In this document: piece after piece, positions 1 through 64,000 of the stretch
Position numbering within the stretch: position 1 is the stretch's first letter
Layout: the number at the start of each line of letters is the position of its first letter
Assembly (NCBI GenBank): GCA_963576565.1
Contig: OY755046.1
Span: 71,603,719 to 71,667,718 of the forward strand
Length of the DNA stretch: 64,000 bases
Direction of reading: 5' to 3'
Source: Aspidapion aeneum
Lineage: Eukaryota; Arthropoda; Insecta; Coleoptera; Brentidae
Program-made: the position numbers and the translations under genes
Notes under the pieces: model-generated
Database searches by the model: none
What the model was told of the DNA's origin: nothing
The model's input: the letters and a program-made list of their open reading frames with translations, nothing else

Positions 1-88
1 GATGTTCGTGAAACACCCTGTATATAATTTTTTTTCAAAAATATCTTTAAAAGTTATTTTTCTTTTTAATTTTTCAATTTTTATTTAG
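1..88 (+). other. 3' end of an upstream Chc intron
   Basis: AT-rich intron end closing with a T-rich tract and AG at 87-88. Near the window edge (about 12-26) it carries AACACCCTGTATA, which resembles the terminus of a Tc1/mariner-type element (ends like the ones at 946 and 10621), but only one end is visible, so no element is called. Confidence 0.7.
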
Positions 89-217
89 GTTTCTCAACCA
101 ATCGAAGGTCATGCAGCGGCCTTCGCCACCTTCAAAATGGAGGGTAATCCCGAGCCCTCCACGTTGTTCTGTTTTGCTGTTAGGACTGCCCAAGGCGGAA
201 AACTCCATATTATTGAG
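89..217 (+). CDS. Chc: Clathrin heavy chain, first visible exon
   Basis: This exon encodes 43 residues beginning [12 protein letters not shown] and ending GGKLHIIE, a stretch of the clathrin heavy-chain N-terminal beta-propeller, roughly residues 185-227 of a protein of about 1,680. Clathrin heavy chain forms the triskelion coat of endocytic and Golgi vesicles, and the propeller binds adaptor proteins. The exon is preceded by a pyrimidine-rich TTTATTTAG acceptor (ending at 88) and followed by the donor GTGAGT (218-223). Both borders are phase 0. The gene continues upstream of the window, because this is not the start of the protein. The match is by recognition of the highly conserved protein; the splice borders are read directly. 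Confidence 0.97.
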
Positions 218-394
218 GTGAGTTTACCCTATAATTTTTTTTGAAATGTATCAAAAAAAAATATTTTTTCTGGAAATTGTGAAATCTGGAATTTTTCAAC
301 CTTTTTGAATATGAAAAAGAATATGTATGGATGAATGGATGTGCCATGCCAAAAAAATAAAAATAAAAACAATTTACAAGTTTTCTGGTAAAAC

Positions 395-570
395 TCGTAA
401 AAAAATTGAGAAGTTGACTTTACTTTTATCTCAATTCTTTTTACGGAATACCATTTTCGCGTACTTAGCTTTTTTTACATAAAATGTTTTTGTTATGATT
501 TCATGCCTTTTTTAAAGGATTTGCATAATATTTAAGTTTTAAAGTAGTAAAATATACGGAATAATTTTTG
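395..570. repeat. Dispersed repeat block shared by Chc introns A and D
   Basis: The stretch around 415-475 (TTACTTTTATCTCAATTCTT, then ACGGAATACCATTTTCGCGTACTT) recurs at about 15551-15600 in the same orientation. The following part (about 480-560, TTTTTAAAGGATTTGCATAATATTTAAG) recurs reverse-complemented at about 14811-15535, where it is interrupted by the 14847-15498 element. The block therefore records the pre-insertion form of the site in intron D. No coding sense seen. Confidence 0.65.
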
Positions 571-940
571 CAATGCTTTATTAAAAATTTTGGGCTTTTT
601 TAAGTTTTTCCTATGGTTTTATCATAGTTCCTGTCAGCCTTCTAAAGCTCAGCTCTCTAGCGTCAATATTACCTTTACATAACTTTAGATTTATAGGGGA
701 GGGAAGTAAATCAACATTTTGGTGTTTTTAAATTTTTTCTTATAGTTTTATCATAGTTCCTATCAATCTTCCAAGGCTCAGCTCTCTAGCGTGTCTGGAA
801 GTGGGCAATGTTACTTTTACATAACTTTACATTTATAGGGGAGGGGAGTAAATTAGAACTTTGGGTTTTTTTGATTTTTTCCAAGGGTTTCATCATATTT
901 TCTATCAGTCTACCAAATTTCAGCTTTGTAGCAAGTCCTG
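570..940. repeat. ~130-bp tandem repeat, three diverged units
   Basis: Units share AGCTCTCTAGCG, a CATAACTTTA...TTTATAGGGGAGG block and a TTTTATCATAGTTCCTATCA block. AGCTCTCTAGCG starts near 651 and 782, and a diverged form (GCTTTGTAGCAAG) sits near 922, giving periods of about 131 and 140 bp. The same family occurs reverse-complemented as four units at about 14285-14800. Intronic, non-coding. Confidence 0.75.
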
Positions 941-945
941 AAGTA

Positions 946-2450
946 CAGCGTGTCCCATTTTCGATGGGATTAAATGGGAAACTCGGCTATTATTAAAGAT
1001 ATTGATTTTCTGATTGCACCTTACCGTGCTCTTTTTTTAAGCCCTTCAAAATGGCGTAATCAGATTTTTGCTATACCCCGTAGTTTCGCTAATACAGGGA
1101 GTTTTTGAAAAAATTGTATTTTTAATAATCCCTTGTATCTCGCTTATTTTGCGAGATATTTTTATTCTGTAAAAACCTTTTCATGGCAACTTTTTTAGAA
1201 GAAAATAATGACGTTGTCAACTTTTTAAAATATTGTTTAGTTTTTGAGATATGGTATTTATCATAAAAAAATGAAATACGGACCTGGATTTTTTTTATTA
1301 CTATTTTGATTGGTTTCATGCTAGTATTATCATAAAATATTAAAAATTTTAAAAAATCTTGTTTTAAAGTAAAAAACAATATTTAATATTTAAAAAAAAT
1401 AATAGTCCGAACCTGGATATTTTCAACATAAATATAAATTAAAAATTGCTAGATAAACAATTTTTAGTTTAACTGTTTTGATACTTAGCATATTAAAATG
1501 GTTTTACGTTAATTTACAGATTTCTTTGACACAAAGTCTACGAAAAATAAAAAAAAAACAAATTATAAAAAATAACTAATTTTTCTGATTACCATTATGT
1601 GTAAGACATTGTTGGCATTTTTGAGTAATTTTTCTTAACGCATTTTGCATAAAAATATTTCTGCCATTTAAATATTGGTTTGTTGCTTGAGTGAAAAAAT
1701 CTGGATATGGTCGATTTCTAACCAGTTTAAAATAATTGTAAGCCATTCACAAAAATGACAAGTAAAATGACAATGTTAATTCCACGCTTTTGTTTTGTAA
1801 GTTTCACGACCTGCTGTGCTACCATCAAATAATTAGTATAATATTATTTTTGTAACTTTTTAACGTTTTTTACTTTATTTATAAATCTTTTAATTATCAT
1901 TTCAAAACAGATAAACTAAAAATCGTTCAACTAGTGTGTCTTGCAATTTTTAATTTATAATTACGTTGGAAATTTCCAGGTTTGGACTATAATTTTTTTT
2001 TTCAAATATTAAATAGTTTTTTTTAAACTTAAATCAAAAAAATATTAAAGTTTTATCATTTTAAGATAATAAAAGCATGGAACTAATCAAAGTAGTAATA
2101 AAAAAAATACAGGTCCGTATTTAATTTTTTTATGATAAATACCATATCTCAAAAACTAAACAATATTTTAAAAAATTGACAACGTCTTTATTTTGCTCTA
2201 AAAAAGTTGCCATAGAAAGGTTTTTACAGAATATAAATATCTTGCAAAATAAGCGAGATACAAGGAATTAATTAAAATGCAATTTTCTCAAAAACTCCCT
2301 GTATTAGCGAAACCACGGGGTATAGCAAAAATCTGATTACACCATTTTTAAGGGCTCCAAAAAAGAGCACGGTAAGGTGCAATCAGAAAATCGATATCTT
2401 TAATAATAACCGAGTTTCCCATTTAATCCCATCGAAAATGGGACACGCTG
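946..2450. mobile_element. Foldback Tc1/mariner-like non-autonomous element, copy 1
   Basis: The element starts CAGCGTGTCCCATTTTCG and ends with the reverse complement, flanked by TA on both sides (944-945, 2451-2452), the target duplication expected of Tc1/mariner-type transposition. The arms are long, roughly 550 bp each, matching from the ends to about 1500 and from about 1850. The ~350-bp middle, on the minus strand, carries a decayed version of the 65-codon ORF that is open in copy 2 (11324-11521). There is no DDE transposase, so mobilisation must have been in trans. Copy 2 at 10621 lies in the opposite relative orientation and lacks its right end. Confidence 0.85.
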
Positions 2451-2452
2451 TA

Positions 2453-2737
2453 CAGTAGAATTTTGATAATCTATACATGAGTAAGTGAGTAAGTGGCAAT
2501 TTCGACATTTTTTTAAATTTCGTAACTACTTTACTACCTTATAGAAGTCCATAAAACTTGAAGGGGTTGTTAACTCTCTGAAGATCTATGACTGAGCAAA
2601 GTATGAGTTTTGTAGCTCAGTCCGAAGTAGAGTTTTCGATAGTTCAAATATGATCTAAAATGTTTCAAGAAAAGATGGTACAGCAGTTTACACGAATTTG
2701 GCGGGGTACTGCTGTGCCCTTAGATATTTTATAAAAT
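2453..2737. other. Intronic sequence without recognised feature
   Basis: AT-rich intron between the foldback element and the inverted repeat at 2738. I see no coding exon, RNA gene or repeat structure in it. Confidence 0.6.
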
Positions 2738-2885
2738 TTGATATCGCTGTCCCGGCAAAACAATGACGCAAACGCAAAAACATAATTTTTTTCAGGAGAG
2801 GCGAAAAACGGAATTAATTTCTTTATTATTACGTTTAAATAAAGTGAAGAAATGCATTGGGATGAAAGTAGTGGGATTATTAACT

Positions 2886-3465
2886 AAATACTCTGCCAAT
2901 CTATGGGCACCTAAGCTCACACTAGGAACTATAGTTATAGTGTGAGCTAATATAATCAAAAACTGAAATATATTTTATTCAACTCCAGACTCAATTACCT
3001 TTCGTTTGATACCACACAAGCCATGTTTTGACTTAAACTCAAATTTTTTTAATCTACCCCCACCCTTTTGAAAAAAACTAAAATGTATTTTGTTTAACTC
3101 CAGACTCAATTACCTTTCGTTTGATATCACACACGCCATATTTTCCCTTAAACTCTAATTTTTGACATCTACCCCCACCCTTTTTTAAAAAATAAACTAA
3201 AATTTATTTTTTTTAACTCCAGACTTAATTACCTTTCGTTTGATATCACACACGCCATATTTTCACATAAACTCTAATTTTTGGAATCTACCCCCACCCT
3301 TTTATTTGGCTTGCGTTCGGTGGATTTTGTTTATTTTTAAATGGGACCATCACGGCCCAAGACCCAACTTAGGTACCAAATTTCATTAAAATCGGACAAG
3401 CGGTTTTTGAGTTATGCGGGTTGGTCGTTACAGACAGACATACAGACAGACATACAGACAGACAT

Positions 3466-3496
<31 letters not shown>

Positions 3497-3632
3497 GCAA
3501 AACAAAAAAGTTTCAAAATCATCTGAAACGCAAAGATATATAAAAAATTTTGAAATCGGAGCAACTTTTTTTTTCTCGAAAAAATTAGGATCACCATAGC
3601 TCACACTACTTATAGTAGTAGTGTGAGCTAAT
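2886..3632 (+). mobile_element. Palindrome-ended dispersed repeat, copy 1
   Basis: One of three copies (others at 8191-8890 and, inverted, 12454-13312). The order is: CTCTGCCAATCTATGGGCAC; a palindrome AGCTCACACTA...TAGTGTGAGCT; three tandem ~107-bp units each with ACTCCAGACT and ACCTTTCGTTTGATA; a block with ACCAAATTTCATT and GCGGTTTTTGAGTTATG; an (ACAG)n tract; a conserved AAAAAGTTTCAAAATCATCT block; and a second AGCTCACACTA...TAGTGTGAGCT palindrome. No ORF. The class is not clear: it looks non-autonomous, and the terminal hairpins are its most distinctive trait. Confidence 0.75.
3431..3498 (+). repeat. (ACAG)n microsatellite with CATA interruptions
   Basis: A run of ACAGACAG units, the first part interrupted three times by ACAT. 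It sits at the same internal position as the tetranucleotide runs of the other two copies of this repeat family (8741-8758 and 12577-12762), so the length differs greatly between copies. Confidence 0.95.
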
Positions 3633-3778
3633 ATAGATAGTTTTACCGTATTGTGGGATTAATTTTGAAACTAATGACATAATTAAGTCAAAATATCAAC
3701 ATTTTGCATTTGCCTCATTGTTTTGCCGGGACGGCGATATGGTTTTATAGGTTTGTTTCATATTGGAGTGAGCTATAC

Positions 3779-3810
3779 TTGATATTGTATTAAAGTGACA
3801 CCGCGTCATC
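3779..3810. repeat. Inverted-repeat arm flanking the Penelope-like fragment (left)
   Basis: TTGATATTGTATTAAAGTGA plus CACCGCGTCATC. The reverse complement occurs at about 5662-5693 with four differences in 32 bases. The two arms bracket the minus-strand Penelope-like fragment, 1.9 kb apart. Confidence 0.6.
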
Positions 3811-3999
3811 AAAACCTTGATCGGCGGAAAGGGGGTAGAGGGGTACATACAGTGGCACGCACTTCCTTTAATTTTTATTATATTGATTCCCAAAATGAGG
3901 CACTGCACTAAATTACTCATTAGCTTACTATTTCACTTGCTTTTTATTGATGTCTTCTTCTAAACGATTTTATTAGAAAGGAACATATATACTCTTATC

Positions 4000-5567
4000 T
4001 GGTTCAAATTGTGAAAGGCTTTCGCGGCCATCGTCCAATGGTGGGTGTGCTTTCGGGCTGTTCGGCCGTCGTCGTTGGAAATTCGTTCTCGACGTTTCGC
4101 CATCTCGAGTGGATGGCATTTCAGGAGATGTTGACTGTTTGTCGGCTTCTCAAAGACTGGTGGTTAGTCTGTCGCGGGCGCAGGTTATATACGCTATGGT
4201 GGGCGGGGCGTATATCAGAGCTGGTCGGTGATTGGTCACATTCCCTTGATTCAGTTTTGTTATTGTAAGCGAGCCGTTTAGTGTTTTTAAGAACCGGTAC
4301 CCATGTTCTGTTAATTTTAAGAGTTTCTTCAGATCTGTTGAAGTTCTGCTGGTGTTTATGAATTTCGATTGCTTCTCTATAGAGTCTTGGATAGTATGAA
4401 GAGGAGGCGCAGAGAACTTGTGTGTCTTCGAATTTTATTCGGTGGTCTTCATTGTTTAGTGTGTGGTCTGCAACTGCGGATTTTTCCGTATGTCCGAGGC
4501 GACAGTTGGCTTTGTGTTCTTTGATTCTTGTGTTTACGGACCGTTTGGTTGTTCCGATGTAGACACTTCCACAGGTACAGGGAATGCGGTATACCCCCGA
4601 AGAACTTAATGGGTTCCTTATATCCTTCGCAGATCTGAGGTGGTTCTCGATCTTCTTAGATGGCTTGAAGATCGTTTTTATGTTGTGTTTTCCCAGAATA
4701 CGTCCGATCCTATCTGTCACTCTCGGGATGTAGGGCAGAAAGGCTCTTGAAGTAACTTCGCGGCTGCTCAGTCCACCGCTACTGTTACTTCTAGTGCTCG
4801 GCTTTGGTCATATACATTTATCTATGTCGCTTTTAGTGTATCCATTTGCTACGAGGGCGTTTTTAAGATGGTTTAATTCTTTGTCTAGATGTTCTGGTTC
4901 GCAGATTCTTTTCGCCCTCTCTACCAATGTTCTTATTACCCCTTTTCGTTGGCACGGGTGGTGGTTAGATGTGTTGTTTAGGTAGCGGTCTGTGTGAGTA
5001 GGTTTTCTGTATACGGTATGTCCTAGTCGTCCCTCTTTCCTCGTTACTAGTACGTCAAGGAATGCTAATTCTCTGTTGTTCTCTGTTTCCATTGTAAATT
5101 GTATACTGGGGTGTATGCTGTTAATGTGGTTGAGAAATTCATTAAGGCTGTCTCTACCATAAGGCCAAACGACAAAAGTGTCATCTACATATCGAAACCA
5201 GACTTTGGGTTTATAAGGGGCATTATTCAGCGCCTTTCTCTTCTAGTTTCTCCATGAAAAAGTTCGCAATCACTGGCGATAAAGGGCTACCCATTGATAC
5301 TCCATCGATCTGTTCATAAATTTGTTCATTGAAGGTGAAATATGATGTCGTTAGGCAGATCTTAAACAGGTCGGTGATGTCCTTCGGAAAAATGTGTTCC
5401 ACTTCCCTCATTGCCTCGGCCAAAGGTACCTTCGTGAACAAAGACACAACATCAAAGCTAACTAAGATGTCTTTCTCGTCCATGACGATGTTTTTGATCT
5501 TCTCAATAAAGTGGGTGGAGTCTCTTACATGCGAATCAGTTAGTCCGATGTGGGGTTGCACACATTA
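4000..5567 (-). pseudogene. Penelope-like retroelement, 5'-truncated and broken
   Basis: Penelope-like elements (PLEs) copy RNA into DNA at the target with a reverse transcriptase fused to a GIY-YIG endonuclease. Reading the minus strand from 5561 down, the palm motif FDVVSLFTKVP, the motif GVSMGSPLSPVIANF and the catalytic YVDD (about 5180) appear. The C-terminal endonuclease domain follows, with GVYRIPCTCGSVYIGTTKRS (about 4570-4510), the GIY-YIG signature of this family. The frame is broken at least twice: a one-base insertion near 5230 and an in-frame TGA at 4808-4810; downstream the frame runs open to 4121. The N-terminal half is absent, which fits 5' truncation during target-primed insertion. 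It is surely inactive. The family is well supported; the clade within PLEs is not determined. Confidence 0.9.
4083..4131 (-). ncRNA. Possible decayed hammerhead ribozyme in the PLE 3' region
   Basis: Minus strand just past the PLE stop. A UCUC arm, CUGAAAU, a six-base helix GCCAUC/GAUGGC closing a CACUCGA loop, GAAA, a minimal ACGU stem III, and GUC followed by GAGA that can pair with UCUC. This is the order of a type I hammerhead with a very short stem III, the form known from PLE terminal repeats. The core reads CUGAAAU where CUGANGA is required, so the catalytic G8 and A9 are lost and it should not cut. Location and helix support it; the core mismatch and the tiny stem III argue for caution. 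Confidence 0.35.
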
Positions 5568-5661
5568 AACCCCGAGCGGCAAACTGCATATACAAAGTGA
5601 AACACTAATTTTTTAAGGCTTCTTTACTTAGATTTTGCCGCAAAATTTGGTTTACCATAGG

Positions 5662-5693
5662 TATGACGTGGTGCCACTTTAATACAACATCAA
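5662..5693. repeat. Inverted-repeat arm flanking the Penelope-like fragment (right)
   Basis: Partner of the arm at 3779-3810. Its presence just beyond the truncated 5' side of the retroelement suggests that the retroelement landed inside an older inverted-repeat element, or that the arms are two inverted copies of one short repeat. Confidence 0.6.
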
Positions 5694-5743
5694 CTATAGG
5701 AAGGTATTAGGTTCGTCATAGATTCATTTGTTTTTTTTTTTAG

Positions 5744-5996
5744 GTTGGTCAACCTCCTTCAGCAAATCAACCATTCCCCAAAAAGACAGTCGACGTGTTT
5801 TTCCCGCCCGAGGCGCAAAACGACTTCCCTGTGGCGATGCAAGTGTCAACCAAGTATGACGTCATCTACCTGATCACAAAATACGGCTACATTCATTTGT
5901 ACGATATCGAGAGCGCTGTTTGTATCTACATGAATAGGATATCGAGTGAGACGATTTTTGTGACGGCTCCTCATGAGGCTACTGGGGGAATCATTG
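5744..5996 (+). CDS. Chc: Clathrin heavy chain, second visible exon
   Basis: It encodes 84 full codons plus one base, starting [14 protein letters not shown] and ending HEATGGIIG, with the conserved blocks [18 protein letters not shown] and [15 protein letters not shown] of the clathrin propeller (about residues 228-312). The acceptor is a run of T ending in TTTAG (5743) and the donor is GTAAGA (5997-6002). It joins the previous exon in phase 0 and ends in phase 1, completed by GA of the next exon to give glycine. No stop or frameshift. The upstream intron is 5,526 bp and consists largely of repeats. Confidence 0.97.
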
Positions 5997-6087
5997 GTAA
6001 GATACTTTTGTTATCAAATATGTACCGCAATTTTGTTTTAAAAATATGATTGGTACAGTAAATAAAAGTTTAAATATTACGCTCTTC

Positions 6088-6163
6088 AAGATATATTTGG
6101 AACAGGTCCTTAAAGTCTGGAAGAGAAAATGGCAAAACATGGGAATTCCGTTGGATGAAACCA
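6088..6163 (+). pseudogene. LINE A reverse transcriptase, first fragment
   Basis: Frame reading LFKIYLEQVLKVWKRKW then GMGIPLDET-like residues, the part of a non-LTR reverse transcriptase that precedes the FADD box. It is 5'-truncated near 6088. Its last bases TGGATGAAACCA are repeated at 7608-7619, where the same reading frame resumes, so this and the next fragment were contiguous before the insertion of 6164-7607. Confidence 0.75.
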
Positions 6164-7607
6164 TTAACGTATTAACGGAAGGAGACCAGGAACCGCGGCA
6201 AAAATTCATTCATCAAAACAATTCGATTTGACCCCTAGATGCTTCAATAAGTTGGAAAAGAATAGAAATATTTTTTGGAAAGACGATGGCAACGCTGTGC
6301 GACACACAGCAGACGTATGTTTATTCTTTATGGTCGATCGATTTACCAGTGACGGCGGCAAAATATTTATTTATTAAAAGTAAATACCTAACTTATTAAA
6401 ACAAGCAATTTAATATAGTTTACAGCTGAATAGATACCCATTGACAATTAGATGTTTGATTAGGATGCTTTTAGCTTGGTGTATTTTATTTTAGGTTAGA
6501 CAACGTTAAAAATTCAGAGTAGGTAAAAAGGACTAACCCAACCTAAAAAATTGCCTCAATCCAAATCTAAAAAAACTGTTTACACAAAAAAAAAACGGTT
6601 AAATAAAATAGGTATACATAAAAAAATTACTTTCCATATTAATAAGATACCTTTTTTACCTTATCTGTTGAAAATCAAGGCTCGTAGTTCAGTTATAAGT
6701 ATCAAAACACCAAAACTTGGGACACCCTGTACATTTTTAACTAAACTTATGTTTAAACAGTTTTAACAAATAAATAATTATTTATATAATACCCAAAAAA
6801 ATTTTTTCTGATTTTATATTGATTTCTACGGCACTGGTCTTTGTTTTGTTTTGAAGGTCAAACAAGTTATTTAACTTACTTGTAAAACGAAACTTCTGGA
6901 TTAAGATAGTCGAGATTTTAGCACAAAATACACTCCCACACCATTTTAAAGTCTTTTAAGATTAAATTTGAGTCCAGATCGAAAATATATTTTAAGAAAA
7001 AACACGAAAACAATTCCGAACCGTAAAGAGACAGGTCAAAAACGCCGCATTGACCCTTTACAAAATACCAATGGGTCCAAAGGGACTACCTTCTAATCAA
7101 GAATAGTTTTGTCTCTTTTTCTCGCATCAGTTTAACAAAAGAGGAACAAAATAATATACTTTACGCGGGCCTAGACGATTGCGGCATCTTTCTAATTCCT
7201 TTGTTTTAGTGAGGGACTGTAATCGAGAATAGTTTTGTTTTTTTCTCTCGCACTGGTTTAATAAAGGAAAACGAAGGAGTAGCAAAATAAATGCTGGAAG
7301 CACAAGTTAAAGTGATCACCGCTTGTTATATATCCATATTTGGTCGTGTATAATTAATCTGGTAAGGATTTGTAAGAAGAACAGTTTCGTCTTTTTCCGG
7401 TGCATTGGTTTAAAAAAGAAATAAAAGTAAAGGAAAGATCGGATAATTTTGGTGATTCTTAAAGAGAAAGAAAATAGAGTTTTCTATGGACCAAACAAAA
7501 ATAGTCGATGAGTTCTTTTCTGCAGAAGTACGTTTTTTAAAACAAATTGTTTATCTAGACGGCCGATTTTTTGTTTATTTCCTAGTCTCCTCTGGTTAAT
7601 ATGTTAA
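6164..7607. mobile_element. 1.44-kb TIR element inserted in LINE A
   Basis: The insert starts TTAACGTATTAACGG and ends with the inverse GGTTAATATGTTAA, that is TTAACRTATTAAC at both ends. It is flanked by a 12-base direct repeat TGGATGAAACCA (6152-6163 and 7608-7619) that falls in the LINE coding frame, so the borders are well defined. Inside I find no transposase ORF. It holds a Tc1/mariner-like end (ACACCCTGTACA near 6723) and three diverged ~140-bp repeats at 7085-7440. The superfamily is unknown; a 12-base duplication is long for a DNA transposon. Confidence 0.75.
7085..7440. repeat. Three diverged tandem units of ~125-155 bp
   Basis: AGAATAGTTTTGTCTCTTTT (near 7101), GAGAATAGTTTTGTTTTTTT (near 7217) and AGAACAGTTTCGTCTTTTTC (near 7377), each followed by a CGCAYYRGTTTAA-like block and an A-rich stretch. 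They are old and degenerate, non-coding, and lie within the 6164-7607 insert. Confidence 0.55.
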
Positions 7608-7787
7608 TGGATGAAACCATCTTGTATACTTTATGTTTCGCCGATGATCAGATAGTAGTGGCTCAGGATTATGACGACCTCGAATATATGACACGATAAC
7701 TAATAGAAGAGTACAATAAGTGGGGACTAGAGGTTAATATTAATAAGACAGAGTATATGTGTATTGGTGGAACGAAACAGGATCAAC
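7608..7787 (+). pseudogene. LINE A reverse transcriptase, FADD fragment
   Basis: The frame continues as MDETILYTLCFADDQIVVAQ, with FADD as the catalytic box of non-LTR reverse transcriptases, followed by YDDLEYMTR, a TAA stop, then LIEEYNKWGLEVNINKTEY and MCIGG. The stop makes it a pseudogene. It ends near 7787, where LINE B begins, and its continuation is at about 10215. Confidence 0.85.
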
Positions 7788-8190
7788 TCACTTCAATTCA
7801 AAAAAGCTTTATTGTCTGAAGAATTAATTCCTATTGACAAAGCAAGAACTTAAGACTAAAGTAAATAGTAATAAATCAGCACTAATAAAAACAACAACAT
7901 TGTCTAGTCGCATAATCACACACAATCTATAATTAAGAGTAGCCCCCTTTTAGGCCATTGAGAATGTTCGAAGTTAAACGCAATTCTAGTAAAATTCGAA
8001 CGAGCATGTTTAAGTCAATATAAATTAAAATTGTACCCAACTATTTTAAAATTTCAGTAAAATATGAACAACTATGAATATGCACACATACACAATTACA
8101 ACAGCACAATCAATCGATTAAAAAGTTGGAACGAAACCACTTACAAAAAAATAAAAATGTTAATCTAAAATTAAAATTCAGGTTACATAA

Positions 8191-8890
8191 AAAAAATACT
8201 CTGCCAATATATGGGCCCCTAAGCTCACACTAGGTACTATAGTTATAGTGTACGTGTGAGCTAATATAAATAAAAACTAAAATATATTTTATTCAACTCC
8301 GGACTAAATTACCTTTCGTTTGATACCACACAAGCCATGTTTTGACTTAAACTCAAATTTTTGAAATCTACCCCGCACCCTTAAAAAAACAAAAACTAAA
8401 ATATATTTTGTTTACCTCCGGACTCAATTACCTTTCGTTTGATATCACACACGCCATATTTTTACGTAAACTAATTTTTTAAATCTACCCCCACCCTTAA
8501 AAAAAACTAAAATATATTTTGTTTAACTCCAAACTCAATTACCTTTCGTTTGATATCACACACGCCAAATTTTCACATAAACTCTAATTTTTAAAATCTA
8601 CCCCGACCCTTTTATTTGGCTTGTGTTTGGTGGATTTTGTTCATTTTTAAATGGGACCATCTCGAGCCAAGACCCAGCCTAGGTACCAAATTTCATTGAA
8701 ATCGGCCAAGCGGTTTTTGAGTTATGTGCGTTGGTCGTTACAGACAGACAGACAGACGGCGCAACAAAAAAGTTTCAAAATCATCTGAAACGCAAAGATA
8801 TATAAAAAAATTTGAAATCGGAGCAACTTTTTTTTTCTCGAAAAAATTAGGATCACACTACTATAGTATAGTATATGTGTGAGCTAATAT
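8191..8890 (+). mobile_element. Palindrome-ended dispersed repeat, copy 2
   Basis: Same order as copy 1: ACTCTGCCAATATATGGGCC, a palindrome GCTCACACTA...TAGTGTACGTGTGAGC, three ~107-bp units, the TTTCATTGAAATCGG block, a short ACAGACAGACAGACAG run (8741-8758), the AAGTTTCAAAATCATCTGAA block, and a degenerate terminal palindrome. It lies in the 3' non-coding part of LINE B. Confidence 0.75.
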
Positions 8891-9145
8891 AATAAAAAAT
8901 AAGACATATAATCACAGTTACTCAAATTATGTATCAAGCCCATCTGTGTAATACTCATTGCAGCTATAGTAAGCTTTTGTTTCAAAGCAATTACGTACTA
9001 ACCTTCTGAATACTTTTAAATCTTGAGTTTGTCTAAATGCGATGGGTAAATGATTGTATAATTTTATACTTTCGTAAATCAATGAATGTTTTGTCAAAGC
9101 TAGCCTAGGTATTGGAAGTGGCAAGAGATATCCCAAAAAAATAAC

Positions 9146-9596
9146 GCTAAAGTTAAATTCGCCCCGTCTGGGAAAACAGAGTCTATTAAACTAAAAAACA
9201 AAGGAAAAAATCGGCAACACGCTAGAAGCTTACCTTCTGTAATTCTGCAGCAGTCCAAAATTTCACTGGCGGCGCCGCCCCTTCTTGCGACTGGAATTTC
9301 GGTCTTCAACCCGAAAACACGTGTGACTTCTTTTAGTTTTTTGGCGGAAGTGGTTTTCTTCATTCCCCTGTCATACACAGGGTGGCGCTTCAAACTCCCA
9401 GCGTGAGCAAAAACCGCGCATGATCTTACCAAAATGATCAGGTGATCAAAAAGAAAATAACTTTCAACAAAGGGAGAAATTATCACCTGATCGGAATTTT
9501 TCCCAAACAGGACTTTCTTTTTTGAAGGTTTTTGCAGAAAGCCCAAAATATCAAAACAAACTTTAAGGTTAGGTTTTCCAAAAAATTCAAAAAAAG
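9146..9596. mobile_element. 451-bp non-coding insertion within LINE B
   Basis: The LINE B protein is interrupted between NAA (about 9610) and PIPRLALTKHS (about 9110). The insert is flanked by AAAAATAAC (9137-9145 and 9597-9605), a possible 9-base target duplication, although the A-rich sequence weakens this. I see no terminal inverted repeats and no coding sense. It is GC-richer in the middle (GGCGGCGCCGCCCC near 9270) than its surroundings. Confidence 0.5.
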
Positions 9597-10214
9597 AAAA
9601 ATAACTGGCAGCATTAAACAAACGAGTTGTATAGTAACGACCAGTTTGAGTATTTGGTTCTTGAAGCTTCTTTTTATGAACCAGGCTGACTGTCTCCAAA
9701 ATAAAAAGACACGGTAACGTTAATATCCCTGCAATTTTAAAAAGTGGCCTACAATGTTCTTGAAGATTGACATTAAATAGTTTGCGTACTGCTCGCTTTT
9801 GTAGAATAAAGACTGACTCAAAAAGGGTGACACAACAAAATCCCCAGAATGCAATCCCATATCTCATTTGGGATTCAAATAAGGCAAAGTAAGTAGCTCG
9901 GGCTGATTCAAAGTTTAGTTCTCACTTATTTACACTTATAGCAAAGCATGCAGATGATAATTTAGAGTTAAGAAGATATATATGCTGATTAAAGTTAAGT
10001 TTGCTATCAACAACTAGACCCAGAAATTTTACAAATGGTTTAGGGTCAATTGATGGATTCCCTATGCTTATAGATTCTATTGTTGAACGAAAGGAGAGAA
10101 TGTTAGTTTTGCTTATGATGAAGCAGAGAAGGTTACTATCGCACCATGCTCCTATTTTTTGCACATCTCGAGAAACTATATGATGGATAGTTTCTTTAGG
10201 TGCTTTCCATAATA

Positions 10215-10620
10215 ATCTAATCTTAAATACTGGGCAGCGAATTCAGTCCTGTGATGAGTATAAATACTTAGGTTTACAAATTACAGCTGACGGAACACTA
10301 GACAAAGCTATAAAATATAGAAACGTACAAGGAAGAAAAGCAATAACTTTATTAAATGGAATAATTTGGGACCAAATTATATCAATAACAATAACAAAAA
10401 GTAAAAAAGTATTATTACATACGGCTCAGAAGTATGGCCAATCATAGATAGAACAGAAAAAATGCTTTCCGCTACGGAGATGGACTATTGGAGAAGAGCA
10501 GCAGGGAAATCAAAAAGAGAAAGAGTTACAAATCAAAGAATAAGAGAAATTATGACAGTGGGTGAACGTACTTTAGTGGATGATATAAGAACAAAACAAC
10601 TTGTGTGGTACGGACATGTA
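10215..10620 (+). pseudogene. LINE A, C-terminal fragment
   Basis: The frame reads NTGQRIQSCDEYKYLGLQIT, DGTLDKAIKYRNVQGRKAI, then after a frame break and a stop, RTEKMLSATEMDYWRRAAGK, KRERVTNQRIREIM, and TKQLVWYGHVQR. This is the conserved C-terminal tail of a common arthropod LINE. It is cut at 10619-10620 by the foldback element, whose TA target lies in the tyrosine-glycine-histidine-valine codons. Confidence 0.85.
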
Positions 10621-11938
10621 CAGCGTGTCCCATTTTCGATGGGATTAAATGGGAAACTCGGTTATTATTAAAGATATCGATTTTCTGATTGCACCTTACC
10701 GTGCTCTTTTTTGGAGCCCTTAAAAATGGTGTAATCAAATTTTTGCTATACCCCGTGGTTTCGCTAATACAGGGAGTTTTTGAAAAAATTGCATTTTAAT
10801 TAATTCCTTGTATCTCGCTTATTTTGCAAGATATTTTTATTCTGTAAAAACCTTTCTATGGCAACTTTTTTAGTGCAAAAATAATGAAGTTGTCAATTTT
10901 TAAAAATATTGTTTAGTTTTTGAGATATGGTATTTATCATAAAAAAATTAAATACGGACCTGGATTTTTTTATTACTACTTTGATTAGTTCGATGGTATT
11001 ATTACCTTAAAATGATAAAACTTTAATATTTTTTTGATTTAAGGTTAAAAAAAGCTATTTAATATTTGAAAAAAAAATTATAGTCCGAACCTGGAAATTT
11101 CCAACGTAATTATAAATTAAAAATTGCAAGACACACTAGTTGAACGATTTTTAGTTTATCTGTTTTGAAATGATAATTAAAAGATTTATAAATATAGTAA
11201 AAAACGTTAAAAAGTTACAAACATAATATCATACTAATTATTTGATAACCGCACAGCAGGTCGTGAAATTTACAAAACAAAAGCGTGGAATTGATATTGT
11301 CATTTTACTTGTCATTTTTGTGAATGGCTTACAATTATTTTAAACAGGCTAGAAATCGACCATATCCAGATTTTGCAAAATGTGATATGTTTGACTGCTT
11401 CATTCAAGCAACAAAATCCCAATATTTAAATGGCAGAAATATTTTTATGCAAAATGCGTTAAGAAAAATTACTCAAAAATGCCAACAATGTCTTACACAT
11501 AATGGTAATCAGAAAGATTAGTTATTTTTTATAATTTGTTTTTTTTTTGTATTTTTCGTAGACTTTGTTTCAAATAAATCTGTAAATTAACGTAAAACCA
11601 TTTTAATATGCTAAGTATCAAAACAGTTAAACTAAAAATTGTTTAACTAGCAATTTTTAGTTTATATTTATGTTGGAAATATCCAGGTTTAGACTAATTT
11701 TTTTTTTAATATTAAATATTTTTTTTTACCTTAAAACAAAAAAAATTTAAATTTTTATTATTTTATGATAATACTAGCATGAAACCAATCAAAAAAGTAA
11801 TAAAAAAAATCCAGGTCCGTATTTAATTTTTTTATGATAAATACCATATCTCAAAAACTAAACAATATTTTAAAAAATTGACAACGTCATTATTTTCTTC
11901 TAAAAAAGTTGCCATAACAATGTTTCTACAGAATAAAA
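10621..11938. mobile_element. Foldback Tc1/mariner-like element, copy 2 (right end missing)
   Basis: Starts CAGCGTGTCCCATTTTCG after a TA at 10619-10620 and follows the reverse complement of copy 1 (946-2450) closely until about 11938, where homology stops; roughly 190 bp of the right arm is gone. The middle contains a 65-codon ORF (11324-11521) beginning MAYNYFKQARNRPYPDF, in which copy 1 has lost about 27 bases. No catalytic DDE residues are visible in that ORF. Confidence 0.85.
11324..11521 (+). CDS. 65-codon ORF in the foldback element core, function unknown
   Basis: Begins with ATG after an AT-rich stretch and reads MAYNYFKQARNRPYPDF, then CDMFDCFIQATKSQYLNG, NALRKITQKCQQCLTHNG, ending NQKD. 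I do not recognise the family. It is rich in basic residues and cysteines, without a clear zinc-finger spacing or DDE triad. The matching region of copy 1 (about 1745-1565, minus strand) is still similar but carries a deletion. It could be a remnant of a transposase exon or a captured host exon; expression is unproven. Confidence 0.3.
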   Translation: MAYNYFKQARNRPYPDFAKCDMFDCFIQATKSQYLNGRNIFMQNALRKITQKCQQCLTHNGNQKD

Positions 11939-12453
11939 TTCTGAAACCTCCCTTAACCGAACCTCTGACAACGGGACGAAGCGCTGCACGACATGGGCAT
12001 AAATATTATGTAGTATGTTGGCAACAACGCACTCTGCAGCCGGGGAATTACCCCTTTTCGTTTTAATGTGAAGACTAAATTCTGTTATTTGGCGGTTCTG
12101 CTGTGTTTTATTTTTATTGTTCAGTTGGGTAGTAATAGATCTCTTTGAAATGGTGCCTAGTAAAAAACTTCTTAGTTTATGTGAAATACTGGAAGGTGCC
12201 TCGCTGAAAAATTTAATATCGGAAAAACTCAAGCTGCGGAAATTGTTAATAAATATTGAGTTGAGGTCTTTGAAATCTCCAATGAAGTCTCATTCTCGCG
12301 ATAAGTCACATGTGTGTATTTGTGAGCTGGGTTCCCACTTTTCTGGAAAATCCGGGAAAGTCAGGGAATTGCAAAATGTGTCAGGGAAGTCAGTGAGTGT
12401 ATTTTAAAAAACTAATAATTGAAAAACATTTTTTTTTAAATGTCTGGGTATTA
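11939..12453. other. Intronic sequence without recognised feature
   Basis: Between the truncated foldback element and palindrome-ended repeat copy 3. It contains an open frame at 12117-12407, with SGKSGKVRELQNVSGKS near the end, but no splice context or known domain, so I do not call a gene. Confidence 0.5.
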
Positions 12454-13312
<859 letters not shown>

Positions 13313-13618
13313 TATTGATGTCAGGGAATTTGAAATTAAAATTTTTGTGGCAACCCTGGTGTGTATGTCTGTAACACGATAGTTCGTAACCCCTGAACCA
13401 ATTCTAATTATTAATGATAATAACAGTTTTTTGACAGTTTAAAAATTTTAACTTCTTAACAGAGCATCGGATTAATATGCAGTTTTTAGAATAGAGCAAA
13501 ACACGCTATTCTTAATCATTTATAGCTTTCGTTTCTGAGATATTTACAAAAACTGTTTTCAAGACTAATATATTGTGAAATTCACTTGGTTTTAATTTTT
13601 CTATCCCTTCTCGTTTAG
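13313..13618. other. Intron end before Chc exon 3
   Basis: AT-rich, no recognised repeat; closes with a TTTTTCTATCCCTTCTCGTTTAG-type acceptor tract ending at 13618. Confidence 0.7.
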
Positions 13619-13815
13619 GAGTGAACCGTCGCGGCCAAGTTCTATCCGTATCCGTAGACGAAGAAAACCTGGTGCGTTACGTAACGCAGGTGTTACACAA
13701 CTCAGATCTTGCGTTACGTTTGGCGATCCGTAACAATTTGGCTGGCGCTGAGGATTTGTTTGTTAGCAAGTTTCAGTTGCTGTTTCAAAATGGACAATAC
13801 ACTGAGGCAGCTAAG
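13619..13815 (+). CDS. Chc: Clathrin heavy chain, third visible exon
   Basis: The first two bases complete the split glycine codon. The exon then encodes [35 protein letters not shown] and ends [10 protein letters not shown] (about residues 312-378). This is the end of the propeller and the linker leading to the first alpha-helical zigzag of the clathrin leg. The acceptor AG is at 13617-13618, preceded by CCCTTCTCGTTT, and the donor is GTAAGT (13816-13821). It ends in phase 0. The intron before it is 7,622 bp, while the one after it is only 276 bp and free of transposons. Confidence 0.97.
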
Positions 13816-14091
13816 GTAAGTTTTTCAGCTTTGCGATAACATGTGTCACGTTTTGGAGGACTAAAACATTTTTAACAAAAAAATATTTAAAAAGTCGAGT
13901 TTACACCTCTATTAAAACAGATCACTGAGAACAGACACTGTTTTTAATGCAATACACCTCCCTTTACAAATAAAGGGGAGTAGCTCACATAGGAAGAATT
14001 TTCGGATCCCCGACAGGATGCCGCTTACTATTGAATCGCCCTGTATAAAAGGAATCTGCTATCTAGACCAGGATTTATTTATCTTTCTCAG
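13816..14091 (+). other. Short Chc intron, 276 bp
   Basis: The only compact intron in the window: GTAAGT donor and TTTATCTTTCTCAG acceptor. I see no repeat in it. Confidence 0.9.
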
Positions 14092-14231
14092 GTCGCTGCA
14101 AATGCTCCAAAAGGCATTCTGAGAACTCCTGCCACAATTCAAATGTTTCAACAAGTTCCAACTCAACCTGGTCAGAACAGCCCTTTGCTGCAGTATTTTG
14201 GAATCCTGTTAGATCAAGGACAACTCAACAG
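14092..14231 (+). CDS. Chc: Clathrin heavy chain, fourth visible exon
   Basis: Encodes [19 protein letters not shown], then [19 protein letters not shown] and LN plus the first two bases of an arginine codon (about residues 378-424). This is one of the most conserved parts of clathrin heavy chain, in the linker and start of the distal leg. The acceptor is TTTCTCAG (14091) and the donor is GTAGCT (14232-14237), a weaker donor than its neighbours. Phase 2 at the 3' end matches the leading A of the next exon. Confidence 0.97.
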
Positions 14232-14284
14232 GTAGCTTATTTCTTTTTTTTCTTAGTGTGACAAACCCTTGGAAAAAGTAAAAA

Positions 14285-14800
14285 AACACCATAATTCCAA
14301 TTTACTCCCCTCCCCTATACATGTAAAATTATACAAAAGTAACATTGCCCACTTTCAGAAACGCTAGAGAGCTCAGCTTAAATAAAACTACAGGAAAAAA
14401 TTTAAAAACCCCTAAACTTTAATTTACTTTCCTCCCCTCTAAATGTAAAGTTATGTAAATATAACTTTGCCCACTCCCAGAAACGCTAGAGAGCTGAGAT
14501 TTGGAAGCCGATAGGAACTACCATAAAACTATAGAAAAAAAAATTTTAATACCCCAAAATTTTAATTTACTTTCCTCCCCTATAATAAAGTAACTTTGCC
14601 CACTTCCAGAAACGCTAGAGACCTGAGCTTTGGAAGACTGATAGGAATCACAAAACTATAGTAAAAAATTTTAAATTTTAATTTACATTCCTCCCCTATA
14701 AATTTAAATTTATCTAAAAGTAACATTGCTTACTTCCAGAAACGCTAGAGAGCTGAGCTTTGGAAGGCTGATAGGAACTATGATAAAACTATAGGAAAAA
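14285..14800. repeat. ~125-130-bp tandem repeat, four units
   Basis: AGAAACGCTAGAGA starts near 14358, 14479, 14609 and 14739 (AGAGACC in the third unit), giving spacings of about 121, 130 and 130. Units also share TTAATTTACTTTCCTCCCC and ATAGGAACTA...AAAACTATAG. This is the reverse complement of the family at 570-940 in intron A. Confidence 0.8.
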
Positions 14801-14846
14801 ATATTTCACATATTCTACTACTTTGAAACTTAAATATTATTCAAAT

Positions 14847-15498
14847 CAAACGTGAAATTTCGTACCCGTGAATTTAAAAATCAAACAAGTTTCATGGCTA
14901 ATCGGGCAAAAAGGAGTTTTTTGTTTCCCTTATATTTTTCCGTGGGTAGCTTGAAAGCTTAACCTCACGGGGGTCCAAGATCTAATGGACACCTAATAAG
15001 TGTTGACAGTTAACGTTTGTTAGTATTATTTGGCTTAAAAATTCCGTTGATTGACGCTCACTGTCTTGATGACGGGTAAAAATGCAAAATGCGTTGATCC
15101 GGCCTGAAAAGACAAAGAGCTGTCGTAGGTCACGGACTATAGTTGTTTTCTTTTATTTGCATTCGATCTTTTCATTGTTCGATATTGTATAGCAGTGTTT
15201 TTCCCTGCTTTTGGTTTTTTGTTTCTCTCGTATCTCGGTAGATGGCGCCTCTTGCTATAGTTCGCTCACTAATTACATTTAATTAGAGACAAAACCGTCT
15301 GATTAACTTCGCAAGATTTGTCACTTGACCAGCAGTGTTCTGAGGAGTCCCATAAGGACGAAACGGTTAACTGTCAACACTTATTAGGTGTCCATTAGAT
15401 CTTGGACCCCCGTGAGGTTAAGCTTTCAAGCTACCCACGGGAAAATATAAGGGAAACAAAAAACTCCTTTTTGCCCGATTAGCCATGAAACTTGTTTG
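14847..15498. mobile_element. Inverted-repeat element carrying a hammerhead ribozyme
   Basis: A 652-bp insert flanked by an 11-base direct repeat ATTATTCAAAT (14836-14846 and 15499-15509). Comparison with the uninterrupted repeat at about 520-545 (ATTATGCAAATCC, reverse strand) supports the insertion point. It contains inverted arms of about 138 bp (14881-15018 and 15361-15499), nearly identical over TTCATGGCTAATCGGGCAAA, CTTAACCTCACGGGGGTCC and AATGGACACCTAATAAGTG. The first 34 bp lie outside the left arm. The ~340-bp middle has no ORF, no tRNA-type A/B box and no transposase. The right arm begins inside the GAAA of the ribozyme. The class is unknown; hammerheads are known from PLE terminal repeats and from animal satellites. 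Confidence 0.7.
15322..15389 (+). ncRNA. Type I hammerhead ribozyme
   Basis: Every conserved part of a type I hammerhead can be read in order on the plus strand: stem I 5' arm AGUGUU (15334-15339); core CUGAGGA (15340-15346); stem II GUCC (15347-15350), loop CAUAA, GGAC (15356-15359); GAAA (15360-15363); stem III ACGG (15363-15366), loop UUAA, CUGU (15371-15374, one G-U pair); cleavage-site C at 15375 (GUC); and stem I 3' arm AACACU (15376-15381), perfectly complementary to the 5' arm. Beyond an internal loop, CACUU (about 15322-15326) can pair with AGGUG (15386-15390), giving the lower stem I and the loop needed for tertiary contact with loop II. Predicted self-cleavage is between 15375 and 15376. 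It is in the sense orientation of Chc. Confidence 0.85.
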
Positions 15499-15539
15499 AT
15501 TATTCAAATCCTTTAAAAAAGGAATAAAATCATAACATG

Positions 15540-15606
15540 AGGACTTGGCGTTACTTTTATCTCAATCTTTTTTACGGAATACCATTTTCGCGTACTTGGC
15601 CTTTTA
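15540..15606. repeat. Dispersed repeat block, second copy
   Basis: GGACTTGGCGTTACTTTTAT then ACGGAATACCATTTTCGCGTACTTGGCC matches about 410-475 in the same orientation; see the block at 395-570. Confidence 0.65.
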
Positions 15607-15615
15607 AAACATGAA

Positions 15616-16891
15616 CAGCAGTATTTACTAAGGCGTAAGTTTTAGTCTAGGTTTTGGTTTAAGTTTAAGGTTTAGGTTTAAAATTTAAATGTGCATTGGT
15701 TTGGAAAAATTGATTTTTTGTCGAAACAGGCCGCAATTGATTTGGTATTTTTACCTGTATGGACGATAAAATGTCCTAAAAATTGAAATTTAAGACGATT
15801 TGTTCTTGAAATGGACCATATAGACCGGAAAAAAGAAGAAAACATGGAAAACTGATTTTTCTACAACTGTCTAATTTAGACTTCTATGTCACTTTAAACC
15901 CCTAGGTCATGGGATTCCGACTAAAAATCGTCCTAAATTTTAAACTACCTACGGGGGGTGGTTTATCTCATTGTAACTTGAAAACAATCACGTTTTTGTT
16001 AATTTATTTGTTAAAAATGTAAAATTTGATCATATTTAGGGACGATTTGACAAAATTTTATACGATTTTTAGCTTCAATTAACTATTAGAGCGAGTTTTT
16101 TAGGGCAATTTACACAAGGCTGGATAAACCATTTAGTACTAAATTCTCATATCTCTTTTATATTTTAGCATGTAGCTTTTAAACGATATTTGCCTTGACG
16201 AGGAAAGTAAAAAAAATGATCTTTAGATTATAATCCAAATAAACTCACACGCGATTTGTGTATTTGCAAATAATCTTTAAATTAATATAATAAAAAATGT
16301 TTTTATTTATTTATTTATTGTAGCAGTCATTTTCCATTAATGGTTTTAATACGCTCTAGCCATACAGATATATTTAAGATGTACGTGCACCAAGATGACA
16401 GCAGATGACAATCCCAGTAATTAGTCCAGCAAGTGTCAGTCAAGTCACTTTTACGTCATTTTAATAAATTTAAAAATTTATTTTTCAGTTTCGCTTTGTT
16501 TGTGCAAGTTATTAAATAAAAATTACGAAATTAGAACACATTTTCCGACAATGTCAAGTTTGGGAAGTAAGTGTAAATTGAAAAATGTAAGTAATTCACT
16601 TAAATATCGCTGCATTTTCACTTAAACCTCGTTCCCTACAAACTTAAACCTATAGTTTAAACCATTTCTTTTCCGTTTTTTCCATTTTTTTTACGAAAAC
16701 CTTGCAGATTCTTATTTAAACCGGTTTTTTTGCCATTGCGATATAACCTATGTAGTTATAATTAGTCCAAAATTCCATTAACTTAAATTAAGATTAAAAG
16801 AAATTCAGTTAAAACGTTTCACAAAAGATAAACTAAAAATTAAACCTAAACTTTAAACTTAAACCCTAAACCATCTTAGTAAATACCGCTG
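15616..16891. mobile_element. 1.28-kb TIR element, non-coding
   Basis: Ends are CAGCAGTATTTACTAAG (15616-15632) and its inverse CTTAGTAAATACCGCTG (to 16891), 17 bases with one mismatch. Inside each end is a T/A-rich tract related between the arms (GGTTTAAGTTTAAGGTTTAG and its inverse). No ORF and no clear target-site duplication. The repeat framing it is the one also seen in intron A. Confidence 0.6.
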
Positions 16892-16975
16892 CTAATGTTT
16901 TGTTATGATTCTATAGAAGGATATTTTCTTATGGCGTCTTTTGTTACGGATTCGTCAGATTGTATTTATTTTTAG

Positions 16976-17150
16976 ATACGAATCTCTGGAACTCTGCAAA
17001 CCAGTTCTTTTGCAAGGAAGAAAGCAGTTGCTCGAGAAGTGGCTAAAAGAAGAGAAATTAGAGTGTTCTGAAGAATTGGGAGACTTAGTGAAACAAGTCG
17101 ATCCAACTTTGGCGCTTTCTGTCTATCTTAGAGCCAATATACCAGCTAAG
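16976..17150 (+). CDS. Chc: Clathrin heavy chain, fifth visible exon
   Basis: The leading A completes an arginine codon. The exon then reads [38 protein letters not shown] and [17 protein letters not shown] (about residues 425-483), part of the first helical repeats of the clathrin distal leg. The acceptor is TTTATTTTTAG (16975) and the donor is GTACGT (17151-17156). It ends in phase 0. It is followed by a 22.7-kb intron filled by a satellite array and an LTR retrotransposon. Confidence 0.97.
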
Positions 17151-17231
17151 GTACGTCAAAAGTAGTGCCGCTAAATAATTTTACAGTTTTTGTATTTTAA
17201 GTGCAATAAGGCACTGACTGTGACGTAGCAC

Positions 17232-18307
17232 GACACCCCGACACAAAATACCATTCTCGAACGTACCACCATTTAATCTAATCGTGTTGAACTGAACTTA
17301 CACATTATTATCCGATTATTTACCATCTCTTTTTAAATTAATGTATTAGTAAGGGCGCCTAATACTCTTAAACAATCATGGTATCAATAAACAAACAGTG
17401 GTCTACTCGTTTTATTTACTAAACTAACACATTGTCATCCAGCTACTTACTCTCTCTTTTTAACTCAAATTAGTGGGACGGGCGCACCCAATCTAAAAAA
17501 TGAACCGACACAAAATACCATTCTCGAACGTACCACCATTTAATCTAATCGTGTTGAACTGAACTTACACATTATTATCCGATTATTTACCATCTCTTTT
17601 TAAATTAATGTATTAGTAAGGGCGCCTAATACTCTTAAACAATCATGGTATCAATAAACAAACAGTGGTCTACTCGTTTTTTTTACTAAACTAACACATT
17701 GTCATCCAGCTACTTACTCTCTCTTTTTAACTCAAATTAGTGGGACGGGCGCACCCAATCTAAAACAGTCTTGGGATTAGTTTGCAAATAGAAGTATTTA
17801 TAAGATGTCATTTTGACAATCAATGTCAATCAACTTTCTTCCATCAGCACACAGTGGGCTCGCGGACCTGATTTTTCGCCAAAAAGGGTTAAATTAAATA
17901 CATACTGAAACTTCTGAACATCTTTACTAAAAAAGAGTAGATAATCCAGTAGGCCTTGAAAAAACTATTATTTGATTGACACAACTTTCAGAAGTGTCAT
18001 GTTTCCTTTCAAAGTACTATATTTGCATGGCGATTTGATCCAAATTTAAAGCCATTTTGCGACAATATTTTATGTTGTATAAAATTCTCATAAAATAAAT
18101 CTTGTAGAGGGAGGTAAGTAGATTTTATCCCTGTACATTTTGATTTCAATTTTGATGTATAGACCAGGTATGGTAATGGTTTTTGCTTGGGATTTCTGAA
18201 ATTCTCTCGAACGTACCACCATTTAATCTAATCGTGTCATTGACTGAACTTACACATTATTATCCGATTATTTACCATCTCTTTTTAAATTAATGTATTA
18301 GTAAGGG
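17232..18307. repeat. Satellite A array, left part
   Basis: Begins with two partial ~275-bp units, both opening GACACAAAATACCATTCTCG (17234 and 17507), followed by one nearly full monomer. It is cut at 18307 by the LTR retrotransposon, after ...GTATTAGTAAGGG, and the array resumes in the same orientation and register at 24652. The partial duplicated units are typical of the edge of an array. Confidence 0.92.
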
Positions 18308-18514
18308 AGTTACGTATGCATACTTCTAGACTCAGCATAATGAAAAGTTAGATTCAGCATTAATTTAATCCCTAGTTGTTCATAGTAGTAGTAAACGGCT
18401 GTAAATTAAAATCATTCTTTTGCTAACAGCTTGACTGTTAAGACCTATTGTATTTGTCAATTTTGAAAAATAAAATTTTTTAAAAACACATTTTCCCGTT
18501 TTCGAAACTTAACT
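18308..18514 (+). repeat. 5' LTR
   Basis: 207 bp from AGTTACGTATGCATAC to GAAACTTAACT. It contains AATAAA at 18469-18474. Relative to the 3' LTR it has ten extra bases (a TCATAGTAGT-like duplication near 18380); otherwise the two are identical by eye. Confidence 0.95.
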
Positions 18515-18531
18515 GGCGCAGTCGGTAGGAT
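18514..18531 (+). promoter_or_regulatory. Primer binding site, tRNA-Ser type
   Basis: TGGCGCAGTCGGTAGGAT, whose first T is the last base of the LTR. It is complementary to the 3' end of an insect tRNA-Ser plus CCA, the primer used by the 17.6/297/ZAM branch of errantiviruses. Confidence 0.85.
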
Positions 18532-18725
18532 AGCGCATCCGGTAGTCAGAATCGTCAAAAATCGTGCGTAAAATAGACTTTACTAACGAGTACGGAAAAA
18601 GACTTTTCGGAGTGTTGTTTTAACAACTTGAGTGCTATTCGAACCAGAACGGGACAAAAGGCCACTACAACACCAACAGCAAGAAGCAGGCGAGCTCACA
18701 GCAACTGAATCGAGAGGAACAACAC

Positions 18726-18731
18726 GTAAGT
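18726..18731 (+). promoter_or_regulatory. Candidate splice donor for env mRNA
   Basis: GTAAGT in the leader upstream of the gag ATG. Joining it to the acceptor at 22704 removes gag and pol and places the env ATG immediately after the junction. Errantiviruses are known to make env from a spliced RNA. Confidence 0.6.
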
Positions 18732-18961
18732 GCCATTCCTTTGCTCTTTCCAATTCTCTGATTAAGTTTTGGGGAATAGATAGGTACCGCGTATCGAACG
18801 CATTAGATTTAGATCAGTCTATCGCAGACAAAGTAAATTTAGAACCTGCCAATTGAGGCATAGTCTATAGGAATAAATTTTTGAAAAAGCGTAGGTTGAA
18901 AAATTGGAAAAACCTACAAAATTTTAAATTGATTTAAAAAACCATTTTTTGACAATCTAAA

Positions 18962-20344
18962 ATGCAAAACGAACAAAACGGTCAACAACGTAACGTAGGC
19001 GTACCTGACATAAATTGGAGTATGTTTAAGTCTAAATGCGAAACTATTAAACTCTATGATGGCAGTAGCGACACGCTTAATAAATTTATCAAAAGATGCG
19101 ATAACTTAGTAACCTGTTTTGCACATATTAATAATCGTTATCTTAATGAGCATATTTTTGACGTAATTCAAGAAAAATTAACTGGAAGAGCAGAAAAATT
19201 GGTTGGAAATCGACTAGAAATTAAAAACTGGATCGATTTAAGAGCTGAATTAATATCGACTTTTTCAGATCGTAGTAATATCGAGATTTTAGTACAAGAA
19301 CTAATGCGCATGCGACCGTTTAAAAGCGAACATTTATTAGATTTCGGCAACAGAATTCAATTGTTAAAAAGTAGAATTATTCAAAAAATTTCTAGTAACG
19401 CAGATTACACCGCTGAACAGAAAACCTTTTACATTGAAATGTACGACAATACGGCACTGAATACATTCATAGCAGGCTGTTCAGGACAAGTTCGACATAA
19501 TTTGTACCTGAAAAGTCCAGAGTCTCTCGAAGAGGCTATGAACCAAGTGTCAGAGTTCGAAAATTGGGAGAAACTCTACGGCCAGCAAAGCCAAAATCAA
19601 AATTTTTTCCAAAATCAAAATTCTCACTTAAGGCCTAGTACATCAAGGGGCGAAAATTCAAACAATAACATTTTTGCAAATAATACCGCACGTTATAACC
19701 CACAAATGCACCAACCTCAATTTAGTCGTCCTCAATTTAACCAATCACCATTCAATCAACCTCGTTTTAATCAACCAAATTTTCAAAATCAAAATTTTAA
19801 CGGACCACAAAGATTCCAATGGCCAAGCCAGCCACTAAACATACAACCAAGACCTTTACCGCCACAAAGATTCCCTAATGCTCAAGATGTATTCGGACCA
19901 CCAAAAAATGTTTTTAGCCCAAAAAATACACCGGAACATCTTTTACCCAAACCGACGCCCATGTCCGGTATTTCTAACCAGACAAGTAGCTTTATGAGAA
20001 ACAGACCACAAAATCAAGGTTTCAGAAGAAACGAATTTTATTCTAACGAATTTCAAAATTATAACGATGGAAAAGAAGAAGACTACTGGGGAAATTATTC
20101 ACAGTTTTATGGCCACGGTGATAGCCAAGAATTTTTCGAGCAGAATGATACCCCACATGACCCTTACACTGGATATAATCATGGCTATTCGGAGAGTGAT
20201 TACTCTGCAGAATACAACTACCAAGAACCCGACTATCAGTCATACCCGGAAAACACACAACAAAATAAGACAGAAACACAACCAAACCAGATCGCCCAAA
20301 ACGAAAATTTTTCGAAACCAGGCCCCAGCAAAAATCAACCATAA
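18962..20344 (+). CDS. gag: Errantivirus Gag
   Basis: 460 codons from ATG, intact. Gag assembles the particle shell. The N-terminal ~200 residues form a mostly alpha-helical, capsid-like region (FIKRCDNLVTCF and LTGRAEKLVGNRLE near residues 38-85, LMRMRPFKSEHLLDFGNRI near 115). From about residue 210 it is low-complexity, rich in Q, N, P and F (repeats of the FNQPxF kind), then acidic and tyrosine-rich. No CCHC zinc knuckle is visible, as in gypsy-like Gag proteins. It ends at TAA 20342-20344; the pol frame is -1 relative to gag and open from 20269, so the two overlap by about 76 bp. Confidence 0.9.
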   Translation: MQNEQNGQQRNVGVPDINWSMFKSKCETIKLYDGSSDTLNKFIKRCDNLVTCFAHINNRYLNEHIFDVIQEKLTGRAEKLVGNRLEIKNWIDLRAELISTFSDRSNIEILVQELMRMRPFKSEHLLDFGNRIQLLKSRIIQKISSNADYTAEQKTFYIEMYDNTALNTFIAGCSGQVRHNLYLKSPESLEEAMNQVSEFENWEKLYGQQSQNQNFFQNQNSHLRPSTSRGENSNNNIFANNTARYNPQMHQPQFSRPQFNQSPFNQPRFNQPNFQNQNFNGPQRFQWPSQPLNIQPRPLPPQRFPNAQDVFGPPKNVFSPKNTPEHLLPKPTPMSGISNQTSSFMRNRPQNQGFRRNEFYSNEFQNYNDGKEEDYWGNYSQFYGHGDSQEFFEQNDTPHDPYTGYNHGYSESDYSAEYNYQEPDYQSYPENTQQNKTETQPNQIAQNENFSKPGPSKNQP

Positions 20345-22770
20345 TAGAAATCAATACCCATTCCAGAAGCCAACTACCTTATATCGAAATCAATAACCCA
20401 AAATGCAAATTATTGATTGATACAGGTAGCAGTCGATCAATATTAAGACCAATAATTGCAGAAAAATATTTCCCAAATTGTATCTTCCGAAAAATTAACC
20501 AGATAAAAACCGTTAATGGATCCAATGACACACAGTTTGAAGCAGAAATACCAGCCTTCCGAGAATTTTGTTACGACGGTCAGATAACATATGTGCTATT
20601 TGATTTTCACGACTATTTCGATGGCGTCATAGGGATAGAAGACCTGACAAGAATGTGCTTAAACATAGATGTGGTAAATGAACAACTTGTAGGCACGAAT
20701 GTCATTATACCGTATAAATTTAGACACAAATGGGAAACAAATTCGACCATTACAATCAGCGCGATGGAGAAAGCATTGAAATTAGTACCAGTCAATATCG
20801 ATTATGGAGCAATTTTGACATCCGCAATTTACATCAACGATTTGTACATACCATCAATTTTGACCACAGCCAATAACGGATACGCACTAATCGAAGTCCA
20901 AAACCCCACAAATGAATCGAGATCACTGACATTTTCAAAACCACTAATAGTTATGCCTTTTAAAGAAGAATACGACTACGAGGTGAAATATAAAAAAGGG
21001 AAAGAAAATCAAGCAGCAGATGCTCTATCTCGCTTTCCCGTAGAACTAAACACCATACAAATTGTCAAAAGTCAAAGAACCCAAAATTATATAAATGCTT
21101 TAGAGACATCATCAGTAGACAACAACCCGGGAGACACCAATGACGTAATAAAAGAATTCTTGAACACACCAGAAAGATTTGTAGGACAGAATCAAAACCA
21201 AGATGAAAAAGGAGAAACCACTGATACTGCCGAATCAACAGGAACCCTCGAAGATTTGACAAGAAGCCCAAAAATAATTATTCAATCTAATATACAACTC
21301 AGAAAACCATACCAAGACGACCAATCAATAACCGATACAGTACATACGTCACGAGAAGAACCGATACTAAATATTCCAATCACGGAAAGACCTGTTAATT
21401 TTTACAAACATCAAATAATAGTAAAAACTGGACCAACAGAAAAATTAATTGTCAAGAATCAATCAATTTTTACAAATTCAAGGTATACGATAACCGTCTC
21501 ACAAAACGATCCCATACCAGATATTTTAAGATTTTGCAAAGAATACATCAACCCCAAATTTCGTTATGCAATCTTTATAAAAGATGATTCTTTAGCAAGA
21601 CAATTTACAGTCACTCTTCAAAATTTCTTCAAAAACAGTTCTTTCACATTAGTCCGATGTACAAATTTCCTAGAAGATATACAATCTCGCGAGGACCAAC
21701 AAGAAAAGCTCAGTTTATACCACGTAACAAAGACATGCCATAGAGGAATGAACGAAATGAAACAAGCATTTAAATACAAATTTTATTGGCCGAAAATTTG
21801 TGAAGACATTGAAGCATATGTCAACAATTGCGAAATATGTCAAATAAATAAATATGACAGAAACCCTCCTGTCATAAAATTCAATTTAACACCAACGTCA
21901 TCAAGGCCCTTCGAGCATATTCACATCGATGTATTTCGAATTAATTATGACGCATTTTTAACAATAATGGACACGTTTTCAAGATATGGACAAGCATACC
22001 CAATAACATCAATAACAGGTGCAGAAGCAGTAGAGAAAATATTTACGTTCATAACGCATCATGGATTACCAATCAAAATCACAGCTGATTCAGGCAGCGA
22101 ATTTAAAAATAAGGACTTAGAAGATTTTTGCAAACTTTATAGAATACCGTTGCATTACACTACAGCTGGAAATAGCAACTCCAACTCACCAGTAGAGAGA
22201 TTTCACAACTCCATCGTAGAAAGTTTTAATTGTTTAAAAGCTGAAAATCCTAACTTAACGAACGAACAGCTGATGCGCAGGGCAGTCCTAGGCTATAACA
22301 ACTCAATACACAGCGTCACAAAATATACACCATTCGAAATCATTACAGGCCACATACGATCAATGAATCCATTCGATTTAAACGATAACGCTATCATTTC
22401 ATCATACGTTCAAAACCATAAAGAAAATTCCCAAAAAATTTACGAAAAAATTAAAGAGCGAAACCAGGAGGCGAAAGAAAAAGTCATTTTTAAACAAAAC
22501 GAAACTAGAGAAGAACCCCCCGATTTCTCAGGAGAAAGAAAAGCTTACATTCGAACAAAACACAGGGCAAAACACTTACCGCGTTACAAGAAGGTCGAGG
22601 TCACCGGTCAATCGAAAATTAAATTACACACGCATAAGAATTCTTATCATAAAATGCGCGCAAAGAAACCAAAAAGACAAACTAAAATTAGAAAATCTTT
22701 TCAGGATGTGCCGCCACCCCATGGTCCTGATATTCCTGGTCCTTCTAATGAAACAGGCAATAGGGAATGA
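20269..22770 (+). CDS. pol: Pol with protease and integrase, RT deleted
   Basis: The frame is open from 20269 to the TGA at 22768-22770. Order seen: retroviral-type aspartic protease with LIDTGSSRS (near 20413); its C-terminal part up to about 20960 (LIVMPF); then directly DYEVKYKKGKENQAADALSR (about 20980-21040), which is the end of RNase H. The whole RT and most of RNase H are missing without breaking the frame. Integrase follows: an HHCC zinc region (H...CHRGMNEM...CEICQ, about 21720-21845) and the catalytic triad D (21928), D (22087), E (22195), that is D,D(35)E. The last ATG-free stretch is basic. No ATG start is needed, because translation would come by -1 frameshift from gag. The family's usual Pol is several hundred residues longer. 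Confidence 0.88.
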   Translation, partial: DRNTTKPDRPKRKFFETRPQQKSTIIEINTHSRSQLPYIEINNPKCKLLIDTGSSRSILRPIIAEKYFPNCIFRKINQIKTVNGSNDTQFEAEIPAFREFCYDGQITYVLFDFHDYFDGVIGIEDLTRMCLNIDVVNEQLVGTNVIIPYKFRHKWETNSTITISAMEKALKLVPVNIDYGAILTSAIYINDLYIPSILTTANNGYALIEVQNPTNESRSLTFSKPLIVMPFKEEYDYEVKYKKGKENQAADALSRFPVELNTIQIVKSQRTQNYINALETSSVDNNPGDTNDVIKEFLNTPERFVGQNQNQDEKGETTDTAESTGTLEDLTRSPKIIIQSNIQLRKPYQDDQSITDTVHTSREEPILNIPITERPVNFYKHQIIVKTGPTEKLIVKNQSIFTNSRYTITVSQNDPIPDILRFCKEYINPKFRYAIFIKDDSLARQFTVTLQNFFKNSSFTLVRCTNFLEDIQSREDQQEKLSLYHVTKTCHRGMNEMKQAFKYKFYWPKICEDIEAYVNNCEICQINKYDRNPPVIKFNLTPTSSRPFEHIHIDVFRINYDAFLTIMDTFSRYGQAYPITSITGAEAVEKIFTFITHHGLPIKITADSGSEFKNKDLEDFCKLYRIPLHYTTAGNSNSNSPVERFHNSIVESFNCLKAENPNLTNEQLMRRAVLGYNNSIHSVTKYTPFEIITGHIRSMNPFDLNDNAIISSYVQNHKENSQKIYEKIKERNQEAKEKVIFKQNETREEPPDFSGERKAYIRTKHRAKHLPRYKKVEVTGQSKIKLHTHKNSYHKMRAKKPKRQTKIRKSFQDVPPPHGPDIPGPSNETGNRE
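20305..20311 (+). promoter_or_regulatory. Candidate -1 frameshift slippery site
   Basis: A AAT TTT in the gag reading frame, an X XXY YYZ heptamer, inside the 76-bp gag/pol overlap. A -1 slip here enters the pol frame before the gag stop and runs without interruption into the protease. I did not identify the downstream stem or pseudoknot. Confidence 0.5.
22698..22704 (+). promoter_or_regulatory. Candidate splice acceptor for env mRNA
   Basis: CTTTTCAG ending at 22704, directly before G-ATG of env. It pairs with the GTAAGT donor in the leader. Confidence 0.6.
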
Positions 22771-24445
22771 CATCCAAATTACCAATTTAGACAACCCAAT
22801 TCTACCGATAAAATTGGGTAAAGCACGTTTAGTATACAGTCGTCATACTTTTCTACATTATGTTAATTTAAAAGATATTTTTAGCCAATTTGAAAATATT
22901 CAAAATTTATTTTTTAATGTTAAAAATCAAATCAAATTCGAGAGCAAATCTGACTTTATAAGCTATCACTCTTTAACAGAGAGTCTATTGCTGAGAACGG
23001 AATTTTTAGTTCAGTCAACAATTGAAAAATTGCAAAACTTACGCCCACACAAAATTCGTAAACGCGGATTAATTAACGCAGTAGGAACCGTAAACAGATG
23101 GTTATTTGGAACTTTAGATGCCGAAGACGGGGAACGATACGATAAAGCAATCTCTAATCTTGAATTAAATCAAAAAGAAATTACTAAAGGGATCAATACA
23201 CAAATTTCCCTTTCGAAAGAATTAATCGCTAACTATAATAAAACTGTCACTGTTTTAACGAAAAATCAAGAAAGCATTCAAAAAGGCTTAAAAGCACTCC
23301 AAATGTCAGTACAAACAACTATTAATGGGTTACAAGAGTATTTAAGTATTCAAGGCATTTTATCACAAATAAATTTAGATTGTCAAAATTTGATAACATT
23401 TTTGGACAACTTAGAAGACGCGATTTTATTTTCAAAATTAAATACTTTACATAATAGCATTCTTTCGACAAACGAGCTTAAAACAATAATGGGATATTTG
23501 GAAAAATTTTATTCGAAATCAGAAATACCAAATTTTCAAAATTTCTTATCATATTATCAATTTTTGGGAACTCAAGTTAGCTTTTTGGAATCAAGGGCTA
23601 TTTTCGCAATCCATGTTCCTATACTTACACCTGAAACCTATTCCTTTTACCGAATCTATCCAATAATTCAAGAAAAATCAATATTTATCCCAAAATACCT
23701 ATTTATGGCACAAGAAGATCAAAGAAGACAATTTGCTACCGAAGCTTGCCCAGCTCTCGAAGAAACATATTTCTGCCAAGAAGAATTTCAAACCCAAGAC
23801 CAGTGCCTTGAAAAGCTGCTCAATGGTTCCACACAACTGGAAAACTGTCAAATCATATCGATAAACTCCGATCATCCAATTATCGAACAAATCACGCAAG
23901 ACATGGTGCTCTTTATGCCACTGAAAACCGAACAACTCGTTGGAAAATGTAGCACAGACCATTATTACCAAATAAAACAATCAATACTTATTAGACTACC
24001 GAAAAATTGCGAAATTCAAATCAACAATCGAAAATTTGTAAACGACGTTAAAATCCAAAAAGGTAAACCACTAGTTCTACCACAAATCGAACTAGGGTCA
24101 ATGAACTTGACAAGATTTTTGGCAACGCCAAATTTTACGAAAATCGATCTTGAAGACATCTACCGACTTCAAGATATCGCAAGCCTACTCTCACCAATCA
24201 ATCCGATTGAAACTCATCACCAGAGATCAATATCATCGATCGTTATTGGTCTTTGCATTATCGTCACAATTATGGTACTATTTGCTTCCTTAAAGAAGAT
24301 AAAACCACTGTTTATCAGAATTTGGAAACAAAGTCCGATTGAAGAACCCAGTCATGCAGATGCCGATCAAACCGATCAACCCAATCAATCCGATCAATCA
24401 ATCAGCTTAAGTAGTCCTTCGAAAAGATGTATTTTCGAAGCTTAA
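22706..24445 (+). CDS. env: Errantivirus envelope glycoprotein
   Basis: 579 codons, intact, overlapping the end of pol by 65 bp in another frame. Errantivirus Env is a membrane fusion protein related to insect baculovirus F proteins. Seen here: a hydrophobic signal segment (MVLIFLVLLM, residues 6-15); a furin-type site RKR at residues 118-120, followed by a GLINAVG fusion-peptide-like start and the family motif WLFGTLDAEDGERY; long helical segments; a cysteine-rich region around residues 340-430; and one transmembrane helix (SSIVIGLCIIVTIMVLFAS, about 511-530) with a short cytoplasmic tail. The ATG follows the acceptor TTTTCAG (ending 22704) by one base. Confidence 0.9.
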   Translation: MCRHPMVLIFLVLLMKQAIGNDIQITNLDNPILPIKLGKARLVYSRHTFLHYVNLKDIFSQFENIQNLFFNVKNQIKFESKSDFISYHSLTESLLLRTEFLVQSTIEKLQNLRPHKIRKRGLINAVGTVNRWLFGTLDAEDGERYDKAISNLELNQKEITKGINTQISLSKELIANYNKTVTVLTKNQESIQKGLKALQMSVQTTINGLQEYLSIQGILSQINLDCQNLITFLDNLEDAILFSKLNTLHNSILSTNELKTIMGYLEKFYSKSEIPNFQNFLSYYQFLGTQVSFLESRAIFAIHVPILTPETYSFYRIYPIIQEKSIFIPKYLFMAQEDQRRQFATEACPALEETYFCQEEFQTQDQCLEKLLNGSTQLENCQIISINSDHPIIEQITQDMVLFMPLKTEQLVGKCSTDHYYQIKQSILIRLPKNCEIQINNRKFVNDVKIQKGKPLVLPQIELGSMNLTRFLATPNFTKIDLEDIYRLQDIASLLSPINPIETHHQRSISSIVIGLCIIVTIMVLFASLKKIKPLFIRIWKQSPIEEPSHADADQTDQPNQSDQSISLSSPSKRCIFEA

Positions 24446-24454
24446 GGAGGGAGG
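24444..24454 (+). promoter_or_regulatory. Polypurine tract
   Basis: AAGGAGGGAGG immediately before the 3' LTR, the plus-strand primer of LTR retroelements. It begins within the env stop codon. Confidence 0.85.
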
Positions 24455-24651
24455 AGTTACGTATGCATACTTCTAGACTCAGCATAATGAAAAGTTAGAT
24501 TCAGCATTAATTTAATCCCTAGTTGTAGTAAACGGCTGTAAATTAAAATCATTCTTTTGCTAACAGCTTGACTGTTAAGACCTATTGTATTTGTCAATTT
24601 TGAAAAATAAAATTTTTTAAAAACACATTTTCCCGTTTTCGAAACTTAACT
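24455..24651 (+). repeat. 3' LTR
   Basis: 197 bp, identical to the 5' LTR apart from one 10-bp deletion, followed by the target duplicate AGGG and the resumed satellite sequence CGCCTAATAC. Confidence 0.95.
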
Positions 24652-27600
24652 AGGGCGCCTAATACTCTTAAACAATCATGATATCAATAAACAAACAGTG
24701 GTCTACTCGTTTTATTTACTAAACTCACACATTGTCATCCAGCTACTTACTCTCTCTTTTTAACTCATATTAGTGGGATGGGCGCATCCAATCTAAAATA
24801 GTCTTGGGATTAGTTTGCAAATAGAAGTATTTATAAGATGTCATTTTGACAATCAATGTCAATCGACTTTCTTCCATCAGCACACAGTGGGCTCGCGGAC
24901 CTGATTTTTCGCCAAAAAGGGTTAAATTAAATACATACTGAAACTTCTGAACATCTTTACTAAAAAAGAGTAGATAATTCAGTAGGCCTTGAAAAAACTA
25001 TTATTTGATTGACACAACTTTCAGAAGTGTCATGTTTCCTTTCAAAGTACCATATTTGCATGGCGATTTGATCCAGATTTAAAGCCATTTTGCGACAATA
25101 TTTTATGTTGTATAACATTCTCATAAAATAAATCTTGTAGATGGAGGTAAGTAGATTTTATCCCTGTATATTTTGATTTCAATTTTGATGTATAGACAGG
25201 TATGGTAATGGTTTTTGCTTGGGATTTCTGAAATTCTCTCGAACGTACCACCATTTAATCTAATCGTGTCATTGACTGAACTTAAATTAGTGTATTAGTA
25301 AGGGCCCCTAATACTCTTAAACAATCATGGTATCAATAAACAAACAGTGGTCTACTCGTTTTATTTACTAAACTCACACATTGTCATCCAGCTACTTACT
25401 CTCTCTTTTTAACTCAAATTAGTGGGACGGGCGCACTCAATTTAAAACAGGGATTAGTTTGCAAATAGAAGTATTTATAAGATGTCATTTTGACAATCAA
25501 TGTCAATCGACTTTCTTCCATCAGCACACAGTGGGCTCGCGGACCTGATTTTTCGCCAAAAAGGGTTAAATTAAATACATACTGAAACTTCTGAACATCT
25601 TTACTAAAAAATAGTAGATAATCCAGTAGGCCTTGAAAAAACTATTATTTGATTGACACAACTTTCAGAAGTGTCATGTTTCCTTTCAAAGTACCATATT
25701 TGCATGGCGATTTGATCCAGATTTAAAGCCATTTTGCGACAATATTTTATGTTGTATAACATTCTCATAAAATAAATCTTGTAGAGGGAGGTATGTAGAT
25801 TTTATCCTTGTACATTTTGATTTCAATTTTGATGTATAGACAGGTATGGTAATGGTTTTTGCTTGGGATTTCTGAAATTCTCTCGAACGTACCACCATTT
25901 AATCTAATCGTGTCATTGACTGAACTTAAATTAGTGTATTAGTAAGGGCCCCTAATACTCTTAAACAATCATGATATCAATAAACAAACAGTGGTCTACT
26001 CGTTTTATTTACTAAACTCACACATTGTCATCCAGCTACTTACTCTCTCTTTTTAACTCATATTAGTGGGATGGGCGCATCCAATCTAAAACAGTCTTGG
26101 GATTAGTTTGCAAATAGAAGTATTTATAAGATGTCATTTTGACAATCAATGTCAATCGACTTTCTTCCATCAGCACACAGTGGGCTCGCGGACCTGATTT
26201 TTCGCCAAAAAGGGTTAAATTAAATACATTCTGAACATCTTTACTAAAAAAGAGTAGATAATCCAGTAGGCCTTGATAAAATTATTATTTGATTGACGCA
26301 ACTTTCAGAAGTGTCATGTTTCCTTTCAAAGTACCATATTTGCATGGCGATTTGATCCAGATTTAAAGCCATTTTGCGACAATATTTTATGTTATATAAC
26401 ATTCTCATAAAATAAATCTTGTAGAGGGAGGTATGTAGGTTTTATCCTTGTACATTTTGATTTCAATTTTGATGTATAGACAGGTATGGTAATGGTTTTT
26501 GCTTGGAATTTCTGAAATTCTCTCGAACGTACCACCATTTAATCTAATCGTGTCATTGACTGAACTTAAATTAGTGTATTAGTAAGGGCCCCTAATACTC
26601 TTAAACAATCATGGTATCAATAAACAAACAGTGGTCTACTCGTTTTATTTACTAAACTCACACATTGTCATCCAGCTACTTACTCTCTCTTTTTAATTCA
26701 TATTAGTGGGACGGGCGCACCCAATCTAAAACAGTCTTGGGATTAGTTTGCAAATAGAAGTATTTATAAGATGTCATTTTGACAATCAATGTCAATCGAC
26801 TTTCTTCCATCAGCACACAGTGGGCTCGCGGACCTGATTTTTCGCCAAAAAGGGTTAAATTAAATACATACTGAAACTTCTGAACATCTTTACTAAAAAA
26901 GAGTAGATAATCCAGTAGGCCTTGAAAAAACTATTATTTGATTGACACAACTTTCAGAAGTGTCATGTTTCCTTTCAAAGTACCATATTTGCATGGCGAT
27001 TTGATCCAGATTTAAAGCCATTTTGCGACAATATTTTATGTTGTATAAAATTCTCATAAAATAAATCTTGTAGAGGGAGGTATGTAGATTTTATCCCTGT
27101 ACATTTTGATTTCAATTTTGATGTATAGACCAGGTATGGTAATGGTTTTTGCTTGGGATTTCTGAAATTCTCTCGAACGTACCACCATTTAATCTAATCG
27201 TGTCATTGACTGAACTTAAATTAGTGTATTAGTAAGGGCCCCTAATACTCTTAAACAATCATGGTATCTATAAACAAACAGTGGTCTACTCGTTTTATTT
27301 ACTAAACTCACACATTGTCATCCAGCTACTTACTCTCTCTTTTTAACTCATATTAGTGGAACGGGCGCATCCAATCTAAAACAGTCTTGGGATTAGTTTG
27401 CAAATAGAAGTATTTATAAGATGTCATTTTCACAATCAATGTCAATCGACTTTCTTCCATCAGCACACAGTGGGTTCGCGGACATTATTTTTCGCCAAAA
27501 AGGGTTAAATTAAATACATACTGAAACTTCTGAACATCTTTACTAAAAAAGAGTAGATAATCCAGTAGGCCTTGAAAAAACTATTATTTGATTGACACAA

Positions 27601-30600
27601 CTTTCAGAAGTGTCATGTTTCCTTTCAAAGTACCATATTTGCATGGCGATTTGATCCAGATTTAAAGCCATTTTGCGACAATATTTTATGCTGTATAAAA
27701 TTCTCATAAAATAAATCTTGTAGAGGGAGGTATGTAGATTTTATCCCTGTACATTTTGATTTCAATTTTGATGTATAGACAGGTATGGTAATGGTTTTTG
27801 CTTGGGATTTCTGAAATTCTCTCGAACGTACCACCATTTAATCTAATCGTGTCATTGACTGAACTTAAATTAGTGTATTAGTAAGGGCCCCTAATACTCT
27901 TAAACAATCATGATATCAATAAACAAACAGTGGTCTACTCGTTTTATTTACTAAACTCACACATTGTCATCCAGCTACTTACTCTCTCTTTTTAACTCAA
28001 ATTAGTGGGACGGGCGCATCCAATCTAAAACAGTCTTGGGATTAGTTTGCAAATAGAAGTATTTATAAGATGTCATTTTGACAATCAATGTCAATCGACT
28101 TTCTTCCATCAGCACACAGTGGGCTCGCGGACCTGATTTTTCGCCAAAAAGGGTTAAATTAAATACATACTGAAACTTCTGAACATCTTTACTAAAAAAG
28201 AGTAGATAATCCAGTAGGCCTTGAAAAAACTATTATTTGATTGACACAACTTTTAGAAGTGTCATGATTCCTTTCAAAGTGCCATATTTGCATGGCGATT
28301 TGATCCAGATTTAAAGCCATTTTGCGACAATATTTTATGTTGTATAACATTCTCATAAAATAAATCTTGTAGAGGGAGGTATGTAGATTTTATCCCTGTA
28401 CATTTTGATTTCAATTTTGATGTATAGACAGGTATGGTAATGGTTTTTGCTTGGGATTTCTGAAATTCTCTCGAACGTACCACCATTTAATCTAATCGTG
28501 TCATTGACTGAACTTAAATTAGTGTATTAGTAAGGGCCCCTAATACTCTTAAACAATCATGGTATCAATAAACAAACAGTGGTCTACTCGTTTTATTTAC
28601 TAAACTCACACATTGTCATCCAGCTACTTACTCTCTCTTTTTAACTCATATTAGTGGGATGGGCGCATCCAATCTAAAACAGTCTTGGGATTAGTTTGCA
28701 AATAGAAGTATTTATAAGATGTCATTTTGACAATCAATGTCAATCGACTTTCTTCCATCAGCACACAGTGGGCTCGAGGACCTGATTTTTCGCCAAAAAG
28801 GGTTAAATTAAATACATACTGAAACTTCTGAACATCTTTACTAAAAAAGAGTAGATAATCCAGTAGGCCTTGAAAAAACTATTATTTGATTGACACAACT
28901 TTCAGAAGTGTCATGTTTCCTTTCAAAGTACCATATTTGCATGGCGATTTGATCCAGATTTAAAGCCATTTTGCGACAATATTTTATGTTGTATAAAATT
29001 ATCTTAAAATAAATCTTGTAGAGGGAGGTATGTAGATTTTATCCCTGTACATTTTGATTTCAATTTTAATGTATAGACAGGTATGGTAATGGTTTTTGCT
29101 TGGGATTTCTGAAATTCTCTCGAACGTACCACCATTTAATCTAATCGTTGTCATTGACTGAACTTACACATTATTATCCGATTATTTACCATCTCTTTTT
29201 AAATCAATGTATTAGTAAGGGCGCCTAATACTCTTAAACAATCATGATATCAATAAACAAACAGTGGTCTACTCGTTTTATTTACTAAACTCACACATTG
29301 TCATCCAGCTACTTACTCTCTCTTTTTAACTCAAATTAGTGGGACGGGCGCATCCAATCTAAAACAGTCTTGGGATTAGTTTGCAAATAGAAGTATTTAT
29401 AAGATGTCATTTTGACAATCAATGTCAATCGACTTTCTTCCATCAGCACACAGTGGGCTCGCGGACCTGATTTTTCGCCAAAAAGGGTTAAATTAAATAC
29501 ATACTGAAACTTCTGAACATCTTTACTAAAAAAGAGTAGATAATCCAGTAGGCCTTGAAAAAACTATTATTTGATTGACACAACTTTTAGAAGTGTCATG
29601 ATTCCTTTCAAAGTGCCATATTTGCATGGCGATTTGATCCAGATTTAAAGCCATTTTGCGACAATATTTTATGTTGTATAACATTCTCATAAAATAAATC
29701 TTGTAGAGGGAGGTATGTAGATTTTATCCCTGTACATTTTGATTTCAATTTTGATGTATAGACAGGTATGGTAATGGTTTTTGCTTGGGATTTCTGAAAT
29801 TCTCTCGAACGTACCACCATTTAATCTAATAGTGTCATTGACTGAACTTAAATTAGTGTATTAGTAAGGGCCCCTAATACTCTTAAACAATCATGATATC
29901 AATAAACAAACAGTGGTCTACTCGTTTTATTTACTAAACTCACACATTGTCATCCAGCTACTTACTCTCTCTTTTTAACTCAAATTAGTGGGACGGGCGC
30001 ACCCAATCTAAAACAGTCTTGGGATTAGTTTGTCATTTTGACAATCAATGTCAATCGACTTTCTTCCATCAGCACACAGTGGGCTCGCGGACCTGATTTT
30101 TCGCCAAAAAGGGTTAAATTAAATACATACTGAAACTTCTGAACATATTTGCTAAAAAAGAGTAGATAATCCAGTAGGCCTTGAAAAAACTATTATTTGA
30201 TTGACGCAACTTTCAGAAGTGTCATGTTTCCTTTCAAAGTACCATATTTGCATGGCGATTTGATCCAGATTTAAAGCCATTTTGCGACAATATTTTATGT
30301 TGTATAAAATTCTCATAAAATAAATCTTGTAGAGGGAGGTAAGTAGATTTTATCCCTGTACATTTTGATTTCAATTTTGATGTATAGACAGGTCTGGTAA
30401 TGGTTTTTGCTTGGGCTTTCTGAAATTCTCTCGAACGTACCACCATTTAATCTAATCGTGTCATTGACTGAACTTACACATTATTATCCGATTATTTACC
30501 ATCTATTTTTAAATTAATGTATTAGTAAGGGCGCCTAATACTCTTAAACAATCATGATATCAATAAACAAACAGTGGTCTACTCGTTTTATTTACTAAAC

Positions 30601-33600
30601 TCACACATTGTCATCCAGCTACTTACTCTCTCTTTTTAACTCATATTAGTGGGATGGGCGCACCCAATCTAAAACAGTCTTGTGATTAGTTTGCAAGTAG
30701 AAGTATTTATAAGATGTCATTTTGACAATCAATGTCAATCGACTTTCTTCCATCAGCACACAGTGGGCTCGCGGACCTGATTTTTCGCCAAAAAGGGTTA
30801 AATTAAATACATACTGAAACTTCTGAACATATTTGCTAAAAAAGAGTAGATAATCCAGTAGGCCTTGAAAAAACTATTATTTGATTGACGCAACTTTCAG
30901 ATGTGTCATGTTTCTTTTCAAAGTACCATATTTGCATGGCGATTTGATCCAGATTTAAAGCCATTTTGCGACAATATTTTATGTTGTATAAAATTCTCAT
31001 AAAATAAATCTTGTAGAGGGAGGTAAGTAGATTTTATCCCTGTACATTTTGATTTCAATTTTGATGTATAGACAGGTATGGTAATGGTTTTTGCTTGGGA
31101 TTTCTGAAATTCTCTCGAACGTACCACCATTTAATCTAATCGTGTTATTGACTGAACTTACACATTATTATCCAATTATTTACCATCTCTTTTTAAATTA
31201 ATGTATTAGCAAGGGCGCCTAATACTCTTAAACAATCATGATATCAATAAACAAACAGTGGTCTACTCGTTTTATTTACTAAACTCACACATTGTCATCC
31301 AGCTACTTACTCTCTCTTTTTAACTCATATTAGTGGGATGGGCGCACCCAATCTAAAACAGTCTTGTGATTAGTTTGCAAGTAGAAGTATTTATAAGATG
31401 TCATTTTGACAATCAATGTCAATCGACTTTCTTCCATCAGCACACAGTGGGCTCGCGGACCTGATTTTTCGCCAAAAAGGGTTAAATTAAATACATACTG
31501 AAACTTCTGAACATATTTGCTAAAAAAGAGTAGATAATCCAGTAGGCCTTGAAAAAACTATTATTTGATTGACGCAACTTTCAGATGTGTCATGTTTCTT
31601 TTCAAAGTACCATATTTGCATGGCGATTTGATCCAGATTTAAAGCCATTTTGCGACAATATTTTATGTTGTATAACATTCTCATAAAATAAATCTTGTAG
31701 AGGGAGGTATGTAGATTTTATCCCTGTACATTTTGATTTCAATTTTGATGTATAGACAGGTATGGTAATGGTTTTTGCTTGGGATTTCTGAAATTCTCTC
31801 GAACGTACCACCATTTAATCTAATAGTGTCATTGACTGAACTTAAATTAGTGTATTAGTAAGGGCCCCTAATACTCTTAAACAATCATGATATCAATAAA
31901 CAAACAGTGGTCTACTCGTTTTATTTACTAAACTCACACATTGTCATCCAGCTACTTACTCTCTCTTTTTAACTCAAATTAGTGGGACGGGCGCACCCAA
32001 TCTAAAACAGTCTTGGGATTAGTTTGCAAATAGAAGTATTAACAAGATGTCATTTTGACAATCAATGTCAATCGACTTTCTTCCATCAGCACACAGTGGG
32101 CTCGAGGACCTGATTTTTCGCCAAAAAGGGTTAAATTAAATACATACTGAAACTTCTGAACATCTTTACTAAAAAAGAGTAGATAATCCAGTAGGCCTTG
32201 AAAAAACTATTATTTGATTGACACAACTTTCAGAAGTGTCATGTTTCCTTTCAAAGTACCATATTTGCATGGCGATTTGATCCAGATTTAAAGCCATTTT
32301 GCGACAATATTTTATGTTGTATAACATTCTCATAAAATAAATCTTGTAGAGGGAGGTAAGTAGATTTTATCCCTGTACATTTTGATTTCAATTTTAATGT
32401 ATAGACAGGTATGGTAATGGTTTTTGCTTGGGATTTCTGAAATTCTCTCGTACGTACCACCATTTAATCTAATCGTGTCATTGACTGAACTTACACATTA
32501 TTATCCGATTATTTACCATCTATTTTTAAATTAATGTATTAGTAAGGGCGCCTAATACTCTTAAACAATCATGATATCAATAAACAAACAGTGGTCTACT
32601 CGTTTTATTTACTAAACTCACACATTGTCATCCAGCTACTTACTCTCTCTTTTTAACTCATTAGTGGGATGGGCGCACCCAATCTAAAACAGTCTTGTGA
32701 TTAGTTTGCAAGTAGAAGTATTTATAAGATGTCATTTTGACAATCAATGTCAATCGACTTTCTTCCATCAGCACACAGTGGGCTCGCGGACCTGATTTTT
32801 CGCCAAAAAGGGTTAAATTAAATACATACTGAAACTTCTGAACATATTTGCTAAAAAAGAGTAGATAATCCAGTAGGCCTTGAAAAAACTATTATTTGAT
32901 TGACGCAACTTTCAGAAGTGTCATGTTTCCTTTCAAAGTACCATATTTGCATGGCGATTTGATCCAGATTTAAAGCCATTTTGCGACAATATTTTATGTT
33001 GTATAAAATTCTCATAAAATAAATCTTGTAGAGGGAGGTAAGTAGATTTTATCCCTGTACATTTTGATTTCAATTTTGATGTATAGACAGGTCTGGTAAT
33101 GGTTTTTGCTTGGGCTTTCTGAAATTCTCTCGAACGTACCACCATTTAATCTAATCGTGTCATTGACTGAACTTACACATTATTATCCGATTATTTACCA
33201 TCTATTTTTAAATTAATGTATTAGTAAGGGCGCCTAATACTCTTAAACAATCATGATATCAATAAACAAACAGTGGTCTACTCGTTTTATTTACTAAACT
33301 CACACATTGTCATCCAGCTACTTACTCTCTCTTTTTAACTCATATTAGTGGGATGGGCGCACCCAATCTAAAACAGTCTTGTGATTAGTTTGCAAGTAGA
33401 AGTATTTATAAGATGTCATTTTGACAATCAATGTCAATCGACTTTCTTCCATCAGCACACAGTGGGCTCGCGGACCTGATTTTTCGCCAAAAAGGGTTAA
33501 ATTAAATACATACTGAAACTTCTGAACATATTTGCTAAAAAAGAGTAGATAATCCAGTAGGCCTTGAAAAAACTATTATTTGATTGACGCAACTTTCAGA

Positions 33601-36600
33601 TGTGTCATGTTTCTTTTCAAAGTACCATATTTGCATGGCGATTTGATCCAGATTTAAAGCCATTTTGCGACAATATTTTATGTTGTATAAAATTCTCATA
33701 AAATAAATCTTGTAGAGGGAGGTAAGTAGATTTTATCCCTGTACATTTTGATTTCAATTTTGATGTATAGACAGGTATGGTAATGGTTTTTGCTTGGGAT
33801 TTCTGAAATTCTCTCGAACGTACCACCATTTAATCTAATCGTGTCATTGACTGAACTTACACATTATTATCCAATTATTTACCATCTCTTTTTAAATTAA
33901 TGTATTAGCAAGGGCGCCTAATACTCTTAAACAATCATGATATCAATAAACAAACAGTGGTCTACTCGTTTTATTTACTAAACTCACACATTGTCATCCA
34001 GCTACTTACTCTCTCTTTTTAACTCATATTAGTGGGATGGGCGCACCCAATCTAAAACAGTCTTGTGATTAGTTTGCAAGTAGAAGTATTTATAAGATGT
34101 CATTTTGACAATCAATGTCAATCGACTTTCTTCCATCAGCACACAGTGGGCTCGCGGACCTGATTTTTCGCCAAAAAGGGTTAAATTAAATACATACTGA
34201 AACTTCTGAACATATTTGCTAAAAAAGAGTAGATAATCCAGTAGGCCTTGAAAAAACTATTATTTGATTGACGCAACTTTCAGAAGTGTCATGTTTCCTT
34301 TCAAAGTACCATATTTGCATGGCGATTTGATCCAGATTTAAAGCCATTTTGCGACAATATTTTATGTTGTATAAAATTCTCATAAAATAAATCTTGTAGA
34401 GGGAGGTAAGTAGATTTTATCCATGTACATTTTGATTTCAATTTTGATGTATAGACAGGTCTGGTAATGGTTTTTGCTTGGGATTTCTGAAATTCTCTCG
34501 AACGTACCACCATTTAATCTAATCGTGTCATTGACTGAACTTACACATTATTATCCGATTATTTACCATCTATTTTTAAATTAATGTATTAGTAAGGGCG
34601 CCTAATACTCTTAAACAATCATGATATCAATAAACAAACAGTGGTCTACTCGTTTTATTTACTAAACTCACACATTGTCATCCAGCTACTTACTCTCTCT
34701 TTTTAACTCATATTAGTGGGATGGGCGCACCCAATCTATAACAGTCTTGTGATTAGTTTGCAAGTAGAAGTATTTATAAGATGTCATTTTGACAATCAAT
34801 GTCAATCGACTTTCTTCCATCAGCACACAGTGGGCTCGCGGACCTGATTTTTCGCCAAAAAGGGTTAAATTAAATACATACTGAAACTTCTGAACATATT
34901 TGCTAAAAAAGAGTAGATAATCCAGTAGGCCTTGAAAAAACTATTATTTGATTGACGCAACTTTCAGATGTGTCATGTTTCTTTTCAAAGTACCATATTT
35001 GCATGGCGATTTGATCCAGATTTAAAGCCATTTTGCGACAATATTTTATGTTGTATAACATTCTCATAAAATAAATCTTGTAGAGGGAGGTATGTAGATT
35101 TTATCCCTGTACATTTTGATTTCAATTTTGATGTATAGACAGGTATGGTAATGGTTTTTGCTTGGGATTTCTGAAATTCTCTCGAACGTACCACCATTTA
35201 ATCTAATAGTGTCATTGACTGAACTTAAATTAGTGTATTAGTAAGGGCCCCTAATACTCTTAAACAATCATGATATCAATAAACAAACAGTGGTCTACTC
35301 GTTTTATTTACTAAACTCACACATTGTCATCCAGCTACTTACTCTCTCTTTTTAACTCAAATTAGTGGGACGGGCGCACCCAAACTAAAACAGTCTTGGG
35401 ATTAGTTTGCAAATAGAAGTATTAACAAGATGTCATTTTGACAATCAATGTCAATCGACTTTCTTCCATCAGCACACAGTGGGCTCGAGGACCTGATTTT
35501 TCGCCAAAAAGGGTTAAATTAAATACATACTGAAACTTCTGAACATCTTTACTAAAAAAGAGTAGATAATCCAGTAGGCCTTGAAAAAACTATTATTTGA
35601 TTGACACAACTTTCAGAAGTGTCATGTTTCCTTTCAAAGTACCATATTTGCATGGCGATTTGATCCAGATTTAAAGCCATTTTGCGACAATATTTTATGT
35701 TGTATAACATTCTCATAAAATAAATCTTGTAGAGGGAGGTAAGTAGATTTTATCCCTGTACATTTTGATTTCAATTTTAATGTATAGACAGGTATGGTAA
35801 TGGTTTTTGCTTGGGATTTCTGAAATTCTCTCGTACGTACCACCATTTAATCTAATCGTGTCATTGACTGAACTTACACATTATTATCCGATTATTTACC
35901 ATCTCTTTTTAAATTAATGTATTAGTAAGGGCGCCTAATACTCTTAAACAATCATGATATCAATAAACAAACAGTGGTCTACTCGTTTTATTTACTAAAC
36001 TCACACATTGTCATCCAGCTACTTACTCTCTCTTTTTAACTCATATTAGTGGGATGGGCGCACCCAATCTAAAACAGTCTTGTGATTAGTTTGCAAGTAG
36101 AAGTATTTATAAGATGTCATTTTGACAATCAATGTCAATCGACTTTCTTCCATCAGCACACAGTGGGCTCGCGGACCTGATTTTTCGCCAAAAATGGTTA
36201 AATTAAATACATACTGAAACTTCTGAACATATTTGCTAAAAAAGAGTAGATAATCCAGTAGGCCTTGAAAAAACTATTATTTGATTGACGCAACTTTCAG
36301 AAGTGTCATGTTTCCTTTCAAAGTACCATATTTGCATGGCGATTTGATCCAGATTTAAAGCCATTTTGCGACAATATTTTATGTTGTATAAAATTCTCAT
36401 AAAATAAATCTTGTAGAGGGAGGTAAGTAGATTTTATCCCTGTACATTTTGATTTCAATTTTGATGTATTGACAGGTCTGGTAATGGTTTTTGCTTGGGA
36501 TTTCTGAAATTCTCTCGAACGTACCACCATTTAATCTAATCGTGTCATTGACTGAACTTACACATTATTATCCGATTATTTACCATCTATTTTTAAATTA

Positions 36601-38563
36601 ATGTATTAGTAAGGGCGCCTAATACTCTTAAACAATCATGATATCAATAAACAAACAGTGGTCTACTCGTTTTATTTACTAAACTCACACATTGTCATCC
36701 AGCTACTTACTCTCTCTTTTTAACTCATATTAGTGGGATGGGCGCACCCAATCTAAAACAGTCTTGTGATTAGTTTGCAAGTAGAAGTATTTATAAGATG
36801 TCATTTTGACAATCAATGTCAATCGACTTTCTTCCATCAGCACACAGTGGGCTCGCGGACCTGATTTTTCGCCAAAAAGGGTTAAATTAAATACATACTG
36901 AAACTTCTGAACATATTTGCTAAAAAAGAGTAGATAATCCAGTAGGCCTTGAAAAAACTATTATTTGATTGACGCAACTTTCAGATGTGTCATGTTTCTT
37001 TTCAAAGTACCATATTTGCATGGCGATTTGATCCAGATTTAAAGCCATTTTGCGACAATATTTTATGTTGTATAAAATTCTCATAAAATAAATCTTGTAG
37101 AGGGAGGTAAGTAGATTTTATCCCTGTACATTTTGATTTCAATTTTGATGTATGGACAGGTATGGTAATGGTTTTTGCTTGGGATTTCTGAAATTCTCTC
37201 GAACGTACCACCATTTAATCTAATCGTGTCATTGACTGAACTTACACATTATTATCCGATTATTTACCATCTCTTTTTAAATTAATGTATTAGTAAGGGC
37301 GCCTAATACTCTAAACAATCATGATATCAATAAACAAACAGTGGTCTACTCGTTTTATTTACTAAACTCACACATTGTCATCCAGCTACTTACTCTCTCT
37401 TTTTAACTCATATTAGTGGGATGGGCGCATCCAATCTAAAACAGTCTTGGGATTAGTTTGCAAATAGAAGTATTTATAAGATGTCATTTTGACAATCAAT
37501 GTCAATCGACTTTCTTCCATCAGCACACAGTGGGCTCGCGGACCTGATTTTTCGCCAAAAAGTGTTAAATTAAATACATACTGAAACTTCTGAACATCTT
37601 TACTAAAAAAGAGTAGATAATCCAGTAGGCCTTGAAAAAACTATTATTTGATTGACACAACTTTCAGAAGTGTCATGTTTCCTTTCAAAGTACCATATTT
37701 GCATGGCGATTTGATCCAGATTTAAAGCCATTTTGCGACAAAATTTTATGCTGTATAACATTCTCATAAAATAAATCTTGTAGAGGGAGGTAAGTAGATT
37801 TTATCCCTGTACATTTTGATTTCAATTTTGATGTATAGACAGGTATGGTAATGGTTTTTGCTTGGGATTTCTGAAATTCTCTCGAACGTACCACCATTTA
37901 ATCTAATCGTGTCATTGACTGAACTTACACATTATTATCCAATTATTTACCATCTCTTTTTAAATTAATGTATTAGCAAGGGCGCCTAATACTCTTAAAC
38001 AATCATGATATCAATAAACAAACAGTGGTCTACTCGTTTTATTTACTAAACTAACACATTGTCATCCAGCTACTTACTCTCTCTTTTTAACTCATATTAG
38101 TGGGATGGGCGCATCCAATCTAAAACAGTCTTGGGATTAGTTTGCAAATAGACGTATTTATAAGATGTCATTTTGACAATCAATGTCAATCGACTTTCTT
38201 CCATCAGCACACAGTGGGCTCGCGGACCTGATTTTTCGCCAAAAAGGGTTAAATTAAATACATACTGAAACTTCTGAACATCTTTACTAAAAAAGAGTAG
38301 ATAATCCAGTAGGCCTTAAAAAAACTATTATTTGATTGACGCAACTTTCAGAAGTGTCATGTTTCCTTTCAAAGTACCATATTTGCATGGCGATTTGATC
38401 CAGATTTAAAGCCATTTTGCGACAATATTTTATGTTGTATAAAATTCTCATTAAATAAATCTTTTAGAGGGAGGTAAGTAGATTTTATCCCTGTACGTTT
38501 TGATTTCAATTTTGATGTATAGACAGGTATGGTAATGGTTTTTGCTTGGGATTTCTGAAATTC
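24652..38563. repeat. Satellite A array, right part (monomers 626-685 bp)
   Basis: About 21 head-to-tail monomers. The anchor GAACGTACCACCAT ends at 25254, 25898, 26538, 27188, 27837, 28486, 29135, 29820, 30446, 31130, 31814, 32463, 33145, 33829, 34513, 35197, 35846, 36530, 37214 and 37897. The main lengths are 684 and 649, differing by a 35-bp indel (ACACATTATTATCCGATTAT...). One monomer (anchors 29820-30446) has lost a further ~22 bp. Each monomer has the palindrome GTATTAG-N9-CTAATAC. A 70-codon minus-strand ORF is repeated in most monomers but shows no sign of being a gene. The last monomer is truncated at 38563. Confidence 0.96.
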
Positions 38564-39848
38564 CCCTACAAAACTAAGATTTTTTTAGATATTAACATAA
38601 AATACGGCATGTTTATGCCAGAGATGTCGTTTTCAGTTCCTTACACAGATTTTAATTTAAAAAATATGGATGACTCTACCAAAAGTGGGCTATATGGATA
38701 TCATTTTTGGTCATTGCCTTTAAATAACAGTACAGCACAGTAAATAATTTTGTTTTTTAAAATTTATGTAACTAATTAGGTGTAAGCTAAGAAACATTTA
38801 TTTTCCCGAATTTTAGAAATTATTGCATAAAAATTCCAGAGGGATGAGTATCAGAGGAATGAGTTTTTTAATGGTTTTCCAATTTAAATCAAAATCTATT
38901 TAGACTACTTAACTTAAGTTTTATATAAACAAAGTTCCTATACTTATAATTTTAAAACAATCAACAAGAAATTATACTACTGATATCATTCGAATATTTA
39001 CTTACCAGAGCGATGATAATTGAAGCGTTCCTTTTTGATTTCTCCGAAAAAAATTAATTTTCTGCCGAAAATAAAAAGAACTATACCTTAAACCAAACTA
39101 AAGTTGACATTATCTGTCACAACTTGTCACCCTCACAAGTAAATTAGATATCCAGGGCCGTCTCTTTCTCTAGAAATTAACCGGTGGTATTCACAAATAT
39201 TGTGTTATTAAAAATGGAGCACGTTTAAAATTGTAAAATTTTCCGGGAAGATGTAAATTCGGATTTTCAAAAATATGGCTGCAAACTTAAGTTTTATCAA
39301 TTTTTTGATAAATAGTTAAGACTTGGTTAAATATTATTTATTAAGATATTTTTTTCAATCTGAGTTTTTAAGATTTGGTTTGGGACTACACCAGTGGAAT
39401 GAGGTATTTGCTTTGTAATAAAAAAAATTATAAACAATTTTTTTTATACATTAAACTCAAATGCTCCATAAAGAAAACATTTCGTTTTAAATCTTATAAC
39501 TAAAACTATGCTTCATTTACAATCTGTGTTTGAAAAATATGCATTCCCACTCCACAGCACCATTTTTGTAGAATCATCCATGTCTAAAACGTACTTTTTT
39601 CAAATAATAGAGAGTTGGCACGACAATGGAGCAAAGGATAGATAGATATGAAATTTTGAAATTGCAAAAATAGCCAATATTTCAAGATTTTTGCCATAAT
39701 TGATAATTTTTACTAATTTTAAAAAAATTATATGTAGACTATCCTTTGTTCAATTGTTGTGAAATTTTCAGCACTTACGTAATTTAAAAAGTTTTTACTT
39801 AGTTTTTTATAATAATAACTCTTTATTTATTGGTAATACTTTTTTTAG
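38564..39848. other. Unique AT-rich intron end
   Basis: Intronic DNA between the satellite and the next Chc exon, closing with TTTTTTTAG (39848). I see no coding exon, RNA gene or recognisable transposon. The short open frame at 38546-38743 starts inside the satellite and has no support. Confidence 0.65.
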
Positions 39849-39971
39849 GTTATTCAATGTTTTGCTGAGACTGGACAGTTCCAGAAAATTGTACTTTTCG
39901 CCAAAAAAGTGTCTTACACTCCAGACTATGTGTTCCTACTGAGACAACTGATGAGGACGAATCCGGATCAG
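39849..39971 (+). CDS. Chc: Clathrin heavy chain, sixth visible exon
   Basis: 41 codons, [20 protein letters not shown] then [18 protein letters not shown] and PDQ (about residues 483-523), in the clathrin distal leg. The acceptor is TTTTTTTAG (39848) and the donor is GTATGT (39972-39977); both borders are phase 0. It lies between two satellite-filled introns: 22.7 kb upstream and at least 24 kb downstream, with the downstream array starting only about 140 bp after the donor. The gene continues past the window. Confidence 0.97.
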
Positions 39972-40000
39972 GTATGTTTTTTTTGTTTGATTGCATCTAT

Positions 40001-40048
40001 ATTAAGGTCACTCATCGTCAAGCTTGCTTGACGATGAGTGACCTTAAT
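40001..40048. repeat. 48-bp near-perfect palindrome next to a splice donor
   Basis: A left arm of 23 bases (40001-40023, ATTAAGGTCACTCATCGTCA then AGC), TT as spacer, and an exact 23-base reverse complement (40026-40048). It begins 30 bases after the exon end. In the pre-mRNA it would form a 23-bp hairpin with a minimal loop. Confidence 0.97.
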
Positions 40049-40109
40049 CTATATGGCCTAACAGGGCTGACAATTTTGTATTTATGAGGTTAGATATCCT
40101 GAAATATGC

Positions 40110-43100
40110 TAAATGACGTTTTTCCGAATCTCTGGAATCTCTATGGCACCACCATACTGTAACTTGGTGCGTTTGTTGCTAATTTGTGTAGTTTGTAAAA
40201 TATGAATTTTCATAGTTTGTTCATTTTGGTCTTATAAGATTCCCTACCCTAAAATTCGCTAAATGACGTTTTTCCGAATCTCAACCCAAGGTGTGGTTTT
40301 TTTGCATCTCTATGGCCCCACCATACTGCAACTCGGTGCTTTTGTTGATAAACTGTATAGTTTTCAAAATATGAATTTTCAAAGTTTGGCCATTTGGGTC
40401 TCATGGGATTCCCTACCCTAAAATTCGCTAAATGACGTTTTTCCGAATCTTACCTCAGAGTGTGGTTTTTTCGCATCTCTATGGCCCTACCATATTGCAA
40501 CTCTGTGCCTTTGTTGATTAACTGTATAGTTTTTAAAATATGAATTTTCAAAGTTTGGCCATTTGGGTCTTATGGGATTCCCTACCCTAAAATTCGCTAA
40601 ATGACGTTTTTCCGAAGCTTAACTCAGGGTGTGGTTTTTTCGCATCTCTATGGCCCCACCATACTGCAACTCGGTGCTTTTGTTGATAAACTGTATAGTT
40701 TTCAAAATATGAATTTTCAAAGTTTGGCCATTTTGGTCTTATGGGATTCCCTACCCTAAAATTCGCTAAATGACGTTTTTCCGAATCTTAACTCAGGGTG
40801 AGGTTTTTTCGCATCTCTATGGCCCCACTATACTGCAACTCGGTGCTTTTGTTGATAAACTGTATAGTTTTTAAAATATGAATTTTCAAAGTTTGGCCAT
40901 TTGGGTCTTATGGGATTCCCTACCCTAAAATTCGCTAAATGACGTTTTTCCGAAGCTTAACTCAGAGTGTGGTTTTTTCGCATCTCTATGGCCCTACCAT
41001 ATTGCAACTCTGTGCTTTTGTTGATAAACTGTATAGTTTTCAAAATATGAATTTTCAAAGTTTGGCCATTTTGGTCTTATGGGATTCCCTACCCTAAAAT
41101 TCGCTAAATGACGTTTTTCCGAATCTTAACTCAGGGTGAGGTTTTTTCGCATCTCTATGGCCCCACTATACTGCAACTCGGTGCTTTTGTTGATAAACTG
41201 TATAGTTTTTAAAATATGAATTTTCAAAGTTTGGCCATTTGGGTCTTATGGGATTCCCTACCCTAAAATTCGCTAAATGACGTTTTTCCGAAGCTTAACT
41301 CAGAGTGTGGTTTTTTCGCATCTCTATGGCCCTACCATATTGCAACTCTGTGCTTTTGTTGATAAACTGTATAGTTTTCAAAATATGAATTTTCAAAGTT
41401 TGGCCATTTTGGTCTTATGGGATTCCCTACCCTAAAATTCGCTAAATGACGTTTTTCCGAAGCTTAACTCAGGGTGAGGTTTTTTCGCATCTCTATGGCC
41501 CCACTATACTGCAACTCGGTGCTTTTGTTGATAAACTGTATAGTTTTCAAAATATGAATTTTCAAAGTTTGGCCATTTTGGTCTTATGGGATTCCCTACC
41601 CTAAAATTCGCTAAATGACGTTTTTCCGAAGCTTAACTCAGGGTGAGGTTTTTTCGCATCTCTATGGCCCCACTATACTGCAACTCGGTGCTTTTGTTGA
41701 TAAACTGTATAGTTTTTAAAATATGAATTTTCAAAGTTTGGCCATTTGGGTCTTATGGGATTCCCTACCCTAAAATTCGCTAAATGACGTTTTTCCGAAG
41801 CTTAACTCAGAGTGTGGTTTTTTCGCATCTCTATGGCCCTACCATATTGCAACTCTGTGCTTTTGTTGATAAACTGTATAGTTTTCAAAATATGAATTTT
41901 CAAAGTTTGGCCATTTTGGTCTTATGGGATTCCCTACCCTAAAATTCGCTAAATGACGTTTTTCCGAAGCTTAACTCAGGGTGAGGTTTTTTCGCATCTC
42001 TATGGCCCCACTATACTGCAACTCGGTGCTTTTGTTGATAAACTGTATAGTTTTTAAAATATGAATTTTCAAAGTTTGGCGATTTTGGTCTTATGGGATT
42101 TCCTACCCTAAAATTCGCTAAATGACGTTTTTCCGAATGTTAACTCAGGATATGGTTTTTTCGTATCTCTATGGCCCCACCATACTGCAACTCGGTGCTT
42201 TTGTTGATAAACTGTATAGTTTTTAAAATATGAATTTTCAAAGTTTGGCGATTTTGGTCTTATGGGATTCCCTACCCTAAAATTCGCTAAATGACGTTTT
42301 TCCGAAGCTTAACTCAGGGTGAGGTTTTTTCGTATCTCTATGGCCCCACCATACTGCAACTCGGTGCTTTTGTTGATAAACTGTATAGTTTTTAAAATAT
42401 GAATTTTCAAAGTTTGGCCATTTGGGTCTTATGGGATTCCCTACCCTAAAATTCGCTAAATGACGTTTTTCCGAAGCTTAACTCAGAGTGTGGTTTTTTC
42501 GCATCTCTATGGCCCTACCATATTGCAACTCTGTGCTTTTGTTGATAAACTGTATAGTTTTCAAAATATGAATTTTCAAAGTTTGGCCATTTTGGTCTTA
42601 TGGGATTCCCTACCCTAAAATTCGCTAAATGACGTTTTTCCGAAGCTTAACTCAGAGTGTGGTTTTTTCGCATCTCTATGGCCCTACCATATTGCAACTC
42701 TGTGCTTTTGTTGATAAACTGTATAGTTTTCAAAATATGAATTTTCAAAGTTTGGCCATTTTGGTCTTATGGGATTCCCTACCCTAAAATTCGCTAAATG
42801 ACGTTTTTCCGAAGCTTAACTCAGGGTGAGGTTTTTTCGCATCTCTATGGCCCCACTATACTGCAACTCGGTGCTTTTGTTGATAAACTGTATAGTTTTT
42901 AAAATATGAATTTTCAAAGTTTGGCGATTTTGGTCTTATGGGATTTCCTACCCTAAAATTCGCTAAATGACGTTTTTCCGAATGTTAACTCAGGATATGG
43001 TTTTTTCGTATCTCTATGGCCCCACCATACTGCAACTCGGTGCTTTTGTTGATAAACTGTATAGTTTTTAAAATATGAATTTTCAAAGTTTGGCGATTTT

Positions 43101-46100
43101 GGTCTTATGGGATTCCCTACCCTAAAATTCGCTAAATGACGTTTTTCCGAAGCTTAACTCAGGGTGAGGTTTTTTCGTATCTCTATGGCCCCACCATACT
43201 GCAACTCGGTGCTTTTGTTGATAAACTGTATAGTTTTTAAAATATGAATTTTCAAAGTTTGGCCATTTGGGTCTTATGGGATTCCCTACCCTAAAATTCG
43301 CTAAATGACGTTTTTCCGAAGCTTAACTCAGAGTGTGGTTTTTTCGCATCTCTATGGCCCTACCATATTGCAACTCTGTGCTTTTGTTGATAAACTGTAT
43401 AGTTTTCAAAATATGAATTTTCAAAGTTTGGCCATTTTGGTCTTATGGGATTCCCTACCCTAAAATTCGCTAAATGACGTTTTTCCGAATCTTAACTCAG
43501 GGTGAGGTTTTTTCGCATCTCTATGGCCCCACTATACTGCAACTCGGTGCTTTTGTTGATAAACTGTATAGTTTTTAAAATATGAATTTTCAAAGTTTGG
43601 CCATTTGGGTCTTATGGGATTCCCTACCCTAAAATTCGCTAAATGACGTTTTTCCGAAGCTTAACTCAGAGTGTGGTTTTTTCGCATCTCTATGGCCCTA
43701 CCATATTGCAACTCTGTGCTTTTGTTGATAAACTGTATAGTTTTCAAAATATGAATTTTCAAAGTTTGGCCATTTTGGTCTTATGGGATTCCCTACCCTA
43801 AAATTCGCTAAATGACGTTTTTCCGAAGCTTAACTCAGGGTGAGGTTTTTTCGCATCTCTATGGCCCCACTATACTGCAACTCGGTGCTTTTGTTGATAA
43901 ACTGTATAGTTTTCAAAATATGAATTTTCAAAGTTTGGCCATTTTGGTCTTATGGGATTCCCTACCCTAAAATTCGCTAAATGACGTTTTTCCGAAGCTT
44001 AACTCAGGGTGAGGTTTTTTCGCATCTCTATGGCCCCACTATACTGCAACTCGGTGCTTTTGTTGATAAACTGTATAGTTTTTAAAATATGAATTTTCAA
44101 AGTTTGGCCATTTGGGTCTTATGGGATTCCCTACCCTAAAATTCGCTAAATGACGTTTTTCCGAAGCTTAACTCAGAGTGTGGTTTTTTCGCATCTCTAT
44201 GGCCCTACCATATTGCAACTCTGTGCTTTTGTTGATAAACTGTATAGTTTTCAAAATATGAATTTTCAAAGTTTGGCCATTTTGGTCTTATGGGATTCCC
44301 TACCCTAAAATTCGCTAAATGACGTTTTTCCGAATCTTAACTCAGGGTGAGGTTTTTTCGCATCTCTATGGCCCCACTATACTGCAACTCGGTGCTTTTG
44401 TTGATAAACTGTATAGTTTTTAAAATATGAATTTTCAAAGTTTGGCCATTTGGGTCTTATGGGATTCCCTACCCTAAAATTCGCTAAATGACGTTTTTCC
44501 GAAGCTTAACTCAGAGTGTGGTTTTTTCGCATCTCTATGGCCCTACCATATTGCAACTCTGTGCTTTTGTTGATAAACTGTATAGTTTTCAAAATATGAA
44601 TTTTCAAAGTTTGGCCATTTTGGTCTTATGGGATTCCCTACCCTAAAATTCGCTAAATGACGTTTTTCCGAAGCTTAACTCAGGGTGAGGTTTTTTCGCA
44701 TCTCTATGGCCCCACTATACTGCAACTCGGTGCTTTTGTTGATAAACTGTATAGTTTTCAAAATATGAATTTTCAAAGTTTGGCCATTTTGGTCTTATGG
44801 GATTCCCTACCCTAAAATTCGCTAAATGACGTTTTTCCGAAGCTTAACTCAGGGTGAGGTTTTTTCGCATCTCTATGGCTCCACTATACTGCAACTCGGT
44901 GCTTTTGTTGATAAACTGTATAGTTTTTAAAATATGAATTTTCAAAGTTTGGCCATTTGGGTCTTATGGGATTCCCTACCCTAAAATTCGCTAAATGACG
45001 TTTTTCCGAAGCTTAACTCAGAGTGTGGTTTTTTCGCATCTCTATGGCCCTACCATATTGCAACTCTGTGCTTTTGTTGATAAACTGTATAGTTTTCAAA
45101 ATATGAATTTTCAAAGTTTGGCCATTTTGGTCTTATGGGATTCCCTACCCTAAAATTCGCTAAATGACGTTTTTCCGAAGCTTAACTCAGAGTGTGGTTT
45201 TTTCGCATCTCTATGGCCCTACCATATTGCAACTCTGTGCTTTTGTTGATAAACTGTATAGTTTTCAAAATATGAATTTTCAAAGTTTGGCCATTTTGGT
45301 CTTATGGGATTCCCTACCCTAAAATTCGCTAAATGACGTTTTTCCGAAGCTTAACTCAGGGTGAGGTTTTTTCGCATCTCTATGGCCCCACTATACTGCA
45401 ACTCGGTGCTTTTGTTGATAAACTGTATAGTTTTCAAAATATGAATTTTCAAAGTTTGGCCATTTTGGTCTTATGGGATTCCCTACCCTAAAATTCGCTA
45501 AATGACGTTTTTCCGAAGCTTAACTCAGAGTGTGGTTTTTTCGCATCTCTATGGCCCTACCATATTGCAACTCTGTGCTTTTGTTGATAAACTGTATAGT
45601 TTTCAAAATATGAATTTTCAAAGTTTGGCCATTTTGGTCTTATGGGATTCCCTACCCTAAAATTCGCTAAATGACGTTTTTCCGAATCTTAACTCAGGGT
45701 GAGGTTTTTTCGCATCTCTATGGCCCCACTATACTGCAACTCGGTGCTTTTGTTGATAAACTGTATAGTTTTTAAAATATGAATTTTCAAAGTTTGGCCA
45801 TTTGGGTCTTATGGGATTCCCTACCCTAAAATTCGCTAAATGACGTTTTTCCGAAGCTTAACTCAGAGTGTGGTTTTTTCGCATCTCTATGGCCCTACCA
45901 TATTGCAACTCTGTGCTTTTGTTGATAAACTGTATAGTTTTCAAAATATGAATTTTCAAAGTTTGGCCATTTTGGTCTTATGGGATTCCCTACCCTAAAA
46001 TTCGCTAAATGACGTTTTTCCGAAGCTTAACTCAGGGTGAGGTTTTTTCGCATCTCTATGGCCCCACTATACTGCAACTCGGTGCTTTTGTTGATAAACT

Positions 46101-49100
46101 GTATAGTTTTCAAAATATGAATTTTCAAAGTTTGGCCATTTTGGTCTTATGGGATTCCCTACCCTAAAATTCGCTAAATGACGTTTTTCCGAAGCTTAAC
46201 TCAGGGTGAGGTTTTTTCGCATCTCTATGGCCCCACTATACTGCAACTCGGTGCTTTTGTTGATAAACTGTATAGTTTTTAAAATATGAATTTTCAAAGT
46301 TTGGCCATTTGGGTCTTATGGGATTCCCTACCCTAAAATTCGCTAAATGACGTTTTTCCGAAGCTTAACTCAGAGTGTGGTTTTTTCGCATCTCTATGGC
46401 CCTACCATATTGCAACTCTGTGCTTTTGTTGATAAACTGTATAGTTTTCAAAATATGAATTTTCAAAGTTTGGCCATTTTGGTCTTATGGGATTCCCTAC
46501 CCTAAAATTCGCTAAATGACGTTTTTCCGAATCTTAACTCAGGGTGTGGTTTTTTCGCATCTCTATGGCCCCACCATACTGCAACTCGGTGCTTTTGTTG
46601 ATAAACTGTATAGTTTTTAAAATATAAATTTTCAAAGTTTGGCCATTTGGGTCTTATGGGATTTCCTACCCTAAAATTCGCTAAATGACGTTTTTCCGAA
46701 TCTTAACTCAGGGTGTAGTTTTTTCGCATCTCTATGGCCCCACCATACTGCAACTCGGTGCTTTTGTTGATAAACGGTATAGTTTTTAAAATATGAATTT
46801 TCAAAGTTTGGCGATTTTGGTCTTATGGGATTTCCTACCCTAAAATTCGCTAAATGACGTTTTTCCGAATGTTAACTCAGGATATGGTTTTTTCGTATCT
46901 CTATGGCCCCACCATACTGCAACTCGGTGCTTTTGTTGATAAACTGTATAGTTTTTAAAATATGAATTTTCAAAGTTTGGCGATTTTGGTCTTATGGGAT
47001 TCCCTACCCTAAAATTCGCTAAATGACGTTTTTCCGAAGCTTAACTCAGAGTGTGGTTTTTTCGCATCTCTATGGCCCTACCATATTGCAACTCTGTGCT
47101 TTTGTTGATAAACTGTATAGTTTTCAAAATATGAATTTTCAAAGTTTGGCCATTTTGGTCTTATGGGATTCCCTACCCTAAAATTCGCTAAATGACGTTT
47201 TTCCGAATCTTAACTCAGGGTGAGGTTTTTTCGCATCTCTATGGCCCCACTATACTGCAACTCGGTGCTTTTGTTGATAAACTGTATAGTTTTTAAAATA
47301 TGAATTTTCAAAGTTTGGCCATTTGGGTCTTATGGGATTCCCTACCCTAAAATTCGCTAAATGACGTTTTTCCGAAGCTTAACTCAGAGTGTGGTTTTTT
47401 CGCATCTCTATGGCCCTACCATATTGCAACTCTGTGCTTTTGTTGATAAACTGTATAGTTTTCAAAATATGAATTTTCAAAGTTTGGCCATTTTGGTCTT
47501 ATGGGATTCCCTACCCTAAAATTCGCTAAATGACGTTTTTCCGAATCTTAACTCAGGGTGAGGTTTTTTCGCATCTCTATGGCCCCACTATACTGCAACT
47601 CGGTGCTTTTGTTGATAAACTGTATAGTTTTTAAAATATGAATTTTCAAAGTTTGGCCATTTGGGTCTTATGGGATTCCCTACCCTAAAATTCGCTAAAT
47701 GACGTTTTTCCGAAGCTTAACTCAGAGTGTGGTTTTTTCGCATCACTATGGCCCTACCATATTGCAACTCTGTGCTTTTGTTGATAAACTGTATAGTTTT
47801 CAAAATATGAATTTTCAAAGTTTGGCCATTTTGGTCTTATGGGATTCCCTACCCTAAAATTCGCTAAATGACGTTTTTCCGAAGCTTAACTCAGGGTGAG
47901 GTTTTTTCGCATCTCTATGGCCCCACTATACTGCAACTCGGTGCTTTTGTTGATAAACTGTATAGTTTTCAAAATATGAATTTTCAAAGTTTGGCCATTT
48001 TGGTCTTATGGGATTCCCTACCCTAAAATTCGCTAAATGACGTTTTTCCGAAGCTTAACTCAGGGTGAGGTTTTTTCGCATCTCTATGGCCCCACTATAC
48101 TGCAACTCGGTGCTTTTGTTGATAAACTGTATAGTTTTTAAAATATGAATTTTCAAAGTTTGGCCATTTGGGTCTTATGGGATTCCCTACCCTAAAATTC
48201 GCTAAATGACGTTTTTCCGAAGCTTAACTCAGAGTGTGGTTTTTTCGCATCTCTATGGCCCTACCATATTGCAACTCTGTGCTTTTGTTGATAAACTGTA
48301 TAGTTTTCAAAATATGAATTTTCAAAGTTTGGCCATTTTGGTCTTATGGGATTCCCTACCCTAAAATTCGCTAAATGACGTTTTTCCGAAGCTTAACTCA
48401 GGGTGAGGTTTTTTCGCATCTCTATGGCCCCACTATACTGCAACTCGGTGCTTTTGTTGATAAACTGTATAGTTTTTAAAATATGAATTTTCAAAGTTTG
48501 GCGATTTTGGTCTTATGGGATTTCCTACCCTAAAATTCGCTAAATGACGTTTTTCCGAATGTTAACTCAGGATATGGTTTTTTCGTATCTCTATGGCCCC
48601 ACCATACTGCAACTCGGTGCTTTTGTTGATAAACTGTATAGTTTTTAAAATATGAATTTTCAAAGTTTGGCGATTTTGGTCTTATGGGATTCCCTACCCT
48701 AAAATTCGCTAAATGACGTTTTTCCGAAGCTTAACTCAGGGTGAGGTTTTTTCGCATCTCTATGGCCCCACTATACTGCAACTCGGTGCTTTTGTTGATA
48801 AACTGTATAGTTTTTAAAATATGAATTTTCAAAGTTTGGCCATTTGGGTCTTATGGGATTCCCTACCCTAAAATTCGCTAAATGACGTTTTTCCGAAGCT
48901 TAACTCAGAGTGTGGTTTTTTCGCATCTCTATGGCCCTACCATATTGCAACTCTGTGCTTTTGTTGATAAACTGTATAGTTTTCAAAATATGAATTTTCA
49001 AAGTTTGGCCATTTTGGTCTTATGGGATTCCCTACCCTAAAATTCGCTAAATGACGTTTTTCCGAATCTTAACTCAGGGTGAGGTTTTTTCGCATCTCTA

Positions 49101-52100
49101 TGGCCCCACTATACTGCAACTCGGTGCTTTTGTTGATAAACTGTATAGTTTTTAAAATATGAATTTTCAAAGTTTGGCCATTTGGGTCTTATGGGATTCC
49201 CTACCCTAAAATTCGCTAAATGACGTTTTTCCGAAGCTTAACTCAGAGTGTGGTTTTTTCGCATCTCTATGGCCCTACCATATTGCAACTCTGTGCTTTT
49301 GTTGATAAACTGTATAGTTTTCAAAATATGAATTTTCAAAGTTTGGCCATTTTGGTCTTATGGGATTCCCTACCCTAAAATTCGCTAAATGACGTTTTTC
49401 CGAAGCTTAACTCAGGGTGAGGTTTTTTCGCATCTCTATGGCCCCACTATACTGCAACTCGGTGCTTTTGTTGATAAACTGTATAGTTTTCAAAATATGA
49501 ATTTTCAAAGTTTGGCCATTTTGGTCTTATGGGATTCCCTACCCTAAAATTCGCTAAATGACGTTTTTCCGAAGCTTAACTCAGGGTGAGGTTTTTTCGC
49601 ATCTCTATGGCCCCACTATACTGCAACTCGGTGCTTTTGTTGATAAACTGTATAGTTTTTAAAATATGAATTTTCAAAGTTTGGCCATTTGGGTCTTATG
49701 GGATTCCCTACCCTAAAATTCGCTAAATGACGTTTTTCCGAAGCTTAACTCAGAGTGTGGTTTTTTCGCATCTCTATGGCCCTACCATATTGCAACTCTG
49801 TGCTTTTGTTGATAAACTGTATAGTTTTCAAAATATGAATTTTCAAAGTTTGGCCATTTTGGTCTTATGGGATTCCCTACCCTAAAATTCGCTAAATGAC
49901 GTTTTTCCGAATCTTAACTCAGGGTGAGGTTTTTTCGCATCTCTATGGCCCCACTATACTGCAACTCGGTGCTTTTGTTGATAAACTGTATAGTTTTTAA
50001 AATATGAATTTTCAAAGTTTGGCGATTTTGGTCTTATGGGATTTCCTACCCTAAAATTCGCTAAATGACGTTTTTCCGAATGTTAACTCAGGATATGGTT
50101 TTTTCGTATCTCTATGGCCCCACCATACTGCAACTCGGTGCTTTTGTTGATAAACTGTATAGTTTTTAAAATATGAATTTTCAAAGTTTGGCGATTTTGG
50201 TCTTATGGGATTCCCTACCCTAAAATTCGCTAAATGACGTTTTTTCGAAGCTTAACTCAGAGTGTGGTTTTTTCGCATCTCTATGGCCCTACCATATTGC
50301 AACTCTGTGCTTTTGTTGATAAACTGTATAGTTTTCAAAATATGAATTTTCAAAGTTTGGCCATTTTGGTCTTATGGGATTCCCTACCCTAAAATTCGCT
50401 AAATGACGTTTTTCCGAATCTTAACTCAGGGTGAGGTTTTTTCGCATCTCTATGGCCCCACTATACTGCAGCTCGGTGCTTTTGTTGATAAACTGTATAG
50501 TTTTTAAAATATGAATTTTCAAAGTTTGGCCATTTGGGTCTTATGGGATTCCCTACCCTAAAATTCGCTAAATGACGTTTTTCCGAATCTTAACTCAGGG
50601 TGAGGTTTTTTCGCATCTCTATGGCCCCACCATACTGCAACTCGGTGCTTTTGTTGATAAACTGTATAGTTTTTAAAATATGAATTTTCAAAGTTTGGCG
50701 ATTTTGGTCTTATGGGATTTCCTACCCTAAAATTCGCTAAATGACGTTTTTCCGAATGTTAACTCAGGATATGGTTTTTTCGTATCTCTATGGCCCCACC
50801 ATACTGCAACTCGGTGCTTTTGTTGATAAACTGTATAGTTTTTAAAATATGAATTTTCAAAGTTTGGCGATTTTGGTCTTATGGGATTCCCTACCCTAAA
50901 ATTCGCTAAATGACGTTTTTCCGAAGCTTAACTCAGGGTGAGGTTTTTTCGCATCTCTATGGCCCCACTATACTGCAACTCGGTGCTTTTGTTGATAAAC
51001 TGTATAGTTTTTAAAATATGAATTTTCAAAGTTTGGCCATTTGGGTCTTATGGGATTCCCTACCCTAAAATTCGCTAAATGACGTTTTTCCGAAGCTTAA
51101 CTCAGGGTGAGGTTTTTTCGCATCTCTATGGCCCCACTATACTGCAACTCGGTGCTTTTGTTGATAAACTGTATAGTTTTTAAAATATGAATTTTCAAAG
51201 TTTGGCGATTTTGGTCTTATGGGATTTCCTACCCTAAAATTCGCTAAATGACGTTTTTCCGAATGTTAACTCAGGATATGGTTTTTTCGTATCTCTATGG
51301 CCCCACCATACTGCAACTCGGTGCTTTTGTTGATAAACTGTATAGTTTTTAAAATATGAATTTTCAAAGTTTGGCGATTTTGGTCTTATGGGATTCCCTA
51401 CCCTAAAATTCGCTAAATGACGTTTTTCCGAAGCTTAACTCAGGGTGAGGTTTTTTCGCATCTCTATGGCCCCACTATACTGCAACTCGGTGCTTTTGTT
51501 GATAAACTGTATAGTTTTTAAAATATGAATTTTCAAAGTTTGGCCATTTGGGTCTTATGGGATTCCCTACCCTAAAATTCGCTAAATGACGTTTTTCCGA
51601 AGCTTAACTCAGAGTGTGGTTTTTTCGCATCTCTATGGCCCTACCATATTGCAACTCTGTGCTTTTGTTGATAAACTGTATAGTTTTCAAAATATGAATT
51701 TTCAAAGTTTGGCCATTTTGGTCTTATGGGATTCCCTACCCTAAAATTCGCTAAATGACGTTTTTCCGAATCTTAACTCAGGGTGAGGTTTTTTCGCATC
51801 TCTATGGCCCCACTATACTGCAACTCGGTGCTTTTGTTGATAAACTGTATAGTTTTTAAAATATGAATTTTCAAAGTTTGGCCATTTGGGTCTTATGGGA
51901 TTCCCTACCCTAAAATTCGCTAAATGACGTTTTTCCGAAGCTTAACTCAGAGTGTGGTTTTTTCGCATCTCTATGGCCCTACCATATTGCAACTCTGTGC
52001 TTTTGTTGATAAACTGTATAGTTTTCAAAATATGAATTTTCAAAGTTTGGCCATTTTGGTCTTATGGGATTCCCTACCCTAAAATTCGCTAAATGACGTT

Positions 52101-55100
52101 TTTCCGAAGCTTAACTCAGGGTGAGGTTTTTTCGCATCTCTATGGCCCCACTATACTGCAACTCGGTGCTTTTGTTGATAAACTGTATAGTTTTCAAAAT
52201 ATGAATTTTCAAAGTTTGGCCATTTTGGTCTTATGGGATTCCCTACCCTAAAATTCGCTAAATGACGTTTTTCCGAAGCTTAACTCAGGGTGAGGTTTTT
52301 TCGCATCTCTATGGCCCCACTATACTGCAACTCGGTGCTTTTGTTGATAAACTGTATAGTTTTTAAAATATGAATTTTCAAAGTTTGGCCATTTGGGTCT
52401 TATGGGATTCCCTACCCTAAAATTCGCTAAATGACGTTTTTCCGAAGCTTAACTCAGAGTGTGGTTTTTTCGCATCTCTATGGCCCTACCATATTGCAAC
52501 TCTGTGCTTTTGTTGATAAACTGTATAGTTTTCAAAATATGAATTTTCAAAGTTTGGCCATTTTGGTCTTATGGGATTCCCTACCCTAAAATTCGCTAAA
52601 TGACGTTTTTCCGAATCTTAACTCAGGGTGAGGTTTTTTCGCATCTCTATGGCCCCACTATACTGCAACTCGGTGCTTTTGTTGATAAACGGTATAGTTT
52701 TTAAAATATGAATTTTCAAAGTTTGGCGATTTTGGTCTTATGGGATTTCCTACCCTAAAATTCGCTAAATGACGTTTTTCCGAATGTTAACTCAGGATAT
52801 GGTTTTTTCGTATCTCTATGGCCCCACCATACTGCAACTCGGTGCTTTTGTTGATAAACTGTATAGTTTTTAAAATATGAATTTTCAAAGTTTGGCGATT
52901 TTGGTCTTATGGGATTCCCTACCCTAAAATTCGCTAAATGACGTTTTTTCGAAGCTTAACTCAGAGTGTGGTTTTTTCGCATCTCTATGGCCCTACCATA
53001 TTGCAACTCTGTGCTTTTGTTGATAAACTGTATAGTTTTCAAAATATGAATTTTCAAAGTTTGGCCATTTTGGTCTTATGGGATTCCCTACCCTAAAATT
53101 CGCTAAATGACGTTTTTCCGAATCTTAACTCAGGGTGAGGTTTTTTCGCATCTCTATGGCCCCACTATACTGCAGCTCGGTGCTTTTGTTGATAAACTGT
53201 ATAGTTTTTAAAATATGAATTTTCAAAGTTTGGCCATTTGGGTCTTATGGGATTCCCTACCCTAAAATTCGCTAAATGACGTTTTTCCGAATCTTAACTC
53301 AGGGTGAGGTTTTTTCGCATCTCTATGGCCCCACCATACTGCAACTCGGTGCTTTTGTTGATAAACTGTATAGTTTTTAAAATATGAATTTTCAAAGTTT
53401 GGCGATTTTGGTCTTATGGGATTTCCTACCCTAAAATTCGCTAAATGACGTTTTTCCGAATCTTAACTCAGGGTGTAGTTTTTTCGCATCTCTATGGCCC
53501 CACCATACTGCAACTCGGTGCTTTTGTTGATAAACTGTATAGTTTTTAAAATATGAATTTTCAAAGTTTGGCGATTTTGGTCTTATGGGATTCCCTACCC
53601 TGAAATTCGCTAAATGACGTTTTTCCGAATCTTAACTCAGGGTGTAGTTTTTTCGCATCTCTATGGCCCCAGCATACTGCAACTCGGTGCTTTTGTTGAT
53701 AAACTGTATAGTTTTTAAAATATGAATTTTCAAAGTTTGGCCATTTTGGTCTTATGGGATTCCCTACCCTAAAATTCGCTAAATGACGTTTTTCCGAAGC
53801 TTAACTCAGGGTGAGGTTTTTTCGCATCTCTATGGCCCCACTATACTGCAACTCGGTGCTTTTGTTGATAAACTGTATAGTTTTTAAAATATGAATTTTC
53901 AAAGTTTGGCCATTTGGGTCTTATGGGATTCCCTACCCTAAAATTCGCTAAATGACGTTTTTCCGAAGCTTAACTCAGAGTGTGGTTTTTTCGCATCTCT
54001 ATGGCCCTACCATATTGCAACTCTGTGCTTTTGTTGATAAACTGTATAGTTTTCAAAATATGAATTTTCAAAGTTTGGCCATTTTGGTCTTATGGGATTC
54101 CCTACCCTAAAATTCGCTAAATGACGTTTTTCCGAATCTTAACTCAGGGTGAGGTTTTTTCGCATCTCTATGGCCCCACCATACTGCAACTCGGTGCTTT
54201 TGTTGATAAACTGTATAGTTTTTAAAATATGAATTTTCAAAGTTTGGCGATTTTGGTCTTATGGGATTCCCTACCCTGAAATTCGCTAAATGACGTTTTT
54301 CCGAATCTTAACTCAGGGTGTAGTTTTTTCGCATCTCTATGGCCCCAGCATACTGCAACTCGGTGCTTTTGTTGATAAACTGTATAGTTTTTAAAATATG
54401 AATTTTCAAAGTTTGGCCATTTGGGTCTTATGGGATTCCCTACCCTAAAATTCGCTAAATGACGTTTTTCCGAATCTTAACTCAGGGTGAGGTTTTTTCG
54501 CATCTCTATGGCCCCACCATACTGCAACTCGGTGCTTTTGTTGATAAACTGTATAGTTTTTAAAATATGAATTTTCAAAGTTTGGCGATTTTGGTCTTAT
54601 GGGATTCCCTACCCTGAAATTCGCTAAATGACGTTTTTCCGAATCTTAACTCAGGGTGTAGTTTTTTCGCATCTCTATGGCCCCAGCATACTGCAACTCG
54701 GTGCTTTTGTTGATAAACTGTATAGTTTTTAAAATATGAATTTTCAAAGTTTGGCCATTTTGGTCTTATGGGATTCCCTACCCTAAAATTCGCTAAATGA
54801 CGTTTTTCCGAATCTTAACTCAGGGTGTAGTTTTTTCGCATCTCTATGGCCCCAGCATACTGCAACTCGGTGCTTTTGTTGATAAACTGTATAATTTTTA
54901 AAATATGAATTTTCAAAGTTTGGCTATTTTGGTCTTATGGGATTCCCTACCCTAAAATTCGCTAAATGACGTTTTTCCGAATCTTAACTCAGGATGTGGT
55001 TTTTTCGCATCTCTATGGCCCCAGCATACTGCAACTCGGTGCTTTTGTTGATAAACTGTATAGTTTTTAAAATATGAATTTTCAAAGTTTGGCCATTTTG

Positions 55101-58100
55101 GTCTTATGGGATTCCCTACCCTAAAATTCGCTAAATGACGTTTTTCCGAAGCTTAACTCAGGGTGAGGTTTTTTCGCATCTCTATGGCCCCACTATACTG
55201 CAACTCGGTGCTTTTGTTGATAAACTGTATAGTTTTTAAAATATGAATTTTCAAAGTTTGGCCATTTGGGTCTTATGGGATTCCCTACCCTAAAATTCGC
55301 TAAATGACGTTTTTCCGAAGCTTAACTCAGAGTGTGGTTTTTTCGCATCTCTATGGCCCTACCATATTGCAACTCTGTGCTTTTGTTGATAAACTGTATA
55401 GTTTTCAAAATATGAATTTTCAAAGTTTGGCCATTTTGGTCTTATGGGATTCCCTACCCTAAAATTCGCTAAATGACGTTTTTCCGAATCTTAACTCAGG
55501 GTGAGGTTTTTTCGCATCTCTATGGCCCCACTATACTGCAACTCGGTGCTTTTGTTGATAAACGGTATAGTTTTTAAAATATGAATTTTCAAAGTTTGGC
55601 GATTTTGGTCTTATGGGATTTCCTACCCTAAAATTCGCTAAATGACGTTTTTCCGAATGTTAACTCAGGATATGGTTTTTTCGTATCTCTATGGCCCCAC
55701 TATACTGCAACTCGGTGCTTTTGTTGATAAACTGTATAGTTTTTAAAATATGAATTTTCAAAGTTTGGCCATTTGGGTCTTATGGGATTCCCTACCCTAA
55801 AATTCGCTAAATGACGTTTTTCCGAAGCTTAACTCAGAGTGTGGTTTTTTCGCATCTCTATGGCCCTACCATATTGCAACTCTGTGCTTTTGTTGATAAA
55901 CTGTATAGTTTTCAAAATATGAATTTTCAAAGTTTGGCCATTTTGGTCTTATGGGATTCCCTACCCTAAAATTCGCTAAATGACGTTTTTCCGAATCTTA
56001 ACTCAGGGTGAGGTTTTTTCGCATCTCTATGGCCCCACTATACTGCAACTCGGTGCTTTTGTTGATAAACTGTATAGTTTTTAAAATATGAATTTTCAAA
56101 GTTTGGCCATTTGGGTCTTATGGGATTCCCTACCCTAAAATTCGCTAAATGACGTTTTTCCGAAGCTTAACTCAGAGTGTGGTTTTTTCGCATCTCTATG
56201 GCCCTACCATATTGCAACTCTGTGCTTTTGTTGATAAACTGTATAGTTTTTAAAATATGAATTTTCAAAGTTTGGCCATTTGGGTCTTATGGGATTCCCT
56301 ACCCTAAAATTCGCTAAATGACGTTTTTCCGAAGCTTAACTCAGAGTGTGGTTTTTTCGCATCTCTATGGCCCTACCATATTGCAACTCTGTGCTTTTGT
56401 TGATAAACTGTATAGTTTTCAAAATATGAATTTTCAAAGTTTGGCCATTTTGGTCTTATGGGATTCCCTACCCTAAAATTCGCTAAATGACGTTTTTCCG
56501 AATCTTAACTCAGGGTGAGGTTTTTTCGCATCTCTATGGCCCCACTATACTGCAACTCGGTGCTTTTGTTGATAAACTGTATAGTTTTTAAAATATGAAT
56601 TTTCAAAGTTTGGCCATTTGGGTCTTATGGGATTCCCTACCCTAAAATTCGCTAAATGACGTTTTTCCGAAGCTTAACTCAGAGTGTGGTTTTTTCGCAT
56701 CTCTATGGCCCTACCATATTGCAACTCTGTGCTTTTGTTGATAAACTGTATAGTTTTTAAAATATGAATTTTCAAAGTTTGGCCATTTGGGTCTTATGGG
56801 ATTCCCTACCCTAAAATTCGCTAAATGACGTTTTTCCGAAGCTTAACTCAGAGTGTGGTTTTTTCGCATCTCTATGGCCCCACTATACTGCAACTCGGTG
56901 CTTTTGTTGATAAACTGTATAGTTTTTAAAATATGAATTTTCAAAGTTTGGCCATTTGGGTCTTATGGGATTCCCTACCCTAAAATTCGCTAAATGACGT
57001 TTTTCCGAAGCTTAACTCAGAGTGTGGTTTTTTCGCATCTCTATGGCCCTACCATATTGCAACTCTGTGCTTTTGTTGATAAACTGTATAGTTTTCAAAA
57101 TATGAATTTTCAAAGTTTGGCCATTTTGGTCTTATGGGATTCCCTACCCTAAAATTCGCTAAATGACGTTTTTCCGAATCTTAACTCAGGGTGAGGTTTT
57201 TTCGCATCTCTATGGCCCCACTATACTGCAACTCGGTGCTTTTGTTGATAAACTGTATAGTTTTTAAAATATGAATTTTCAAAGTTTGGCCATTTGGGTC
57301 TTATGGGATTCCCTACCCTAAAATTCGCTAAATGACGTTTTTCCGAAGCTTAACTCAGAGTGTGGTTTTTTCGCATCTCTATGGCCCTACCATATTGCAA
57401 CTCTGTGCTTTTGTTGATAAACTGTATAGTTTTCAAAATATGAATTTTCAAAGTTTGGCCATTTTGGTCTTATGGGATTCCCTACCCTAAAATTCGCTAA
57501 ATGACGTTTTTCCGAATCTTAACTCAGGGTGAGGTTTTTTCGCATCTCTATGGCCCCACCATACTGCAACTCGGTGCTTTTGTTGATAAACTGTATAGTT
57601 TTTAAAATATGAATTTTCAAAGTTTGGCGATTTTGGTCTTATGGGATTTCCTACCCTAAAATTCGCTAAATGACGTTTTTCCGAATCTTAACTCAGGGTG
57701 TAGTTTTTTCGCATCTCTATGGCCCCACCATACTGCAACTCGGTGCTTTTGTTGATAAACTGTATAGTTTTTAAAATATGAATTTTCAAAGTTTGGCGAT
57801 TTTGGTCTTATGGGATTCCCTACCCTAAAATTCGCTAAATGACGTTTTTCCGAATCTTAACTCAGGGTGTAGTTTTTTCGCATCTCTATGGCCCCAGCAT
57901 ACTGCAACTCGGTGCTTTTGTTGATAAACTGTATAGTTTTTAAAATATGAATTTTCAAAGTTTGGCCATTTTGGTCTTATGGGATTCCCTACCCTAAAAT
58001 TCGCTAAATGACGTTTTTCCGAATCTTAACTCAGGGTGAGGTTTTTTCGCATCTCTATGGCCCCACTATACTGCAACTCGGTGCTTTTGTTGATAAACTG

Positions 58101-61100
58101 TATAGTTTTTAAAATATGAATTTTCAAAGTTTGGCGATTTTGGTCTTATGGGATTTCCTACCCTAAAATTCGCTAAATGACGTTTTTCCGAATCTTAACT
58201 CAGGGTGTAGTTTTTTCGCATCTCTATGGCCCCACCATACTGCAACTCGGTGCTTTTGTTGATAAACTGTATAGTTTTTAAAATATGAATTTTCAAAGTT
58301 TGGCGATTTTGGTCTTATGGGATTCCCTACCCTAAAATTCGCTAAATGACGTTTTTCCGAATCTTAACTCAGGGTGTAGTTTTTTCGCATCTCTATGGCC
58401 CCAGCATACTGCAACTCGGTGCTTTTGTTGATAAACTGTATAGTTTTTAAAATATGAATTTTCAAAGTTTGGCCATTTTGGTCTTATGGGATTCCCTACC
58501 CTAAAATTCGCTAAATGACGTTTTTCCGAATCTTAACTCAGGGTGTAGTTTTTTCGCATCTCTATGGCCCCACCATACTGCAACTCGGTGCTTTTGTTAA
58601 TAAACTGTATAATTTTTAAAATATGAATTTTCAAAGTTTGGCTATTTTGGTCTTATGGGATTCCCTACCCTAAAATTCGCTAAATGACGTTTTTCCGAAT
58701 CTTAACTCAGGATGTGGTTTTTTCGCATCTCTATGGCCCCAGCATACTGCAACTCGGTGCTTTTGTTGATAAACTGTATAATTTTTAAAATATGAATTTT
58801 CAAAGTTTGGCCATTTTGGTCTTATGGGATTCCCTACCCTAAAATTCGCTAAATGACGTTTTTCCGAATCTTAACTCAGGGTGTAGTTTTTTCGCATCTC
58901 TATGGCCCCACCATACTGCAACTCGGTGCTTTTGTTGATAAACTGTATAGTTTTTAAAATATGAATTTTCAAAGTTTGGCCATTTTGGTCTTATGGGATT
59001 CCCTACCCTAAAATTCGCTAAATGACGTTTTTCCGAATCTTAACTCAGGATGTGGTTTTTTCGCATCTCTATGGCCCCACCATACTGCAACTCGGTGCTT
59101 TTGTTGATAAACTGTATAGTTTTTAAAATATGAATTTTCAAAGTTTGGCCATTTTGGTCTTATGGGATTCCCTACCCTAAAATTCGCTAAATGACGTTTT
59201 TCCGAATCTTAACTCAGGGTGAGGTTTTTTCGCATCTCTATGGCCCCACCATACTGCAACTCGGTGCTTTTGTTGATAAACTGTATAGTTTTTAAAATAT
59301 GAATTTTCAAAGTTTGGCGATTTTGGTCTTATGGGATTTCCTACCCTAAAATTCGCTAAATGACGTTTTTCCGAATCTTAACTCAGGATGTGGTTTTTTC
59401 GCATCTCTATGGCCCCAGCATACTGCAACTCGGTGCTTTTGTTGATAAACTGTATAGTTTTTAAAATATGAATTTTCAAAGTTTGGCCATTTTGGTCTTA
59501 TGGGATTCCCTACCCTAAAATTCGCTAAATGACGTTTTTCCGAATCTTAACTCAGGGTGAGGTTTTTTCGCATCTCTATGGCCCCAGCATACTGCAACTC
59601 GGTGCTTTTGTTGATAAACTGTATAGTTTTTAAAATATGAATTTTCAAAGTTTGGCCATTTTGGTCTTATGGGATTCCCTACCCTAAAATTCGCTAAATG
59701 ACGTTTTTCCGAATCTTAACTCAGGGTGAGGTTTTTTCGCATCTCTATGGCCCCATCATACTGCAACTCGGTGCTTTTGTTGATAAACTGTATAGTTTTT
59801 AAGATATGAATTTTCAAAGTTTGGCCATTTTGGTCTTATGGGATTCCCTACCCTAAAATTCGCTAAATGACGTTTTTCCGAATCTTAACTCAGGGTGAGG
59901 TTTTTTCGCATCTCTATGGCCCCATCATACTGCAACTCGGTGCTTTTGTTGATAAACTGTATAGTTTTTAAGATATGAATTTTCAAAGTTTGGCCATTTT
60001 GGTCTTATGGGATTCCCTACCCTAAAATTCGCTAAATGACGTTTTTCCGAATCTTAACTCAGGGTGAGGTTTTTTCGCATCTCTATGGCCCCACCATACT
60101 GCAACTCGGTGCTTTTGTTGATTAACTGTATAGTTTTTAAAATATGAATTTTCAAAGTTTGGCCATTTTGGTCTTATGGGATTTCCTACCCTAAAATTCG
60201 CTAAATGACGTTTTTCCGAATCTTAACTCAGGGTGAGGTTTTTTCGCATCTCTATGGCCCCACCATACTGCAACTCGGTGCTTTTGTTGATAAACTGTAT
60301 AGTTTTTAAGATATGAATTTTCAAAGTTTGGCCATTTTGGTCTTATGGGATTCCCTACCCTAAAATTCGCTAAATGACGTTTTTCCGAATCTTACCTCAG
60401 AGTGTGGTTTTTTCGCATCTCTATGGCCCTACCATATTGCAACTCTGTGCCTTTGTTGATTAACTGTATAGTTTTTAAAATATGAATTTTCAAAGTTTGG
60501 CCATTTGGGTCTTATGGGATTCCCTACCCTAAAATTCGCTAAATGACGTTTTTCCGAAGCTTAACTCAGGGTGTGGTTTTTTCGCATCTCTATGGCCCCA
60601 CCATACTGCAACTCGGTGCTTTTGTTGATAAACTGTATAGTTTTCAAAATATGAATTTTCAAAGTTTGGCCATTTTGGTCTTATGGGATTCCCTACCCTA
60701 AAATTCGCTAAATGACGTTTTTCCGAATCTTAACTCAGGGTGTGGTTTTTTCGCATCTCTATGGCCCCACCATACTGCAACTCGGTGCTTTTGTTGATAA
60801 ACTGTATAGTTTTTAAAATATAAATTTTCAAAGTTTGGCCATTTGGGTCTTATGGGATTCCCTACCCTAAAATTCGCTAAATGACGTTTTTCCGAATCTT
60901 AACTCAGGGTGTGGTTTTTTCGCATCTCTATGGCCCCACTATACTGCAACTCGGTGCTTTTGTTGATAAACTGTATAGTTTTTAAAATATGAATTTTCAA
61001 AGTTTGGCGATTTTGGTCTTATGGGATTTCCTACCCTAAAATTCGCTAAATGACGTTTTTCCGAATCTTAACTCAGGGTGTAGTTTTTTCGCATCTCTAT

Positions 61101-64000
61101 GGCCCCACCATACTGCAACTCGGTGCTTTTGTTGATAAACGGTATAGTTTTTAAAATATGAATTTTCAAAGTTTGGCGATTTTGGTCTTATGGGATTTCC
61201 TACCCTAAAATTCGCTAAATGACGTTTTTCCGAATGTTAACTCAGGATATGGTTTTTTCGTATCTCTATGGCCCCACCATACTGCAACTCGGTGCTTTTG
61301 TTGATAAACTGTATAGTTTTTAAAATATGAATTTTCAAAGTTTGGCGATTTTGGTCTTATGGGATTCCCTACCCTAAAATTCGCTAAATGACGTTTTTCC
61401 GAAGCTTAACTCAGGGTGAGGTTTTTTCGCATCTCTATGGCCCCACTATACTGCAACTCGGTGCTTTTGTTGATAAACTGTATAGTTTTTAAAATATGAA
61501 TTTTCAAAGTTTGGCCATTTGGGTCTTATGGGATTCCCTACCCTAAAATTCGCTAAATGACGTTTTTCCGAAGCTTAACTCAGAGTGTGGTTTTTTCGCA
61601 TCTCTATGGCCCTACCATATTGCAACTCTGTGCTTTTGTTGATAAACTGTATAGTTTTCAAAATATGAATTTTCAAAGTTTGGCCATTTTGGTCTTATGG
61701 GATTCCCTACCCTAAAATTCGCTAAATGACGTTTTTCCGAATCTTAACTCAGGGTAAGGTTTTTTCGCATCTCTATGGCCCCACTATACTGCAACTCGGT
61801 GCTTTTGTTGATAAACTGTATAGTTTTTAAAATATGAATTTTCAAAGTTTGGCCATTTGGGTCTTATGGGATTCCCTACCCTAAAATTCGCTAAATGACG
61901 TTTTTCCGAAGCTTAACTCAGGGTGAGGTTTTTTCGCATCTCTATGGCCCCACTATACTGCAACTCGGTGCTTTTGTTGATAAACTGTATAGTTTTTAAA
62001 ATATGAATTTTCAAAGTTTGGCCATTTGGGTCTTATGGGATTCCCTACCATAAAATTCGCTAAATGACGTTTTTCCGAAGCTTAACTCAGGGTGAGGTTT
62101 TTTCGCATCTCTATGGCCCCACTATACTGCAACTCGGTGCTTTTGTTGATAAACTGTATAGTTTTCAAAATATGAATTTTCAAAGTTTGGCCATTTTGGT
62201 CTTATGGGATTCCCTACCCTAAAATTCGCTAAATGACGTTTTTCCGAAGCTTAACTCAGGGTGAGGTTTTTTCGCATCTCTATGGCCCCACTATACTGCA
62301 ACTCGGTGCTTTTGTTGATAAACTGTATAGTTTTTAAAATATGAATTTTCAAAGTTTGGCCATTTGGGTCTTATGGGATTCCCTACCCTAAAATTCGCTA
62401 AATGACGTTTTTCCGAAGCTTAACTCAGAGTGTGGTTTTTTCGCATCTCTATGGCCCTACCATATTGCAACTCTGTGCTTTTGTTGATAAACTGTATAGT
62501 TTTCAAAATATGAATTTTCAAAGTTTGGCCATTTTGGTCTTATGGGATTCCCTACCCTAAAATTCGCTAAATGACGTTTTTCCGAATCTTAACTCAGGGT
62601 AAGGTTTTTTCGCATCTCTATGGCCCCACTATACTGCAACTCGGTGCTTTTGTTGATAAACTGTATAGTTTTTAAAATATGAATTTTCAAAGTTTGGCCA
62701 TTTGGGTCTTATGGGATTCCCTACCCTAAAATTCGCTAAATGACGTTTTTCCGAAGCTTAACTCAGAGTGTGGTTTTTTCGCATCTCTATGGCCCTACCA
62801 TATTGCAACTCTGTGCTTTTGTTGATAAACTGTATAGTTTTCAAAATATGAATTTTCAAAGTTTGGCCATTTTGGTCTTATGGGATTCCCTACCCTAAAA
62901 TTCGCTAAATGACGTTTTTCCGAATCTTAACTCAGGGTAAGGTTTTTTCGCATCTCTATGGCCCCACTATACTGCAACTCGGTGCGTTTGTTGATAAACT
63001 GTATAGTTTTTAAAATATGAATTTTCAAAGTTTGGCCATTTGGGTCTTATGGGATTCCCTACCCTAAAATTCGCTAAATGACGTTTTTCCGAAGCTTAAC
63101 TCAGGGTGAGGTTTTTTCGCATCTCTATGGCCCCACTATACTGCAACTCGGTGCTTTTGTTGATAAACTGTATAGTTTTTAAAATATGAATTTTCAAAGT
63201 TTGGCCATTTTGGTCTTATGGGATTCCCTACCCTAAAATTCGCTAAATGACGTTTTTCCGAAGCTTAACTCAGGGTGAGGTTTTTTCGCATCTCTATGGC
63301 CCCACTATACTGCAACTCGGTGCTTTTGTTGATAAACTGTATAGTTTTTAAAATATGAATTTTCAAAGTTTGGCCATTTGGGTCTTATGGGATTCCCTAC
63401 CCTAAAATTCGCTAAATGACGTTTTTCCGAAGCTTAACTCAGAGTGTGGTTTTTTCGCATCTCTATGGCCCTACCATATTGCAACTCTGTGCTTTTGTTG
63501 ATAAACTGTATAGTTTTCAAAATATGAATTTTCAAAGTTTGGCCATTTTGGTCTTATGGGATTCCCTACCCTAAAATTCGCTAAATGACGTTTTTCCGAA
63601 GCTTAACTCAGAGTGTGGTTTTTTCGCATCTCTATGGCCCTACCATATTGCAACTCTGTGCTTTTGTTGATAAACTGTATAGTTTTCAAAATATGAATTT
63701 TCAAAGTTTGGCCATTTGGGTCTTATGGGATTCCCTACCCTAAAATTCGCTAAATGACGTTTTTCCGAAGCTTAACTCAGAGTGTGGTTTTTTCGCATCT
63801 CTATGGCCCTACCATATTGCAACTCTGTGCTTTTGTTGATAAACTGTATAGTTTTCAAAATATGAATTTTCAAAGTTTGGCCATTTTGGTCTTATGGGAT
63901 TCCCTACCCTAAAATTCGCTAAATGACGTTTTTCCGAAGCTTAACTCAGGGTGAGGTTTTTTCGCATCTCTATGGCCCCACTATACTGCAACTCGGTGCT
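40110..64000. repeat. Satellite B array, 169-bp monomer, >=140 units
   Basis: Using GACGTTTTTCCGAA as anchor, units start at 40265, 40434, 40603, 40772, 40941 and so on. The anchors at 46856, 48546, 55644 and 63925 fall exactly on 40265 + 169n, so 140 full units fit with no net indel, plus a degenerate 150-bp unit at the left edge (anchor 40115) and a partial unit at the window end. Variants differ at diagnostic sites: GAAGCTTA (a HindIII site), GAATCTTA or GAATGTTA; GGGTGAGG, GAGTGTGG, GGATATGG or GGGTGTAG; CCCCACTATACTG, CCCTACCATATTG or CCCCAGCATACTG. No ORF of note. The array continues beyond the window. Confidence 0.98.

Follow-up and report, generated by a model that had tools for sequence, protein, structure and literature searches.

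A type I hammerhead ribozyme on a probable small retroelement in a clathrin heavy chain intron, with predicted masking in the host transcript

Introduction

What is a complete hammerhead ribozyme doing in an intron of the clathrin heavy chain gene (Chc) of the beetle Aspidapion aeneum? The motif lies in the sense strand of the gene, and an earlier note on this DNA had treated it as a feature of the intron and suggested that it could cut Chc pre-mRNA. The window analysed here is a stretch of 64,000 nucleotides (64 kb), and all coordinates are counted from its first letter. We hold it probable that a genuine type I hammerhead is carried here by a young, non-coding mobile element of 651 bp, of the retrozyme or Penelope-dependent type, and that it rides in Chc pre-mRNA as a masked passenger. 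The evidence is given below, together with the alternatives.

The host intron and its surroundings

Three exons (13619-13815, 14092-14231 and 16976-17150) join into a 170-residue peptide that carries the Pfam domains Clathrin-link and Clathrin_H_link. All 15 PDB matches of this peptide are clathrin chains (best E 3.8e-87). The exon joins and the two kinds of match place the host intron at 14232-16975 on the plus strand.

The intron and the window contain several other repeats. Two copies of a 122-142-bp tandem-repeat family lie in opposite orientation, at 14273-14806 (plus) and 945-584 (minus). A second inverted-repeat pair in the host intron (15606-15687/16834-16901; 73% over 82 columns, about 1.1 kb between the members) perhaps marks another mobile element. 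Three repeat copies with three tandem units of 112-119 bp are found at 2958-3497, 8267-8611 and 12571-13234; two of the three adjoin a (CTGT)n run, and TTAGCTCACAC strings occur near the ends of the repeats at 2958-3497 and 12571-13234, some of them within short hairpins. A 267-bp unit in two tandem copies (17238-17765, 99% matches) is probably a recent duplication. The element at 18953-24445 (plus strand), which we take to be Gypsy/errantivirus-like, has no Pfam match in frame 1, integrase domains with no RT match in frame 2 and a Baculo_F envelope match in frame 3; judged from these frames, it seems to be missing an internal part. Finally, the stretch from 40137 to the end of the window (64000) is a satellite array in which a 169-bp unit is repeated about 141 times with 96% matches.

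The hammerhead core

A type I hammerhead has the core consensus CUGANGA...GAAA...UH, with three helices and the strand open at stem I; the same consensus is visible in the Rfam alignment. All of this is found at 15334-15381 on the plus strand. The 6-bp stem I (AGUGUU/AACACU, 15334-15339/15376-15381) encloses CUGAGGA (15340-15346), stem II (GUCC/GGAC, 15347-15350/15356-15359, loop CAUAA), GAA (15360-15362, in a GAAAC context), stem III (15363-15366/15371-15374, with the pairs A-U, C-G, G-U and G-C and the loop UUAA) and C 15375, which stands immediately 5′ of the predicted cut at 15375/15376. All of these are read directly from the letters. A constrained fold adds a lower stem I of 7 bp including G-U pairs, with its 5′ strand at 15322-15328 and its 3′ strand at 15384-15390, beyond an internal loop of 5 + 2 nt (15329-15333 / 15382-15383). 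The fold contains an internal loop in stem I as well as loop II, the two partners of a possible tertiary contact.

On these points the earlier description is borne out. The complete core with its 6-bp stem I and 4-bp stem II reads as it had been reported, the hammerhead is on the same strand as the clathrin exons, and the possible lower stem I that had been noted after an internal loop forms with identical outer coordinates (15322 and 15390). The proposed cut between 15375 and 15376 holds as a predicted site, C being the preceding base.

The check that had been proposed with the type I covariance model came out divided. Rfam RF00163 matches 15334-15381 across the full length of the model, which supports the identification, at a score of 24.7 bits. 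The family was absent from the default Rfam scan output because this is below its gathering score of 34, a curator's cut-off that is no functional feature. The E value is 0.0084 in 4.1 kb and 0.13 in 64 kb, both counted over 4227 families; for RF00163 alone in 64 kb it is about 3e-5 (0.13 divided by the number of families), which is significant. As sequence and pairing, the hammerhead motif in the Chc intron is confirmed as genuine.

The insertion that carries the ribozyme

The description of the ribozyme as a plain intron feature had overlooked the insertion in which it sits. The inserted element is 651 bp long (14848-15498, plus strand) and is flanked by target-site duplications, ATTATTCAAATC at 14836-14847 on the left and ATTATTCAAATC at 15499-15510 on the right, which have no strand of their own and are identical at 12 of 12 bp. 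The repeat around the insertion occurs elsewhere in the window in a diverged form, which contains a related, unfilled target site (491-555, minus strand). The flanks of the insertion are each 92% matched there, the two matches overlapping by 12 nt, and the joined flanks agree with it at 62 of 72 aligned positions. The unfilled site holds one target copy, identical at 11 of 12 bp. The GC content of the insertion is 0.40, as against 0.30 in the rest of the host intron. The hammerhead does not belong to the clathrin intron proper, and seems to have arrived with the insertion.

The insertion has a right arm (15361-15498, plus strand), which starts inside the GAAA of the ribozyme core, and a left arm (14882-15018, minus strand), which alignment and a repeat search identify as an inverted copy of that right end. 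The arms align over 138 columns with 136 identical, one mismatch and one gap. Because both the arms and the target duplications are so nearly or fully identical, the insertion looks young.

No stop-to-stop frame of at least 110 aa is present in 14848-15498, and the spacer has stops in all six frames. There is a single ribozyme and no direct repeat of a unit in the insertion, nor does the 64-kb window hold a second copy of the element. Searches with exact patterns from the element found 0 matches among viral contigs and 0 among prokaryote genome contigs; neither collection covers animal genomes, and the result says little about copies elsewhere. A tRNA-derived SINE was considered and set aside: no tRNA was found in 1-40000, and the standard pol III box patterns gave no convincing pair in the insertion.

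What kind of element

We read the insertion, by analogy, as a non-autonomous retroelement of the retrozyme or Penelope-dependent kind, because of the published setting of such hammerheads and the presence of Penelope-like pieces in the same window. The comparisons draw on published work (PMC7229834, PMC6155905, PMC11167929). As described there, animal type I hammerheads occur mostly in small non-LTR retrozymes, with insects among the hosts, and these elements have a GC content below 50% and target duplications above 4 bp (PMC7229834). Their repeats are usually tandem and about 150-450 bp long, their RNAs are about 170-400 nt, and autonomous Penelope-like elements are noted in their hosts (PMC7229834). 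Many genomic copies and small circular RNAs are further marks of the class. The insertion resembles them in having a type I hammerhead with a short stem III, a GC content of 0.40, no visible coding capacity and a target duplication of 12 bp. It differs in being a single unit, whereas theirs are tandem, in its length without the left arm (15019-15498, about 480 nt, vs. their RNAs), and in carrying an inverted copy of one end. Being single-unit, it is not established as a member of the retrozyme class.

Penelope-like elements offer a second comparison. The tie of a hammerhead to a retroelement is shared (PMC11167929, PMC6155905). Their hammerheads are usually, not invariably, minimal, without helix III and without tertiary contacts (PMC6155905), whereas that of the insertion has a 4-pair stem III and a lower stem I; also unlike them, the insertion has no frame of at least 110 aa, by frame scan, that could hold a telomerase-like RT or GIY-YIG domain. 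One Penelope-like element cleaves AT-rich DNA in vitro with a preference for ATT, and the AT-rich target of the insertion begins with ATT, a likeness that lends weak support (PMC11167929). In the window, RT and GIY-YIG Pfam pieces lie at 4121-5564 (minus strand) in three separate frames, the middle one without a Pfam match. These pieces are about 10 kb upstream of the insertion, antisense to the clathrin exons, and we read them as a probable broken Penelope-like element. An origin of the insertion from them was rejected, as the two share no sequence similarity. An Rfam search of 3400-6000 with E up to 10 gave only an unrelated weak match and no hammerhead near the pieces, and one Penelope RT piece searched against viral contigs gave no confirmed relative.

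The inverted arms, which come close to both ends of the insertion, could point instead to a DNA transposon. The insertion would then be a foldback or MITE-like element with inverted repeats of about 138 bp, and the hammerhead would be there by chance or capture. We consider this unlikely. Common DNA transposons are not known for target duplications as long as the 12 bp found here. At the left end the arm is preceded by 34 nt (14848-14881), which makes the two ends asymmetric. Moreover, animal type I hammerheads are located mostly in retroelements (PMC7229834, PMC6155905).

Stability of the fold, as monomer and dimer

The ribozyme is not a stable fold in energy models. The 91-nt region gains nothing in folding energy over shuffled RNA (z -0.25), and the hammerhead is not its structure of minimum energy. 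In a model without tertiary contacts, the hammerhead accounts for a share of 0.21 when the bare 48-nt core is folded and of 0.0006 when 15310-15400 is. Forcing the hammerhead costs 4.32 kcal/mol with 25-nt flanks, 3.95 with 20, 3.96 with 12, and 4.58 in 15310-15400. These ViennaRNA energies, like those below, leave out tertiary contacts and co-transcriptional kinetics.

As a yardstick we used 110 distinct type I hammerheads from viral contigs in 25-nt context, found with a search pattern that gave them an identical stem II sequence. Their forcing cost has a median of 0.80 kcal/mol and a 95th percentile of 4.35, so that the Chc-intron copy stands at about the 95th percentile; six of the 110 cost at least 4.58 kcal/mol. 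In the viral-contig set, too, stem I most often has a length of 6 (93 of 156 pairings before selection). Stem III, in turn, is among the shortest: it has 4 pairs, including A15.1-U16.1, a number shared by 4 of the 110, the remainder having more. The predicted stability of the Chc-intron hammerhead is thus poor by these models even without the left arm.

The core may also form a dimer. The stem III strand ACGGUUAACUGU (15363-15374, plus strand) is self-complementary, with G-U pairing and the palindromic UUAA loop, and permits a double-hammerhead dimer. No dimer of the 48-nt core scores better than the double hammerhead, at -29.4 kcal/mol vs. -18.2 for two monomers. With the lower stem I it reaches -38.4 kcal/mol, and another dimer is better at -39.1. 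A palindromic 4-nt loop is expected by chance about once in 16, and as a sign of dimer action the loop may be called supporting, not decisive. Dimeric action is documented for amphibian hammerheads with a weak helix III (PMC7229834, PMC6155905). The HHR_Amex1 hammerheads of amphibian satellites share the weak helix III, the palindromic tetraloop and the propensity to dimerize, whereas stem III in the Chc intron is longer (PMC7229834).

The inverted arm and the host transcript

The left arm is complementary to the stem III and stem I 3′ strands in the ribozyme. It does not include the CUGANGA half, because the right arm begins inside the GAAA of the core. Chc pre-mRNA contains the left arm 5′ of the ribozyme, to whose 3′ half it is complementary. 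By ViennaRNA, forcing the hammerhead costs 25.5 kcal/mol in transcripts whose start is no later than about 14980. The cost is 4.0-6.7 kcal/mol for starts past about 15010 (3′ end 15400) or past 15000-15005 (3′ end 15498). Shuffles of the left arm give 4.70-5.46 kcal/mol (6 mononucleotide shuffles) and 4.84 (40 dinucleotide shuffles), the latter with a spread of 0.00 and hence of little value as a distribution.

This bears on the proposal that intronic cleavage of Chc pre-mRNA by the ribozyme affects or regulates clathrin expression. The complete core in sense inside the intron is what such cutting would call for, and the lower stem I could permit a loop-loop contact. Type I hammerheads in introns of conserved genes are also found in amniotes (RECK, others), where they are thought to be domesticated (PMC6155905). 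Those are conserved across species, in contrast to the Chc-intron one, which looks young and has its carrier still attached (PMC6155905), and a young-looking insertion gives no sign of conserved function. Even without the arm the fold costs 4.3 kcal/mol (25-nt flanks), against the much lower yardstick median, and the left arm adds about 20 kcal/mol. Since the arm raises the cost from about 4-7 to 25.5 kcal/mol, substantial cutting of Chc pre-mRNA is unlikely in these models. The competition between arm and ribozyme is a thermodynamic one, and a fast ribozyme could cut before the hairpin closes; since the rate of the S. mansoni type I hammerhead comes close to 1000 per min (PMC6155905), one can conceive of the ribozyme escaping the hairpin kinetically. 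Overall, we judge an action on clathrin expression quite unlikely. The earlier suggestion of cutting fares poorly, as the left arm outcompetes the ribozyme fold in the energy models and makes efficient cutting thermodynamically improbable; an effect of the ribozyme on Chc is not favoured.

Our preferred reading, a masked passenger on a small retroelement, would run as follows. The 651-bp element landed in the Chc intron with its ribozyme in the sense orientation. The ribozyme would serve to process the RNA of the element itself, in which it may work; the cut at 15375/15376 would give this RNA a defined end, and cutting would possibly take place as a dimer, via the self-complementary stem III. 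In Chc pre-mRNA, the left arm would be transcribed first, pair with the 3′ half of the ribozyme and block the catalytic fold.

It may be asked if the left arm is a built-in context switch, locking the ribozyme in read-through RNA and freeing it in element-started RNA. In outside transcripts such as Chc pre-mRNA, the arm would come first, the ribozyme would be locked in the hairpin and the host gene would be spared. In RNA begun inside the element past about 15010, the arm would be absent, and the ribozyme would cut and make a transposition intermediate. We regard such a design as very unlikely. The inverted arm may stem from a template switch at the time of insertion or be a family-wide structure, a single copy not discriminating between the two.

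Hairpin formation and chance

The full insertion folds as one long hairpin, at -331.8 kcal/mol vs. -154.0 (sd 6.1) in 20 shuffles, and this nearly perfect intronic hairpin of about 138 bp might itself be the relevant feature, as dsRNA for small RNAs or editing, with the ribozyme incidental; such hairpins may also be by-products of insertion, and we find this reading highly improbable.

Chance may be considered last. A motif scan (6-bp stem I, 4-bp stem II, GAAA, minimal stem III, UH) gave one match in the real window, 15334-15381. As the null, the first 40,136 bases were shuffled with dinucleotide frequencies kept. The 83,261 shuffles gave 165 core matches, 37 with a lower stem I of at least 5 bp and 2 with one of at least 7 bp; an earlier, smaller run agrees (27 core matches in 17,127). 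The expectation per 40 kb is about 0.002 cores, and about 2.4e-5 with a 7-bp lower stem. The window has 3 CTGANGA...GAAA strings, not above the shuffle mean of 4.01, with stems only at 15334-15381, so further hammerheads were rejected; weak Rfam matches resembling U6atac and mir-2831 were taken as chance. A hammerhead motif arising at random is unlikely: that a random sequence merely fits the consensus would agree with the score below the Rfam gathering score and with the local fold being no better than shuffles, but it has against it the expected counts and the position of the motif inside an insertion of a size and type known for such motifs (PMC7229834), and we give it hardly any credence.

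What the locus may mean

The kind of element is already known, whereas the self-masking arrangement is unusual. With an inverted arm nested against it, the ribozyme is predicted to stay silent in read-through RNA of the host and to be active in RNA of the element. If it did cut Chc pre-mRNA, the locus would offer a natural test of intron cleavage vs. splicing in a conserved gene. As we read it, the insertion would newly illustrate how hammerheads get into introns: by delivery on a small retroelement, seen before decay or domestication.
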